A stretch of 62,202 nucleotides of DNA from Roseburia sp. Lineage in GTDB: Bacteria; Bacillota; Clostridia; Lachnospirales; Lachnospiraceae. Shown here piece after piece: positions 1 to 62,202 of the stretch. The notes below the pieces were generated by a model. That model saw only the letters and a list, made by a program, of their open reading frames with translations, was not told the DNA's origin and made no database searches. How positions within the stretch are numbered: position 1 is the stretch's first letter; the number at the start of each line of letters is the position of its first letter. The stretch is taken from NCBI GenBank assembly GCA_022771695.1, contig JALEKJ010000047.1, positions 1 to 62,202 on the forward strand, in the 5' to 3' direction. A program made the position numbers and the translations under genes.

Positions 1-78
1 GTTTCATAAAATATACGGTATAAAAATAACGATATTTTCGCCTACAAGCCTCCATTGTCTAAAAACTGGCGGCAACAC
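1..78. repeat. Terminal direct repeat, left copy (same 78 bases as 62125-62202)
   Basis: These 78 bases are identical to the last 78 bases of the window. Bases 1-53 are the right arm of a fold-back repeat of the type seen complete at 61803-62177; they end in CCTACAAGCCTCC, which is the inverse of the family terminus. An exact overlap at both ends is what an assembler leaves when a contig closes on itself or stops in a repeat. I infer a repeat-driven end, because the genes between are ordinary chromosomal genes. Confidence 0.9.
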
Positions 79-87
79 CAGACGATG

Positions 88-325
88 TAGGCTTGTAGGT
101 GAGAATATCTATTCCATAACGCGGAAGAGAATTTCTGCCGCGGTCAAAAACTCTAAAAAAGAGACGGCTGCCTGCTGCTTATACAGCAGAACATTAGAAT
201 TCCTTATGCCCGAAGCACTTAAACCTCAAGCAGCAGGCAGCCGTCCTTTTCAGTAACATTGAAACTGCGGCAGAAATTCTCTCATAACTTTTCTTATATA
301 TTTCTCTTCCACAAACCGGAATTTT
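88..325. repeat. Fold-back repeat R1 (long palindrome) upstream of luxS
   Basis: Two perfect inverted pairs are nested: AGAGAATTTCTGCCGC at 126-141 with its complement at 267-282 (16 bp), and GACGGCTGCCTGCTGCTT at 163-180 with its complement at 228-245 (18 bp). The outer ends (GGCTTGTAGGTGAGAA near 90-105 and CTCTTCCACAAACCGGAATTT near 304-324) are degenerate inverted repeats. The 47-base loop contains TTAGAATTCCTTATGCCC, which recurs in R2. R1 ends just before the luxS leader. It carries no reading frame of note, so it is a non-coding mobile or structural repeat. Its mechanism of spread is unknown. Confidence 0.8.
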
Positions 326-387
326 CCCTTGACGAACCCCATTTTCTGTTTTAAGGTTTTGATAGACAAAGTTATAGGAGGTTTCTC

Positions 388-867
388 ATGGAAAAAATCG
401 CAAGCTTTACCATAGACCATATCAAATTACAGCCTGGTATCTATGTATCCCGCAAGGACCACGTCGGCGCAGAAGTCATTACAACCTTTGATTTACGCAT
501 GACTTCCCCGAATGACGAGCCAGTTATGAATACGGCAGAAATGCACACCATCGAGCATCTTGGAGCTACTTTCCTGCGCAATCACAAGAATTTCGCCGAT
601 AAGACCGTATACTTCGGACCGATGGGCTGTCGCACAGGATTCTATCTGCTTCTCGCCGGAGATTATGATTCACGCGACATTGTTCCACTTGTAACAGAGA
701 TGTATGAATTTATCCGCGACTTCAAAGATGACGTTCCCGGTGCATCCGCAAAAGACTGCGGCAATTATCTGGATATGAACCTTGGCATGGCCAATTATCT
801 TGCGGAACGTTATCTGACCCGCACCCTTTACGGAATCGACGATGCACATCTGGTTTATCCGGAATAA
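388..867 (+). CDS. luxS: S-ribosylhomocysteine lyase LuxS
   Basis: LuxS cleaves S-ribosylhomocysteine to homocysteine and 4,5-dihydroxy-2,3-pentanedione, the precursor of autoinducer-2. It works in the cytoplasm in the activated methyl cycle. The 159-residue protein has the usual length. The metal-binding HTIEH motif is visible at residues 53-57 and the third ligand Cys124 lies in AKDCGNY. The conserved Cys81 in MGCRTGF is also present. A good AGGAGG site precedes the ATG by 7 bases. It is monocistronic and convergent with the J-domain gene, with a shared hairpin between them. The start is unambiguous and the call is firm. Confidence 0.97.
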   Translation: MEKIASFTIDHIKLQPGIYVSRKDHVGAEVITTFDLRMTSPNDEPVMNTAEMHTIEHLGATFLRNHKNFADKTVYFGPMGCRTGFYLLLAGDYDSRDIVPLVTEMYEFIRDFKDDVPGASAKDCGNYLDMNLGMANYLAERYLTRTLYGIDDAHLVYPE

Positions 868-896
868 TCTTGATTTGTATTTCTTATTGCAAAAAA

Positions 897-929
897 CGGG
901 AAACAGATTCATTTTGAATCTGCTTCCCG
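897..929. terminator. Bidirectional terminator between luxS and the J-domain gene
   Basis: A 15-bp near-perfect stem, CGGGAAACAGATTCA (897-911) with its complement (915-929), is separated by three bases. On the minus strand it is followed by a run of six T, which suits the J-domain gene. On the plus strand it is followed by a weaker T-rich stretch and can end luxS transcripts. Confidence 0.8.
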
Positions 930-976
930 CTATTTATATTCCCACTGCTATCTGTCATTTTTCTATGCGCCAGAAT

Positions 977-1495
977 TTATCGATATTTTTCCTGTAGTCG
1001 GTCATACTCACGATTTATTTCCTGTATCGTACCAACATCACCGGATACATTGTCCGGATGATAAATCTTTAGCAAATCCTTATAGCGCTTCTTTAACGCC
1101 TGCTTATCTTCCACACCCACAAAAAACAGGTCTCCGCGCACGATTCTGCCGGAAGTCTCATTCGTAGCACGCTCTTCATGTTCTGTCACATATTGATAAA
1201 ATTTACGCTGCTTCTCCACCTGTAGTTTTTCATCTGCAACTTTCTTGAGTTCCTCTTCCAAGATTTTCCATTTCATCTCAAAAAGCTGCTTTTCTTTTTC
1301 TATGCGCTTATCCGCAGAATCCTTCACAATCAAAAACTCTCGTTTCTCACGCTCTAGCTTGCGGCGTTCCCGCTCAATTTCCCTTTTTTCCTTCCGTAAT
1401 GCTTGTTTCTTCTGTTCGATTAAGTCTGTCTCCCGAAAGCACCACTGTTCAAAAGTAAGATTCATGTCATCCGTCCATGCTACCGGCTGATCCAT
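977..1495 (-). CDS. Coiled-coil protein with a C-terminal J domain
   Basis: This 172-residue protein begins with about 100 residues rich in Lys, Glu and Arg that should form a long coiled coil. It ends with a J domain of about 60 residues carrying the diagnostic His-Pro-Asp tripeptide (IYHPDN). J domains stimulate the ATPase of DnaK-type Hsp70s. It lacks the Gly/Phe and zinc-finger regions of true DnaJ. The ATG at 1495 is chosen over an upstream one because AGGAGG lies 7 bases before it. It has its own promoter downstream of the dnaJ terminator, so it is not part of the heat-shock operon. A specialised DnaK co-chaperone is an inference; no client can be named. Confidence 0.75.
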   Translation of the reverse strand: MDQPVAWTDDMNLTFEQWCFRETDLIEQKKQALRKEKREIERERRKLEREKREFLIVKDSADKRIEKEKQLFEMKWKILEEELKKVADEKLQVEKQRKFYQYVTEHEERATNETSGRIVRGDLFFVGVEDKQALKKRYKDLLKIYHPDNVSGDVGTIQEINREYDRLQEKYR

Positions 1496-1549
1496 GATAT
1501 TCCCTCCTAAAACAAATACAGACACTAGCTTTAGTAACCAACTAACGAC

Positions 1550-1578
1550 ATAATACTACATTTAGTAGTAATGCTCAA
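1550..1578 (-). promoter_or_regulatory. Promoter of the J-domain gene
   Basis: On the minus strand TTGAGC and TATTAT are separated by exactly 17 bases. This lies between the dnaJ terminator and the J-domain start codon, about 55 bases upstream of it. Confidence 0.6.
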
Positions 1579-1618
1579 TAGGCAATATTGACAAAAAACA
1601 GTTCCGAATTTATACAAA

Positions 1619-1643
1619 AAAGAAGGGCAACATGCCCTTCTTT
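1619..1643 (-). terminator. Terminator of the hrcA-dnaJ operon
   Basis: An 11-bp perfect stem, AAAGAAGGGCA with its complement around a three-base loop, is followed on the minus strand by a T-run. It overlaps the dnaJ stop codon at 1642-1644. Confidence 0.8.
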
Positions 1644-2826
1644 ACATATCATCCAAGGATTCTTTGATTTTATCCATAAATCCTTTCTTTTTCTTATGCT
1701 TCTCCGTACCAGTTGCCGCACGCTCTGTACCACCCTTACTCAAAGAGCCTCCCGTTGCTTCGTCAAACTGACGCAACAGTTCTTTTGCTTCCGGACTTAA
1801 ATTCGTCGGTGTCTTGATGATAAGGGTTACCATATGGTCACCACGTACCGTACCTTTACTCTGAAGCGTTGGCACACCTTTGCCTTTCAAACGAATCGTC
1901 GTATGCGTTTTTGTACCCGGTTTTACTTCATAGATAACATCTCCGTCAACTGTACCGATACGAATCTCTCCACCTAAAGCTGCCTGTGCGTAAGAAATCT
2001 CCGCAGTGGAATAAATATCTTTGTCCTGACGCTGCAAATAAGGATGCTTCGATACTACAACCTCAACCAGCAGGTCTCCTCTTGGTCCACCATTTACACC
2101 AGGTTCTCCTTTTTCGCGAATTCGAATACTCTGCCCATTATCAATACCGGCCGGTATCGAAACCTGAATTTTCTTCTTGCTTGCAATATATCCGGTACCA
2201 CGACAGTCCGTACATTTCTCACGAACAATTTTTCCGGAACCGCCACACTCCGGACAAGTCTGTACATTCTGTACTGTTCCAAAGAAAGACTGCTGTGTGT
2301 ATACAATTTTACCTTTGCCACCACATTTTGTACAGGTCTCAGGCGTCGTTCCCGGCTTTGCGCCTGTACCATGGCAAGTCTTACACTCATCCTTTAAGAC
2401 CATCTCAATCTCTTTCTCACAGCCAAACACTGCTTCCTCAAAAGTGATTCGTACGCTGGTTCTAAGGTTTGCCCCCTTCATTGGGCCATCGTTTCTTCTT
2501 CTGCTACCGCCACCAAAGAAATCTCCAAAAATATCTCCAAAGATATCTCCCATATCCATACCGGAAAAGTCAAAGCCGCCTGCGCCACCACCGGAACCGT
2601 CAAATGCAGCATGACCGAACTGATCATACTGTTTTCTCTTATCCGGATCGCTTAAAACAGCATACGCTTCCTGCGCCTCTTTAAACTTTTCTTCACATTC
2701 TTTATCGCCCGGGTGCATATCCGGATGATACTTTTTGGCAAGGACTCGGAATGCTTTTTTGATGTCCGCATCAGATGCGGTCTTATCCACGCCTAAGACC
2801 TCATAATAATCTCTCTTATCTGCCAT
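1642..2826 (-). CDS. dnaJ: Chaperone DnaJ (Hsp40)
   Basis: DnaJ delivers unfolded clients to DnaK and stimulates its ATPase. The 394-residue protein has all expected parts in order. They are an N-terminal J domain with YHPD, a Gly/Phe-rich stretch near residues 75-115, four CxxCxGxG zinc motifs ([32 protein letters not shown]), and the C-terminal substrate-binding region. It is the last gene of the hrcA-grpE-dnaK-dnaJ operon, 77 bp after dnaK. That gap contains an imperfect GGGGTTTTTGGAT/ATCCGGAAACCC hairpin which may lower dnaJ expression relative to dnaK. Confidence 0.97.
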
Positions 2827-2903
2827 AACTATTCCTCATTTCCTATATACCACACACAGGGTTTCCGGATGATATCCAAAAACCCCGTGCTGCTATAAGC
2901 GAT

Positions 2904-4787
<1,884 letters not shown>

Positions 4788-4872
4788 CTATTAATATGAA
4801 AAACTAATTTGTTTGTTATTTATTTGATAATGGCGAAAAGTCCGCCATGTCTCTGGCAAATACTCCGCAAAA

Positions 4873-5511
4873 CTACGATACCACTGCCACCATGCTGTGA
4901 CGTACAACAGAGTCTTTGTAGGTGTATCCCTTCAGTAATTCCTGTGCCACGATACCCGACTCATACTCCTCGCTCTCCACCTGCATCACTGCGTTGTGAA
5001 AATCCGGATTGAACTCTGTACCTACTGCCTCAATCGGCTTTACTCCGATGGACTCCAACTCCGTAAGCATCTGCTTATACACCTTATCCATACCGACAAC
5101 AAATGCATCATCCTTGTCTTCTTCCTGTACCATTGTAAATCCTCGCTCAAAGTTGTCAATCACCGGCAGGATTTTCTCAATAATACTCTTCGCTCCCATA
5201 TCGTACATCTGCGTCTTCTCTTTCTCCGTACGCTTACGGAAATTCTCAAACTCTGCCATCTGACGCTTTAATTTATCATTCAGTTCTTCAATCTGTTCGT
5301 CTTTCTTATCTTTTTTCTTCTTAAAAAAGCCCTTTTTTTCCTCTGTCTGCTCCTCAGATGCTTCTTCCTCTGTCTCCGCAGCTCCTTCTGTCTCTGCTTC
5401 TTCTGTTACATTTTCTTCTGAAACAGCTTCCTCTGCTAATGCATCTTCAGTTGCCTGCTCTTCTTCATTTTCTAATACTTCTTCTAATATTTCTTCTTTC
5501 TTATCTGACAT
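4873..5511 (-). CDS. grpE: Nucleotide exchange factor GrpE
   Basis: GrpE releases ADP from DnaK and resets its cycle. The 212-residue protein has an unusually long acidic leader: most of residues 5-55 are Glu, Ala or Thr. Next comes a basic KKKKDKKDE patch, the long dimerisation helix (LKRQMAEFENFRKR) and the C-terminal beta domain ending in GYTYKDSVVRHSMV. The acidic tail is variable among Clostridia and dispensable in the family, to my knowledge. GGAGG precedes the ATG. It is the second gene of the heat-shock operon, 25 bp after hrcA. Confidence 0.96.
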   Translation of the reverse strand: MSDKKEEILEEVLENEEEQATEDALAEEAVSEENVTEEAETEGAAETEEEASEEQTEEKKGFFKKKKDKKDEQIEELNDKLKRQMAEFENFRKRTEKEKTQMYDMGAKSIIEKILPVIDNFERGFTMVQEEDKDDAFVVGMDKVYKQMLTELESIGVKPIEAVGTEFNPDFHNAVMQVESEEYESGIVAQELLKGYTYKDSVVRHSMVAVVS

Positions 5512-5536
5512 GCCATTCCTCCATGCTCACAGACTT

Positions 5537-6586
5537 CTATGTCTGCCCCTTTTGCCTATCTAAAATTCCGTCTAGGGAATTCTTAAGGACTTTTAGGTTA
5601 TCCATAACTTTTTCATAGTCCATTCGCTTCGGTCCGACAATTCCAATCGTACCGCGAACGCCTTCGCCTAATTCATAAGTTGCTGTCACGACACTACAAT
5701 CGCGCATCGTCTGAATCGGGCTTTCATTTCCTATATAAACCTGAATTCCTGTATTCTCTTCTTCTAACAGGTTTTCAGTTACAAGGCTTACTAATTGCTG
5801 CTTCTCCTCAAAGGTGGAGATAAGCTCACTTGCTTTTGCCGAATCACTGAGTTCCGGATATTTAAAGAAGTTCGTCGTTCCACTGGTATAGACGCGAATA
5901 TCATCGTCCTGTCCCATTGTCTCTGCTAAGGTATCGAGTACATTACTGATGATGTCACTGTGAATCCCTGCCTGCTCTTTTAACTTCGTAATCGTTCCTA
6001 AATTAATCTCCTGCAATGCAAGACCATTCAGATTGGAATTCAATAAGAAGTTCAGCTTCAACATCGTCTCATTATCAATCGGCTCTGATACCGGGATGAT
6101 TTTATTCTTGACCAGATTACCTTCTGTCACAATGACTGCCAATATCTGATCCTCATCCACATTAGAAAGCTGTATGAACTTCACCTTGTTCTTGTGATAG
6201 GTAGGTGCCGTTACCATCGTAGCGTAGTTTGTGTTGTTCGCCAGAATCTTCGCAACCTGCTGTAATACCTGCTCAACCTTCTCGGTGTGTTCAATCACAA
6301 ATTCCTTCATCTCATCGACTTCGCGGTTTTTCTCTTCCATCAAATGGTCTACATAGAAGCGATATCCCTTATCGGAAGGAATACGACCGGCAGAAGTATG
6401 CGGCTGTACGATGAATCCAAGTTCCTCCAAGTCTGCCATCTCATTACGAATGGTTGCAGAGCTTAGATTCAAATCAGTGTACTTTGAAATTGTACGTGAT
6501 CCCACCGGCTCTCCGGTCTCCAGATAATTTCGGATAATTGCATTTAATATTTTAGTTTTTCTTCCATCTAATTCAAATTCGTCCAT
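5537..6586 (-). CDS. hrcA: Heat-inducible transcription repressor HrcA
   Basis: HrcA represses class I heat-shock genes by binding CIRCE. The 349-residue protein has an N-terminal winged helix (LSSATIRNEMADLEELGFI near residues 40-58), followed by the GAF-like dimerisation domain. A GTG three bases upstream is possible, but AGGAG is better spaced (7 bases) from the ATG at 6586. It is the first gene of its own target operon, so it is autoregulated through the perfect CIRCE at 6632-6658. Confidence 0.96.
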   Translation of the reverse strand: MDEFELDGRKTKILNAIIRNYLETGEPVGSRTISKYTDLNLSSATIRNEMADLEELGFIVQPHTSAGRIPSDKGYRFYVDHLMEEKNREVDEMKEFVIEHTEKVEQVLQQVAKILANNTNYATMVTAPTYHKNKVKFIQLSNVDEDQILAVIVTEGNLVKNKIIPVSEPIDNETMLKLNFLLNSNLNGLALQEINLGTITKLKEQAGIHSDIISNVLDTLAETMGQDDDIRVYTSGTTNFFKYPELSDSAKASELISTFEEKQQLVSLVTENLLEEENTGIQVYIGNESPIQTMRDCSVVTATYELGEGVRGTIGIVGPKRMDYEKVMDNLKVLKNSLDGILDRQKGQT

Positions 6587-6631
6587 CACTGGTCTCCTAT
6601 AATTAGAGTATATGCAGTTTCCTTTCGATTA

Positions 6632-6658
6632 TTAGCACTCGTCGATATGGAGTGCTAA
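6632..6658. promoter_or_regulatory. CIRCE operator of the hrcA operon
   Basis: This is a perfect match to the family consensus TTAGCACTC-N9-GAGTGCTAA. It sits directly downstream of the promoter at 6672-6700, within the leader of hrcA, where bound HrcA would block transcription. Confidence 0.97.
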
Positions 6659-6671
6659 TATCTATGTACCT

Positions 6672-6700
6672 AAGATAGCACCATCAGTTTTCTTTGTCAA
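6672..6700 (-). promoter_or_regulatory. Sigma-A promoter of hrcA-grpE-dnaK-dnaJ
   Basis: On the minus strand TTGACA and TATCTT are separated by 17 bases, with the CIRCE element beginning 13 bases downstream of the -10. Confidence 0.88.
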
Positions 6701-6741
6701 CAGGGAATGTTGGAAAAATTCGCTTTTTATAATTTCTTAAT

Positions 6742-6982
6742 AAATTCCGGTTTTGCGAAAAGCATATGTAATAAAAAATGCGAGGGAACTCCCTCCACAA
6801 CTTCAAGGTGATAGAAAAAGACGGCTGCCCGCTGTTTAAGGTGATTTGCGCAGGGTATTAGGAATTCTTATACCCAAAGCGTTTTAACCTCAAATAGGGG
6901 AAACCGCCCTTTTTTAGTCTTAAAAATGTGAAGGAAATTCTCGCATTACTTTAATGCGCATCCTCTCCACCAAACTGAAATT
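6742..6982. repeat. Fold-back repeat R2 between hrcA and the efflux operon
   Basis: R2 has the R1 layout. Its outer ends are AAATTCCGGTTTTGCGAAAAG at the left and an inverted CCTCTCCACCAAACTGAAATT at the right. An inner pair includes ATGCGAG, a deeper GACGGCTGCC-type stem follows, and the loop has AGGAATTCTTATACCC, close to the R1 loop. The stems have diverged but many changes keep pairing. Its right end overlaps the stop codon of the ABC permease (TAA at 6981-6983). Together with the hrcA promoter it fills the 394-bp gap between hrcA and that permease; no gene is seen. Confidence 0.75.
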
Positions 6983-8309
6983 ACTCATACCTCAACGCAT
7001 CAATAACTTCCATCTTCGCCGCCTTATTTGCCGGATAGTATCCGAAGAATACACCGGTTAACATTGAGAAGAACAACGACAACAGAATTGCTGTTGCGGA
7101 AGGATGCACTTCCATAATAATGTAGCTTGAATATTCTGAATACATACTTTGAATAATAAATCCAGCCACCTGTCCTAGCAACGCTCCGATGCCAACACCG
7201 AATAATATACCGATGATGCCACCTATCAGACAAAGCACTATGGCTTCTATTACGAACTGTTGCCTAATTATCCTGCGTTTTGCTCCAAGTGCCATACGCA
7301 CACCAATCTCTCTGGTTCGTTCTGTAATTGATACAAGCATAATGTTCATAACGCCGACGCCACCTACAATCAATGAGATTGCTGCAATACCGGACACTGC
7401 CACTGTAATGACATTCAATACAGTATTAATCATTCCCATATCAGACTGCATATTATATGCCGTAACACAGAAGTTTTCGTTATCTGCATAAATCTCATCA
7501 AAGTAATTCATAATGTCCATCGTAGCCTGCTCGATATCCGCAAGCGGTGTGAGAAGCAGATTAAAATATTGATAGCCGGTCTGCTCTGTCCCCTGCAATT
7601 TAAAACAGGTCTGTAACGGAATCATCAATTCTGTCACACGATCCTTCTCAGGAATACTCGTATCCACCTTTCCAAACAGGGCCTGATTATATACATAGAC
7701 ACCTACGATGACAAAATCATAAATACTTCCATCCGATGCAGTTACAGAAATCTGCTCCCCAATCGGATTTTTTTCACCAAAATATCGTTCTGCCATCGTA
7801 TCTGCAATCACACAGACCTTTTTCTGTCCTTTATTATCTTCCGCGGTAAGGCTTCGTCCTGCATGCATCTCAAGCTTCATATATTCCAGATACTCCGGTG
7901 TAATACCATCAACATTGACATTTGCATAATTATCTGCATCTGCCTCATCCTTAATCTGACCATAACCGAGATAGCTCTGCGCTGCCACACCTTTGATTTC
8001 ATCCGGGTATGTTTCCATCAGTCCGTCGATCATCTCCTGCGACACATAATCTTCTGCCTCCATCTCCGGATATACCCAGGTGTCCCATTCCTCGTCCGTC
8101 TCCGGATAACGCGCATCTACATATACCTGAACTGTATTACCCCCCAACGAATTAAGTGTCGCCGTCAAGGTACTCTGGATGGAACCACCAATGGTCGTAA
8201 TGATAATAACCGAACTGATACCGATAATGATTCCAAGCATCGTCAGAAGCGAGCGCATCTTATTTGCCCAAATACTTGTGACTGCCTCTTTGATATTTTC
8301 TAAAAACAT
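6981..8309 (-). CDS. MacB-type ABC transporter permease
   Basis: A 442-residue FtsX/MacB-family membrane subunit. It has one N-terminal membrane segment (near residues 18-40), a large external domain of about 230 residues, and three C-terminal segments around residues 290-440 with the family motif ITERTREIGVRMALGAKRR. Such proteins work by mechanotransmission to expel peptides, antibiotics or lipids. Its start codon overlaps the stop of the ATPase gene, so the two are translationally coupled. Its stop lies inside repeat R2. The substrate cannot be inferred. Confidence 0.9.
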   Translation of the reverse strand: MFLENIKEAVTSIWANKMRSLLTMLGIIIGISSVIIITTIGGSIQSTLTATLNSLGGNTVQVYVDARYPETDEEWDTWVYPEMEAEDYVSQEMIDGLMETYPDEIKGVAAQSYLGYGQIKDEADADNYANVNVDGITPEYLEYMKLEMHAGRSLTAEDNKGQKKVCVIADTMAERYFGEKNPIGEQISVTASDGSIYDFVIVGVYVYNQALFGKVDTSIPEKDRVTELMIPLQTCFKLQGTEQTGYQYFNLLLTPLADIEQATMDIMNYFDEIYADNENFCVTAYNMQSDMGMINTVLNVITVAVSGIAAISLIVGGVGVMNIMLVSITERTREIGVRMALGAKRRIIRQQFVIEAIVLCLIGGIIGILFGVGIGALLGQVAGFIIQSMYSEYSSYIIMEVHPSATAILLSLFFSMLTGVFFGYYPANKAAKMEVIDALRYE

Positions 8310-9007
8310 TATCTCGCACCTCCCTTATCCGCTACAATCTCTCCGTCTAAGAGGGTTACAATTCTCTGTGTCTCTGCCGCAAGCTCATGGGAATGCGTAA
8401 TAAGCACAATCGTCTTGCCCTGCTCCTCATGAAGCTTATGGAACAAATCCATTACCATATGTCCTGTTTTAGAGTCAAGCGCTCCTGTCGGCTCATCAGC
8501 TAAAATAATCGCCGGATCATTAATCATCGCTCTGGCAATTGCTACACGCTGTTTCTGTCCACCCGAAAGCTCGTTTGGGCGATGCATGGCACGCTCATCC
8601 ATGCCAACCATCGCAAGCATTTCCATCGCACGCTCTTTCTGATTCTTCACACGCGTGTCTCCGTACATAAGAGGTACCATAACATTTTTCAGTGCATTCG
8701 CTCTCGGAAGCAAATTAAAGTTCTGAAATACAAACCCTATTCTACGATTACGGATAGCGCTTCGCACCTCGTCGGTCATGCTGTTTACGTCCTGTCCCTC
8801 TAAGTAGTAGTTTCCTGCTGTCTGTCTGTCCAGCACTCCAATGATGTTCATTAATGTACTTTTTCCGGAACCGGACTCACCGACGATGGAAACAAATTCT
8901 CCCTGATTTACAGTAAGGTCTATGCCGTGTAAAATCTCTAATTCATTTGGCTTGCCTTCATAATATGTCTTAACTATTTTTTCCATTCGGATTACTGGTT
9001 CACTCAC
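8309..9007 (-). CDS. MacB/LolD-type ABC transporter ATPase
   Basis: A 232-residue ATP-binding subunit. Walker A (GESGSGKST) is near residue 40, the signature [14 protein letters not shown] near 140, and Walker B with the catalytic Glu ([14 protein letters not shown]) near 165. The length is that of a stand-alone LolD/MacB-type ATPase. Its ends overlap the adaptor gene upstream and the permease gene downstream by one base each (ATGA-type junctions). This argues for one coupled operon and one complex. Confidence 0.94.
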
Positions 9008-10425
9008 TATTCTGTAACCTCCACACTCGTCGCGTCTTTGCCTGCCGCATCACCTAATCCCATATCCTGGTTTGAGTACATCTGCTCCGGTGCAAATTCC
9101 TGTCCCTCTACTACGGAAAATGTGTAGTCATAAATCAGCATATCGCCTTCTTTTAAGTCGCCGCCTATGATTTCCGTATAGTAGTCAACTTCCTCACCGA
9201 CCTCTATATTCTTGCGCACTGCAGTTGCAGAACCATCTTCTCCTGCCTCAGCCACAAGCACAAATGCGTTACCATCTTCATCGTACTGAATTAAATCATA
9301 CGGAATTGCAAGCACTTCTCCCTTTTCCTTAAGCATAACCTTGGCTTTTGCCGCCATGCCGATTAAAAGGTCTTTGTTGTCAATCGTAATCTCAACAGAA
9401 TATCCACCTGCTGTTGCATCTGTACCACCGGTAGACTGGCTCTTAACTCGAACCACTCTTGAAACGGTTCCGTTTATCTTTTCCTCTCCGGTTGCATCTG
9501 CAGTTACAGTTGCTGCCATTCCTTCCTGAAGTTTTAAAATATCTGCTTCGTCTACCGTTGCCACAAGCTTCAAGCTGCTGGTATCTTCAATCGTAAGGAT
9601 TGTTACTTTCTCCCCATTGATATCGCCGACACGCACATTTACAGATGTCACGACTCCACTGCATGGTGCAACAACCTCACAATCTGCCAACTGCTCTCTT
9701 AAACTGTCTAACGTATCTTTTGAGCTGGCGTCAGAATCCTTATATTTGTCAAGCTCTACCTGAAGCTGTGCATTCTCTATCGCACGATTGGTAGATTCAA
9801 GTGTTGCATCATAGCTTGCCTTTGCTGACTCCAATGCACGCTTTGATGCAAGCAATGTCGGAAAATCAATCTCTCCATTATTGTACTGTGTCTCCGCAAC
9901 ATTATAATTTGTCTGCGCATCGTCTACCTGTCTCTGCGCAGAAGCAAGCTGCGTCTCTTGGTCTTCTAATGCCTGTTGTACGGCTGTCTGTGTCTGCTGG
10001 CTGTTGATGCTGCTGACTGCCTGTGCATTGGAAACGCTCTTCTCAAGATCTGCAATCTTTTCCTCGATTGATGCAGAATCTAATGTACAAAGTACATCTC
10101 CCTCCTGTACAATATCACCAACCTGCACATTCATCGCCGTAATCTCAGCGACTGCCTTGGATGTTACATTCGTGCTGCTGGCACCTGCGATAGTTCCCTT
10201 TAACGAAATCGTGTCAGAAAGGTCTCTTAACTGTACAGGTTCTACCTCAACAGTATTCATTACCATCTCGACTGCTTTGGTCATATTATGTACGGCTGTA
10301 CCAATCAACACTGCCAAAAGTGCTACAATCACTAACACGATAATCAGCACTTTTTTCTTTTTCTTCTTCGGCTGTACTGCTGCCACAGTTCCCTTCTGCT
10401 CATTCATTTCCTTTTTGTCCTTCAT
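9007..10425 (-). CDS. Membrane-fusion (MacA/HlyD-type) adaptor of the ABC exporter
   Basis: A 472-residue membrane-anchored adaptor. A basic Lys-rich N terminus is followed by one membrane segment near residues 27-46. Then come a split lipoyl-like domain (VGDIVQEGDVLCTL and, later, APCSGVVTSVNVRVGD), a coiled-coil hairpin of about 110 residues between its halves, and beta-barrel domains. In Gram-positives such adaptors accompany MacB-like exporters, as YknX does YknYZ, but no outer-membrane partner exists. It is the first gene of the operon. The ATG follows GGGAGAGACGAGA. Confidence 0.9.
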   Translation of the reverse strand: MKDKKEMNEQKGTVAAVQPKKKKKKVLIIVLVIVALLAVLIGTAVHNMTKAVEMVMNTVEVEPVQLRDLSDTISLKGTIAGASSTNVTSKAVAEITAMNVQVGDIVQEGDVLCTLDSASIEEKIADLEKSVSNAQAVSSINSQQTQTAVQQALEDQETQLASAQRQVDDAQTNYNVAETQYNNGEIDFPTLLASKRALESAKASYDATLESTNRAIENAQLQVELDKYKDSDASSKDTLDSLREQLADCEVVAPCSGVVTSVNVRVGDINGEKVTILTIEDTSSLKLVATVDEADILKLQEGMAATVTADATGEEKINGTVSRVVRVKSQSTGGTDATAGGYSVEITIDNKDLLIGMAAKAKVMLKEKGEVLAIPYDLIQYDEDGNAFVLVAEAGEDGSATAVRKNIEVGEEVDYYTEIIGGDLKEGDMLIYDYTFSVVEGQEFAPEQMYSNQDMGLGDAAGKDATSVEVTE

Positions 10426-10547
10426 TCTCGTCTCTCCCTTTTTGTTTTTTGCAATTTACGGTGATTGTACCATATCTTTTTTGGAAAAAAATGGACTTAA
10501 ACGAATCTTAAGAATTCTTTAGAATTCCTAATGTTTTTCTTCCAATT

Positions 10548-10577
10548 ATTACTGTACTATTGTAATAATACAGTAAT
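10548..10577. promoter_or_regulatory. Dyad upstream of the efflux operon, possible operator
   Basis: ATTACTGTA (548-556) and TACAGTAAT (569-577) form a perfect 9-bp inverted repeat with a 12-base spacer. It lies about 80 bases upstream of a likely -10 (TACAAT on the minus strand at 10464-10469). It could be a regulator site for the efflux genes or an AT-rich cruciform; no regulator gene is adjacent. Confidence 0.4.
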
Positions 10578-10598
10578 AGTATGATGCTGTCAACAAAA

Positions 10599-10648
10599 AA
10601 ATTCCGGTTTGTAGAAGAAATTATATTCTCTTCTACAAACCGGAATTT
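10599..10648. repeat. Fold-back repeat R3, minimal copy; supplies the nudC stop codon
   Basis: AAATTCCGGTTTGTAGAAGA (599-618) and its exact complement (629-648) form a 20-bp perfect stem around a 10-base loop. The arm is the terminal sequence of R1, R2 and R4, so R3 looks like a family member with almost no interior. The last codons and the TAG stop of nudC (633-635) lie in its right arm. The hairpin could also act as a transcription end for nudC. Confidence 0.85.
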
Positions 10649-11544
10649 CTTTCGCGAAACACCGTCATCATCTCCCGTGTCAAGCTCAGTCCTTCCGTAT
10701 CCTCCGGAATCTCTTTGTAATGCACCCACTCAGCAGTCGCCAATTCTTCCTCGTCCAGACAAATTTCATCTGTGTCATCCAGCTCGCAAAAATAGCCTAG
10801 CAACAGATTTGAATCGAATCCCCAAGGCTGACTCTTATAATATCGAATATTCTTGACATGAAGCCCAACCTCTTCTAAGACCTCGCGACACACTGTTTCC
10901 TCCGCCGTCTCTCCGATTTCCGTAAACCCCGCAATCAGTGCATATCTCTTATACTCCCGGTTTGCATACTTCGTCATTAAAATATACTCTCCGTTCGTCA
11001 CTCCCACAATCACTGCAGGTGCGATTTTCGGGAACACCTGATTACCGCAGCATGGGCATTTAAGCATTCGCAATTTATCGCTATGCATCAGCTTTTCTGT
11101 GCATCTGCCACAGTACTGATTATCCCGATACCAACAATATAGATGCCATGCCGTCGCCGCAATAAGTACCTGCTCCTTCGGCTTTTTCCGGCGCATCTCA
11201 AACATACGCACAAACTCATATTCGTTTTTCATCAAATCACATTCTGCGCAGTTATCCCGAACCATGCCATCCGCACAGGCTTCCCGCACGGCATCCCTCA
11301 TCGCTCCCTGCACCGTCTCCGCAGTCGCCTCCGGTAGCTCTGCAAGAAAATAGTCTCGCTCGCCCACAGCAAAAAGGTACACCATCGCCGGAACTTCCTG
11401 TCCAGATTTCTCACACCGTTCAGCAAGCTCCTGGTAAGACATATAATCGGTCTGCTCACCTTTTTTTATCAAAATACGGTCATCCCGAAACGCTACGATG
11501 CGACTTTGCCGTGACGGTAGCCTTTTCTCATATTGATTTTTCAT
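10633..11544 (-). CDS. nudC: NudC-type Nudix NAD(H) pyrophosphatase
   Basis: NudC enzymes hydrolyse NADH (and NAD caps on RNA) to NMN and AMP. The 303-residue protein has the family layout. An N-terminal domain comes first, then a zinc ribbon (CGRC and CPCC near residues 155-180). The Nudix box near 215-240 begins GFTEIGE and ends REVLEEVG, and the family SQPWGFD motif follows. The ATG at 11544 gives a normal NudC N terminus, whereas upstream starts would add unrelated residues. Its C-terminal residues NSGL and stop come from repeat R3, so the end is probably not native. It is divergent from the GGDEF gene. Confidence 0.88.
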   Translation of the reverse strand: MKNQYEKRLPSRQSRIVAFRDDRILIKKGEQTDYMSYQELAERCEKSGQEVPAMVYLFAVGERDYFLAELPEATAETVQGAMRDAVREACADGMVRDNCAECDLMKNEYEFVRMFEMRRKKPKEQVLIAATAWHLYCWYRDNQYCGRCTEKLMHSDKLRMLKCPCCGNQVFPKIAPAVIVGVTNGEYILMTKYANREYKRYALIAGFTEIGETAEETVCREVLEEVGLHVKNIRYYKSQPWGFDSNLLLGYFCELDDTDEICLDEEELATAEWVHYKEIPEDTEGLSLTREMMTVFRERNSGL

Positions 11545-11671
11545 ATGTAACGGTAATATATCCTGTATCAAAAAAATGCACCTCTTTAAAAAATTATACA
11601 TTGTAATCATACACATATTCCTTTACTATTTACAATATAGAAATTTGATTTTTGTCAGGAGGAGGTTCTTT

Positions 11672-13588
11672 ATGTATCATTCCAGAAAAATCGGCGTGTT
11701 CATCTCACACATCATGGGGCATTACCAGAAACATGTATGTCAGGGCATCATCGACAAAGCATTGGAATACGGATATACTGCCGAAATCTTTACGACACTT
11801 GACGGAGAAAATCTGGGGGAATACGGCATCGGAGAAAAAAGTATTCTAAATCTTCCTGATTATGATGATTACAGTGGCATCATCTTTGCCGCTGATACTT
11901 ATCCTGCCAAAGAACTGAAAAGCCAAATTCTCTCTTCCCTGCAGGAATCCTGTACTTGCCCGGTTATAGAAATCGCTGCTGCTAACCAGCATTTTCCTGC
12001 CGTTACTCTTGAAAACAACAGCATGACTGCAGACCTCGTGCGTCATCTTTGCAATGTGCACCATTATAAACGCATCTGCTATCTTGGTTGTAGCGACCAA
12101 GCTTATTTTTCCGACAGCCGCGAGCAGTTTTACCGCTCTGCCATGAATGAGCTTCATCTTAATGTTGGGGAAAAAGATGTCTATGCCTGCTCGATTGATG
12201 ATATCTCTATCAAAGAAGCGCTTGATTATTTTGTGTCTGACGGAAAAGTACCTGAGGCTGTCGTCTGCTATAACGATGACGTTGCTCTCCTGTTTATTCA
12301 GGTTGCAAAAGAGGCCGGTTACCGTATTCCGGAAGATATTGCCATCACAGGCTGTGACCATACAGCTCACGGACAGAATACCATTCCTGCCTTAACAACC
12401 GTGACATTTCCGGTTTATGACCTTGGTGTCTGTGCAATCACACAGCTTTTAAAGCTCATCCGCAAGGAGCCCGTAGATGCACTGACCTTTGTATCCGCTG
12501 CACCAATTTACCATAGTTCCTGCGGCTGTCAGGAAAAAAGTGCTCCTGATGTTTTCTCCTTCCAACAGCTCCAAAGCAGACAGATTGCTTCCTTAGAGAG
12601 CTCGATTCTTAGTTCCATGCGTATGTCCGCAGCCTTTTCGTGCATCAAGGATCTGGACGAAGGCATTGACTTACTGGAAAATCATATCCGCAACATTGCA
12701 CATTGCAAAGAGTTCTATCTCTGCCTGTATTCCGGTTGGGATTCTGTCTCTTCCTATATTCAGGAACTGACCATGCAGGAGGATACAACTTGCGATTCCG
12801 ATGAGATTTTGTTAAAGCTTGCCATCCGCGATGGAAAACGTCTGCCGGAATACAGTTTCAAGCGCACTGCCGTCAATGGGCTGCTGCCGGAGCATATCTA
12901 TCAACAGTCAGACTCTGCCTATATCTACACGCCTTTGTTCTTTGAGGATAAATGCTTCGGCTATGTGGCACTCTCCTATGAGGACAATCGCATTGACTAC
13001 CATTTTCAGTTGGTTCACTGGTTCTTAAATATCAACCAGATGCTCCACGGCATCTGTGAAACTCGCTGTAACACCCTCCTTTTGCACCACTTGGAAGACT
13101 TTTATTCCAAAGATTCACTGACGGGGCTTTACAACAAGCACGGATATCTCCAACGTGCCGAACATCTTATCGCACGCGCCTCCCGGCAAAAAGAAACCGT
13201 GACCTGCTTTCTCTTTGATCTCGACCACTTAAAGCAGATTAATGACACCTACGGTCATGCAGAAGGCGACTTTGCAATACAGGTCATCGGACAGGCACTG
13301 CTTCATGTAATAAAACCGGAGGATATCTGTGCCCGATTCAGCGGTGACGAATTCTACCTACTGACCAGCGGTTACAGCAAAAAAGACGCAGACGATTTAC
13401 TCGCCCACGTCTCAAAATATCTATCCAATTATAATCACTTATGTACAAAAGCCTATACCATATCCGTCAGCGGAGGGTACGCCAGTAGCACTGCGTTCAC
13501 AGGCTTCTCCATATCAGACATTGATGCACTCTTTGCCCTTGCCGACCAGAATATGTACCAACAAAAGAGAGCTCGTTACAGGGCTTAA
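11672..13588 (+). CDS. GGDEF diguanylate cyclase with a LacI-type periplasmic-binding-protein sensor domain
   Basis: The start at 11672 follows a strong AGGAGGAGG. The 638-residue protein has no signal peptide or membrane segment. Residues 1-285 resemble the sugar-binding domain of LacI/GalR regulators (GVFISHIMGHY, EDIAITGCDHT) but without a DNA-binding helix. A middle region of about 200 residues is GAF-like or unknown. A GGDEF domain ends the protein, with DSLTGLYNKHGYL and the active-site variant SGDEF near residue 580. It should make cyclic di-GMP in response to a cytoplasmic ligand, perhaps a sugar. Its stop codon overlaps that of the convergent yesN-like gene by 4 bp, with no terminator between. 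Confidence 0.85.
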   Translation: MYHSRKIGVFISHIMGHYQKHVCQGIIDKALEYGYTAEIFTTLDGENLGEYGIGEKSILNLPDYDDYSGIIFAADTYPAKELKSQILSSLQESCTCPVIEIAAANQHFPAVTLENNSMTADLVRHLCNVHHYKRICYLGCSDQAYFSDSREQFYRSAMNELHLNVGEKDVYACSIDDISIKEALDYFVSDGKVPEAVVCYNDDVALLFIQVAKEAGYRIPEDIAITGCDHTAHGQNTIPALTTVTFPVYDLGVCAITQLLKLIRKEPVDALTFVSAAPIYHSSCGCQEKSAPDVFSFQQLQSRQIASLESSILSSMRMSAAFSCIKDLDEGIDLLENHIRNIAHCKEFYLCLYSGWDSVSSYIQELTMQEDTTCDSDEILLKLAIRDGKRLPEYSFKRTAVNGLLPEHIYQQSDSAYIYTPLFFEDKCFGYVALSYEDNRIDYHFQLVHWFLNINQMLHGICETRCNTLLLHHLEDFYSKDSLTGLYNKHGYLQRAEHLIARASRQKETVTCFLFDLDHLKQINDTYGHAEGDFAIQVIGQALLHVIKPEDICARFSGDEFYLLTSGYSKKDADDLLAHVSKYLSNYNHLCTKAYTISVSGGYASSTAFTGFSISDIDALFALADQNMYQQKRARYRA

Positions 13589-15060
13589 TCCTGCTGCATA
13601 TTCTTGCGGTATTCACTCGGAGAGACACCGCAGGATGCTTTAAATATCTTCATAAAATGCTTTTCATTTTCATAGCCGACTGCCTGACTGATTTCAATGA
13701 TTCGCATATCCGTCTCAGCAAGCAGGCGTTTCGCCTCGCGCATACGGATATCTTTTAAGTAATTCACGAAGTTACTTCCTGTGTACTGCTTGAACGAATA
13801 AGAAAACAGCGAGTAGTTCATTGAGATATAGTTCGACACCACCGCCATATTCAAATCGCTGGCATAATTCTGTTCAATATACTCAACTGCCTGCTTAATT
13901 TTCTGGCTGTTACGATTGACATCGAGCTGACTTCCGATGCATTCCTGCAAATTCAAAATCCATGCAATGAGGCGCTCCTCAAAGATATTAATGCAATCCT
14001 CATGAAAAATGTCACGGAAACGCTGCATGGTTTCCACATCTTCTTCTACCGCATTCCGATAGGTCTTTGCCGTCTCATGGAAAAATTCCACCATACAATT
14101 CTCGTACTGCTCCGGCGTAATTCTTCCGTTCTTCACCTCGTAGAAAAAACGTCGCCATACTTTTTCCAACTCTTCTCTTCGCTCTGTTCCAATCAGTTGA
14201 ACCCTTTGTAGCTTGGCAGCATCTGCCGTAAGACGCTCTGCCTCCTGAATGAGACGCTCCGGAACATGCTCTGTCTCATCGCCCATGCGAACTATGGTCT
14301 GATTCTGACAAAAAGCCCGCTTTCGCAGCTTCTGGCTTTCCAAATATGCCGTCCGCAATTCTGCTAATCCATAATGTAAACCACTCACGCCAACATAGCC
14401 GTCTTTCAACTCATTTTTCAACAGCAGCTCTACTGTCTCTTCAGGCACGACAAAAATATCACTTCCCTCGATATTCGAAAGATATATATAGTTGTCTGTC
14501 TGCATTTCCCCGCGTTCTTTGCAATTTGTGGCACAAACTGCATATGCACACTCATAGAACTCTTTTTCATACTGCTGCTCTAACGTACCAAGTTCTTCTT
14601 CCGTCATGCTTTCTAAAAGCATCAAATGCTTCACCTGTTGATAGCCTAAGCGCTTATTTTGCTTTACCTTTTCCTGATTATGCACAATCTCTTCATTTAG
14701 CTTCTGCAAAATCTCTGCTATCTTCTCTCGCTCAACAGGTTTTAAAATATATTCCCGCACACCATTCCGCAACATTTCCACCGCATAAGAGAAATCATCA
14801 TAGCCACTGATTGCAACGGTGAGCGGCACATGTTCACAGGATTGCATCTGCTTTACCAGCTCAATGCCATCCATCTTCGGCATACGAATATCCGTAAACA
14901 TCACATCTACCTTCTGCTCCCGTATAACCTCAAGCGCCATCTCTCCATTCGTACACTCGATAATAACCTCTACCGGTACGCCACTTCGCTGAATCATTGC
15001 TTTGATTCCCTGGCGTATCATCTTCTCATCTTCCACAATCAATACTGTCTTCATCCCCAA
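13585..15060 (-). CDS. YesN-type response regulator, receiver plus AraC DNA-binding domain
   Basis: A 491-residue regulator. The receiver domain has the acidic pair (VEDE) and the phospho-acceptor Asp57 in MFTDIRMPKMDG, with Lys in LKPVE. A helical linker follows, and two AraC helix-turn-helix motifs occupy residues 390-487 (VVSNYISMNYSLFSYSFK and IIEISQAVGYENEKHFMKIFK). TTG at 15060 is preferred as start because AAGGAG lies 7 bases upstream; the ATG two codons later is 13 bases away. It is the last gene of a lipoprotein-kinase-regulator operon and is the likely activator of the adjacent glucan genes (inference). Confidence 0.9.
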   Translation of the reverse strand: MGMKTVLIVEDEKMIRQGIKAMIQRSGVPVEVIIECTNGEMALEVIREQKVDVMFTDIRMPKMDGIELVKQMQSCEHVPLTVAISGYDDFSYAVEMLRNGVREYILKPVEREKIAEILQKLNEEIVHNQEKVKQNKRLGYQQVKHLMLLESMTEEELGTLEQQYEKEFYECAYAVCATNCKERGEMQTDNYIYLSNIEGSDIFVVPEETVELLLKNELKDGYVGVSGLHYGLAELRTAYLESQKLRKRAFCQNQTIVRMGDETEHVPERLIQEAERLTADAAKLQRVQLIGTERREELEKVWRRFFYEVKNGRITPEQYENCMVEFFHETAKTYRNAVEEDVETMQRFRDIFHEDCINIFEERLIAWILNLQECIGSQLDVNRNSQKIKQAVEYIEQNYASDLNMAVVSNYISMNYSLFSYSFKQYTGSNFVNYLKDIRMREAKRLLAETDMRIIEISQAVGYENEKHFMKIFKASCGVSPSEYRKNMQQD

Positions 15061-15093
15061 ACCATCGCTCCTTTTTCTATTTCTAGCACTATC

Positions 15094-16902
15094 CTAATAA
15101 GCCTCATGCGTCAATGGAATGCGCACCATAATCTTTGTGTAACATCCCAATTTAGACGCAATCTCTATACCATACTTTTCGCCAAAAGCAATGTGGATAC
15201 GATCCTGCACATTCTTAAGCCCGATACCATTGCCTGAACCGCCACTGGAATCCATTTCTCCCGCAATCTTAAGGCGTAGCTGCTCCACTTCTTCTTCCGT
15301 CATGCCACGTCCTGCATCGGTAATCTCAATGACACAGTCATGCCCCTCCATGCGACCTTTGATATAAATATTTGTATCCTCCGCCATCTGCTCAATACCG
15401 TGATAAATGGCATTCTCCACAATCGGCTGTAAGGACATCTTCGGAATCTCCTGCTTAAGAATAATGTCCGGTATATTTAGAGACAGGTAAATTTCATAAT
15501 CGAATCGCAGATTAATTAATGCCATATAGTTCTTGATATACTCAAGCTCCTGTTCCACCATAACATTGCCTGACACCCATTTCATGCTGTATCGCAGCAG
15601 CTTTCCAAGTGCCGTCACTGCATCCGATATCGCATACTCCTCATCAATTTCTGCCATCATCTTAATCGACTCCAAGACATTATAAATGAAGTGCGCATTA
15701 ATCTGATTTTGCAAGGCGCGAATTTCCGAATTTTTCGCCAGCATTTCACGATTGAGATTATCCTCCATCAGTTGTTTGATGCGTGCAAGCATTTTATTAA
15801 TCTGAGTTCCAAGCTCTCCCATCTCATCCTTGCCGCAATTTTCAATCACGACATCCAAGTCGCCTTTTTGCACCTTGCGGATAGAGCGAAGAATCTCATA
15901 AAACTGTTTTAGCAAGCGCTGCACGATGCTGTTGATAAAAAAAGCCAACACACCGATGAGCATCAGCATGACCACCACAAAAATATTGCGGATATCATGT
16001 ACCTCTTTGATATTTTGTGTAATATCCTTGACACAGACCAGCACACCTGAGAGCTCTTTGACCGGCAGATACGTCACAATCAGATTCTGACCATCTGTTT
16101 GAATATAGGACACCTGTATGCCTTCCTCACCGGAAAATTCTCCCAAAATCCGTCCTAACAGTGCTTCATTCCCCTCACTCGTCTCGTCGCCAAAGTAACT
16201 CTCGCCGTCTGTGGTAACAAAGCAACTCCATTCATGTTCGATTCCCTCGTAAAGGCTTGGAAACATATTCTCCATCGTCATCGCCGCTTCAATCGTTCCA
16301 ATCTGTCCGTTCTCACTATCAATGATTGGAGTCACCAGACTTATGATTTTACGGTTTTGGCGCATCGTATAAGAGGAAAAAATATTGTCATTGAAGTTAT
16401 AATGCCACCCTAAGTAGTCTCCGTCCTCTGCCCACTCCTGCTTTTGCATGCGGGATTCCTGATAGAGAATCGGCATCATTTCCTGTACATTGTCATTCGC
16501 AGCATAGACACGCACGCCATAAAGCAACAGATTATTATTTACAAGGCGTTCCAATGCGGAAATATCCTGATTCTTAAACTCCAGCCACTCTGACGTCGAG
16601 AGCGTCTCACCATTTTTTGTGCGATTGAGCACCTCAAGCAGATGTTCATCACTCAGGAAAAACTGTGTTGACATATTGATGGAATTGATATTCGTTTCAA
16701 TAGAATCCTGATTACGCTGCATCGTATATTCCATATAATTCAGGTTCTCATCTACCACATTTTTTTCCATGATATAAAAGAGAATTCCTGCAAATATACC
16801 GATAGGAACAATTGTAAAAATGATAATTACAAGTGTAAACTTGATATTTAATTTTTGGTTGCGGAATTTTTCCGAAAGTTTCATTAAATTCATCCTACTC
16901 AT
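15094..16902 (-). CDS. YesM/LytS-type sensor histidine kinase
   Basis: A 602-residue membrane kinase. Two membrane segments (near residues 20-43 and 295-318) bracket an extracytoplasmic sensor of about 250 residues, probably Cache-like. A HAMP domain, the His_kinase domain with the phospho-acceptor His in NAHFIYNVLESI, and an HATPase domain (GIGLKNVQDRI) follow. It overlaps the preceding lipoprotein gene by 8 bp, so the two are coupled. Shorter starts at internal ATGs (MNLMKL, MKLSEK) are possible. It should phosphorylate the AraC-type regulator encoded 33 bp downstream. Confidence 0.9.
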   Translation of the reverse strand: MSRMNLMKLSEKFRNQKLNIKFTLVIIIFTIVPIGIFAGILFYIMEKNVVDENLNYMEYTMQRNQDSIETNINSINMSTQFFLSDEHLLEVLNRTKNGETLSTSEWLEFKNQDISALERLVNNNLLLYGVRVYAANDNVQEMMPILYQESRMQKQEWAEDGDYLGWHYNFNDNIFSSYTMRQNRKIISLVTPIIDSENGQIGTIEAAMTMENMFPSLYEGIEHEWSCFVTTDGESYFGDETSEGNEALLGRILGEFSGEEGIQVSYIQTDGQNLIVTYLPVKELSGVLVCVKDITQNIKEVHDIRNIFVVVMLMLIGVLAFFINSIVQRLLKQFYEILRSIRKVQKGDLDVVIENCGKDEMGELGTQINKMLARIKQLMEDNLNREMLAKNSEIRALQNQINAHFIYNVLESIKMMAEIDEEYAISDAVTALGKLLRYSMKWVSGNVMVEQELEYIKNYMALINLRFDYEIYLSLNIPDIILKQEIPKMSLQPIVENAIYHGIEQMAEDTNIYIKGRMEGHDCVIEITDAGRGMTEEEVEQLRLKIAGEMDSSGGSGNGIGLKNVQDRIHIAFGEKYGIEIASKLGCYTKIMVRIPLTHEAY

Positions 16903-18547
16903 TCATTCCAAGTTTTTCTTTGATATCGTTCATATATTCCGTCTTTTTCTGATTTACCTGTGCAAAGCCCAGTTCCTCACGCTTCTGCACAAATTCTGCA
17001 AGTATCGCGTCAAATTCCTCTTCGCTCGGCGCGAGTAAAAGTCTTGGCAATGTCTCACTCCAAAGTTTGGTAATCTTTTCATCGGCAATCGCCTCTGAGG
17101 AATCAGACGGCAATACAATATCCGCCTGTCCATTATAGACAACATATTTTCTCGCCCATTCCTCAATCTGTGCAACTGCCGGAGAGGATTCCTGCTTCCA
17201 CTGCATCTGCATGACATTGTCCTGCAGCATCCAGTAAGCGTCATCCGCACCATAAATCCTGTCGTAAGTCTCGCGGTCTGTGTCCAAAAGTTTCCGCACT
17301 TCATCCTTCAAAATCGGAGTACCGTCTACCATGTCATAAGTAACGCCCTCTACCCCCAGATAAGTAACCATCTGTCCATGCTCACTCATCAGATAATCCA
17401 AAAACGCAATCGCACGCTCCGGATCCTTGCAGTTTTTAGAAATCAAGGTCACAGTCCATCCTGCAACACCGGTTGTCGGGAGCGTCGGGTTATCACCGGC
17501 AGAATTCTTTGGTCCCTCCACTGCTATATAGATGCTGTCCGGATTATTTTCATAAAGTATCTTCTGTTGCGAAATCATATCCGTATACTGATAAAGCATA
17601 CAAAAATATCTTCCCTGTGTAAGCTTCTCTTCCATCTGCGTGCGGGTATCTACAAAAATATCATTGGCGAGATAGCCTTCTTCGCCTAACTCGCGGAACA
17701 TCTTAAGCCAGCTTATATACTCCGAATCTGTATATCGGTCATAAAACTCACCGTCTTTTTCCCATGGAATGGCAAGGAAATTCATCAGATATTTGTCAAA
17801 GGATACATTTCCTTCATTGTCAAATACATGTGCACCGACGGGAATCAGTTCTCCGCCTTCCACCTCTGGAAACATCTCTGCCGCTGTCTTCACCGCTGCA
17901 GCAAATCCCTCCGGCGTCGTCATATCCGGACTTCCGATTGCCTCATAGATATCCTTGCGCACCAGAAATGTCTCATTCGATGACAGCATTTCATTCTCCG
18001 CTACATCCTGCGGTGTCACGGAAGAATTCGGATATGCATAGATATTGCCATCCTCCTGCGTATACCAATTCACCGCTACCGGATTTGTAACCTCCCAAAA
18101 ATACGGATCGTATTCATCTGCCAGCTCGTTCAGCGGATATACCATATCCTTCTCAATTACCTCCGCAACCTGCGGCTCCCACCATCCGATTGTGATAATA
18201 TCCGGCAGGGAATCTGCCGCAATCAATGCGTTTAGCTTCTCGGTCTCATTTCCGATTGGCGTAATAAAATTAATATTTACCCCGGTTTCCTCCGTAATCG
18301 TCTGTGACACGAGATTCTCTCCCCACGGTGTCGCAAACCACGAATAATTCACATACCAGTCTAAAGTAATCTCTTCATCTGCCAGGCGCTGCCACGCAGG
18401 CGTTCCCGCTTCTTCGGTTCCTTCTATTTCTACCTGTGTGGTGTCTTTCTCAGCCGCCTCGCCGCATGCCACGATGCCGGACAGCATAAGCATCGTACAT
18501 CCGGCTGCAATCCCTCTCTTATATATCTTTTGCATCGCTTTGCTCAT
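16895..18547 (-). CDS. Extracellular solute-binding lipoprotein coupled to the YesMN pair
   Basis: A 550-residue family 1 solute-binding protein with a lipoprotein signal (lipobox SGIVAC, Cys at residue 28). The length and features resemble the LplA/YtcQ group, which bind oligosaccharides or glycosides. No permease genes accompany it. It is instead fused by an 8-bp overlap to the sensor kinase gene, so it may present ligand to the kinase rather than to a transporter. Alternatively it may share the importer encoded at 18751-20517. An extended -10 lies at 18589-18597. Confidence 0.85.
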   Translation of the reverse strand: MSKAMQKIYKRGIAAGCTMLMLSGIVACGEAAEKDTTQVEIEGTEEAGTPAWQRLADEEITLDWYVNYSWFATPWGENLVSQTITEETGVNINFITPIGNETEKLNALIAADSLPDIITIGWWEPQVAEVIEKDMVYPLNELADEYDPYFWEVTNPVAVNWYTQEDGNIYAYPNSSVTPQDVAENEMLSSNETFLVRKDIYEAIGSPDMTTPEGFAAAVKTAAEMFPEVEGGELIPVGAHVFDNEGNVSFDKYLMNFLAIPWEKDGEFYDRYTDSEYISWLKMFRELGEEGYLANDIFVDTRTQMEEKLTQGRYFCMLYQYTDMISQQKILYENNPDSIYIAVEGPKNSAGDNPTLPTTGVAGWTVTLISKNCKDPERAIAFLDYLMSEHGQMVTYLGVEGVTYDMVDGTPILKDEVRKLLDTDRETYDRIYGADDAYWMLQDNVMQMQWKQESSPAVAQIEEWARKYVVYNGQADIVLPSDSSEAIADEKITKLWSETLPRLLLAPSEEEFDAILAEFVQKREELGFAQVNQKKTEYMNDIKEKLGMNE

Positions 18548-18588
18548 ATGTATCTGTCTCCCCTATTTGCCACTTCTCTCTTTATAAA

Positions 18589-18597
18589 AGTATACCA
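18589..18597 (-). promoter_or_regulatory. Extended -10 promoter element of the lipoprotein-kinase-regulator operon
   Basis: TGGTATACT on the minus strand matches an extended -10 (TGnTATAAT-like), about 40 bases before the start codon. No clear -35 is seen, which would fit an activator-dependent promoter. The rest of 18600-18684 holds nothing I recognise. Confidence 0.5.
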
Positions 18598-18684
18598 TTC
18601 TTATCCAATTTTCTCTACTACTAACGCCATGTTTTATGTTCATAATTCTTATTATAAACACAGAGCATGACGATATTGCACGTC

Positions 18685-18715
18685 AAAAGGAGCCGCCAAC
18701 AAGGCAGCCCCTTTT
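18685..18715 (-). terminator. Terminator of the sugar ABC importer operon
   Basis: AAAAGGGGCTGCC and GGCGGCTCCTTTT on the minus strand pair over 13 bp with two G-U pairs and a five-base loop, ending in a short T-run. It lies 35 bp past the last permease gene. Confidence 0.75.
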
Positions 18716-18750
18716 CGAGGAAATGTATTTTTGAAAAAGTTTTATAACGG

Positions 18751-19587
18751 TTATTCTTTTACCGCACCGGCAGAAATACTGCTGATGATGTATTTTGAGA
18801 AAAATGCAAATACCAAAAGAATCGGGATAACGGAAATTGCAACTGCCAAATAGATAGCTCCCTGATTTGCATTGATGTCTGTTGATGCACGAAGTGTAGC
18901 CATCATAACCGGTAACGTGAATTTATCGTTTTTATTCAGGATAATCATCGGTAACAGATAGTTGTTCCAGTTTCCGATAAACGCCATAATCGCCATCGTC
19001 GCAATACCCGGTGACATAATCGGAAGTACGATTCTGTGGAATGAGTAAAGTTCACTCGCACCGTCGATACGGGCAGCCTCAATCAAGGATGGCGGCAGTA
19101 CCGACAACACATACTGTCTTAAGAAAAACACCGTACCCGGAGCCGCAATGGCCGGTATAATCAAAGGTATATAAGAGTTTACCAAATGCAACTTTGTACA
19201 CAGATTATAAAAACCAATCAACCCTAACTGTCCCGGAATCATCATGAATACCAGAATGGTTCCGAAAATCACCTTATTCCCTTTGAATTTGTACATTGCA
19301 AGACCGTAAGCTGTCATCGCAGAAAAATAAGCAGTGAGTGCGGTCGCAGGCACTGCGACCTTAAGGCTGTTTGCCATACCTTTAAACAGGTTAAAAAAGC
19401 TGAAAACGGTCTCCCAGTTTTCTTTCAAATGGGTACTCGGAATCAAGGTAAAGGATGTTACAATTTCCGAGCCGCTTCTTGTCGCATTTACCATCATCAG
19501 AAGGAAAGGTAGCAGACATGTTGCCCCTAACAGGATTAAGAGAAGATAGAGAATGCCTTTTTTAATCTTATATCCAATTCCGTTCAT
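18751..19587 (-). CDS. Sugar ABC importer permease, MalG type
   Basis: A 278-residue carbohydrate permease of the CUT1 family with six predicted membrane segments. The cytoplasmic EAA loop that contacts the ATPase is recognisable (EAARIDGASELYSFHRIVLPIMSPGI, shortened here as EAARIDGA...LPIMSPG, near residues 167-192). It pairs with the MalF-type permease whose stop is 3 bp upstream and with the binding lipoprotein at 20635. The ATPase is not encoded here; CUT1 systems commonly share a distant MsmK-type ATPase. AAAGGAGG precedes the ATG. Confidence 0.93.
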   Translation of the reverse strand: MNGIGYKIKKGILYLLLILLGATCLLPFLLMMVNATRSGSEIVTSFTLIPSTHLKENWETVFSFFNLFKGMANSLKVAVPATALTAYFSAMTAYGLAMYKFKGNKVIFGTILVFMMIPGQLGLIGFYNLCTKLHLVNSYIPLIIPAIAAPGTVFFLRQYVLSVLPPSLIEAARIDGASELYSFHRIVLPIMSPGIATMAIMAFIGNWNNYLLPMIILNKNDKFTLPVMMATLRASTDINANQGAIYLAVAISVIPILLVFAFFSKYIISSISAGAVKE

Positions 19588-19590
19588 ATC

Positions 19591-20517
19591 TTAATCCTCC
19601 TTTCTGTTAAATAGCTTAAACTGTATTACTGATACCGACAGAATGATTAAGAATATGATGTATGCAATCGCAGATGCATATCCTGTCTGTGTCGTTCCTG
19701 TCTCAAAACCAAATTTATAGAGATACATTACCACCGTCTGTACCGAATTGTACGATGCACTTGCCTTATCCGACATCAAAAACGGCAAATCGAACATCTG
19801 CAGTCCACCGATTAAGGATGTAATCGCTACATAGAGTAAAATCGGTTTAATCAGAGGTAACGTGATTTTTCCAAATACTGTCCATCTTCCGGCACCGTCA
19901 ATCGCTGCCGCTTCAAAGTAATCTCTGGAAATTCCCTGCACACCTGCCATCAACATGATAAAAGAATTACCAAACCATACCCATGTCTGGATAACCGCAA
20001 TCGTATTTCCTGCATTCGCTGCAGTTCCCAGCCAGTCTATCGGATTGTATGACTTTCCAAAGAATCGATAAATATAATAAATAATCTGATTAAATGTACC
20101 ATAACGCCAATCCAAAAGCGTCTTAAATAAAAATGCTACAGAAGTCGCTGCGATTAAGTTTGGCAGATAATAGATAACTCGAAAAATACCAAGCCCTCTC
20201 ATCTTGTACTTCACATCGGAGAACACCATCATCAGAAGGAATGCCAATCCCAACTGCAAAACAATGTTTACACCCCAGATTCTTACCGTATTCCACAATG
20301 CCCGCCAGAAAAATTTATCCGTCAATACTCTCGCATAATTGTCAAACCATACCCAATCCGCCTGGCCGACACCTGCAATCTTTGTATTTGTAAAGCTCAG
20401 ATACAATGTTCTAAGCACCGGATACACATTAAAAATCAAAAACACGACCACGAACGGAAATACAAACAGATATCCCGCTCTATTATAGTCTTTCATCCGC
20501 TTTGCTTTCTTTTCCAT
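19591..20517 (-). CDS. Sugar ABC importer permease, MalF type
   Basis: A 308-residue CUT1-family permease with six membrane segments; the EAA loop is visible in EAAAIDGAGRWTVFGK. The start is uncertain. ATG 20517 (MEKKAKRM) follows AAAGGA by 11 bases and gives a normal short basic N terminus; ATG 20547 would add ten residues. It lies between the binding-protein gene and the MalG-type gene. A strong hairpin at 20593-20612 sits in the gap after the binding-protein gene and may stabilise the upstream message. Confidence 0.92.
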   Translation of the reverse strand: MEKKAKRMKDYNRAGYLFVFPFVVVFLIFNVYPVLRTLYLSFTNTKIAGVGQADWVWFDNYARVLTDKFFWRALWNTVRIWGVNIVLQLGLAFLLMMVFSDVKYKMRGLGIFRVIYYLPNLIAATSVAFLFKTLLDWRYGTFNQIIYYIYRFFGKSYNPIDWLGTAANAGNTIAVIQTWVWFGNSFIMLMAGVQGISRDYFEAAAIDGAGRWTVFGKITLPLIKPILLYVAITSLIGGLQMFDLPFLMSDKASASYNSVQTVVMYLYKFGFETGTTQTGYASAIAYIIFLIILSVSVIQFKLFNRKED

Positions 20518-20592
20518 AATAAACCATGTCCTTTCTTCTTTGGACATTGTTTACAATGTCCCTCTTACTTTCACTCTCCCCAGAGCACCACG

Positions 20593-20612
20593 CGGCCCGC
20601 CTAAGCGGGCCG
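20593..20612 (-). other. Intra-operon stem-loop after the binding-protein gene
   Basis: CGGCCCGC-CTAA-GCGGGCCG is a perfect 8-bp GC stem with no T-run. Such hairpins between a solute-binding-protein gene and its permease genes usually protect the upstream mRNA and allow higher binding-protein levels. Confidence 0.6.
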
Positions 20613-20634
20613 GCAATGGTCATCTTACAAAATA

Positions 20635-22041
20635 TTATCTGTTTACTGTGATATCCGGGTAAGTAGACTCGATCACATCATAGAATTCGTTTACTGCTTC
20701 TTCTTTGGTTTTCTCACCGGTCTTGATTGCAGAAATTGCATTACCCCAAGCATCGCCAATTGCCTTGTCATATCTTGTTACCTTAGAGTAATCAATACCT
20801 TCTGCCTGCTGTAACCAGAAAGCATACAATTTCTCTCCACCGTATACTTCGTTTGCATCATCCTTGTGCGCCTCAAGTACAGGGATTAAGGAAACAGTGT
20901 CACCTTCAGAGTACTCAATCCACCAGTTTGCAGTATCCTCATTCAAAGTACAGAATTTTACGAAATCCCAAGCAAGCTCTTTGCGCTCAGACTGAGAAGA
21001 AATACCGATGTATGTACCACCACCGAATCCGTAAGAAGGACCTGAGCAAACGCCCCATAAACCGGAAGTATCTTTTACGTTATCTCTCATGGTAAGTACG
21101 CCCCAAGACGGAAGACCGAATGCGAATACTTCTGTCTTAGCCATATCCTTGGTTGCCTCTTCAAACTGCTCTGCATCCCATACGTTTACAGAATCATCTG
21201 CATAATTCTGAATGTCAGCCGTTAAGATAGGTACCTCGCCTGCCATAGCCTGATACCATGGTGTAGACCACTGGTTTGCGTATGCTGTTAAGTCTTTCTG
21301 ATATAAGTCTACACAAAGATCCATGTAGTCATATCTTGCCTGGTCTACATTTAATACTCCGTCGATAACCCATGCAGAGTCACCGGAGAAGTAATTAATC
21401 TCAGCGTCAGAGGAGAAGATTCTGTATCCTGCATCCTTCAATGTCTGTGCTGTTTCAAGAATTGTTGCGTAATCTGCGAATAATTTGCCAATCTCGTCCG
21501 GATCGTCTGTTCCGAATACTTCTTTTGCGATATCTCTTCTATAATAGATACCAGCCGGTGTAATCTGATAAGAAATAGCTCTCTGAACGCCGTCAGAAGA
21601 CTGTCCTACTTCCCATACATAATCTACAATCTGGTCTGCGTAATCCTGTGCTCCGAACTGATCCAAGTCCTCAAAGAATCCTGCATCATAGAAGTCCTCC
21701 AACATCTGCGGCTCACCTACGATGATATCCGGTTCTGTCTCGCCACCGAGTAATGCGGTCTGAACCTTGGTTGGGTAATCTGCCGGCTCAATTACTACCG
21801 TCTCAACCTCAACACCTGTCTCTTCCTGGAATCTCTCACCAAAATCAATCAGGTCATTTGCAAGTGTCCATACAACTAATTTCTCTCCGCTTGCTGCAGC
21901 GCTTCCCCCATTTTCTGTTCCGCTTGTTACTGCATCACCGCTTGCTGCATTGCTTCCGCTCTCGGAAGAGCCCCCACATGCTGCTGTGGAAAGTGCCATT
22001 GCACTGACAAGTAATACTGATACTACTTTTTTCCAATTCAT
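20635..22041 (-). CDS. Sugar ABC importer solute-binding lipoprotein
   Basis: A 468-residue family 1 solute-binding protein. Its lipoprotein signal has the lipobox STAAC (Cys22), followed by a Gly/Ser-rich linker and the binding domain. It should capture oligosaccharides and deliver them to the two permeases encoded downstream; beta-glucan oligomers are inferred from the neighbours. The ATG at 22041 follows AAGGAGG by 8 bases. That ribosome site lies inside a 16-bp inverted repeat (22050-22103), so translation may be controlled by a leader hairpin. Confidence 0.92.
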   Translation of the reverse strand: MNWKKVVSVLLVSAMALSTAACGGSSESGSNAASGDAVTSGTENGGSAAASGEKLVVWTLANDLIDFGERFQEETGVEVETVVIEPADYPTKVQTALLGGETEPDIIVGEPQMLEDFYDAGFFEDLDQFGAQDYADQIVDYVWEVGQSSDGVQRAISYQITPAGIYYRRDIAKEVFGTDDPDEIGKLFADYATILETAQTLKDAGYRIFSSDAEINYFSGDSAWVIDGVLNVDQARYDYMDLCVDLYQKDLTAYANQWSTPWYQAMAGEVPILTADIQNYADDSVNVWDAEQFEEATKDMAKTEVFAFGLPSWGVLTMRDNVKDTSGLWGVCSGPSYGFGGGTYIGISSQSERKELAWDFVKFCTLNEDTANWWIEYSEGDTVSLIPVLEAHKDDANEVYGGEKLYAFWLQQAEGIDYSKVTRYDKAIGDAWGNAISAIKTGEKTKEEAVNEFYDVIESTYPDITVNR

Positions 22042-22049
22042 AAAAATAT

Positions 22050-22103
22050 CCTCCTTGTAATTCAACATCACTGTTGTTTGTTGATAATTGAATTATAAGG
22101 AGG
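22050..22103 (-). promoter_or_regulatory. Leader hairpin sequestering the ribosome binding site of the binding-protein gene
   Basis: In the message CCTCCTTATAATTCAA pairs with TTGAATTACAAGGAGG (15 of 16 positions) across a 22-base loop. The second arm contains the AAGGAGG of the gene at 20635-22041. The first arm starts only a few bases after the likely transcription start. The structure is seen in the sequence; a regulatory role is inferred. Confidence 0.65.
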
Positions 22104-22116
22104 ATTCCTCTTCGAT

Positions 22117-22146
22117 ATAATGACCCGAATTTTAAAAAGGTGTCAT
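22117..22146 (-). promoter_or_regulatory. Promoter of the sugar importer operon, with a motif shared with GH16
   Basis: On the minus strand ATGACA and CATTAT are separated by 18 bases. The segment 22126-22152, A-rich then TGACACC then a TTTTAAAATT core, is closely similar to 34689-34717 upstream of the GH16 gene. It may be a binding site for the YesN-type regulator. Confidence 0.5.
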
Positions 22147-22161
22147 TTTTTTAGTTGTATT

Positions 22162-23517
22162 TTAACGATAGCAAATCGTGCAAATGGAGTGCGGTGCAAG
22201 CTCGCCACACACACCTTCCCCAGCTTCGCGGAGCGTGTACGGTTTCACACTTTCCGTCTTATTTAAAAGCACAATGACGCGCTCTCCATCCGGGTTCAAA
22301 AATCCGGTCACTTCAATTTCATCCGTATAACGGCTTGTTCCAATGTGGACTGCACCATCCTTGATATAACGACTGAACTGTCCGATGTAATAATAACTCA
22401 AACGTTTCTCATAGGTATCTGCTTTTATATCACACATAATCGGTGCTGCGCAAAAATTACCTACATGGTTTGGACCGCCTTCACTGTCTAATAGCAGATT
22501 CCAGTCCAGTGACGCATTGATACCGGCGTTTAAGTTGCCAAGGATATCATGCGCATACATCTCTGCCTTCTGCACCTCACCCGAATCCGCAAAACGGGAA
22601 TATTCCACACACCCCTCCGTGAAAAAGATTTCTTTTTCCGGATACATCCTGCGCACCATTTCAATCGTTTCAAAATGGTCACCGGTATACCAGTGCACTG
22701 CCTCGCCGGTCACATAGTTTCTCGTCTTCTCATCGGCTACAACTTCTTTAAAGCGTTGGTATGCTTCTTCCTTATTGTGATCCCACACAAAAATTCCGAT
22801 ATCGGAAAGTCCTGCTGCCTCAAGCGCAGGTCCAAGGTAATCACGCACAAAGCGACTTTCCTCCTCGGAAGTATAAACGCAGGAATCCCAGGTCTGCACG
22901 GCCATCGGTTCATTCTGCACGGTAAGCCATGCAATCTCTACGCCTTCCTTGCGATATTCTTCAATAAACTTCACAAAATAATTCGCCCACGCCTCATAGC
23001 AGTTTTCTTTTAACTTACCTCCGTGATTCATCTCGCCGTTCGTCTTCATGAAAGCAGGCGGTGACCACGGAGACATGAGAAATCTGATTCCGGCTTCTTT
23101 CTCTTCTGCCCAGTTTCTGCGCGATTTTTTTGCATCCGCAAGCATCGGCAGGATTTCTTTTCGGTCATGGTCGATATCAAAGGTCTTAAGCTCCATATCC
23201 CCTTCTTCCACATAAGTATAATTTCCGAGTGCGAAATCGCAACTGTTCATATGAATACGTCCGATATTGTAGCGCAAACCGCTCATGCCGTAGCAATCCT
23301 CTATGATTGCCTGTTTCTTTTCCTCACTCATCTGTCCGTAGATGTGTGCTGCGGCTTCCGTCAACGCTCCTCCAAATCCGTGAAACTTCTGATAGGTTAC
23401 CTCCGGATATACATTGATGACATGCATACAGTCTGTCACCGTTTCCTTTGTCACACTCGCTTCTTCCCAGAACTTCTGCTCCGTTTCATTTGTTGTGATA
23501 ATCTTCATCTGACTCAT
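22162..23517 (-). CDS. GH30 family glycoside hydrolase (glucosylceramidase / beta-1,6-glucanase type)
   Basis: A 451-residue GH30 enzyme. Motifs in order are GFGGALTEAAA near residue 47, the acid/base Glu203 in TVQNEP, the nucleophile Glu301 in FFTEG, and a C-terminal beta domain with TGFLNPDGERVIVLLN. There is no signal peptide, so it acts in the cytoplasm. GH30 members of this type cleave beta-1,6-glucan, glucosylceramide or other beta-glycosides. Beside a beta-1,3-glucan phosphorylase, beta-1,6 branches of laminarin-like glucan are the likely substrate (inference). GGAGG precedes ATG 23517; longer starts lack one. Confidence 0.88.
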   Translation of the reverse strand: MSQMKIITTNETEQKFWEEASVTKETVTDCMHVINVYPEVTYQKFHGFGGALTEAAAHIYGQMSEEKKQAIIEDCYGMSGLRYNIGRIHMNSCDFALGNYTYVEEGDMELKTFDIDHDRKEILPMLADAKKSRRNWAEEKEAGIRFLMSPWSPPAFMKTNGEMNHGGKLKENCYEAWANYFVKFIEEYRKEGVEIAWLTVQNEPMAVQTWDSCVYTSEEESRFVRDYLGPALEAAGLSDIGIFVWDHNKEEAYQRFKEVVADEKTRNYVTGEAVHWYTGDHFETIEMVRRMYPEKEIFFTEGCVEYSRFADSGEVQKAEMYAHDILGNLNAGINASLDWNLLLDSEGGPNHVGNFCAAPIMCDIKADTYEKRLSYYYIGQFSRYIKDGAVHIGTSRYTDEIEVTGFLNPDGERVIVLLNKTESVKPYTLREAGEGVCGELAPHSICTICYR

Positions 23518-23595
23518 AACATTCCTCCGTTTACATCGCACCACAAGACGGAATTCCTGACGTCTCTGTCAAAAATCCCGTCTCATTTGTCAAAT

Positions 23596-26500
23596 TTACC
23601 TTACTATAATCTCGATACCTTCCACCTTGCCCTTACGCACGTCCTCCGCAAGCGCTCCTGACACATAAGACATCTTCGTATCTGCAACTGTACCGTTCTT
23701 ATAGGTGAAAGTCATTCCCTCTATCTGGTAGCCGCCCGGCACATAATCCTTCGTGTCTGCAAAACGATACCGCACCTTCACATCGGAAAGAAGCGTTGTC
23801 TCTACGATTCCGCCCTCGCCAATCAGATACTCCGGTACTGCAGGCTGCGGTGCAAATACAAGCTCTCCATCCTGCACCGTAAAAATATGTTTTCCAAACA
23901 TCATAAGTTTCCACATACTGATGAACTCAATCGTAGAGCCGCTCAGTCGCGCCACAAAGCCTTTTCCGTGATATGCCGCATTCGGGTTCTTGCTGCTTGC
24001 GATAAAAGAAGAATTCTCATAAATGCTTCTGCCATATACCTGCGGATCTAAGAACGGAATTGCCGCTTTGTGGAAGTCGGCAAAAAACTCCTGATACATG
24101 CCACTGCGCAACAACTCTAACAAATATTTGTACTCCATGTGCAGCCAGATGGATTCGTTCTCCAGCCACCCCGGCGTAAACGCTCGCGCACGTCCGAGTT
24201 CAAAGGATGCATTCTGCAAGGATGCATTGACCTTGTACATGGAAAGCTTTTCATCGTAAAGGTCACTCTTTTTGATATTCTCATAAAGCTCCTGCTTTTT
24301 CTCTCTGCTCTCATCAAGCTTTAAGTACCGTACCGGTCCCTCCAAAAAATAAGGTACCGGCTTTACCTGAAATTCCAATGGCTTAATGCCGTCTTTCGTC
24401 ACCTCGTACCTTGGCACCTCGTAAGTAAAGTAAGTCGGACAGATACCTCCGCCAAGATTCACCGCTTTCTCAATGCCGCGTTTTACGGTTGCAAGAAGGC
24501 TTTCCAACACCTCCGCAAGATTTTCGGAAGTAAACACTTTCTTTTTGCCAGAAACACCGCTGAAAGTCTTATCTCGGTACATTTCTTTCACATCGTTAAT
24601 ACGGTTCCAGAAAGAAAGCACCTGCATCTCGCTTGTAAGCGCATCCTTCTCCAACCGGTTAATCAGATACAGTTCATCCAGCAGGCATCCCAGTTCCTCT
24701 AAAACATACACCTCACCCGGATACTTTTTCAATGCACCGATGGTGTATTCCAACATACGGCACAACTCATAAGTCTCAGCCATAGAGGAACCGAACATTC
24801 CCGGCATTCCGTTTAGCGCGTCATACCAGCCCGGTTTGCCGCCTTCCATCTCAATGCCCATGCCGTAAGCATCCAGCGTTGCAAACTTTATCGCGCACAA
24901 AAGGGTTAGTTTTTCTAATAGGGACATTCGCAGAATCTCCCCCTTGCCATACTCCGTACGCACAAGCTTTTCTTTGGTCTCTCTTCTGGTCGCTTCATTT
25001 AATGCATGATATTGGCGCAAGCCATTTTCCGTCTCCTCATAACGTGCATTTCTGCGATTGACATTGACCTGTGCAAGGAAGCAGGTGTAATCCTCCTCAT
25101 AAAGCATCTGGCGCTCCTGCTCCGGAAAGATTTCCAGATAATCCAAAATCAAATCCAAATTATAGGTCCAATGGTCACTCCAATAGCCCTCTCCAAAGTT
25201 GCCGTTTACGAGACTGTCCGCGAAGTCGATAATCTGGAAAAAGAGTGATTCATTCCACGCATCTCCGAATACCTCCTCCATCTTACGGTAGAGTGCACCA
25301 GGTGTAAACGCTTTTGTCACAAATTCTGTCATTGCCTCGCGTTTTGTGCTGTCAAGTCCGGCAAACAGTTGCTCTGCACGCTCTGCGGCAAGCTGATAGG
25401 TCAGCTTCTCGACACCGAGCGGATTATAGCCGTCCAACTGTATCAGACTGTAGAATTCCTTGATATTCTCACGTCCCACAAACGGGGCAAAGAACGTATC
25501 ACATCTGCGATTCTGGTTGACATCCCGGAAATTACCATTCCCCTGAGAATAGAATTCCGGCAACATGGAAAAATAATTGTAATCGCGTTCCAAATCGCCA
25601 TGTTTTCTGGAATACACATAAAAAATCTTATTGCTTCCCAACTGCATCGGATATCCTCCGCGCAATACATTATCCATATAAGTGTATTTGCAGTATGCGT
25701 CAAATTCCTTTGATGCCGTATGTGTCTCAATTCCTTTACAAAGGTCTTCCGTAAGCTCTGTCGCCTCTTTTTGCTTGGCTGCAAAATAGTTTTGGTCCTT
25801 TTTCTCTCCAAAGAAGCTGTCTAAAATTTCTTTTTTCTCGACCTGCCCAATCACCTCGTAGAATGTAACGCTTTCTCCCGCATCCAATCTACACTCTACA
25901 CCGCAAAAACTACACGGGAGTTGATTCATCGTAATCTGCGCTGCTGCAAGCAACTCTTTTAACGGCTTCTCTTCGAAGCCGACCGCTCTGCGCATGGAAG
26001 TATCATAATCGAACACGACTGTGGGGTCCACAATCGGGGCAAGCCTTGTTCCGTCCGCAAGACATGCAGCCGTAAAGTTACCACCTAATATCTGTCTTAC
26101 TGCTGCCGTATCATCCATACTTGCGCGCACTCTGAAATACGGCACGCCGCATTCCACATCTTCGACCTGCATCCACGCTTTCGCCGTCTGTCCCATATTC
26201 TTCATGCTGTCTAATCCAACACCGTAAGGGATTACCGCAGGCATACCGTCAAGCACTTCCAGTTCCGCTGTCTCCGACGCAATATTGGTTACCTCCACCT
26301 TACGCACTAACGCGCCCAAATTCTCGCCCGGCAATGTGAAATATGTCACATGGGTCTGTAAACCGGTCGCCGCATTTTGCTCTTCGATTTCCAGACCATT
26401 CATGGCAATCTGCATGCTGTGAGGAACTTGCTCATCGGCAAATGCCTCGGTCACCTTTCCATTCTTTTTTATAAATGTACGGAAACCGGTCGTCTTGACA

Positions 26501-26706
26501 TTCTGGTACGCCTGATGTGCCGGATAAAATTCCATAATTGCATGATCTTTATTGTCTACGCCGAAACTGACTACGCATTGTCCACGATTTACATAATAGC
26601 ACCAGATGGGAATACCTCTGATTCCCGATATGCCCGGAAGGAAGCTGGCAAACGTAGATTTTCTTCCATAGTCTTTCATGATAAAGTTCTCTGCCTGTTT
26701 TGTCAT
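23596..26706 (-). CDS. Large inverting beta-glucan phosphorylase, GH161-like (GH94/GH149 relatives)
   Basis: A 1,036-residue cytoplasmic protein with an N-terminal GH94-like beta-sandwich, helical linker and (alpha/alpha)6 barrel. The likely catalytic region is [11 protein letters not shown] at residues 391-401, with Asp395 as candidate general acid. [16 protein letters not shown] follows about 120 residues later. The size exceeds cellobiose phosphorylases (about 800) and fits GH161 or GH149, which phosphorolyse beta-1,3-oligoglucans to glucose-1-phosphate. The GH16 and GH30 neighbours support this. It is upstream of GH30 by 78 bp, probably one operon. The family choice is from memory of motifs and length. 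Confidence 0.7.
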
Positions 26707-26770
26707 ATCTGTCTATCCTTTCATTACCATTTACACTTTCTACTGTCATTCTATGGAAAAGGAAAAACAC

Positions 26771-26806
26771 AAAAAAGATACCTTTTTTAACAAAGGTATC
26801 TTTTTT
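26771..26806 (-). terminator. Terminator after the GH16 - GH55-like operon
   Basis: AAAGATACCTTT-type arms (771-785 and 792-806) give a 15-bp stem with a six-base loop and long A and T runs at both sides. On the minus strand it lies 14 bp after the GH55-like stop and separates that operon from the phosphorylase gene. Confidence 0.85.
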
Positions 26807-26819
26807 TTAGTTTACGATT

Positions 26820-28691
26820 CTACTTTTTCACTCCGTCTTCGTATTCGCAAATGACCTGGCGCTCTCCTGCCTGCATCACGCTTTTTCCTTCATTATTAAT
26901 GATGTGTTCCATGCCCGGATAGCCGGTTAGCATAACGGTACAGATATTATGTACCTTAACACCTTCTTTATCCGGCACCTCCATCGCCGAAGTAAGCGTC
27001 ACAGCAGTATCTCGATTATAAAGATAGATGCCCAGTCCCCACGCTTCAAAATCAGAAACACTCTCATCCACACAGAAGGATGCGTAGCCTTTTTTTGCTC
27101 CGTCGTGGCTCATCCAATCTGCCTGAGTCGGCACATCATACGGAATCTCACTCTGATACATATAGACCTTTCCGCCATTCCCGTTCCAGATGGTCTGGTA
27201 TTTTTCAAAATGCTCCACCATTAGCGCATAGATGGTCACATCATCCCCATTTACAATAATTCCCGTGTCCGCTGTATTCTTATCCCACGCCACCTGATCA
27301 CCATGATCCGCACGCCATACCCAGAAATTATCCCCGATGACGTTAGCGCTGTTGATCGTAACACAATTTTTCACCTTTGTCGGATTCTCGGTTGTTGTAC
27401 CGCCTACACGGAAAAATAAGTCGCTTAAAGTAATAAAGTCGCGCGTGGAGCGTCTCTCTGCCGCCTCGTTGTCCGTGACACTCCCCCATGCCACGTCGTC
27501 GCCTGCCTGCGCTTCCGGCGCACCGAGTACTTCCGCTGCTCCCACGACCAACAGATTCTCAGATTCCGCTTCTCCTGCATCAAACAGAATCCCTGCAAGA
27601 ATACATCCCGGTACACCTGCCGTCTTAACACACGCATTTCCTTTGGTCGGCAAGAGCGTCGCAAGCCCCATGCCAAGCACAATCGTATCTTCCTTCGTAA
27701 CATAAAGCGGCTCATCTAACTCATAAATACCGGGTGTTAGAAGAAGGTGCTTCCCCTTAGCAAGTGCCGCATTCATCGTTGCAGCCGTGTCAACATTTGC
27801 TTTTGCTACGTAAAATTCGTTGATTGAAATCCTTGCATCCGATGTATTCTCTGTATCGTTCTGCCATGAGGTTCCCACCGCATTAGTTCTCACCGCCGGC
27901 ACATAGACCTGATAGCCGTCTTTTTCGTCGTAAATCAAGAACGGCTTTTCCTGAATCTTCTCCGTCATTTCTACTTCGGTATACGGGATTCCCGGCCATG
28001 CACCCTCCGGTGCCTTGTCCTCCTCGGTTCCGACAAATACCATATTCCAGTTTGCTCCCATCCATGCTTTCCAGTTGCAGTTTCGCGACAGCCACTGCTG
28101 CTGCGAACCGGAATCTGTCATCAGTTCCGTATTGGAATCTGCCAAGAATCCGCCGCTGCACCATCCGTAGTTGTCGTGTAGATACAAGGCTCCGTCAATC
28201 TGGGTTCGCCGCATGAAGGTCGCCTGCGACACTGCCCACATGGTATTGCTTCCAATCTCGATATTCTCAACACCACGCCAGAAATTACAGCAGGCATTAT
28301 GGTTGTTCGGGTCGTCCCCCAGCCATGTCGCCGTGCACTGCAAGGATGGAATTCGTGTATCCATCGGAAATTCTCCGAGTCCTGCAACCTGCATATAGTA
28401 ACCGACATTCACCTCAATGGACTCATCATACACACCCGGCATAAAATAGATGGCATAACGTTCCTCACCAAACTGATTTTCTTCCTGTACATCATAGATT
28501 TCATCCAATATCGCATTCACTTCTTCCGGATTATCCTCCGGAGTGAATAGATATACATTTTCTCCAAACAGGTCGGTATGATGGTCCACAATCCTGCTTT
28601 CTTTTCCGTACATTTCCATTCCCACGCTTCCTATCAGCACCGCCGCTAACACAGCGGTGCCAAATAGTCCTGCCTTCCAATGTTTCTTCAC
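26820..28691 (-). CDS. Secreted or membrane-anchored beta-helix protein, GH55-like
   Basis: A 623-residue protein with an N-terminal membrane or signal segment (near residues 8-27, GLFGTAVLAAVLIGSV). The rest resembles right-handed beta-helix proteins often mis-annotated as adenylyl cyclase in actinobacteria and related to GH55 exo-beta-1,3-glucanases. Repeated short strands and motifs such as CCNFWRGVENIEI, WAVSQATFMRRTQI and LLLTPGIYELDEPL support this. GTG 28691 is preferred because AGGGGA lies 7 bases before it; the TTG at 28712 has none. It starts 30 bp after the GH16 stop, so the two are co-expressed. Glucanase activity is inferred, and no catalytic residue can be assigned. Confidence 0.6.
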   Translation of the reverse strand: MKKHWKAGLFGTAVLAAVLIGSVGMEMYGKESRIVDHHTDLFGENVYLFTPEDNPEEVNAILDEIYDVQEENQFGEERYAIYFMPGVYDESIEVNVGYYMQVAGLGEFPMDTRIPSLQCTATWLGDDPNNHNACCNFWRGVENIEIGSNTMWAVSQATFMRRTQIDGALYLHDNYGWCSGGFLADSNTELMTDSGSQQQWLSRNCNWKAWMGANWNMVFVGTEEDKAPEGAWPGIPYTEVEMTEKIQEKPFLIYDEKDGYQVYVPAVRTNAVGTSWQNDTENTSDARISINEFYVAKANVDTAATMNAALAKGKHLLLTPGIYELDEPLYVTKEDTIVLGMGLATLLPTKGNACVKTAGVPGCILAGILFDAGEAESENLLVVGAAEVLGAPEAQAGDDVAWGSVTDNEAAERRSTRDFITLSDLFFRVGGTTTENPTKVKNCVTINSANVIGDNFWVWRADHGDQVAWDKNTADTGIIVNGDDVTIYALMVEHFEKYQTIWNGNGGKVYMYQSEIPYDVPTQADWMSHDGAKKGYASFCVDESVSDFEAWGLGIYLYNRDTAVTLTSAMEVPDKEGVKVHNICTVMLTGYPGMEHIINNEGKSVMQAGERQVICEYEDGVKK

Positions 28692-28721
28692 GAGACTTCC
28701 CCTATCTTTCAAATTAGCTTT

Positions 28722-31700
28722 CTAACGTGCAATCCCATTCCTTCTTCTCCATATAAAGAAGTATACAGCCACGCCAAGCACTACGACCAATACAACAATG
28801 GTCACTCCCCATGCTGTGCTCTGTGATTCCTCTATTTCCTGCTCTGCAAAAATGTAAGTACTGAAATGATCTGTTGCAAAAGACACTCTTCCATCAGCTA
28901 CAACCGTATCGCATTTTGTCAGGCTTCCATCCTCTTCCAAACGGTATACGACAACAGTATTTTTCTCATCCACTGTCAGTTCTGCCGGCAGCAGCATGGT
29001 AACCGTCACAAAACCGTCCAACTGATGCAACGACACACCTGCGCCGTCTGTTAAATCAATCTTATAGACAACATAGTTTTTGCATTCCACGTAATTTTGC
29101 ACTGCCTTAGTTGCCGCGTCCCAGATTTCGCCAGCAGAAATTTGCTCTGTTTTGATACTGCTACCTGCCGGAAGAACGCCATCTGCTGCAACCACTTCCG
29201 TATCACCGTTTACTAACTTGCGTACGCTCTCTTTCTCTGCGTTTTCTTCTTTCTCTGCGTCTGACGCATTTTCTTCGTCTACCGTATCTGCTTTGGAATC
29301 ACGCTCTTCTGTCAGATTTTCAACTACCGAAAACGCATCGACTGTTTGTGTTCTTTTCACCGGTGACACGTTGTTTATCGCTAGCATGCTGTCCACTACA
29401 GAAGGGTTATTTTCCCCTACCGTATTGCCTATGTATGTTTTGTTATCCGTAGACTGCGTGCTATTCGTAGGCGATGTGTTATCCGTGGACGATGTATGAT
29501 CCGCATCTGAGACATCTCCCTCATCCGGGGTGTTGTCATCTACATCCGGCTTGTCGTCTACATCCGGGGTTTCACCTACCTCCGGCTTGTCACCCTCGCT
29601 CGGTTTCTCTCCTTCATCCGGTTTGTCACCCTCATCCGGCTTCTCTCCCTCATCCGGCTTCTGACCCTCATCCGGCTTCTCTCCTTCATCCGGGGTTTGA
29701 CTTGTCACTTCCACAGATACTTTCACCAAATCACTTGGCATATAAGCCACTTCGTCCTCCGGCATAGCTGCCACTGCCACATAGCAAACACCTGCCTCCA
29801 TCTCCGTCAATGTATACGAAAGTTCTGTCGTCTCTGCCACAAATATATAAGTGCCATCTGCCTCATCTGCAAGATAGATTCCATAAGAACCAGCCTTATC
29901 CACCGCATTCCACGAAACCGTAACCTCGCCTGTCTTTTCAGAGGTTGCAGTAAGCTGTGCAGGTGTTTTCAGTTTCTCTTTCTGCGTACCTGCCCCCTCT
30001 CTCTTTTCATAGAATACAATATCTGTCACACTGATGTGATGTGCCGCAGTCGAGAAATCAGTCTCTGCTCCGCCGAGCATAAGCAACACATAGAAATCAC
30101 TTCTTGCCCCCGGTGTATACTCCAGTTCAAAATGACTTTCTCCCGGTGTTACAGAAATGGTCTGCTGCCCAAGACTCGTCTCAATAACAACACCTCTTGC
30201 GGCCTCTACACCTGCTTCTACATACTCCAGATTTATATCGAACGAAAGAATATAGGTTGTATCTGCAATCGTTGTCACATTCTCTTTCTTTGCTTGAATG
30301 GACCAGAACTCCGGTGTATTCCACTCGGACACTACCGTCTCCACGAAATCACACTCCAAAGCATCTGCGCTCGTCGTAAGGCCCCCTTTCTCTGCATCAT
30401 CTAACCAGGTAAACCATGCATCCGGCAAAAGGGATGTCTTTGCATCCGCGAGAACTTTTACCGTCACACCCACTGCATCATAACCTTCTGCCAACAGACT
30501 TACCGCATAATCACCGCTCTCTCCAATCATGCGCCCGGCAATCGTAATCTGATTTTTGTCATCATCCACATTTACATACTGTTCCGGAACTTCTTTCCCA
30601 CCAATAAATACCCGGATATCGCTCTGCTCCCATACAGAATTTTCTGTATAAGAGAGAATGATATCATTTCCAAGGAATGCCTGTTCCGCCAGTTCTATCT
30701 TTGGTGCAAAAGCTGCTTCGATATCACTTTTCTCTGCTTTATATAGTGCCACGTTATCTAAAATCACATCATGGCTTCCCACTGCAGGGAAATCGCCTAA
30801 GCATCCATTGACATTTCCCGTCATAAACAGAATAGATGCCGCTTCCGTCTCATTTACATCTGTAAAATAAATACGATAGGTTTTCTTTTCTGTTGTTAAA
30901 TTTACAATGGTCTGTGACGCCGTTCCAAGGTTTGCAAACTCCATCTGGATTGGGCGCTCCACTGTCGCACACGCATCAAAGGACAGCATGTAATAATCTG
31001 CCGCAGAAAGCTCTAACCCGGACTGTTCGAATTGGCAATCCCAGTTATTTCCCTCTGTACTCACCACATGGATGACTGCTTCGCCATCCACAGCTTCTGC
31101 TGAACCGTTTGGAATGTTCCATGAGGAGAAATATGTCTCCCATCCGTCAATATTGCTGTCAAATTTACCGTTTACAAGAACATTTCCACTTGCTTCTAAA
31201 ACTGTCTGCGTAATCGCTTTTGTCTGTGCATAACCTAATGCATCAAATTTTACCGTATAAGAACCTTCTTCCGGCATCAGGCTTGCATCAATGATGATAC
31301 TGCCATCCGCCACTGTTACAACATCTGCTCCATACGCTTTTCCGTTCACATAGATGTGCGTAATGGCATTTGCCCACTCTGTATCATTCATACGGATTAC
31401 ACTCGCACTTCCTGCGCGCACAGCTCCCGCCGATGCGATGCTGCCCGGCTTCTTTACCCGATACTCCTCCGGTACCGCTGCTTTTTCTTCGTCCACTTTT
31501 ACGGTAACGCTCTTGATAATAAAATGCTGATTGCCGCCGGATGCCCGATTACCGAAATACATCGAAATCTTTCCCGACAAATCTTTTACCGGCGTCATGG
31601 TAATTACCTTTTCATGTGCACCCTGTGCAAAATCATAATCAGTCTGAACACCATCCGGTGTCTCTACTTTCAAATTCACATCTTTTGTAGATTCATAGTC

Positions 31701-34598
31701 AATGACAATCTGGTATGGTACGCCCTCTGTCAATGCTACCGCAGAAGACTGCACGCCAACGCACCAGAAATCTGCACCTTCCTGTACGGAGTATTCCATA
31801 TCCATTGCCCCAGTGCCATTAATACTGTGTTGCTGCCAGCCTGCATTCTCCGACCAGATATTCCACCCATCGTCTCCATTATAGAAGTCGCCATTATAAA
31901 GCGGATAGAAATCCACGCTGCTCCAATCCAAATTATTGTTTGTCAGTCGGTACATGGAAACATTATCCACAACTACTTTTCCATTGCCCGTCTGAATCAC
32001 GAGTACCGCATTCGTATCCGTCACATCTGCAGGCATCGTAAAGGTAAAACTCTGCTCACTCCAAGCATTGGACACTGCAAAGTTCTTCTCTCCGTATACG
32101 TTTGTGCCATCTGCACTCTGCAGACGGACCGTTACCTCTTTGTCTGACTCTGCAGACACACCGAAATTTACCTGATAAGTATCTGAACAAAGCAGATTGA
32201 TCCCCTGCTGATAAATGCCGGATACCGCATTCGTTCCTTCCACAACTGCCTGGCAGGTTGCTTTCGGGGAAGTCAAGATAGTGTTATCAAATGCATGCCA
32301 GTAATAAATTCTTGCCGTTCCCTGATCAAAGGTTCCATTATAAACATGATTCCCGTTTGACAACGGTTCCTTCGCATCGTCCTCGCCTGAAACCGGTGTC
32401 TGTCCGACACATACTATGGAAAAATTCTTGAAATAGGTCTTTCCTAAAGTTCCGCCTAATGTGAACTCCAGTCGACCATCCGCATCGGTATCTGCCACCA
32501 TGTCAAAGCTGTAGGTATAATGCTTCCACTCTGTCTCTGCCTCCACGGAAAAGGAATCCGAATATGCCGGATATCCCGAAATATTGGCAAACTTCGCCGG
32601 AATCGATTTTGTTTTGTCCGCACGCACATCAAAGCTTACCTCATAGCGGTAACCTCTCGTCAACGGAACATTATGTATTAACTGCACCTCATAATCATTT
32701 GTGCCTGTTTTTGTCACATCAACACAGAGGACATCGTCCCCGCCATCCTTAGAAAGAGAATTCACCGATGTTCCGCTTCCGGAAGACAGATTTGAGACAA
32801 ACCACTGTGCATTACGCACGCCGCTCTCCTCTGAAGGATAATTTCCTGTCTGGTGGTAGTTCACCAAGTCAGACGCATCCACATAGCTGATGCCGACTTC
32901 TCCTGCTACCGGAGTATCTGCCGGCACATAGGTCGGTGCAGACACTTCTTTTTCCAATTCTTCATAATCTTCCTGCGTATAAGGTGTTCCGTTTTCACCT
33001 ACGAGGTCATACACACGCACATAGTCCACATACATGGATGCCCCTGTCAGATTATCAGAAAGCGCACCTGCATCATAGTTACCACCCACAGCCAGGTTTA
33101 ACAGAATATAGAACTCCTGATTAAACGGCGCAGGGTAGGTAAAATCTGCTGCATTTCCATCTGCCGTAGAATACCACTCGCTCGTCGTATAGTAGCAGAC
33201 ATCATCCACATACCAGCGCAGTTCCCCCGGCATCCACTCTACTGCGTAAGTATGCCAGTCCGCAGTAGAAAATTCATCATTGCCATAGTGACCGCCGATG
33301 GCTTTATTATTTGGCCACTGACTTCCGTAGTGAATCGTTCCGTCTACAACATGCTGGTTGCTTCCACGAGCTTCCATGATATCGATTTCTCCTGACGCTG
33401 CCCAAGTGCCGTATTCGTCATAAGCGGGCATCATCCAAAACGCCGGCCATAGCCCGGTCGCATCCTCTCCCTCTCTTGGCACTACCTTGATACGGGATTC
33501 AAATCTTCCGTACTGCTTGGTGAACAATGCTTCTTTCTCCTTTGTCAAATTGCCGTCATCCATTGTCCACAATCTGGCTGATGTAAAACTGCTTCCCGCA
33601 TAGCTGCTGTCTTTTTCTGCAGTAATTACCAATGCGCCGCCGTCGATGTCATCCCCCACCGTCACGTCTGCATTATTGTCCGTGTAGTATTCCAACTCTG
33701 CATTTCCCCAACCACTGCCGGAATATCCGCTTCCGTTTCCAATCATATAGGACCATGCCGCACCTTCTAACGCACTTCCTGCACCATCCGTACTATGTGC
33801 GACAAGCTTTCCATCTGAAAATTCTTCCGTCCCAAACTCGTCCGACCAATAAAGTGCCCAGTTATGCGCATTCTGACACTGGTCTACGGAGTTTGTTGTC
33901 ATTTCACTTTTTGTCGTATACACCGTACCATTTAAAAGATTCTTCGGTGTATCCGGTTCTTGTGGTATTTCCTCCGGCGATTGCGGTTCTTCTGTAACAA
34001 CCTTTTGCACCTTCACATTTGTAATCTCTACCATATGGTCGTCTGTGTAATTGGTTTCTCCGTGAAACATCCCCATATAAAAATACAATTTCTGATTTGC
34101 AGATGCCCCGGCAGCATCAATCACTCCTGTTTCATAGGAGACATGTTGACTTTCTCCCGCTGTAAGTGCTACATCGTGCATAAATACGCGCCCATTGTCA
34201 AAGCCTACTGTTATTCCGCGGTCAATCGTAGCCATTACATCAAAACTAACCTGGTAATTAAAGCCCTCTTCCAACACAATGCCATCCTGATAAAGTCCCG
34301 GCATCCAGTCAGCTCCCAAGCCGGTATTTTCCGGCACTGACAGTGTTACTTTCCCATTTTCAAAGTTAAACACCGCTGCACCGGCATTCATTCCCCAGCA
34401 CTTGTCTCCTTCTGAGAAATCCCCGTTTAACACCAAATTCTCACTCGGCTGTTGACTAACAGACTGATTTTCCAAGTTAATCTCTGCTGCCTGCACAGCC
34501 ACAGGATTCATCCCCTCCATGGTTACAGAGGAAAAAATCATTGCTGTTGCCATGGATGCTGCGAAAATGCGTGCAACCATGGTATTCCTTTTTCTCAT
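28722..34598 (-). CDS. Giant membrane-anchored GH16 beta-1,3-glucanase with multiple carbohydrate-binding modules
   Basis: A 1,958-residue surface enzyme. Order: signal peptide (1-37); a CBM4_9-like module (about 50-200); GH16 catalytic domain (about 245-530) with nucleophile Glu404 and acid/base Glu409 in GEIDIME; at least five further CBM4_9-like modules, each near an NGDF/NGTF/NGKF start; two short DUF1533-like domains; and a fibronectin III domain (near 1,540-1,630). A KPDEGE-type linker, a Thr/Ser/Asn-rich stretch, a pre-anchor domain and a C-terminal membrane helix before RRRNG complete it. It should cut laminarin-type glucan at the cell surface. GGAGGG precedes ATG 34598. Module borders are approximate. 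Confidence 0.88.
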   Translation of the reverse strand: MRKRNTMVARIFAASMATAMIFSSVTMEGMNPVAVQAAEINLENQSVSQQPSENLVLNGDFSEGDKCWGMNAGAAVFNFENGKVTLSVPENTGLGADWMPGLYQDGIVLEEGFNYQVSFDVMATIDRGITVGFDNGRVFMHDVALTAGESQHVSYETGVIDAAGASANQKLYFYMGMFHGETNYTDDHMVEITNVKVQKVVTEEPQSPEEIPQEPDTPKNLLNGTVYTTKSEMTTNSVDQCQNAHNWALYWSDEFGTEEFSDGKLVAHSTDGAGSALEGAAWSYMIGNGSGYSGSGWGNAELEYYTDNNADVTVGDDIDGGALVITAEKDSSYAGSSFTSARLWTMDDGNLTKEKEALFTKQYGRFESRIKVVPREGEDATGLWPAFWMMPAYDEYGTWAASGEIDIMEARGSNQHVVDGTIHYGSQWPNNKAIGGHYGNDEFSTADWHTYAVEWMPGELRWYVDDVCYYTTSEWYSTADGNAADFTYPAPFNQEFYILLNLAVGGNYDAGALSDNLTGASMYVDYVRVYDLVGENGTPYTQEDYEELEKEVSAPTYVPADTPVAGEVGISYVDASDLVNYHQTGNYPSEESGVRNAQWFVSNLSSGSGTSVNSLSKDGGDDVLCVDVTKTGTNDYEVQLIHNVPLTRGYRYEVSFDVRADKTKSIPAKFANISGYPAYSDSFSVEAETEWKHYTYSFDMVADTDADGRLEFTLGGTLGKTYFKNFSIVCVGQTPVSGEDDAKEPLSNGNHVYNGTFDQGTARIYYWHAFDNTILTSPKATCQAVVEGTNAVSGIYQQGINLLCSDTYQVNFGVSAESDKEVTVRLQSADGTNVYGEKNFAVSNAWSEQSFTFTMPADVTDTNAVLVIQTGNGKVVVDNVSMYRLTNNNLDWSSVDFYPLYNGDFYNGDDGWNIWSENAGWQQHSINGTGAMDMEYSVQEGADFWCVGVQSSAVALTEGVPYQIVIDYESTKDVNLKVETPDGVQTDYDFAQGAHEKVITMTPVKDLSGKISMYFGNRASGGNQHFIIKSVTVKVDEEKAAVPEEYRVKKPGSIASAGAVRAGSASVIRMNDTEWANAITHIYVNGKAYGADVVTVADGSIIIDASLMPEEGSYTVKFDALGYAQTKAITQTVLEASGNVLVNGKFDSNIDGWETYFSSWNIPNGSAEAVDGEAVIHVVSTEGNNWDCQFEQSGLELSAADYYMLSFDACATVERPIQMEFANLGTASQTIVNLTTEKKTYRIYFTDVNETEAASILFMTGNVNGCLGDFPAVGSHDVILDNVALYKAEKSDIEAAFAPKIELAEQAFLGNDIILSYTENSVWEQSDIRVFIGGKEVPEQYVNVDDDKNQITIAGRMIGESGDYAVSLLAEGYDAVGVTVKVLADAKTSLLPDAWFTWLDDAEKGGLTTSADALECDFVETVVSEWNTPEFWSIQAKKENVTTIADTTYILSFDINLEYVEAGVEAARGVVIETSLGQQTISVTPGESHFELEYTPGARSDFYVLLMLGGAETDFSTAAHHISVTDIVFYEKREGAGTQKEKLKTPAQLTATSEKTGEVTVSWNAVDKAGSYGIYLADEADGTYIFVAETTELSYTLTEMEAGVCYVAVAAMPEDEVAYMPSDLVKVSVEVTSQTPDEGEKPDEGQKPDEGEKPDEGDKPDEGEKPSEGDKPEVGETPDVDDKPDVDDNTPDEGDVSDADHTSSTDNTSPTNSTQSTDNKTYIGNTVGENNPSVVDSMLAINNVSPVKRTQTVDAFSVVENLTEERDSKADTVDEENASDAEKEENAEKESVRKLVNGDTEVVAADGVLPAGSSIKTEQISAGEIWDAATKAVQNYVECKNYVVYKIDLTDGAGVSLHQLDGFVTVTMLLPAELTVDEKNTVVVYRLEEDGSLTKCDTVVADGRVSFATDHFSTYIFAEQEIEESQSTAWGVTIVVLVVVLGVAVYFFIWRRRNGIAR
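29518..29697. repeat. Tandem coding repeat of the GH16 protein linker
   Basis: About ten imperfect copies of a 15-18-base unit built on CTCATCCGGCTTCTCTCC encode KPDEGE/KPDEGD/KPDVDD repeats. This is a Pro/Glu/Asp linker between the fibronectin domain and the cell-side region. Copy number is expected to vary between strains by slippage. Confidence 0.85.
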
Positions 34599-34644
34599 AA
34601 AAACACCCTCCATATAATTTGCATTTGCCTTATAACCCCACTTA

Positions 34645-34672
34645 GGCATATCAAAATTATGCTTGATATACC
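34645..34672. promoter_or_regulatory. Dyad over the likely GH16 promoter
   Basis: GGCATATCAA (645-654) and TTGATATACC (663-672) form a 10-bp inverted repeat with one mismatch. It contains a -10-like CATAAT on the minus strand, with TTTACC 16 bases upstream. It may be an operator. Confidence 0.45.
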
Positions 34673-34688
34673 AAAGCGGTAAAAGTCT

Positions 34689-34717
34689 GCAAATTTTATG
34701 AAGGGTGTCAATTTTTT
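34689..34717 (-). promoter_or_regulatory. Candidate regulator site upstream of GH16, shared with the importer promoter
   Basis: On the minus strand the segment reads A-run, TTGACACCC, then TTCATAAAATTTGC. It aligns over about 27 bases with 22126-22152. It lies between the alcohol dehydrogenase stop and the GH16 promoter region. Confidence 0.45.
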
Positions 34718-34722
34718 ATTTT

Positions 34723-35907
34723 CTATTTTGCTGCCTGATAGATTGTTATCATATCCTCTTTTGCAAGATGTCTTACTTTCCCAAGATTATCCCTCGTGGA
34801 TGCCACACACTGGTCCGCCATTGCCTCAATCTGTGCGTCTGTCGGTGTGATTCCAAGCTCTGAGAGAGAGGTCGGCATTCCAATTTCACGATAGAAATTC
34901 TCCATTGCCTCAATTCCTTTTATTGCAGTCTGCTTTGCGTCTGTCTGAGGCTCTACTCCCATGACATTCACTGCAAATTTGACAAAACGCTCTAGACGTG
35001 CATCGCACACATATCGCGCCCAACTTCCCCAGATAGCGGTAAGTCCTGCGCCATGTGCGATATCAAACATTGCTCCGATTTCATGTTCCAACTTGTGTGT
35101 TGACCAATCTCCTCCGTCCGTGCCACATCCGGTTAGACCGTTATGTGAAAGGCTGCCCGCCCACATCACTTCCGCTCTTGCATCGTAATCATCCGGTTTT
35201 TTCACAAGAATCTTTGCATTGTGAAGGACCGTTCGCATCAAAGCCTCTGCGATGCCGTCCGTAAGCTCCATATTGTCACCATGATTAAAATAACGTTCCA
35301 TGGTATGCATCAGAATATCTGCACATCCACATGCTGTCTGATATGCCGGAAGCGTCATGGTAAGTTCCGGATTCATCACAGCAAACTTCACTCTGCAATG
35401 GTTATTATTACAGCCTCGTTTCTCCCAATTTTCTTTCTCATCATTCGTGATAACAGAAGAATCACTCATCTCGCTCCCTGCTGCTGCAATGGTGAGCACT
35501 GCACCAATTGGAAGGCATCCCTGCGGTACGCGTTTGAAATCATAAAAATCCCAGACATCACCGCCACCGTATACGCCATAACCGATTGCCTTACAGGAAT
35601 CAATCACGCTTCCGCCACCGACTGCCAAAAGGAAATCCACGCCTTCTTTTTTACAGAGCTCAATCCCTTCACGCACCAGCGATAATCTTGGATTCGGAAC
35701 CACGCCGCCAAGTTCCACGTAGGCAATGCCTTCGGCTTTTAGCGTCTTCTCAATGCGTTCTAACAGACCGGATTTTCTGGCACTTCCGCCACCGTAATGT
35801 AAGAGCACCTTATGTCCGCCAAATTCTTTGACGAGCGCGCCAAGCTGTTGTTCGCTATTCTTTCCAAATACCACTTTCGTGGGGGTATAATAGACAAAAT
35901 CATTCAT
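34723..35907 (-). CDS. Iron-containing alcohol dehydrogenase, butanol-dehydrogenase type
   Basis: A 394-residue group III dehydrogenase. It has the nucleotide motifs HYGGGSARKSG and VGGGSVIDSCKAI in the N-terminal half, and metal ligands in the C-terminal half (CADILMHTMERYF and LEHEIGAMFDIAHGAGL). It reduces aldehydes to alcohols with NADPH or NADH in fermentation; its length and motifs fit the YqhD/BdhA group. It has its own extended -10 promoter 40 bp upstream, so it is likely independent of the hyd operon. The substrate cannot be told. GGAGGAGG precedes the ATG. Confidence 0.92.
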   Translation of the reverse strand: MNDFVYYTPTKVVFGKNSEQQLGALVKEFGGHKVLLHYGGGSARKSGLLERIEKTLKAEGIAYVELGGVVPNPRLSLVREGIELCKKEGVDFLLAVGGGSVIDSCKAIGYGVYGGGDVWDFYDFKRVPQGCLPIGAVLTIAAAGSEMSDSSVITNDEKENWEKRGCNNNHCRVKFAVMNPELTMTLPAYQTACGCADILMHTMERYFNHGDNMELTDGIAEALMRTVLHNAKILVKKPDDYDARAEVMWAGSLSHNGLTGCGTDGGDWSTHKLEHEIGAMFDIAHGAGLTAIWGSWARYVCDARLERFVKFAVNVMGVEPQTDAKQTAIKGIEAMENFYREIGMPTSLSELGITPTDAQIEAMADQCVASTRDNLGKVRHLAKEDMITIYQAAK

Positions 35908-35945
35908 CTTTCTGTCCTCCTCCGATTTCTATCTGACTAAGAAAT

Positions 35946-35954
35946 ATTATAGCA
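35946..35954 (-). promoter_or_regulatory. Extended -10 promoter of the alcohol dehydrogenase gene
   Basis: TGCTATAAT on the minus strand is a perfect extended -10 in the 76-bp gap between hydF and the dehydrogenase gene. No strong -35 is seen. Confidence 0.6.
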
Positions 35955-35983
35955 CGCACAGACTACTATTTCATTCCTAATTT

Positions 35984-37225
35984 TTACGGCATTGTAATCT
36001 TATCCAGAATACCTGTCAGATGTGCAATCGTCACACCATAATTTGTCATCGGAGTCTGCTGCTCCCTAGCACGATCAATACGTGACATCACATACTTGCG
36101 GTTGAACATACAGGCACCACATTGAATAATCAAATCATATCCGGACAAATCCTGTGGGAAGTCCGTTCCGCTCACGATATCCACAGAAAGTGTCTCACCG
36201 AATCTCTTGCGAAGCATCTTTGGAATCTTTTCCCTGCCAATATCCTCCGCAAGCGGCGCATGAGTACAGCACTCCGCTATCAGCACCCTTGAGTCCGGTT
36301 TAAGCGCATCTATCTGCTTTGCTCCCTCCACATAATAAGGCAAATCTCCCTTATACGCCGCAAAAAGCACAGAAAAAGAGGTCAACATGCTCTCCGCCGG
36401 CTTGTGCTCATAGACATAACCGAATACCTGTGAGTCTGTGATAATCAGCTTTGGCGGATGCACCAGCGTAGCAAGGGCTTTGGTAAGTTTATCTGTCGTG
36501 ACACTCATGACAAGACACTTTTTATCTAAAAGCTCCCGCAAGGTCTGTACCTGTGGCAGAATCAGTCTTCCCTTTGGTGCCTGAATATCCTGCGGCATCA
36601 CAAGCAATACCAAATCTTCCTCGCCCACAAGTTCAGCGGTAATCATTTGGTTGCCGTAATTTTCCGGGATTTTTCGGATGAGTGCTTCCCTGACCGCATC
36701 CATTCCCTCTCCGGTCTTTGCACTGACCAGCAGTGCCTCCTCTCCGGTCTCTTTTTTGATTTGTGCGAGTAATGCCTCGGAATCTTCCCGGATGTCTGCT
36801 TTGTTTACAACAAGAAGTACCGGGGTTTTTTTCTCCTTGAAAAAATGATACCACCGCAATTCCTCGGTTAAGTCAAATACAATCTCTGACGTTCCTTGCA
36901 AATCATGATTTACGCTCTCACCCGCAAATAAAATCACTGCCAGTTCCGTCTTTTCTGCCGCCAGACGTGTCTTCTCCACACGTCGCTCTCCCAATTCTGT
37001 TTTATCGTCAAATCCTGCCGTATCAATGATGATACAGGGGCCAAGCGGGTGTACCTCCATCGCTTTATAAACCGGATCGGTCGTCGTCCCCGCCACATCC
37101 GCAACGATGGATACCTCCTGCTTCGTAAACGCATTGATAAACGCAGATTTTCCGCTGTTTGTCTTTCCGAAGATGCCAATATGCAATCGGTTGCTGCTCG
37201 GTGTCTCATTTAATGTTGCTGCCAT
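35984..37225 (-). CDS. hydF: [FeFe]-hydrogenase maturation GTPase HydF
   Basis: HydF is the scaffold on which the 2Fe subcluster is built and from which it is passed to the hydrogenase. The 413-residue protein has an N-terminal GTPase (P-loop GKTNSGKS near residues 19-26, DTAGFDD, NKAD), a dimerisation domain, and a C-terminal Fe-S domain. The cluster ligands appear in ECCTHAP and QCGACMFN, the CxH...CxxC pattern of the family. The ATG at 37225 follows AAAGGAAAAG; an upstream start would add 13 unlikely residues. It is last in the TM1266-hydE-hydG-hydF operon. Confidence 0.96.
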   Translation of the reverse strand: MAATLNETPSSNRLHIGIFGKTNSGKSAFINAFTKQEVSIVADVAGTTTDPVYKAMEVHPLGPCIIIDTAGFDDKTELGERRVEKTRLAAEKTELAVILFAGESVNHDLQGTSEIVFDLTEELRWYHFFKEKKTPVLLVVNKADIREDSEALLAQIKKETGEEALLVSAKTGEGMDAVREALIRKIPENYGNQMITAELVGEEDLVLLVMPQDIQAPKGRLILPQVQTLRELLDKKCLVMSVTTDKLTKALATLVHPPKLIITDSQVFGYVYEHKPAESMLTSFSVLFAAYKGDLPYYVEGAKQIDALKPDSRVLIAECCTHAPLAEDIGREKIPKMLRKRFGETLSVDIVSGTDFPQDLSGYDLIIQCGACMFNRKYVMSRIDRAREQQTPMTNYGVTIAHLTGILDKITMP

Positions 37226-37310
37226 GTTTCTTTTCCTTTCAAATACGATTTCCCCTTGTCGCATCTACCATGTCTCAGTCCAAAATCGTTTCGCTCTATT
37301 TCCGTTTGTT

Positions 37311-38732
37311 TTAAAACCGGAAATCTCTCTTGCCCTCTGCAATATCGTGGATATGCTCATAGGCGGTCTGTTTTACTTTCGGATTCGTAATCTTCTCCAG
37401 TTCTCTGTCAATCAGCTCCAAGCCAAGCTTTTTCGTCTCCTCGCTCGCATAATCCTCCAGGTACTCTTTTAATGTCATTAACGCATTCGGATGGCAGCAG
37501 TTTAAAATCTGCATGTTTTTGCAAAGCGCCATAAAACGGTCTCCGGTTCTTCCCTCACGGTAACATGCCGTACAGAAGCTCGGAATGTATCCCAGCTTTA
37601 TCAGCCAGTTTACAACCTCATCCAAGGTTCTCTGATCGCTGACATCAAACTGTGCACTCGTCACATTTTCCTCTGTCTCAGGCTCTGCATAGCCGCCGAC
37701 ACTCGTTTTTGATGCACCGCTAATCTGGGAAACGCCAAGCGGCAGCACCTTTTCGCGGACTGTCTGGCTCTCACGTGTGGAGATAATCATTCCTGTGTAC
37801 GGCACAGAAATACGAATCAATGCACAGATTTTTGCAAAAGTATCATCACTGATGCCATTGTCAAATGTATCCGGATCAATATCATCCGCGCGTTTTAATC
37901 GCGGTACACTGATGGTATGCGGTCCCACGCCATGCACTGCTTCTAAGTGCTCCGCGTGCATTAAAAGTCCTGCGAACTCATAGCGGTACATCTCCAGACC
38001 AAAGAGAACGCCGAGTCCTACATCGTCAATCCCGCCCTCCATCGCGCGGTCCATCGCTTCCGTGTGATATGCATAATCATGCTTTGGTCCGGTCGGATGA
38101 AGATTTTCATAGCTTTCTTTGTGATAAGTCTCCTGAAACAGGATATATGTGCCAATCTCAGCCTCTTTTAGTTTGCGGTAATTCTCTACAGTGGTTGCCG
38201 CAATATTGACATTGACGCGGCGGATAGCACCGTTTTTATGCTTGATACTGTAGATGGTATGGATGCACTCTAAGATATACTCAATCGGGTTGTTGACCGG
38301 ATCCTCACCCGCTTCAATTGCCAGACGCTTATGTCCCATATCCTGCAGTGCGATAACCTCCGCTGCAACCTCTTCCTGCGTCAGCTTCTTTCTTGCAATG
38401 TGCTTATTCTTCAGATGATATGGACAGTAGACACAGCCGTTGACACAATAGTTAGACAGATATAGCGGTGCAAACATCACGATACGGTTTCCATAGTAAT
38501 CCTGCTTAATCTGCTGTGCTAAGGCATACATCTCCTCAATTTTATCCGGCATCTCACATGCTAAAAGGACAGATGCCTCCCTGTGATTTAAGCCCTTACG
38601 CTCTTTTGCCTTTGCAAGGATTGCATCAATCAGTTCGACATTGTCCTTGTTTGCATCGGCATACGCCAGGGTCTCTTTGATTTCCTCGTCGGAGATAAAC
38701 TCCTCTGCTTTTAATGATTTTACGTTATACAT
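37311..38732 (-). CDS. hydG: [FeFe]-hydrogenase maturation radical SAM tyrosine lyase HydG
   Basis: HydG cleaves tyrosine to p-cresol and dehydroglycine and makes the CO and cyanide ligands of the H-cluster. The 473-residue protein has the radical SAM motif CVNGCVYC near residues 97-104. Its C-terminal cysteines (CTACYREGRTGDRF near 395-410, and NCCHPNA) hold the second cluster with the dangler iron and separate HydG from ThiH. It is third in the hyd operon and has a GAGGAGG site. Confidence 0.97.
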   Translation of the reverse strand: MYNVKSLKAEEFISDEEIKETLAYADANKDNVELIDAILAKAKERKGLNHREASVLLACEMPDKIEEMYALAQQIKQDYYGNRIVMFAPLYLSNYCVNGCVYCPYHLKNKHIARKKLTQEEVAAEVIALQDMGHKRLAIEAGEDPVNNPIEYILECIHTIYSIKHKNGAIRRVNVNIAATTVENYRKLKEAEIGTYILFQETYHKESYENLHPTGPKHDYAYHTEAMDRAMEGGIDDVGLGVLFGLEMYRYEFAGLLMHAEHLEAVHGVGPHTISVPRLKRADDIDPDTFDNGISDDTFAKICALIRISVPYTGMIISTRESQTVREKVLPLGVSQISGASKTSVGGYAEPETEENVTSAQFDVSDQRTLDEVVNWLIKLGYIPSFCTACYREGRTGDRFMALCKNMQILNCCHPNALMTLKEYLEDYASEETKKLGLELIDRELEKITNPKVKQTAYEHIHDIAEGKRDFRF

Positions 38733-38805
38733 GAAATCCTCCTCGCTTTCCGGTCAGTCTTGCTTTCCGGTTAGTTTTTGATTTTTTATTTGAACCGTTG
38801 CAATT

Positions 38806-39852
38806 TTATGCGATAAAATCACCGCGGTCTGTCACAACCTCATACCCGATACTCTCCATGCGCCTCTGCATGCAGTAGCGGCACTCTGCCGCCTCGTCTC
38901 CCGTACAGATTTTATTGTCGTAAAGTCTATACTTGTCTCTGACATCGACAGGCGACAAATTCGGCATGACGACATTCGCACCTGCCAAAATTCCCTTCTC
39001 CCTGCCCTTTGGATGAATCGTGCCGAGCGCCGTCGTCGCCGGGAGCAGCACATGCGGATGCAGTAAGCGAATGATGGATAAAAGACGAAGCGTCATTTCC
39101 ATCGTTCCCGCTTCCTTATCCCCAAACGGCGTATCTTTTTGCGGAATAAAAGGTCCGATTCCAACCATCTCCGGCTGCAATTCCTTGATAAACATCAAAT
39201 CTTCATAAAGCGTTTCTACCGTCTGATACGGCGAACCCACCATAAACCCGCAGCCGGTCTGATAACCGATTTCCTTTAAATCGCGCAGGCATCGTTTGCG
39301 ATTTTTTAGTGACATCTCTGCCGGATGCAGTTCTCTGTAATGTGCCTCATTTGCAGTCTCATGGCGCAACAGATAACGGTCTGCCCCCGCGTCAAAATAT
39401 GCCTGATAGCTTTCACGCGATTTTTCTCCGAAAGAGAGCGTAACCGCGCAATCGGGGTATTCTTTTTTTATCTGTGCCACGAGTGTGCAGATTCTCTCGT
39501 CCGTAAAATAGGCGTCCTCACCGCCCTGCAGAACGAAGGTGCGAAATCCCAGTTCATACCCCGTCGCACAACAAGACAATATCTGTTCCTCGCTCAGTCG
39601 ATAACGCTCAGCGTTTCCATTACTTCTCCTTATGCCGCAATAGAGACAGTCATTTTTACAATAGTTTGTAAACTCAATCAGTCCGCGGATATAAACTTTA
39701 TTTCCATAGATGCTCTGGGCCGTCTCTCTTGCCCGCTTTGCCAGTTCACCGACAGCCGCCTCATCCTGCGTGGTAATCAGTATCTCAAGTCCCTGTAAGT
39801 CAATCTGCTGCTCTTTTTCTAGTCGTTCGATAATTTCCAGTTCTCGCTGCAT
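38806..39852 (-). CDS. hydE: [FeFe]-hydrogenase maturation radical SAM enzyme HydE
   Basis: HydE is a radical SAM enzyme that processes an iron-cysteine precursor toward the H-cluster dithiolate subcluster. The 348-residue protein has CKNDCLYC (residues about 64-71) for the SAM cluster and a second cysteine set near the C terminus (CRYCMQ). The ATG at 39852 gives the usual length; its ribosome site GGAAAGG is 12 bases away, a little far. It lies 90 bp after the TM1266-type gene and 73 bp before hydG. No hydrogenase structural gene is in the window. Confidence 0.95.
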   Translation of the reverse strand: MQRELEIIERLEKEQQIDLQGLEILITTQDEAAVGELAKRARETAQSIYGNKVYIRGLIEFTNYCKNDCLYCGIRRSNGNAERYRLSEEQILSCCATGYELGFRTFVLQGGEDAYFTDERICTLVAQIKKEYPDCAVTLSFGEKSRESYQAYFDAGADRYLLRHETANEAHYRELHPAEMSLKNRKRCLRDLKEIGYQTGCGFMVGSPYQTVETLYEDLMFIKELQPEMVGIGPFIPQKDTPFGDKEAGTMEMTLRLLSIIRLLHPHVLLPATTALGTIHPKGREKGILAGANVVMPNLSPVDVRDKYRLYDNKICTGDEAAECRYCMQRRMESIGYEVVTDRGDFIA

Positions 39853-39942
39853 ACAAATTCCATGCCTTTCCGATATCTGCAATCTTTGGGTCGCAGACAC
39901 AAAGTTGCGTGTGAAAAATCTTTCATATAAGGATTTTTCACA

Positions 39943-40194
39943 CTACGCTCCTACATTGGAATAGACCGTCTTTGCGGTAATCCCGTCTAATCTGCCGATT
40001 TTTCCGGAAAGTGCATTGATAGCATCCTGTGGTGCATCGATGGCAACACTGATGATATTCACATCCTTTTCCCGGTAAGGGATACCCATTCTCCCGACAA
40101 TATAACTGCTGTACTCGTGCAACAGATGATTGAGCTGTTCGATGGAGTCCATGTTTTCTACGATAATTCCAATCAGTGCAATTCTTGTATTCAT
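39943..40194 (-). CDS. TM1266-family iron-only hydrogenase system regulator
   Basis: An 83-residue ACT-like protein (NTRIALIGIIVEN at the start, followed by the YSSYIVGRMGIPYRE region and ISVAIDAPQDAINALSGKIGRL). Members of this family are found with hydrogenase maturation genes and are thought to be regulators related to the NikR C-terminal or ACT fold. ATG 40194 follows AAAGGA and matches the family length; an upstream start would add 14 residues. It is the first gene of the hyd operon, behind a leader with a promoter and a terminator. Confidence 0.9.
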   Translation of the reverse strand: MNTRIALIGIIVENMDSIEQLNHLLHEYSSYIVGRMGIPYREKDVNIISVAIDAPQDAINALSGKIGRLDGITAKTVYSNVGA

Positions 40195-40290
40195 ATGTTT
40201 CGTCCTTTCTTTGAAAAAATTGCGCTTCGCACGCAAAAAAGCTGCATCCGGACATCTCTATCCAAATACAGCCTTCTAAATTCATACGTC

Positions 40291-40324
40291 AAAAAACTGC
40301 TCTGCCCTTTTCCCGTGGCAGAAC
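40291..40324 (-). terminator. Intrinsic terminator inside the hyd operon leader (attenuator)
   Basis: On the minus strand GTTCTGCC and GGCAGAGC pair over 8 bp around a 10-base loop, followed by AG and six T. It lies about 100 bases before the first start codon and about 120 after the promoter at 40451-40479. Early termination must be overcome for hyd expression. Confidence 0.65.
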
Positions 40325-40444
40325 GCGCGCATATGCCTCTATGATGTGCCATATCTTTCATTCAGGATAACCTTTATGTCAGATGCCCTTTTTTCTAACG
40401 TCTCACCCACAAGAACGCATCTCGTGGGCAAGTCTGTTTCACTT
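40325..40444 (-). promoter_or_regulatory. Structured 5' leader of the hyd operon, candidate riboswitch or attenuator
   Basis: From the predicted start near 40444 the leader holds CCCACGAGATGCGTTCTTGTGGG (a hairpin with CCCACGAG/CTTGTGGG arms) and further GC-rich arms such as GGGCATC and GATATGGCAC before the terminator. I compared it by eye with the TPP, SAM, FMN, THF, fluoride, glycine, ZTP, purine and c-di-GMP cores and recognise none. No reading frame of note is present. A ligand or protein-sensing leader is an inference. Confidence 0.45.
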
Positions 40445-40450
40445 TTTATA

Positions 40451-40479
40451 ATTCTATCATGGATTCTTGATACCGGCAA
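40451..40479 (-). promoter_or_regulatory. Promoter of the hyd maturation operon
   Basis: TTGCCG and TAGAAT are 17 bases apart on the minus strand, 8 bases beyond the stop codon of the NYN gene. It gives a leader of about 250 bases before the TM1266-type gene. Confidence 0.65.
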
Positions 40480-40486
40480 CTGCTTT

Positions 40487-41056
40487 CTATCTTTCGCACA
40501 TTACATATTCACTTGCATGAATCAAAGTCACATTATCAACATTTGCAGATAATTCCTGAGCATTTCCTTTTGCTGATTCAAATAAAACAATTTCTATATT
40601 ACATCCTAAATTTTTAATTATTTTGGCTACTCCAACAAAATCTGCATCTCTGGAAATTAAAACAGCTAAATCATACGATTTTGCATATGCATGTTTTAAC
40701 ATTTCCACAGCAATATTTACATCTGTACCTTTATCTGTCTGAGTAACAATATGTCCAGTTACAGGCTTGCCACAATTATCACAAGTCAAACCATGCTTTG
40801 CCTCTATCTTTATCGTTTTATCTTGTAGTCTACCAGTAACAACCTGGCAATAGGGTAACTTATTAATCTGTTGCAAAAATCCTTTATTATTATCCGTTTC
40901 ACTTGTAAAATAATATGTACGAATAAAATCAACACTAGGGAACTTTCCTTTTACTACATTAATATATTTTTCAATATCCATTTGCCTGCCAGGATTTGCC
41001 TTACCCCAATCAAAGAATACATTGCTTCCATCAATAAAAATCATGCCTTTCTTCAT
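40487..41056 (-). CDS. NYN-domain (LabA/DUF88-like) predicted nuclease
   Basis: A 189-residue protein with a PIN-like NYN fold. The acidic active-site set is visible: Asp9 in FIDGSN, Asp112 in KGTDVNIAVEML, and Asp137/Asp139 in SRDADF. An insert with Cys92 and Cys95 (CDNCGKPVTGH) may bind zinc. NYN proteins of this type are metal-dependent ribonucleases or regulators. ATG 41056 follows AGGAGG; an upstream start at 41119 would place a hairpin in the coding region. It is last in a three-gene operon. The operon is AT-richer than its neighbours, which suggests transfer. The biological role is unknown. Confidence 0.85.
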   Translation of the reverse strand: MKKGMIFIDGSNVFFDWGKANPGRQMDIEKYINVVKGKFPSVDFIRTYYFTSETDNNKGFLQQINKLPYCQVVTGRLQDKTIKIEAKHGLTCDNCGKPVTGHIVTQTDKGTDVNIAVEMLKHAYAKSYDLAVLISRDADFVGVAKIIKNLGCNIEIVLFESAKGNAQELSANVDNVTLIHASEYVMCER

Positions 41057-41071
41057 TTGTAGTATCCTCCT

Positions 41072-41105
41072 AAAAAATTTAACCCATCGTATAAAAACGA
41101 TGGGT
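41072..41105 (-). terminator. Attenuator-like hairpin before the NYN gene
   Basis: ACCCATCGT and ACGATGGGT (41082-41105) form a perfect 9-bp stem with a six-base loop. On the minus strand it is followed by TAAATTTTTT and then directly by the AGGAGG of the NYN gene. It has the form of an intrinsic terminator and would lower NYN expression relative to the two upstream genes. Confidence 0.6.
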
Positions 41106-41133
41106 GGTGTTATTTTCATGGTTGCCCATGGAT

Positions 41134-41307
41134 TTAATTTATCTTGATTATATCATAGAAATCTGAAAAATCAAGTTTTTTCTTCATTATGGGGTGTGTA
41201 AATTTATCTCCTGATTTAATGAAATAGACTTCACCTATTGCAAAATCTGTCATCGAAGAAGCAGATGCTTTCATCTTAAGATGACCATTATCGAAAATAA
41301 GTTTCAT
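41134..41307 (-). CDS. Small protein of unknown function (57 residues)
   Basis: A short frame starting MKLIFDNGHLKMKAS and ending YDIIKIN, with GGAAGG 6 bases before its ATG. It lies 20 bp after the nucleotidyltransferase gene stop and 77 bp before the NYN start, so it is probably co-transcribed with both. It has no membrane segment and no cysteine; charge is close to neutral with a basic middle (MKKKLDF). I recognise no family. Its position between two enzymes resembles an antitoxin, adaptor or ligand-binding partner, but that is only inference. Confidence 0.6.
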   Translation of the reverse strand: MKLIFDNGHLKMKASASSMTDFAIGEVYFIKSGDKFTHPIMKKKLDFSDFYDIIKIN

Positions 41308-41327
41308 AAACTATCCTTCCAGAATAG

Positions 41328-41990
41328 TCAACTAAATGCCCCATTCATCTTATTGTATACCTCGTTTATAGATTCTATGTAGCAAATAAACGAAGGATGA
41401 CCATCAACGTCTTGACGAGACAAATACATATTTTTCTTTGTTAAGTAAGCCGCCATAACTTCTTGCCAGTATTGCTGATTAGTTTTCAAAAATTCTTCCT
41501 TTTTCTGAATATCCTTTGATTTTGGTCCTTGATTCCAATAATATTGATCAAAGCACATATTCCCTGTTTTTCTATGGATTAATCGATGCCAATTTCCAAA
41601 ACTATCAATTTTAATAATGCATATATCAATGCTAAACGGCGTTTTATTTCCCTGTGTCAAAGCATGTTTTTCTGTTGTGATAGCAGATGTCGAATCCTCA
41701 CAATCTCCCCAATCATTCCAATTAAGGACCTCATTAAATGCTTTGATTACATTTTGCTTAATTGACCTAGCATCATTAATATTTGGTGCCTTAAATATGT
41801 AAAGATTAAAATCATAATCAATCGGTTCTTTCTCGTTCTGGGTTACAAGCCCGCGCTTTTTACTGCCTACAACCGACATTTTTGATTCGATACCATATTT
41901 CTTTAGTCGCTGAACCAACTGATTCACCAAATCAGCACAAATACTATAGGATTCTTTCAGAAATACTTTATCAGTAACATAATGATACAT
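41328..41990 (-). CDS. Nucleotidyltransferase-fold protein (polymerase-beta superfamily)
   Basis: A 220-residue protein with the nucleotidyltransferase active-site pattern: Gly42-Ser43 in VVGSKKRG, then Asp58 and Asp60 in IDYDFNLYI, and a third acidic residue, Asp122, in FSIDICIIKI. The spacing fits CD-NTases, MNT toxins/antitoxins and tRNA nucleotidyltransferases. It is too short for a full CD-NTase with a large helical lobe, though the C-terminal 90 residues are helical. It is first in the operon with the 57-residue protein and the NYN nuclease, behind a consensus promoter. AAGGAGG precedes the ATG. Product and target are unknown. Confidence 0.75.
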   Translation of the reverse strand: MYHYVTDKVFLKESYSICADLVNQLVQRLKKYGIESKMSVVGSKKRGLVTQNEKEPIDYDFNLYIFKAPNINDARSIKQNVIKAFNEVLNWNDWGDCEDSTSAITTEKHALTQGNKTPFSIDICIIKIDSFGNWHRLIHRKTGNMCFDQYYWNQGPKSKDIQKKEEFLKTNQQYWQEVMAAYLTKKNMYLSRQDVDGHPSFICYIESINEVYNKMNGAFS

Positions 41991-42046
41991 AGTATCCTCC
42001 TTTCAAATCCCTAACCGACCAGATGGCTTTATCGCCAAATCATTAG

Positions 42047-42075
42047 ATAATACCAAGAAATTAGCGTATTGTCAA
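42047..42075 (-). promoter_or_regulatory. Consensus promoter of the nucleotidyltransferase-NYN operon
   Basis: TTGACA and TATTAT are 17 bases apart on the minus strand. The leader of about 50 bases contains a small TGGC-GATAAA-GCCA hairpin before AAGGAGG. Near-consensus elements suggest constitutive expression. Confidence 0.82.
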
Positions 42076-42113
42076 TCATTTTCCGCGAAAACTCATAATG
42101 TAGAAAATGGAAT

Positions 42114-44423
42114 TTACCACCATCTCCCAAAATAGGAAAGCCGCAGTCTCATGAAATAGTAATCTGCCCGCCTATGACTCTTTACCCACTGCATGCAAGT
42201 AACACGTTCCCCACTTACCTCCTGCAGCATGGCAGGCGTTATCTCTTTCCCTCCATAAAGCACTTCCTCATAGACAGTCAAAAACGCAAACGTACAATCG
42301 GTTTCTTCCATCAGTTTCTCCTGCGCTCTGCTCTTAAATTCCTGAATCGTCTCCGCATCCTTTCGCGTCAATCCCAGACGGCTTAACACCCACAGGTTCT
42401 TTCGGATTTCCACAAAAAACTGTTCGTCCGCCTGCATATGCGCATACCGATAATGCTTCATGATGTTATCTAGCAGAAAAATCAAAAGAAACGCTAACAG
42501 CGTACCGCAAATTCCCCATAGAATGACATGTCTTTGTCCGAACGTATCTACTGCCGCTTCCTCTTCTATCTCAATCTCCGCTTCCTGTACCACCGGCGTA
42601 TCCTCCTCATCCGCCATAAGCGGCTCGCTGCTCTGCGCCTCGGATTGCCCTTTTACCTCCCACGGTGTATAGCGAATCTCTTCGTACCCCGGTGTCGGTT
42701 CAAATGGAATCCATCCCACTCCATCAATGTAGACTTCCGGCCATGCATGTGCCATATTGGAATACACGGTCATATACTTTTCTTCATTGACCGGCACACA
42801 GAACCCTTCCACATATCTGGCCGGAATTCCTTCTGCTCTTGCCAGCAGTACAAATGCCGTTGCAAAATAGCTGCAATACCCCTGCCTGCTCTCCAGCAAA
42901 AAATAGTCCAGATAACTGTTCTCATCCACAACCCGCTCGGGCAGTTTTCCCGGTCGCTTGGTATAGGTATAGGAAGACAATTCTGCCTCGATTGCCCGCA
43001 GCTTCTCTATATCCGTATCCGCCTCTGCCGTAATCTCATCCAAATAAGCTTCCACTTCCTTGGAAAGTGCCGGCATGTTTGCATAATTCTCATAAATATA
43101 TGCCCTATGATTCTCCAAATCCTCTAACGTGGCATAATCCGACGCATCCATCGGCGTATGTCTTCGAACCAGCGTATTCCACAGCGTCTCATCCGGCTCT
43201 GTGTGCGCCTCCAGCATCTCGTAAAAAACTGGGTGATCCACATTCATCTGATAGTACGTGGTTGTATATTCTGTTCCGTATCCCTGCTGTTTGCCAAACA
43301 CAAGATTCGGACCGTCCGATATACAATCGTATCCCTTAACCTCCCACGTTTTCAACGGAGAAAATACATATCCCGTATCCAGATATTGATAGCACACACG
43401 AAGCTTGGTTCCATACACATAGTCTCTCGTTGCCTCCCCATTATAACGCTCTACGGCATACAAGGTCTCCATGGTATCCAAAAAGCGATCCTGTGTATCA
43501 CCGGCTGCTGTCTGTATCCATCCACGCCCATCAAACGTATCATATATCTTTCCGGACAGGTAGATGTTAGTCACAAGACCACCTTTTCCGTTTATCTCAA
43601 GCAATACACGGTTATCCTCAATAAAACCGGCACCAAGCGTGCCATCTTCCGAGAATCCGCTGACCGCCAGACCAAAATCCTCTTTTTCCCCTCTGGTGAG
43701 GTTCCGGTAACACACAATCGCAGTCTCTCTAATCTGTTGATACGCCTCCTTGACAAAAGTCCAGTCAAACGGCTTTTCCGGAGCAGGCATGATGCATGAA
43801 AGCAAAAAGTAAGTCACACAAAACGGCATTAACCATAGCATATAGCTTTTATTGTCATGCCGCTGTACTTTTTTCCACTTTTCCTGCGTTGTCTCTATGT
43901 ATATAAGGAGCAGGTACCATCCAATGCATACCACTCCGATATGGCTGATTGGCTCCCTGCGAACCAGACAGATAATGAGCGCCAGCCCCATCACGCACGC
44001 AGATACCTTTTTCATGACAGGGAAATGTTCTGCCAGACACCAAAACAGATAGCATCCAAGTGCCAGATATACAGACTGCACACATCCATACCATACAAGC
44101 CAGTCCTCATCCCATCCTGTCCCATAAAAAAGCCAGTCCGTATAGGATGACCAAAACGCTGCCATCCGGCTGTTATCCACAAGCAAAAACACTACTGCCA
44201 AACAGCCCACCAAGGCAACCACACACAGAATGCGTCCTCTGATATTGGTAAAGCTAAACCCACAAAAAAAACCTGTCAGAGCAAAGGCTATCAGAATCTG
44301 CCATATCGACACCTCATAAATGCCAAACAGCTTCCCTGCACCAAAGATGCACACACAGATAAGAAGAAGCACATAAAGTAACCGATATAGTAACTGATAG
44401 CGGATGTCTTTCTCATTCTTCAT
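42114..44423 (-). CDS. TgpA-like membrane transglutaminase-core protein
   Basis: A 769-residue protein. Six or so membrane segments lie in the first 210 residues. An external transglutaminase-like core follows, with Cys517 in QGYCSYFATAF and His559 in MAHAWPEVYIDGVGW; the acidic partner follows about eight residues later. Another membrane helix near residue 650 and a cytoplasmic tail of about 100 residues end the protein. Such proteins occur with MoxR and DUF58 proteins and probably act on cell-surface peptides or proteins. ATG 44423 is preferred over GTG 44426 on ribosome-site spacing. Its start overlaps the DUF58 stop. Confidence 0.88.
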   Translation of the reverse strand: MKNEKDIRYQLLYRLLYVLLLICVCIFGAGKLFGIYEVSIWQILIAFALTGFFCGFSFTNIRGRILCVVALVGCLAVVFLLVDNSRMAAFWSSYTDWLFYGTGWDEDWLVWYGCVQSVYLALGCYLFWCLAEHFPVMKKVSACVMGLALIICLVRREPISHIGVVCIGWYLLLIYIETTQEKWKKVQRHDNKSYMLWLMPFCVTYFLLSCIMPAPEKPFDWTFVKEAYQQIRETAIVCYRNLTRGEKEDFGLAVSGFSEDGTLGAGFIEDNRVLLEINGKGGLVTNIYLSGKIYDTFDGRGWIQTAAGDTQDRFLDTMETLYAVERYNGEATRDYVYGTKLRVCYQYLDTGYVFSPLKTWEVKGYDCISDGPNLVFGKQQGYGTEYTTTYYQMNVDHPVFYEMLEAHTEPDETLWNTLVRRHTPMDASDYATLEDLENHRAYIYENYANMPALSKEVEAYLDEITAEADTDIEKLRAIEAELSSYTYTKRPGKLPERVVDENSYLDYFLLESRQGYCSYFATAFVLLARAEGIPARYVEGFCVPVNEEKYMTVYSNMAHAWPEVYIDGVGWIPFEPTPGYEEIRYTPWEVKGQSEAQSSEPLMADEEDTPVVQEAEIEIEEEAAVDTFGQRHVILWGICGTLLAFLLIFLLDNIMKHYRYAHMQADEQFFVEIRKNLWVLSRLGLTRKDAETIQEFKSRAQEKLMEETDCTFAFLTVYEEVLYGGKEITPAMLQEVSGERVTCMQWVKSHRRADYYFMRLRLSYFGRWW

Positions 44424-45589
44424 CACAGCACCCCCTCCAGCTCTGCATCTGTCGGTACAACAATAATTCTGCGTCTGGTACTGCTCTGCCGCAGAAAATC
44501 TTCTGCATTCTCATCCGTGACTAAATACAACACTACGGTTGCCCCACACGCTGCTAACTGCTGTGTCCAACCGTCTACCGCATCGTCTATCTCATGCACA
44601 ACACCAATCACAATCTTACTGTCTGCAAGTTTTCCACCTTCTGCCAACTGTCCAAGCAGATTTCCCACATCGTGGTCTTCCCAGAAAATCACTCTGGACA
44701 TCTGCTGATACAATGCTTCATATTGGGCAATTCCCTCCACAGTTCCGGTCTGTACTCCATTTTGCTCCCAATGCAGCGAAAATGGCATCTGCCGCTCTGC
44801 AAAAAAGAACCCCAGCGCCAGTACAACCTCAAGCATCTGATTCTCTAACGGCAGATATTCATACGGATGATTCCTGTAGCGCCCGGTATCCATAAAAATC
44901 GAAATACCGTATTTTTCTTCACCAATCCGATTTCTGGTCTTTAGTTTCTGCTCTCTCGCCGTCGCCTTCCAATGAATCTGTTTTAATGCATCTCCCGCAA
45001 TATAATCCCGCACCGTCACATCCGGCTCGCTCTGCCAAAACAGAGAATCTCTCTTCGCAAGCGAAACCACTTCCGGAATTCCGTTTATATTGCCAAGGTG
45101 AATCACCCTCGGCAGAACCAGTGCTTTAATCGTACTCGGAAGCTTATAACGAAGCGAGAAAATCCGAAAAAAGTCTGTTATCCTGACTTCCTTTACCCCA
45201 ACCTCATATTCCCCTCGATAACGGCAGACCAGATTTGTTTCAAATGTACACCGCTCGCCGGGAAGCAATTCAAACTCCCTGTCATCCGGAAGCTGCTCTA
45301 CATAAGACAGTTCCGGGAACAGACGCACACTGACGCTCGCAAAAGCGCAGTAATCACCGTTCTGCAGCACAAAAAAGTATGGCATCTCCTGCCCACACAC
45401 AACTTCTCTGCATCCAATCTCCTGATAAATGCGAAACCGCTCATGCACAAAAATCAGATATATCAATGAAATAACCGGAATCAAAGAAAGTCCGAAGAAA
45501 AAACCATAGCTGATAGCGCCTCCATAGAAGCTGATACCCACGAGAGAAAGCATCCATAACAGCAAAAAAATCACTCTGCGTGTTCTCAT
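44423..45589 (-). CDS. DUF58-domain protein
   Basis: A 388-residue protein with two N-terminal membrane segments (about residues 6-47), a beta-rich stretch, and the DUF58 motif RDYIAGDALKQIHWKATAR near residues 188-206. DUF58 proteins are vWA-related partners of MoxR ATPases. It lies 15 bp after moxR and overlaps the transglutaminase gene, which supports a MoxR-DUF58-TgpA complex at the membrane. The molecular function of the family is not established. GGGGGAACAT precedes the ATG. Confidence 0.9.
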   Translation of the reverse strand: MRTRRVIFLLLWMLSLVGISFYGGAISYGFFFGLSLIPVISLIYLIFVHERFRIYQEIGCREVVCGQEMPYFFVLQNGDYCAFASVSVRLFPELSYVEQLPDDREFELLPGERCTFETNLVCRYRGEYEVGVKEVRITDFFRIFSLRYKLPSTIKALVLPRVIHLGNINGIPEVVSLAKRDSLFWQSEPDVTVRDYIAGDALKQIHWKATAREQKLKTRNRIGEEKYGISIFMDTGRYRNHPYEYLPLENQMLEVVLALGFFFAERQMPFSLHWEQNGVQTGTVEGIAQYEALYQQMSRVIFWEDHDVGNLLGQLAEGGKLADSKIVIGVVHEIDDAVDGWTQQLAACGATVVLYLVTDENAEDFLRQSSTRRRIIVVPTDAELEGVL

Positions 45590-45604
45590 ATGTTCCCCCT
45601 CACC

Positions 45605-46525
45605 TTATGCTACCGGTATCTTTGTTTTTGTCAGGATGCTTCTTAATATCTTAGAGGCATCGTCTTTTCGAATTTTTGCCTCAGAAGTCAGCACCAGTCG
45701 ATGTAAGAGCACAGCTTCGGCAACCTCCTTTACATCATCCGGCTTCACATAATCCCTGCCTTCGATATAGGCGTGTGCCTGTGATGCACGCACCAGTGCA
45801 AGCATCGCTCTTGGACTCGCTCCCAGCATAAACCTGTCATCCTCTCTGGTTGCGGCAATCAAATCCTCAATATATCCAAGGACCATATCATTGATTCCGA
45901 TTGCCTTCACCTCACGCTTCATCCTTAACACATCCTCGGCATCACACACCTGTACAATCGTATCCGGCGTTTTCCCATCTAAAAATTGTGTTGCCATCTT
46001 AAGTTCCTGTTCACGGTCCGGATAACCGATGGACAAACGCATCATAAAACGGTCCATCTGGGCCTCCGGCAACGGATATGTTCCCAAAAACTCTACCGGG
46101 TTCTGCGTGGCAATCACCATAAAGGGTTGTGGCAGCATATATTTCTCCCCGTCCACCGTCACCTGCCCCTCTGCCATCGCCTCCAGCAGACTGGCCTGCG
46201 TCTTCGGTGATGTCCGGTTTATCTCATCCGCCAGCAAAATCTGGTGCATCACCACGCCATCCCTGTGTTCAAACTCACCGGATTTCATATTGTATACCGA
46301 CATCCCAACGATATCTCCCGGCAATGTATCCGGCGTAAACTGTATTCTTCCAAAACTACAGGACATACTGCCCGCCAACGCCGCCGCCAGCGTCGTCTTT
46401 CCCACGCCCGGCACATCCTCCAAGAGTACATGCCCGCCTGCGAGCATGCATGTAAGCAGCTTTCTTACCACTTCCTCTTTTCCGACAAACACCTTATTAA
46501 TTTCATTTTCAATCTTGTGAATCAA
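45605..46525 (-). CDS. MoxR-type AAA+ ATPase
   Basis: A 306-residue AAA+ chaperone-like ATPase with Walker A (GVPGVGKTT, near residues 38-46), Walker B (ILLADEINRTSPK) and a lid domain with SPRAML. MoxR ATPases remodel or activate partner proteins, here probably the DUF58 and transglutaminase proteins. The start is a TTG: AGGAGG lies 8 bases upstream, and no in-frame ATG occurs near. A TATAAT -10 at 46550-46555 on the minus strand precedes it, without a strong -35. Confidence 0.93.
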   Translation of the reverse strand: MIHKIENEINKVFVGKEEVVRKLLTCMLAGGHVLLEDVPGVGKTTLAAALAGSMSCSFGRIQFTPDTLPGDIVGMSVYNMKSGEFEHRDGVVMHQILLADEINRTSPKTQASLLEAMAEGQVTVDGEKYMLPQPFMVIATQNPVEFLGTYPLPEAQMDRFMMRLSIGYPDREQELKMATQFLDGKTPDTIVQVCDAEDVLRMKREVKAIGINDMVLGYIEDLIAATREDDRFMLGASPRAMLALVRASQAHAYIEGRDYVKPDDVKEVAEAVLLHRLVLTSEAKIRKDDASKILRSILTKTKIPVA

Positions 46526-46580
46526 ACCCTTCTCCTCCTAACCCCCTAGATTATACGTTTTACTTCATAGGAATTTCCTA

Positions 46581-47831
46581 TCAAAGTAAAAACTGCGACA
46601 ACACGTAATTGCTCACGTCCTGCCCCTTTTCGGTCAGATAAATGCGTCCTGCGCGCTTCTCTAACAGTTTCTCCTCCTGCAAACGCTGCATCACATCCTG
46701 ATACACCGCCTCTATCTGGATACCGAACGCCTCCATAAAATCATCCCGCGTAATTCCCCGGATCATGCGAAGACCTAAAAACATGAATTCCTCAATCTGC
46801 GCTTTTCTCTGCACGCGTTCCACAGCGGCATGCAGATTCGTCGCAGGCACCTGCTCCGTGCGGCATATCTCACCACCGCCTCCCTGTTCAACAATCTCGT
46901 TCTCCCAGAATCCCTCATGAATATGCTCTGTTTGCTCCAAATAGGCATACAGATCGCTGACATTCGTATAGCGGACATTTTCCATAAGTGATGATGCGCC
47001 AAGGCCAAGCCCCAGATAGTTTTCTCTCTGCCAGTAGCCGATATTATGCCGGCAGGCAAATCCCGGCTTTGCAAAATTCGATATCTCATAGTGTTCATAG
47101 CCGGCATCCTTTAACGTCTGCTCGGTGAACTTTGTCATCTGATAGACCTCGTCCTCCGTCGGCAATGCGATGGTCGCCATGCCGGCACGCTGTTTGACCG
47201 CATCAAACTTGTACAAATCATAAAACGGCGTCCCCGGCTCGATGATCAGCGAATAGGCAGAGATATGCTCCGGTTTCAACCGCAACACCTGCTGTAAAGT
47301 ATGACAAAAGCTCTCTGTTGTCTGTCCCGGCAGAGAGTTCATAAGGTCAATATTAATATTGTAAAATCCGTTCTTACGCGCCAGCTCATAGGTCTTTAAG
47401 AACTGTTCATACGTGTGAATCCGCCCCAAAAGCTTTAACTCTTCATCCGCTGCGGACTGTAACCCGATACTGATGCGGTTGATACCCGCCCTCCGGTATA
47501 CCGCAAACTTGTAATCGGTTACCGTTCCCGGGTTACACTCAATGGAAATTTCCGCATCCGAATCCATACGGAAAGCTTTCTGCACAGCACCCATAATTCT
47601 CTCGATTGCATCCTCACGAAGCCAGGAAGGGGTACCTCCACCAATATAAACCGTCGTGACCAGATAATCCCGGCACTTTGGACCATAATATGCTACCTCA
47701 CGCAGCAACGCCTCCACATAGGCATTCTGTGTGCTCTCATCCGCCGGAAAAGAAAGGAAGTCGCAGTACTGACACTTTTTCACACAGAACGGGATATGAA
47801 TATATAACTCCATCTGTTTTCTTTTATTCAT
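46581..47831 (-). CDS. hemW: HemW, radical SAM haem chaperone (HemN-like)
   Basis: A 416-residue radical SAM protein often annotated as coproporphyrinogen III oxidase. It has CVKKCQYCDF near residues 17-26 (CxxxCxxC), the GGGTPSWL motif, and the HemN C-terminal domain. The N terminus is short, as in HemW, and lacks the extra residues of true HemN. HemW binds and transfers haem. It follows lepA, a common order in Firmicutes, separated by a long hairpin (47878-47939). ATG 47831 is preceded by GAGG at close spacing; the start is somewhat uncertain. Confidence 0.88.
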   Translation of the reverse strand: MNKRKQMELYIHIPFCVKKCQYCDFLSFPADESTQNAYVEALLREVAYYGPKCRDYLVTTVYIGGGTPSWLREDAIERIMGAVQKAFRMDSDAEISIECNPGTVTDYKFAVYRRAGINRISIGLQSAADEELKLLGRIHTYEQFLKTYELARKNGFYNINIDLMNSLPGQTTESFCHTLQQVLRLKPEHISAYSLIIEPGTPFYDLYKFDAVKQRAGMATIALPTEDEVYQMTKFTEQTLKDAGYEHYEISNFAKPGFACRHNIGYWQRENYLGLGLGASSLMENVRYTNVSDLYAYLEQTEHIHEGFWENEIVEQGGGGEICRTEQVPATNLHAAVERVQRKAQIEEFMFLGLRMIRGITRDDFMEAFGIQIEAVYQDVMQRLQEEKLLEKRAGRIYLTEKGQDVSNYVLSQFLL

Positions 47832-47877
47832 TTTCCTCACTCTCTCATGAAGAATGCCGCTTTTGCATTCTTCTAAC

Positions 47878-47939
47878 GCAAGGTTAGAAGCACTTAGGCT
47901 TCGCATCCAATGATGCGATGTCTTAGTGCTTCTCCTTGC
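47878..47939. repeat. Long palindrome between lepA and hemW
   Basis: GCAAGG and AGAAGCACTTAGGCTTCGCAT (interrupted by TT) pair with ATGCGATGTCTTAGTGCTTCT and CCTTGC around a CCAATG loop, about 27 bp of stem with three mismatches. It starts 3 bp after the lepA stop. No T-run follows, so it is more like a processing or REP-type element than a terminator. Two further small hairpins (GAATGC...GCATTC and TTCTAAC...GTTAGAA) lie between it and hemW. Confidence 0.75.
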
Positions 47940-47942
47940 AAT

Positions 47943-49754
47943 TTAGTCCTCGTCCAGTTTCAGTACACTCATAAATGCCTCCTGTGGGATTTCCACGTTG
48001 CCCACCTGACGCATACGCTTCTTTCCTTCCTTCTGCTTTTCCAGAAGCTTTCTCTTACGGGAAATATCTCCGCCGTAACACTTAGCGAGCACATCCTTAC
48101 GCATCGCCTTTACGGTCTCGCGGGCGATAACCTTACCGCCGACTGCCGCCTGAATCGGAATCTCAAACAGGTGTCTTGGGATTTCCTCTTTTAAACGCTC
48201 ACACATTCTTCTGCCACGCTCATAAGCACTATCCTTAAATACGATAAAGGACAATGCATCCACCTGTTCCCGATTAATCAATATATCAAGCTTCACTAAT
48301 TCAGAACGCTCATAGCCCTTTAACTCATAGTCAAATGATGCATAACCTCTGGACCGCGATTTGAGCGCATCAAAAAAATCATAGATAATCTCGTTAAGCG
48401 GCAAATCATACTTGATGAGCGCACGCGTCTCCTCAAGGTACTCCATACTGATATAGACGCCACGACGCTCCTGGCAGAGTGTCATAATAGCTCCGACATA
48501 ATCACTGGTGACCATAATCTCCGCAGATACAACCGGCTCCTCCATATACTCAATCTCCGATGGGTCAGGTAGATTCGATGGATTCGTAAGCTCGATGACC
48601 GTACCGTCCGTCTTGTGTACTTTATAGATAACGCCCGGTGCTGTCGTCACAAGGTCAAGATTGAACTCGCGCTCTAAGCGCTCCTGAATAATCTCCAAGT
48701 GTAAAAGTCCAAGGAACCCGCAGCGGAATCCGAAGCCCAATGCAAGAGAAGTCTCCGGCTCATACTGAAGCGATGCATCGTTAATCTGAAGCTTTTCGAG
48801 TGCATCTCTCAAATCCGGATACTTCGCACTGTCCGCCGGATACATACCACAGTAAACCATTGGATTCACCTTCTTATATCCCGGCAATGGCTCTGCACAC
48901 GGGTGGGCTGCATTCGTTACCGTATCACCGACACGTGTATCCCGTACATTCTTGATACTTGCACAAATATAACCGACCATGCCCGCAGACAATTCCTCAC
49001 AAGGAATAAACTGTCCCGCTCCAAAATATCCGACCTCCGTCACCTCAGACTGTGCACCGGTTGCCATCATAAGAATCGGGTCACCGACTTTGACAGTTCC
49101 CTCCTTCACACGGCAGAACACGATAACGCCCTTATAGGAATCATATAGTGCATCAAAAATCAATGCCTGAAGCGGTGCCGCGGGGTCACCTGTCGGTGCA
49201 GGAATCTTCTCTACAATCTGCTCTAACACCTGGTCAATATTCAGTCCCGTTTTCGCAGAAATACGAGGTGCATCCGCTGCCTCGATACCGATAACGTCCT
49301 CGATTTCTTTTACAACCTCATCCGGCTGCGCACTCGGCAAATCAATCTTGTTGATGACAGGCATAACATCCAAATCGTGGTCTAACGCCAGATACACATT
49401 CGCCAAAGTCTGTGCCTCCACCCCCTGTGCAGCATCCACGACAAGAATCGCTCCGTCACAGGCTGCAAGGCTTCGTGACACCTCATAGTTAAAGTCCACG
49501 TGTCCCGGTGTATCAATTAAGTTGAAGATATACTCTTCGCCGTCCTTTGCCTTGTAAATAATACGGACTGCCTGAGACTTGATGGTGATTCCACGCTCAC
49601 GCTCTAAGTCCATGTTGTCGAGAACCTGTGCCTGCATCTCGCGACTGGTCAGCGTTCCGGTACTCTCTATAATACGATCGGCAAGTGTAGATTTGCCGTG
49701 ATCGATATGTGCTATTATACAAAAATTACGAATTTTGCTCTGATCGATTGACAT
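47943..49754 (-). CDS. lepA: Elongation factor 4 (LepA), ribosomal back-translocase
   Basis: LepA is a ribosome-binding GTPase that back-translocates or remodels stalled ribosomes. The 603-residue protein has the G1 motif [10 protein letters not shown] near its start, [16 protein letters not shown] and NKID, EF-G-like domains, and the LepA-specific C-terminal domain ending in [19 protein letters not shown] 49754 follows AGGAGG and gives the normal length. Its promoter is at 49818-49847. Confidence 0.97.
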
Positions 49755-49817
49755 GTCTTTCCTCCTGGTTTGCAATGCCACTTAGGAGCCCACGGCTCTC
49801 TCATTGCTCTCCTGCCC

Positions 49818-49847
49818 ATTATACGTGATGAGGCAAAGAAGCGTCAA
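49818..49847 (-). promoter_or_regulatory. Promoter of lepA
   Basis: TTGACG and TATAAT are 18 bases apart on the minus strand, 63 bases before the lepA start codon. Confidence 0.78.
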
Positions 49848-49883
49848 GTAAATTGCCGTCCCTCTGGATTTTTTGCCAAATTA

Positions 49884-49892
49884 TGCTATAAT
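49884..49892 (+). promoter_or_regulatory. Extended -10 promoter of a putative small RNA
   Basis: TGCTATAAT is a perfect extended -10 on the plus strand, divergent from lepA. No good -35 is seen. Confidence 0.55.
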
Positions 49893-49898
49893 ATTGTT

Positions 49899-50006
49899 CG
49901 GCAGTATCATATTGCCATGGGTTTTGTCGAATTTGAGAAAACCCTCTTCTTAAGAAAAGAACCCCTGACATAGTGGCTGCAAACACCATGTCAGGGGTTC
50001 TTTTTT
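49899..50006 (+). ncRNA. Putative small RNA of about 108 bases, ending in a strong terminator
   Basis: Transcription from the extended -10 at 49884-49892 would run about 108 bases to the terminator. The 5' part can form GGCAGTATCATATTGCC. A frame of 18 codons (49917-49973) lacks a ribosome site and runs into the terminator stem, so a peptide is unlikely. Together with the promoters and terminator it explains most of the 345-bp gap between lepA and cysK. No known RNA family is recognised; 6S and SRP signatures are absent. Confidence 0.4.
49957..50006. terminator. Strong bidirectional terminator downstream of cysK and the small RNA
   Basis: AAGAACCCCTGACAT (957-971) and its exact complement (988-1002 of the same block) form a 15-bp perfect stem with a 16-base loop, then six T on the plus strand. 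An A-rich flank on the other side makes it able to serve cysK on the minus strand too. Confidence 0.9.
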
Positions 50007-50099
50007 CAATTCATAGGAAAGGATTTGCTGTATTAATATGTGAAAACGTATGACTCGCCTATAAATCAAAAATATTCCGCGAGTATGCGCACTCGTATG

Positions 50100-51032
50100 T
50101 TAATCTTGAAAAAGCGGTGTCGAATAGTAACGATCCCCACTGTCCGGCAACAATGTCACCACGGTCTTGCCTTTGTTCTCCGGTCTTTTTGCCCAGTCAA
50201 CCGCTGCCTTTAACGCTGCGCCGGAGGATATGCCGACCAGCAAACCTTCTTCTTTTGCAATCGCCTTCGCATATGTATATGCATCTGCGTCTTCCACCGT
50301 TATAATCTCGTCATAGATTTCTGTATTAAGTGTCTTTGGCACAAATCCTGCCCCGATTCCCTGAATTGCATGTGTTCCGCCCACTCCCTTCGAGAGAAAC
50401 GGTGATGCTGCCGGTTCCATGGCAATAATCTGCACCTTTGGATTCTTTTCTTTCAAATATTCACCGACTCCGCTAATCGTACCACCGGTTCCTACACCTG
50501 CAACAAATGCATCAATGACACCGTCCGTATCTTCCCAGATTTCAGGTCCGGTCGTCTTATAATGTGCCGCCGGATTTGCCGGATTCTCAAACTGCCCGGC
50601 AATAAAGCTGTCAGGAATCTCCTTTGCAAGCTCCTCTGCCTTTACAATGGCTCCTGCCATACCCTTTGCCCCATCGGAAAGCACAATCTCAGCACCATAT
50701 GCCTTAATGATATTCCTACGCTCTACGCTCATCGTCTCCGGAAGCACGATAATCACACGATATCCTTTTGTCGCAGCAATTGCTGCCAATCCGATTCCCG
50801 TATTGCCGGAGGTCGGCTCAATGATAGTCGCGCCCTCTTTTAAGACACCTCTGCGCTCTGCATCTTCTATCATCTCCCTCGCCACCCGGTCTTTTGCACT
50901 TCCTGCAGGATTTATGTATTCAAGCTTTGCCAGTATTCTTGCCGACAGCTCATACTTCTCTTCGATATGCTGCAATTCTACCAACGGCGTGTGCCCAATC
51001 AACTCATATGCGCTCTTATATATCCTTGCCAT
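50100..51032 (-). CDS. cysK: Cysteine synthase (O-acetylserine sulfhydrylase)
   Basis: CysK makes cysteine from O-acetylserine and sulfide with PLP. The 310-residue protein has the PLP-lysine motif NPAGSAKDR near residue 41-49, the substrate loop TSGNTG, and the glycine-rich phosphate loop GTGGTISG. It overlaps the Rrf2 gene upstream by 17 bp and is the last gene of the nifS operon, so sulfur assimilation and Fe-S assembly are expressed together. An Rrf2 regulator of the CymR kind next to cysK fits control by cysteine status. Confidence 0.95.
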
Positions 51033-51465
51033 CGTTGTCTCCTTTGCCCTGTTTGCTTTTTTGAATCTCCACCAAATCCGCCAGTGTCATATTCTCCACG
51101 ACATCATTTACTGCCTGATTCAAACGCTTCCATACTTCCACAGTGGCACATTCTCCCTCTCGTTCACAGAGCAGTGCGTCCTCTTCTACACACGGTACAG
51201 GTGCAAGGCTGCCCTCGGTAAGCCTCAAAATCATCCCCACCGTATATTCTTCCGGTTTTTTCTTAAGGGAATATCCCCCCTGCGGCCCTCGCACACTCCG
51301 CACATACCCCGCTTTATTCAAGATAGAAATAATCTGCTCCAAATATTTGTCGGATATCTCCTGTCTCGCCGCAATATCCTTGATTCTGATAACACTGTTC
51401 TCGCCGTTCATTGCCAAATCCAACATAAGACGCAATGCATATCTGCCTTTTGTAGAAATCCTCAT
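51016..51465 (-). CDS. Rrf2-family regulator with three cysteines (CymR/IscR-like), copy A
   Basis: A 149-residue winged-helix regulator. It starts [18 protein letters not shown], as typical Rrf2 proteins do, and has the recognition region [19 protein letters not shown]. Near residues 93-108 it carries three cysteines ([18 protein letters not shown]), the pattern that holds an Fe-S cluster in IscR. It overlaps cysK by 17 bp and follows a paralogue by 21 bp. It may control the operon's own dyad at 54217-54242. Confidence 0.9.
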
Positions 51466-51486
51466 ATCTTCATCCTCGCTTCTATG

Positions 51487-51900
51487 CTACGCCTGCTGCC
51501 ACGCAACCAGCTCTGCAAGCGTTACATTGTCTACTACGTCCCGAATTGCTTTGTCCACTTTCTCCCAAAGCAGAATCGTCGCACACTGCCCATGCTTGGG
51601 GCAATCCACCTTGCCGGAAGACAGGCACTCAACCGGCGCCAATGATCCCTCCGTAAGGCGAAGCACATCTCCGATGACATACTCTTCCAGCGGCTTCGTC
51701 AAACGATATCCTCCCTGAAAGCCACGGCTGCTGCTCACATAGCCTGCCTTATTTAAAATGGAAATAATCTGCTCCGTATATTTTACAGAAATCTCCTGTC
51801 TGGTTGCAATTTCTTTTACGGACACTGGATGCTCTGTTCCGTTGACCGCCAAATCATAAAGAATATGAATCGCATATCTTCCCTTTGTCGTTATCTTCAC
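51487..51900 (-). CDS. Rrf2-family regulator with three cysteines, copy B
   Basis: A 137-residue paralogue of the next gene. GTG 51900 is chosen because the protein then starts VKITTKGRYAIHILYDLA, aligning exactly with copy A; earlier starts add residues that copy A lacks. The helix-turn-helix ([19 protein letters not shown]) and three cysteines (ECLSSGKVDCPKHGQCAT) are kept, with the Cys spacing changed. Two Fe-S-type Rrf2 regulators in tandem suggest division of labour between Fe-S and cysteine sensing. The true start needs proof. Confidence 0.88.
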   Translation of the reverse strand: MKITTKGRYAIHILYDLAVNGTEHPVSVKEIATRQEISVKYTEQIISILNKAGYVSSSRGFQGGYRLTKPLEEYVIGDVLRLTEGSLAPVECLSSGKVDCPKHGQCATILLWEKVDKAIRDVVDNVTLAELVAWQQA

Positions 51901-51919
51901 TCGTATCCATACCCCTTTC

Positions 51920-52477
51920 TTATGCAAAAAGTTCCTCAAAGTCTTCTTTTAAGAAGCGATGATAAAACGCGTGTCCTGCATCGAACTTCACACAATAACG
52001 ATATGCATCCGGTACACCGTCCGCAAAAAAGAGAACATCGTCAAAATCATCACTTCCAATGTGAATACACGCTACCTGCTCTGAGAATTTTGCAAAAACA
52101 TCCTGCACATCCGAAAGCGTAGTTCCATGACTGCCAAAGCATTGAATCAATTCTTCCAGAAAAAGATTCTCATTCCAATGCTCATGCACATACGTTGCTC
52201 CCTGTGCCGGAATCAGAAAACAGATACGCTTCCCGCTGCACCTTGTGACCTTGATTTCTCCCAGCGTGTCTGTCACATAGCTTTCAAACGGCGCAAGCGC
52301 CTGCATCACCGTTTCGCAGGAGCGTTCCTTAAGTCCAAGAATATGTCCGATGGAAGCACACGGCGAATAGAACCGGATGGTTTCCTTTTCATATCCGAGT
52401 TTTAACTGCTCCTCTAAAATCATATCGCACAGATAGTCCCTCAGCCTGTCAAAATCTGCTCTTGTGCACTTTTCCAT
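51920..52477 (-). CDS. Conserved protein of unknown function in the Fe-S operon
   Basis: A 185-residue soluble protein with acidic N and C termini and several scattered cysteines (CTRAD, YLCDM, YSPCAS, RSCET, TRCSG, RICF, IQCF, VACI, YCV). It has no membrane segment or recognised domain. It may be the family Pfam calls DUF3877, from memory and unverified. It lies 3 bp after nifU and overlaps the upstream start options of Rrf2 copy B, so it is in the operon. Cysteine richness and position suggest a helper of Fe-S assembly, which is inference only. Confidence 0.65.
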   Translation of the reverse strand: MEKCTRADFDRLRDYLCDMILEEQLKLGYEKETIRFYSPCASIGHILGLKERSCETVMQALAPFESYVTDTLGEIKVTRCSGKRICFLIPAQGATYVHEHWNENLFLEELIQCFGSHGTTLSDVQDVFAKFSEQVACIHIGSDDFDDVLFFADGVPDAYRYCVKFDAGHAFYHRFLKEDFEELFA

Positions 52478-52480
52478 GGA

Positions 52481-52918
52481 TTAATACTCTTCCTCTTCTT
52501 CGCCTTCGCTGATATCATTCTTCGGCTTCTCAAGCCCCTCAATCTTGATACCGTTCTTCTCTGCATAATCCCAAAGTGCTGCATGAATTGCTTCCTCTGC
52601 CAAAAGAGAGCAGTGCACTTTTACCGGTGGAAGTCCGTCAAGTGCTTCCATAACTGCCTTATTTGTAATCTGGAGAGCCTCATAGATGGTCTTGCCCTTT
52701 ACAAGCTCGGTTGCCATGCTGCTGGTTGCCACTGCGGCACCGCAGCCGAAGGTCTTAAACTTACACTCGCGAATTACCTGATTCTCATCAATATCGAGAT
52801 ACATGCGCATGATATCTCCGCACTTTGCGTTGCCGACAGTACCGACGCCGCTGGCATTCTCAATCTCGCCTACATTTCTTGGATTCTGAAAATGGTCCAT
52901 AACTTTTTCACTATACAT
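52481..52918 (-). CDS. nifU: NifU/IscU-type Fe-S cluster scaffold
   Basis: The scaffold on which Fe-S clusters are built before transfer. The 145-residue protein has the three invariant cysteines in NAKCGDIM, TFGCGAAVATSS and KVHCSLLAEEAI, with the aspartate of CGD. Its tail is acidic (EGEEEEEY). It is 84 bp after the cysteine desulfurase, the usual partner. It is the N-terminal-type NifU found in Clostridia and not SufU, which has an extra insertion. Confidence 0.93.
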   Translation of the reverse strand: MYSEKVMDHFQNPRNVGEIENASGVGTVGNAKCGDIMRMYLDIDENQVIRECKFKTFGCGAAVATSSMATELVKGKTIYEALQITNKAVMEALDGLPPVKVHCSLLAEEAIHAALWDYAEKNGIKIEGLEKPKNDISEGEEEEEY

Positions 52919-53002
52919 ATCTGAATATCTCTCTTTCTATCTTTCTATCCTGCACTCTTGCTTTCTTCTTTATCGCCATATGTGCTTTCCGCACATGTTT
53001 TT

Positions 53003-54187
53003 TTAGGAATTTTTCTTCACAAAATCCTCATAAAGCGGAGACATGCTCCGTAAACGCTCCACAATCTGCTTGAGATTGTCCACTACAAAGTCAGCATCCT
53101 CCATAGTCGTCTCATCGCTGATGGTCAGACGCAGCGAACCGTGCGCAATCTCATGCGGCAGTCCGATTGCCAAAAGAACATGAGACGGGTCTAAGGAGCC
53201 CGAGGTGCATGCAGAACCGCTGGATGCGCAGATTCCCTTGCCGTCAAGCATAATCAGCATGGATTCTCCCTCAATAAACTGGAAGCTGAAATTGACATTG
53301 TTCGGCAGGCGCTTCTCTCTGTCACCGTTTAGCTTTGCATACGGAATCTCTTTCTCGATACGTGCAATCAAATGATTTCTCACTGCGCGCTCAGCCTCCG
53401 TACGTTCTTTCATATTTCCGGTAGCAATCTCTGCTGCCTTTGCAAGACCGATGATACCGGTCACGTTCTCTGTACCGGCTCTTCTTCTTCTCTCCTGTGC
53501 ACCGCCGTGTACAAAAGAACGAATTTTCACACCCTTGCGAATATAGAGGAATCCGATTCCCTTTGGTCCGTTGATTTTGTGACCGCTGGTACTCATCATA
53601 TCGATGTTCATCGCTTCGACATCAATCGGCACCTGCGTATATGCCTGTACCGCATCTGTATGGAATAATACACCGTGTTCATGTGCAATCTTACCAATCT
53701 CTGCAATCGGTTCGATGGTTCCAATCTCATTGTTGGCAAACATCACAGATATCAAAATGGTATCCGGGCGAATTGCTTTCTCCAATGCATCCAAATCTAC
53801 CAGACCGTTCTCATCCACATCCAGATAGGTCACTTCAAAGCCCCTCTGCTCTAAGTACTCACAGGTATGCAGAATTGCGTGATGCTCAATCTTTGTCGTA
53901 ATAATATGCTTACCCTTTGTCTCATATGCCTCTGCAGTTGCCTTTAACGCCCAATTATCAGACTCAGAACCGCCTGCGGTAAAGTAAATGTTCTCTGCTG
54001 CCGTGTTGATTGTCTTTGCAATCAGCTCACGCGCATCGGTAATTGCCTTTTTATTCTCAGCAGAAATGCTGTATATGCTCGATGGATTACCAAATTTTTC
54101 TGTAAAGTAAGGAAGCATCGCCTCTAATACTTCCGGCTTCACCGGTGTTGTTGCTGCGTTATCCATATAAATAATCTTCTTTTCCAT
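53003..54187 (-). CDS. nifS: NifS/IscS-type cysteine desulfurase
   Basis: A PLP enzyme that takes sulfur from cysteine for Fe-S clusters. The 394-residue protein has MDNAATTPV at the start, the PLP-lysine in TSGHKINGPKG near residue 205, and the catalytic loop Cys in SSGSACTSGSLDPSHVL near residue 325. It is the first gene of the nifS-nifU-unknown-rrf2-rrf2-cysK operon. The message leader contains a perfect 10-bp dyad, the likely Rrf2 operator. Confidence 0.95.
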   Translation of the reverse strand: MEKKIIYMDNAATTPVKPEVLEAMLPYFTEKFGNPSSIYSISAENKKAITDARELIAKTINTAAENIYFTAGGSESDNWALKATAEAYETKGKHIITTKIEHHAILHTCEYLEQRGFEVTYLDVDENGLVDLDALEKAIRPDTILISVMFANNEIGTIEPIAEIGKIAHEHGVLFHTDAVQAYTQVPIDVEAMNIDMMSTSGHKINGPKGIGFLYIRKGVKIRSFVHGGAQERRRRAGTENVTGIIGLAKAAEIATGNMKERTEAERAVRNHLIARIEKEIPYAKLNGDREKRLPNNVNFSFQFIEGESMLIMLDGKGICASSGSACTSGSLDPSHVLLAIGLPHEIAHGSLRLTISDETTMEDADFVVDNLKQIVERLRSMSPLYEDFVKKNS

Positions 54188-54216
54188 ATGATTACACCAT
54201 GTCCTTCTTGTCTTAT

Positions 54217-54242
54217 TTCATATCATAGTTGTATGATATGAA
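54217..54242. promoter_or_regulatory. Perfect dyad at the start of the nifS operon, likely Rrf2 operator
   Basis: TTCATATCAT-AGTTGT-ATGATATGAA is a perfect 10-bp inverted repeat that begins three bases beyond the -10 element, so it covers the transcription start. This is a classic repressor position. Two Rrf2 genes in the same operon are the obvious candidates. Confidence 0.72.
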
Positions 54243-54244
54243 TT

Positions 54245-54273
54245 ATGTTAGTACCATTCGCTCTGTTTGTCAA
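54245..54273 (-). promoter_or_regulatory. Promoter of the nifS operon
   Basis: TTGACA and TAACAT are 17 bases apart on the minus strand, immediately upstream of the dyad. Confidence 0.8.
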
Positions 54274-54314
54274 CACAAAAATCCGCCTCTTTGCGCATGT
54301 ACTTAATTCTGTGC

Positions 54315-54347
54315 AAAAAACAAAAAAAGCGACAAAGCTTTTTCGCT
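54315..54347 (-). terminator. Terminator of murE
   Basis: AGCGA...TCGCT arms with an inner AAAGCTTT on the minus strand are followed by TTTTTTTG and six more T. It lies about 15 bp after the murE stop. Confidence 0.8.
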
Positions 54348-54361
54348 CTGCCGCCAAATGT

Positions 54362-55888
54362 TTACCTCTTGCCTTCCTTTATTTCATCCAAAATTTCTGC
54401 AACCGCCTCACGCTCATCAAAGTGATATTTCACACCCTTGATTTCCTGATAATCCTCATGCCCTTTTCCGAGCAGCACAATCATATCTCCCGGCTGTGCG
54501 TTCTTGATGCAATAGGCAATCGCTTCTTTTCTGTCATCAATCTCGATGAATTTACCATTGCTTCTCGCAAGCCCCACCTGAATATCTTTATTGATATCAC
54601 GAATCTCCTCATCACGCGGATTGTCGCAGGTAAGCACGCACAGATCCGCCATCTCACCGGTTACCTCACCCATATCGTAACGGCGCAGCTTGGAACGGTT
54701 GCCACCACCGCCATAAACACAAATCAAACGTCTGGGATGATATTCTAACAACGTTGTCAGAACGCTTCTCGTACTCACCTCGTTATGTGCATAGTCGATA
54801 ATCAAATAGTAATCCTTTGACACCGGAAGCATCTCCACGCGTCCTTTGACCTGCACTTTTTCCAATCCCTCTAAGATTGCCTTCTGTGGAATATCCGCCA
54901 AATGGCAGACAAGCATGGTCACCAGCGAGTTATAAACCGAGAATCTGCCCGGAATGTGTACCTTCGCCTCACAGGACATCACGCCTTCCACCATAAAGTG
55001 CATACCGAGTTTTCCGTCCTCATTGATAAATCCGATATCGTAAGCCCGAAGATCAATGTGCTTCTCTTTTCCCGGCACATAAGTCATCTGTTCTGTCTCA
55101 TCTGCATTCGCGGCTGAGAATCTCCGTACCTCGCATGTATGACCTTTTAAAATTTCCTCACAGTGCTCATCATCCACGTTTACGATACCCACCCTACACT
55201 GCCTAAAAAGCAGGCTCTTGCACGCTAAATATTCCTCGAACGATTCATGCTCCGCCGGTCCGATATGATCCGGTGAAAGATTCGTAAATACGCCATAATC
55301 AAACATGATTCCGGCAGTACGATCAAGCTTTAACCCTTGGGAAGAAACCTCCATCACCACATACTCACATCCGGCTTCTACCATTGCTGCAAACATGCGA
55401 TGAAGCTCATAGGACTCCGGTGTCGTATTCTTAGACGGAATCTGCTCATCACCAATCAAAGCGCCGATGGTTCCAATCAATCCCACCTTCTTGCCTGCCA
55501 TCTCAAGAACGTTCTTTATCATATAGGTTGTCGTCGTCTTTCCTTTTGTTCCGGTCAGACCAATGGTAATAAGCTTGCGGTCAGGATAATCAAACAACGC
55601 TGCAGACATATACGCCAGCGCCCTGCGCGCGGACTCCACTTTAATAACGGTGATATGCGCCGGAATCTGTCTCACTTTTTCCTCTTTCTCTAATACAATG
55701 ACCGATGCACCCTTTTCTATCGCATCCGGAATGTACTTATGACCATCCGTCACAGCGCCAACCATACATACAAATGCCGTATCCTTGGCAAGCTTTCTGG
55801 AATCGTAGATTATATCCCTAACCTCAACGTCCATGCTGCCCTGCAGGCACTCATATTCCAACTCTTTACAAATCTGACTTAACTTCAT
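54362..55888 (-). CDS. murE: UDP-MurNAc-tripeptide synthetase MurE, DAP-type
   Basis: MurE adds the third residue to the peptidoglycan stem peptide. The 508-residue ligase has the ATP loop GTKGKTTTTYM near residues 113-123, and the amino-acid-selecting motif DNPRDEE near 400. An Arg in that motif is the mark of meso-diaminopimelate users, in line with dapF directly upstream. ATG 55888 follows GAGGG and gives normal length. It lies 44 bp after dapF on the same strand. Confidence 0.94.
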   Translation of the reverse strand: MKLSQICKELEYECLQGSMDVEVRDIIYDSRKLAKDTAFVCMVGAVTDGHKYIPDAIEKGASVIVLEKEEKVRQIPAHITVIKVESARRALAYMSAALFDYPDRKLITIGLTGTKGKTTTTYMIKNVLEMAGKKVGLIGTIGALIGDEQIPSKNTTPESYELHRMFAAMVEAGCEYVVMEVSSQGLKLDRTAGIMFDYGVFTNLSPDHIGPAEHESFEEYLACKSLLFRQCRVGIVNVDDEHCEEILKGHTCEVRRFSAANADETEQMTYVPGKEKHIDLRAYDIGFINEDGKLGMHFMVEGVMSCEAKVHIPGRFSVYNSLVTMLVCHLADIPQKAILEGLEKVQVKGRVEMLPVSKDYYLIIDYAHNEVSTRSVLTTLLEYHPRRLICVYGGGGNRSKLRRYDMGEVTGEMADLCVLTCDNPRDEEIRDINKDIQVGLARSNGKFIEIDDRKEAIAYCIKNAQPGDMIVLLGKGHEDYQEIKGVKYHFDEREAVAEILDEIKEGKR

Positions 55889-55932
55889 TTTTCCCTCGTT
55901 TCTGCACGAAAAAGTCCGCAAAGCGGACTTTT

Positions 55933-56784
55933 CTATCCGATAATCTTTGATGCGTCAATCTCCGCTTCAAACACCGTATTGGACGGACCTGTCATAAACA
56001 AATGATTCGTCGCCTCATCCCACTCAATCAACAGCGGTCCGCCAATCTGTTCCACCGTTACCTTGCGATCCAAACGCCCGGTCAGCACACCTGCCACGAC
56101 CGCGGTCGCACATCCGGTTCCGCATCCGATGGTCTCTCCGGTTCCACGCTCCCATTCGCGTATCTTAATGTAATCGCGTCTCACAAACTCTGCGAATGTA
56201 ACATTCGTCTTATTTGGAAACAGTTCTGTCATATACTCGATTGTCCTGCCGTAACGCTCCACATCCAGGTCCGCCACGGAATCCACATACATCGCACAGT
56301 GCGGATTGCCCCATGATACCGCCGTGATTTGAAATGTCTTATCTAATACAGTTACCGGCTGCTCGATAAACTCGGGCTGCTCTGTCTTAACCGGAATCAC
56401 TTTTGTCGATAAACGTGGTTCTCCGATATCCGCACGGATATTTGATACCAATCCATCCGTCACCGTAAGGGTCAGATGCTGCATACCGCCCAGCGTCTCG
56501 ATGACAAGCTCGGTCTTGTCCGTCAATCTATGGTCATAGACATACTTGCCGACGCTGCGAAGTGCATTGCCACACATCTCGCCTTCTGTCCCATCCGGAT
56601 TAAACATCCGCATACGGAAATCTCCCTTGTCTGACGGGCAGATTAACACCATGCCGTCCGAGCCGATTGCAAAGTGGCGGTCACTGACAAAACGCGCCAG
56701 TTCTGGCAGATTCTTTAGTTCCTGATGAATGGCATCGATATATACATAGTCATTGCCATATGCCTGCATTTTTGTAAATCGCAT
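55933..56784 (-). CDS. dapF: Diaminopimelate epimerase
   Basis: DapF converts LL- to meso-diaminopimelate, used for lysine and by MurE. The 283-residue protein has the two active-site cysteines in EMCGNALRS (near residue 72) and GCGTGCATA (near residue 220). The N-terminal FTKMQAYGNDYVYID motif is normal. GAGGAAG precedes the ATG. It is between the transsulfuration gene (23 bp upstream) and murE, so the three may be one transcript. Confidence 0.96.
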   Translation of the reverse strand: MRFTKMQAYGNDYVYIDAIHQELKNLPELARFVSDRHFAIGSDGMVLICPSDKGDFRMRMFNPDGTEGEMCGNALRSVGKYVYDHRLTDKTELVIETLGGMQHLTLTVTDGLVSNIRADIGEPRLSTKVIPVKTEQPEFIEQPVTVLDKTFQITAVSWGNPHCAMYVDSVADLDVERYGRTIEYMTELFPNKTNVTFAEFVRRDYIKIREWERGTGETIGCGTGCATAVVAGVLTGRLDRKVTVEQIGGPLLIEWDEATNHLFMTGPSNTVFEAEIDASKIIG

Positions 56785-56807
56785 CTTTTCTTCCTCTTCT
56801 ATATTCT

Positions 56808-57992
56808 CTATGCGTTCATTGCTCTGTCTAAATCTGCAATGATATCGTCTGCATTCTCGATACCTACAGACATACGAAGGAAACAGTCCGTGATACCAAG
56901 TTTCTCCTTAACATCCTTCGGCGTGTCCTCATGTGTCTGTGTCGTCGGGTAAGTAATTAATGTCTCTGTACCGCCAAGGCTCTCTGCAAACATAATCATA
57001 TCCACGCCTTTCAAAATGTTCTGGACTGTCTCAAAGCTGTCTACTGTAAAGGAAATCATACCGCCGAATCCTGTCGTCTGCTTCTTCGTTATCTCATAGT
57101 CCTTATGGTCTTCAAATCCCACATAATATACCTTCTTAACCTTCGGTTGTGTTCTAAGCCAATTCGCCACCTTCATCGCGTTTTCATTATGTCTGTCCAT
57201 ACGTACCGCGAGTGTCTTAATGCCGCGGAGAATCAACCAACTGTCAAGCGGTGCAAGCTGACTTCCATGAGACTTGATGTGCACATGAATCTTGTTCGCA
57301 ATCTCCTCATTATCCTTCACTACCACAATACCGGAAATCGTATCGTTATGTCCGCCCAAATACTTTGTGGAGCTGTGTGTCACGATATCTGCGCCCAATG
57401 CAAGCGGCTTCTGGAAATACGGTGTCAAAAATGTATTGTCAACAACCGTAAGTGCTCCGATTCCTTTTGCGATTTCTGAAATCGCGCGGATATCCGCCAC
57501 CTTCATCATCGGATTAGTCGGTGTCTCAACAAAGAACATCTTCGTATTCGGAGTGATTGCTGCCTTCACCGCGTCAAAATCTGACATATCTACATACGTA
57601 TGTGTAATGCCATATTTTCCAAATACATCTCCGATAATACGGAATGTACCACCATAGATATCATCGGAAAGGATGACATGGTCGCCCGGCTCAAGCAGGG
57701 AAAACACTGCCATATTCGCAGCCTGTCCACTCGAAAAAGCAAATCCTTCGATGCCCCCCTCCAAGATTGCCATCGTGCGCTCCAATTCCTGTCTGGTCGG
57801 GTTTAACAATCTGCTGTAATCATAACCGGTAGAATTTCCAAGCTCCGGATGACGGAAGGTAGCTGTCTGGAAAATCGGCATGCTCACCGCACCGGTAAGC
57901 GGCTCTGTGCCCAACGCACCATGTACTGCCTTTGACTCAAAATGCAAATTTTCTTTTGTATCAAAATCGTTGTAATTACTAAAATTCTTCAT
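56808..57992 (-). CDS. Transsulfuration PLP enzyme (cystathionine gamma-synthase/lyase or beta-lyase)
   Basis: A 394-residue Cys/Met-metabolism PLP enzyme with the cofactor lysine in THSSTKYLGGHND near residue 208 and the FSSGQAANMA phosphate loop. Members interconvert cysteine, cystathionine and homocysteine. Sequence features alone do not separate MetB, MetC and MccB types. The divergent AraC gene and the repeats between them (58085-58116) suggest specific control. GGAGG precedes the ATG, and a small GCGTTTGC-type hairpin lies in the leader. Confidence 0.88.
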   Translation of the reverse strand: MKNFSNYNDFDTKENLHFESKAVHGALGTEPLTGAVSMPIFQTATFRHPELGNSTGYDYSRLLNPTRQELERTMAILEGGIEGFAFSSGQAANMAVFSLLEPGDHVILSDDIYGGTFRIIGDVFGKYGITHTYVDMSDFDAVKAAITPNTKMFFVETPTNPMMKVADIRAISEIAKGIGALTVVDNTFLTPYFQKPLALGADIVTHSSTKYLGGHNDTISGIVVVKDNEEIANKIHVHIKSHGSQLAPLDSWLILRGIKTLAVRMDRHNENAMKVANWLRTQPKVKKVYYVGFEDHKDYEITKKQTTGFGGMISFTVDSFETVQNILKGVDMIMFAESLGGTETLITYPTTQTHEDTPKDVKEKLGITDCFLRMSVGIENADDIIADLDRAMNA

Positions 57993-58084
57993 TTTTCCTC
58001 CGTTCTGCGTTGCCAGAATGCAAACGCTTCAGACTCTCATATATTTTTATTATACAAAACACTTTTTAAAATATATAGTATCTA

Positions 58085-58116
58085 AGTGCTTTTTTTATTG
58101 CAAATAGTGCTTTTTT
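58085..58116. promoter_or_regulatory. Direct repeats between the transsulfuration gene and the AraC gene
   Basis: AGTGCTTTTTT occurs at 58085-58095 and again at 58106-58116, exactly 21 bases apart, or two helix turns. This spacing is typical for two AraC-family binding sites. They lie between a divergent AraC-type gene and a PLP enzyme gene with a TATAAT -10 nearby on the minus strand. Confidence 0.6.
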
Positions 58117-58170
58117 GTACTAGAGTAAAAGTAGTACAGGATAACACACATAAAGAATGGAGATTTTTAC

Positions 58171-59016
58171 ATGCCCGAATATAAAAAGGTTGGTTATCTG
58201 ACCACTAGCTTTAAAATGTTTCATCTAAAAGACACTGTCCGCAAAGAATTTAGCTATCACTACCATGACTTTCACAAAATACTCATTTTATTGAGCGGTG
58301 ATGTCACCTACTGCATCGAAGGACGTACCTATGAGCTGCGCCCCAATGATATTGTGCTTGTCAACGCAGGCGAAGTACACAAACCCATCATTCAGTCCGA
58401 TGCGCCTTATGAGCGTATTATTATCTATGTTTCCCCGGATTTTTTAGATGAATACCGCGAAGAGGATAATGACCTCACACTATGTCTCCGTCAGGCTCTC
58501 GCGGAGCAGTCTCATGTACTGCGCCTTCAATCTTCTATCAGCGGCAGACTCGGCACAACCATTCGTGAACTTGACCATTCACTGCAGGATGAAGATTATG
58601 CCAATGAACTGTATCACCGCATCCTTTTCTTAGAGTTTATGATTCAGCTCAATCGTGCAGCCCTGCATAATCACGTGGAATATATCGGGGACTCCACCTC
58701 AAATGACAAGATTTTATCCATTCTCTCCTACCTAAACGAGCATCTTACGGAGGATATCAGTATCGATGAACTTTCTGCACGCTTTTTTTTGAGCAGATAC
58801 TATCTGATGCATACATTTAAAGAGCAAACCGGCTATACCATCGGAAGCTATATTTCCACAAAGCGTCTCTTTTTAGCTAGGGAATTGATTGCAAACGGCA
58901 CTCCGATTACAGATGTCTGCTATGCCTGCGGTTTCCACAATTATTCAACATTTTCCAGAGCATACAAAAAAAGCTTTGGCGAGTCCCCAAGGGACTATCG
59001 CCAAAACTCTCTTTAA
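58171..59016 (+). CDS. AraC-family regulator with an N-terminal cupin domain
   Basis: A 281-residue regulator. Residues 1-105 form a cupin-like ligand domain (HYHDFHKILILLSGDVTYCIEGRTYELRPND, given here by its start HYHDFHK and its GDV/GRTYELRPND strands). Residues 180-280 hold two AraC helix-turn-helix motifs (ISIDELSARFFLSRYYLMHTF and ITDVCYACGFHNYSTFSRAYK, read in part). GGAG precedes the ATG. It is divergent from the transsulfuration gene and probably controls it. The ligand is unknown. Its stop is 5 bp from the convergent pyrophosphatase stop. Confidence 0.92.
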   Translation: MPEYKKVGYLTTSFKMFHLKDTVRKEFSYHYHDFHKILILLSGDVTYCIEGRTYELRPNDIVLVNAGEVHKPIIQSDAPYERIIIYVSPDFLDEYREEDNDLTLCLRQALAEQSHVLRLQSSISGRLGTTIRELDHSLQDEDYANELYHRILFLEFMIQLNRAALHNHVEYIGDSTSNDKILSILSYLNEHLTEDISIDELSARFFLSRYYLMHTFKEQTGYTIGSYISTKRLFLARELIANGTPITDVCYACGFHNYSTFSRAYKKSFGESPRDYRQNSL

Positions 59017-59021
59017 CAAAA

Positions 59022-60677
59022 TCAGGCTCGCTCTGCCAACGTGTTCATCAGTTGCGGAATCAGTTGCTTCTTTCGTGACACGATACCCGGAAGCAGGATT
59101 CCCTGCTCATCCTCCGTCTTCTTGAATGCATTTGCCAAAAGCTTTCCTGCTTCGTTGCCTGCAAAAATAACCTTTGAAGATTCATCCAAAATATCAGTCA
59201 GCATAACATATACCATGTCCAGTTTCTTCTCTCCGAGCACCTGTATCATGAACGGACGCAACTGTTCTCCGAGCTTATCAAGTTCTTCCTTGCTCATCGC
59301 ACTAATCTGTGCTACACCAAAATCGCAATCATTCGTGTGAAACACCTTGAAATCCTGATAAAAAATCTCTTCTGTTGTCTTATTTTTAAAGTCACTTCCT
59401 GCGCGGAACATGTTTTTTGCATGCTCCTCAATATCTACCTCTGCAATCCGGGATAAACTCTCTGCCACTGACTTATCGAGTGGTGTGCAGGTCGGCGAAC
59501 GGAACATCAGCGTATCTGAAATAATTGCCGAAAGCAAAAGACCTGCAATCTGTTTTGGAATATCCACGCCTTTTTCCTGATACATCTGGTAAATAATCGT
59601 TGAGGTACAACCAAGCGGCTGATTACGGAAATATACCGGAGAAATCGTCTCTAAACTTCCGAGTCTGTGATGGTCAATAATCTCTAATATTTCTGCCTCT
59701 CCAATTCCTTCTACAGCCTGCGATTTTTCATTATGGTCTACCAGAATGACTTGCTTCTTCTGCATACTCATGAGATTACGTCTGGAAACCATACCAACGT
59801 AATTGCCGTTTTCGTTCAGCACAGGAAAATCTCTGTGGCGTACCTTTGCCATCTCTTCCTTGACATCATCCACATAGTCATCAATCTCAAATGTAATCAG
59901 ATTTTGCTTCGTCATATACTGCTTAATCGGCATACTCTGGTTAATCAAACGTGCCACCGAAAACGTATCAAACGGTGTCGTTATGATAACACAGTCGCTC
60001 TTGTCTGCTAATTTTTTGACTTCCTCATCCACTTCCAGACCGCCACCGATAATAATGCAACTGGCATTCGATTTGATTGCCTGCATCTGTGCTTCCTCAC
60101 GGTCCCCTAAGATTACCAAGTCATCATCCTCAATCACATTTGCCATATACTCCGGATTCGAGGTTGCCACCACAACTTTACCGCGCACAAAATGTGCATG
60201 CTCATTTCCTGCATAAACCTCTCCATCCAATGTTTCTGCAATCGTCCGATACTGAGTGCGCGCCTGTGATAACGCACGATTATCCAATACATCCATGTAA
60301 GAAGTAGCGATATCCTTTGTTACAATAACTCCCTCTACTTTTCCAAACTGATTCGTTACCGGAAGCGTAACAACCTCCAGTTTCTTCATCAGCTCCCACG
60401 CGCGTTTCAAGGAAATCTGACTGCTCACTCCGGCAGTCTTACGTATGCTGATATCCTTAATCTGCGCGCCCGCAAAAGTCACAAGCTCCGGCTCTTTTGC
60501 CTCGAAGTAATCCAGCACATAACGTGTTTCCTCGTTGATATTGCCTGCACGCTTTGCTACATATTCTCTCTCTTCCGTCTGATTCTTCAGATACGCATAT
60601 GCGATTGCCGCACAAATAGAGTCCGTATCCGGATTTTTATGTCCTACGACCCATACTTTCTTTGACTCTATACTCAT
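59022..60677 (-). CDS. ppaC: Family II (Mn-dependent) inorganic pyrophosphatase with CBS and DRTGG domains
   Basis: Hydrolyses pyrophosphate in the cytoplasm. The 551-residue protein has DHH-family metal residues His13, Asp17 and Asp19 (GHKNPDTDS). It has a CBS pair split by a DRTGG domain (residues about 70-305), then DHHRLGS and the C-terminal DHHA2 domain with SRKKQLIP. The CBS/DRTGG insert makes family II enzymes of Clostridia inhibited by AMP/ADP and activated by diadenosine polyphosphates or ATP. ATG 60677 follows GAGG and starts at the family motif; an earlier start would add 40 unrelated residues. Confidence 0.95.
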   Translation of the reverse strand: MSIESKKVWVVGHKNPDTDSICAAIAYAYLKNQTEEREYVAKRAGNINEETRYVLDYFEAKEPELVTFAGAQIKDISIRKTAGVSSQISLKRAWELMKKLEVVTLPVTNQFGKVEGVIVTKDIATSYMDVLDNRALSQARTQYRTIAETLDGEVYAGNEHAHFVRGKVVVATSNPEYMANVIEDDDLVILGDREEAQMQAIKSNASCIIIGGGLEVDEEVKKLADKSDCVIITTPFDTFSVARLINQSMPIKQYMTKQNLITFEIDDYVDDVKEEMAKVRHRDFPVLNENGNYVGMVSRRNLMSMQKKQVILVDHNEKSQAVEGIGEAEILEIIDHHRLGSLETISPVYFRNQPLGCTSTIIYQMYQEKGVDIPKQIAGLLLSAIISDTLMFRSPTCTPLDKSVAESLSRIAEVDIEEHAKNMFRAGSDFKNKTTEEIFYQDFKVFHTNDCDFGVAQISAMSKEELDKLGEQLRPFMIQVLGEKKLDMVYVMLTDILDESSKVIFAGNEAGKLLANAFKKTEDEQGILLPGIVSRKKQLIPQLMNTLAERA

Positions 60678-60799
60678 ATAAAACCTCATTTCTATAAAAT
60701 AAAGAATCCTCTCTGCTGATTCGCAACATAGCATTTCCCATAGAGTGAAACAGACGCCGGCAATGCCTGCGTCTTGTTTGATTATTCCACTATTCAAAG

Positions 60800-61720
60800 T
60801 TAAAAATTAAATACCCCTAGAGAGTACAAAATATATCCTATCAACAGCACAAAATTCAAAACAGAGAACCACGATAAGCATTTTAAATATCCCTTAATGG
60901 AACCTACGCCCTTCTCCATAGCATCCATTTTTTCAATCTTAGAATCAAACTCATTAAAAAGATCCTGAATATTGCGATAACACTTCACATTCTCAGAGTG
61001 TACTTTCTCGGACAGTTCTGTCTTAATCGACTCAAGTTGCGTCGTAGCATTCTCTAATAGCACCTTTACTTCCGCAATCTGACCCTCAGAAAGCTTCTTG
61101 TTCGCAATCGCCTGCTCCTCAAGGAATTGCTTGTTCGTCGCAAGCTGTTCCTCGGAAAGCTTCTTATTTGCAGCAATCTGATCCTCATTCAGCTTACGAT
61201 TTGAGGTCAGTTGTTCTTCGCTGGCACGCTTCACCTCCGCTACCTGTCCGGAAATACTGTTCTCAATCTCGTCCATCTTGGAGGTTACTTTATTTGCAAG
61301 CTCGTCCACCTTCTTTGTGAACTCCGTTACAATCTTGTCCGCTTCCTCCTGGCGCTCCGCCAGAATGTTCTGTAACTCCTGTGCCTTATCTTCTCTCTCG
61401 CTTACAATCGTCTGCAGCTCCTGCACCTTATTCTCTTTGGATGTCAAAAGCTCCTGTAACTGCTTCGCTTTCTCTCTAAATTCATCAATCTGGCTTAATA
61501 AGAAATCTTCTTTTTCCACTTCTTCCTGTATCCTTTCACGCTTCTGTGATGCCGCATCGTCTTGATTTCTTACGGCTTTGTAACCACTCGCTCTGCAAGT
61601 TCCTTCGTCCTGCATCGCGCTCATCTGCCTTACTCCTGCCGATGCATCTTTGTGCGTCCGCACCGTTCTCGTTTTGCCGGGGTAAAGCTGCGCCAGTAAT
61701 AATTGAAATATGTTCGCCAT
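60800..61720 (-). CDS. Repetitive coiled-coil protein with a C-terminal membrane anchor
   Basis: A 306-residue protein. Residues 1-60 are basic and polar; about 65-250 are a long coiled coil rich in Glu, Lys and Gln; the last 25 residues are one membrane helix (SWFSVLNFVLLIGYILYSL). Near residues 165-225 it has tandem 11-13-residue repeats of the type KLSEEQLATN / KLNEDQIAAN. This is reminiscent of tail-anchored cytoplasmic tethers or chemoreceptor-like rods, but no signalling tip is seen. No family is recognised. The promoter is at 61767-61795. Confidence 0.7.
   Translation of the reverse strand: MANIFQLLLAQLYPGKTRTVRTHKDASAGVRQMSAMQDEGTCRASGYKAVRNQDDAASQKRERIQEEVEKEDFLLSQIDEFREKAKQLQELLTSKENKVQELQTIVSEREDKAQELQNILAERQEEADKIVTEFTKKVDELANKVTSKMDEIENSISGQVAEVKRASEEQLTSNRKLNEDQIAANKKLSEEQLATNKQFLEEQAIANKKLSEGQIAEVKVLLENATTQLESIKTELSEKVHSENVKCYRNIQDLFNEFDSKIEKMDAMEKGVGSIKGYLKCLSWFSVLNFVLLIGYILYSLGVFNF
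61075..61230. repeat. Tandem coding repeat of the coiled-coil gene
   Basis: At least five imperfect copies of a 36-39-base unit (AGCTTCTTATTTGC or AAGCTTCTTGTTCGC cores with TGTTCCTC) encode the KLSEEQ-type repeats. Local duplication is the likely origin. Confidence 0.7.
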
Positions 61721-61766
61721 ATATCCTTCCCCCCGCTTTCTACGAATTTACCAAACATCTATTGGT

Positions 61767-61795
61767 ATTCTAACATTATCACTTTTCTTTGTAAA
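61767..61795 (-). promoter_or_regulatory. Promoter of the coiled-coil gene
   Basis: TTTACA and TAGAAT are 17 bases apart on the minus strand, about 45 bases before the start codon. The leader contains ACCAA...TTGGT arms. Confidence 0.65.
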
Positions 61796-61802
61796 GCGTG
61801 AA

Positions 61803-62177
61803 AAATTCCGATTTGTAGGGGAGAAATATTGTTGTTTACAGTGATATGATTTATGTGTAAATAGTTACTGTATCGAAGAAGCAAATCTGCCCGCCCAAAG
61901 TTTTTGTTCCGGTCGCAAGCGCTAAGTGCCGCTAATAGTCTGCGGAAGTCTACGACAATTCACGCAACCGCGGTACACACGGCGTCCATGCCGTGGGTGC
62001 CGCTCGCCCTGACGTCCTGTCCGGGCGTTGCTATCTTACAAAGCAGACCATAAGCAGCACTAACCGCATGTGAGGTCGCAAAAGCTTTGGGCGGCCATCT
62101 TCGCTTCATTTACACAGTGAAATCGTTTCATAAAATATACGGTATAAAAATAACGATATTTTCGCCTACAAGCCTCC
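61803..62177. repeat. Fold-back repeat R4, a 375-bp near-palindrome
   Basis: The outer ends are AAATTCCGATTTGTAGGGGA at 61803 and the inverse CGCCTACAAGCC at 62164. Going inward, matching arms include CCGCCCAAAG (about 61890) with CTTTGGGCGG (about 62085), and TAGTGC/GTCTGC blocks. The centre, near 61987, has GCGGTACACACGGC with GCCGTGGGTGCCGC. Pairing persists to the middle, so the arms are about 180 bases. The interior is GC-richer than the ends. No reading frame is convincing. The sequence after 62177 repeats the window start. It fills the last 400 bases; nothing else is seen there. Confidence 0.85.
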
Positions 62178-62202
62178 ATTGTCTAAAAACTGGCGGCAAC
62201 AC
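62125..62202. repeat. Terminal direct repeat, right copy
   Basis: Identical to bases 1-78. It includes the right arm of R4 and 25 bases beyond. Confidence 0.9.

Follow-up and report, generated by a model that had tools for sequence, protein, structure and literature searches.

Organization of the locus

In the 62,202-nt stretch of DNA analysed here (the window), the three adjacent ORFs named in a preliminary description of the region lie on the minus strand. The first (41990-41328) encodes a compact nucleotidyltransferase (NT) of 220 aa with a predicted CD-NTase/cGAS fold, the second (41307-41134) is a 57-aa ORF, a putative gene for which no relatives were found, and the third (41056-40487) encodes a NYN-domain protein matching HEC-09, which is 189 aa in length when counted from the start codon that is served by an AGGAGG site. 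The AT-richness attributed to this unit is evident from a GC content of 32.7% for positions 40487-42075, the lowest among 607 same-sized sliding windows of the stretch (mean 45.0%, sd 2.7%). Relatives of the flanking transglutaminase-like protein were too distant for an empty-site comparison that might show the AT-rich unit to be a gain, and no convincing repeats lie at its junctions.

The NT gene is preceded on the same strand by the near-consensus promoter noted previously (42075-42047; TTGACA-17-TATTAT, 11 of 12 matches, with a TG before the -10 box), and homologous promoters are likewise placed before other copies of an element that the preliminary description overlooked. This element, a conserved leader of ~40 nt at 42046-42007, lies between the promoter and the NT start codon. 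The proposal that a single promoter serves all three genes was not confirmed; a second promoter-like site (41174-41147, minus strand; TTGATT-16-TATAAT with TG) and a terminator-like hairpin (41105-41082, minus strand, followed by TAAATTTTTT) separate the 57-aa ORF from the NYN gene, with the hairpin positioned just 5' of the NYN ribosome-binding site. The second promoter-like site is only suggestive, because the promoter scan returned 9 sites in total where 9.6 are expected in shuffled sequence; terminator-like sites numbered 4, as compared to 0.7 expected in shuffles.

Two neighbours of NT: the 57-aa ORF and the NYN gene

Relatives of NT were found in 17 of 397 genomes of the host's taxonomic family, the host's own genome included (19 matches), and none of the other 16 NT-positive genomes encodes a NYN homologue at E <= 0.001. 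Similarly, no homologue of the NYN or 57-aa protein was found near NT relatives in 20 loci (spanning up to 10 kb in either direction, or as far as the contig reached; L003 and L023 coincide), the sole match being a chance one of 28 residues (E 0.8). Within the host's own genome, NT and the 57-aa ORF are each present in a single copy. Searches of Pfam, PADLOC and NCBIfam gave no match to the 57-aa protein up to E 10, in its own genome it matches only itself, and its best phage match is at E 0.9.

Adjacency on one strand and a shared AT-richness are what a three-gene toxin-antitoxin, defence or RNA-repair operon would predict, and such an enzyme-nuclease system was put forward in the preliminary description. 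That description named rare co-occurrence elsewhere as a finding that would refute it, and this was the outcome: 0 of 16 genomes and 0 of 20 loci combine NT with NYN, and the system is thus unsupported. In addition, the promoter-like site and terminator-like hairpin intervene before NYN, and a NYN relative of 63% identity (in L089) stands without NT. The operon reading is therefore largely refuted and scarcely credible; NT has the NYN gene and the 57-aa ORF beside it but not as partners, and a single system of all three genes was rejected. A defence-type role is plausible for NT and for NYN singly, given the fold of the former, the HEC-09 match of the latter and the defence genes beside some NT relatives.

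The NYN residues pointed out earlier are present (D9, D112, D137 and D139, with CDNC at 92). The protein matches PF01936 at E 4.6e-19 (69.8 bits, as compared to a gathering cut-off of 24.2), and in PADLOC it matches only the HEC-09 and NYN models. The HEC-09 match (E 1.9e-17) spans residues 1-180 of the protein and 1-175 of the 203 positions of the model, so that the likeness to this candidate defence model extends over nearly the full length; HEC-09 is unrelated to NT. Matches to NYN occur in 9 of 299 host-family genomes and, besides the host's own, only those in G185 (63%) and G155 (29%) are near full length. The NYN gene is likely a second, independent cassette of the HEC-09 type. HECs are described as single-gene candidates from guilt-by-embedding, some with tested activity (PMC12988326), and in a study of Pseudomonas HEC-09 is one of the systems that correlate with phage susceptibility (PMC12447246). 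No experimental test of HEC-09 was found in the passages of literature searched, which did not extend to bioRxiv or most subscription journals.

The 63% relative in L089 is preceded by its own TATAAT and by a different hairpin before the ribosome-binding site, as judged by eye. Hairpins unlike in sequence are thus located just before the ribosome-binding sites of both NYN relatives (L089:6640-7233, minus strand; window 41082-41105). With two cases only, the NYN gene might have a structured leader of its own.

NT is a compact enzyme with a predicted CD-NTase/cGAS fold

The NT residues G42, S43, D58, D60 and D122, singled out in the preliminary description, are present and invariant in 20 of 20 NT sequences, constituting a Pol-beta-type nucleotidyltransferase core of GS and three acidic residues. 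When the AlphaFold model of NT (pLDDT 88) was compared to known structures with Foldseek, all 46 matches at E <= 0.001 were CBASS CD-NTases and cGAS, and the predicted fold is accordingly closest to these enzymes. By sequence profiles, NT appears only weakly tied to CD-NTases: no more than 3 of 20 NT relatives are recognised by the PADLOC Cyclase models (best E 1.5e-5), Pfam holds no family for NT, and a PDB profile search with NT returned no CD-NTase link. The net charge of NT relatives ranges from -9 to +19, indicating no general basic, RNA-binding character; as a measure of a basic RNA-binding surface, net charge gave no signal.

An analogy to CBASS, suggested previously, was a good guess with regard to the predicted fold but does not extend to gene content. 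CBASS CD-NTases (CdnB, CdnG, DncV) and cGAS share with NT the predicted fold and the catalytic GS...DxD...D arrangement, whereas the solved chains listed among the Foldseek matches are roughly 270-390 aa in length as compared to ~220 aa for NT, and NT differs further in its weak or absent sequence-profile match, in having no CBASS effector alongside it in the window, and in possessing its own linked RNA leader. No effector gene lies beside NT at the window locus, as judged by the PADLOC results for the 57-aa and NYN proteins given above, and the genes flanking NT relatives vary between loci when read by eye. NT is filed here with the CD-NTase/cGAS kind, not as CBASS. The other proposed analogy, to MNT-HEPN toxin-antitoxin pairs, has in its favour a small nucleotidyltransferase beside a possible nuclease. 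No HEPN partner gene is found at the locus, however, as the 57-aa protein lacks any match in the searches above and the neighbouring NYN protein is not HEPN and does not co-occur with NT.

A conserved RNA element precedes NT genes

In aligned leaders, the common element lies right after the -10 box and consists of (T/C)GAT, a hairpin, and a tail of the form UGG-N(1-2)-GG-N(2-4)-GGG, a loose form of which fits 32 of 34 copies. In the window copy, the predicted transcription start is at ~42040, TGGC (42037-42034) pairs with GCCA (42027-42024), and the tail is made up of UGG (42021-42019), GG (42016-42015) and GGG (42011-42009); this copy can form only 4 of the 6 pairs in the model. The gap between the -10 box and GAT is exactly 5 nt long in 31 of 34 copies. 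With this spacing, transcription is predicted to start at or next to the A of GAT, so that the mRNA would open with the hairpin. The promoters before the leaders are near consensus, with 12 of 12 matches in several copies. The loop is 4-12 nt long and variable in sequence, and 13-30 nt separate the hairpin from the NT start codon.

Pairing of the two arms is supported by covariation. In an alignment of 19 sequences, both sides have changed in 6 of 7 pairs, and 88.9% of cells pair as compared to 29.8-48.4% when the arms are slid by 1-3 columns. For 34 copies the corresponding values are 88.2% and 32.1-48.2%, in an alignment that is fitted to the model and with shuffles that ignore relatedness. 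The unpaired UGG-GG-GGG tail is kept across NT proteins of ~22% identity. Rfam contains no family matching positions 39900-42400 up to E 1, and across 17 loci no family overlaps the leader up to E 10.

Two other origins for the conservation were considered and set aside. The leader is not a coding N-terminal extension of NT, as the distances from element to start codon take all three values modulo 3 (13, 13 and 5 of 31 copies) and a stop codon in the NT frame falls inside the tail in 9 of 31 copies, the window copy among them. Start-site slippage on a T run is disfavoured, because pairing persists in L027, L028 and L033 where the T run is broken.

The leader and NT are genetically linked

Starting from the protein, the leader was found before 32 of 36 NT relatives identified by protein searches: 19 of 19 in the host family, L002 and L004, 8 of 9 in viral contigs, 1 of 2 in phage records, and 2 of 4 in host-class genomes. 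The four without it are L077, L086, L098 and L099, with L086 being a poor, partial NT match. One of them, in phage NatCom_17901 (L077:4964-5581), lies in a phage operon with neither promoter nor leader of its own, and is a natural NT without the RNA.

Starting from the RNA, a covariance model of the leader (R1) gave 21 matches at E <= 0.01 in 394 host-family genomes, of which 19 precede NT. The remaining two are a copy in G285, where the NT gene that follows breaks off some ten codons in, and a spurious match of 27.3 bits (G125) inside a 667-aa ORF that reads, by eye, like a topoisomerase. In 291 host-class genomes, all 3 matches lie before NT, and in the host's own genome the window leader scores 41.4 bits (E 2.8e-6) with the next best match at 20.1 bits. 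These counts are to be read with the composition of R1 in mind, as 17 of the 19 host-family copies before NT are its training sequences. Fifteen copies fall outside the training set, namely the second G182 copy, L003 (the host-family locus in G344), L075, the phage record L078, the seven viral loci L079-L085, L087, L096, L097 and L103, although some are near duplicates of training rows; near-duplicate copies are L027/L078, L039/L087 and L082/L083/L084. A scan of viral DNA for the element as a pattern found NT downstream in 3 of 6 contigs (L103, L104 and L107), where L107 is the contig of L080, and the NT proteins of L103 and L104 are identical as far as they were compared; the other three are chance matches within a related phage coding gene.

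No RNA-NT pair of this type was found in the literature searched, with bioRxiv and most subscription journals again outside its scope. The leader is an undescribed structured RNA, and NT represents an unannotated protein family. Genome G182 has two NT copies on one contig: ~2 kb from the intact gene lies another (L025:10923-11609), which contains one internal stop and is preceded by a leader of its own.

NT relatives in phages and bacterial chromosomes

NT relatives were found in gut bacteria and in phage contigs, and no NT match was found in plasmids. Terminase genes lie upstream of several NT copies: TerL is the immediate neighbour in L080 and L026, in L085 one further gene accompanies TerL, and in L087 the upstream gene is TerS; downstream, a ParB-like/DNA methyltransferase gene is present in L085, L087, L081 and L103. 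On a 33-row tree, 9 label changes are needed to account for the 10 viral rows, and starred branches force 8 of these, indicating that phage and chromosomal copies interleave, with the reservation that IMG/VR contigs rest on prediction and might be integrated sequences. The near-consensus promoters would fit expression of NT outside the phage lytic programme.

A possible RNA-controlled enzyme

The reading that we favour, at somewhat short of an even chance, is that NT is an enzyme of cGAS-like fold whose conserved 5' RNA hairpin and G-rich tail probably bind NT and control its making or its activity, in the service of defence or competition. The computed features are the catalytic residues and fold prediction of NT, a covarying leader that is linked to NT and keeps a constant position downstream of a strong promoter, and the mobile settings. 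From these we infer that NT binds the leader, that binding gates the making or activity of the enzyme, and that the outcome is defence or competition. The likely role is that of a mobile, RNA-controlled, cGAS-like defence or phage-competition enzyme. In such a scheme, the cassette would travel with phages and other mobile elements and, while integrated, be expressed as an accessory (moron) gene, with the leader at the mRNA 5' end binding NT itself. An incoming phage that disturbs transcription, translation or RNA decay would remove the restraint that the leader places on NT, and the freed enzyme could then make a nucleotide signal or nucleotidylate cellular RNA, stopping the infection. In its strongest form, which we consider possible but unlikely, the cassette would be a one-gene RNA-gated cGAS in which the 5' end of its own mRNA is the dedicated RNA ligand, acting as a self-contained, phage-borne sensor against rival phages.

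Other roles for the leader have to be weighed against this. 5'-terminal hairpins stabilise mRNAs in Bacillota, and the hairpin of the leader is predicted to be 5'-terminal and precedes the start codon by 13-30 nt. The leader may be a general expression device that protects the mRNA end and supplies a strong ribosome-binding region but is not tied specifically to NT, which would then be an ordinary mobile accessory enzyme. Such a device would be expected before other genes, yet R1 gave one weak other site in 394 genomes; neither would it be expected to have conserved unpaired letters, yet the UGG-GG-GGG tail persists in leaders of highly diverged NT proteins. The general device is fairly improbable. 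A small riboswitch whose ligand is a metabolite or nucleotide, perhaps one made by NT, and that feeds back on NT translation would suit the size of the element, its place before the ribosome-binding site and its conserved single-stranded letters, as is typical of a small cis-regulatory RNA. It is nonetheless improbable, as no Rfam family overlaps the leader, only one hairpin is supported, and the loop is so variable in length and sequence that no loop-tail pseudoknot is evident.

The palindrome could also act as DNA, as an operator read by a repressor, and its location exactly at the predicted transcription start with a fixed spacing to the -10 box is suggestive of this. The distance between the arms varies from 4 to 12 nt, however, the arms change together with G-U pairs included, and the conserved tail is non-palindromic; on these grounds a DNA operator is disfavoured and very improbable.

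For the favoured reading of an RNA-controlled enzyme, a precedent by analogy for an RNA ligand of a CD-NTase is provided by staphylococcal CdnE03. This enzyme is reported to be activated by a phage RNA, cabRNA, which comes from terminase genes (PMC10686824). The likeness consists of a CD-NTase fold with a structured RNA, together with the fact that some NT cassettes adjoin terminase genes. The difference is that cabRNA is supplied in trans by the attacking phage (PMC10686824), whereas the short RNA of NT is predicted to sit in the 5' end of its own mRNA, and its binding is putative.

The locus contributes a structured RNA not described before and a protein family, so far without annotation, common to phages and gut bacteria. 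To our knowledge, the activation of bacterial cGAS-like enzymes is understood in only a few cases. Here a compact enzyme of predicted cGAS fold is coupled genetically to a covarying RNA at the predicted 5' end of its mRNA, and this makes one hypothesis of RNA control directly testable. If true, a one-gene RNA-gated cGAS would amount to immunity of a new class, in which an RNA is combined with a CD-NTase and no CBASS operon is involved.

Genes adjoining NT relatives

Ten neighbour proteins were chosen by eye and compared to PADLOC models with no enrichment control, and 3 of the 10 gave clear matches at neighbouring loci; because of this choice, no enrichment of defence neighbours is claimed. 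Gabija adjoins the NT relative in L036 (GajA, E 8.1e-200; GajB, E 2.6e-241), and a retron-type RT of the RT-Toprim_I-C type adjoins that in L096 (E 2e-180). In the case of the broken NT gene of G285 (L075:1808-3437), two genes come after the intact leader and the remnant of about ten codons, one for AbiEi (E 6e-72) and one of 268 aa. A distant NT relative without a leader (L099:918-2115) overlaps an unrecognised gene of 196 aa that has no PADLOC match, an arrangement that resembles enzyme-partner pairs. In L082 (6714-8096), a 460-aa gene with a weak HEC-07 match (E 1.3e-6) lies directly downstream of NT, and L083 is likewise arranged.
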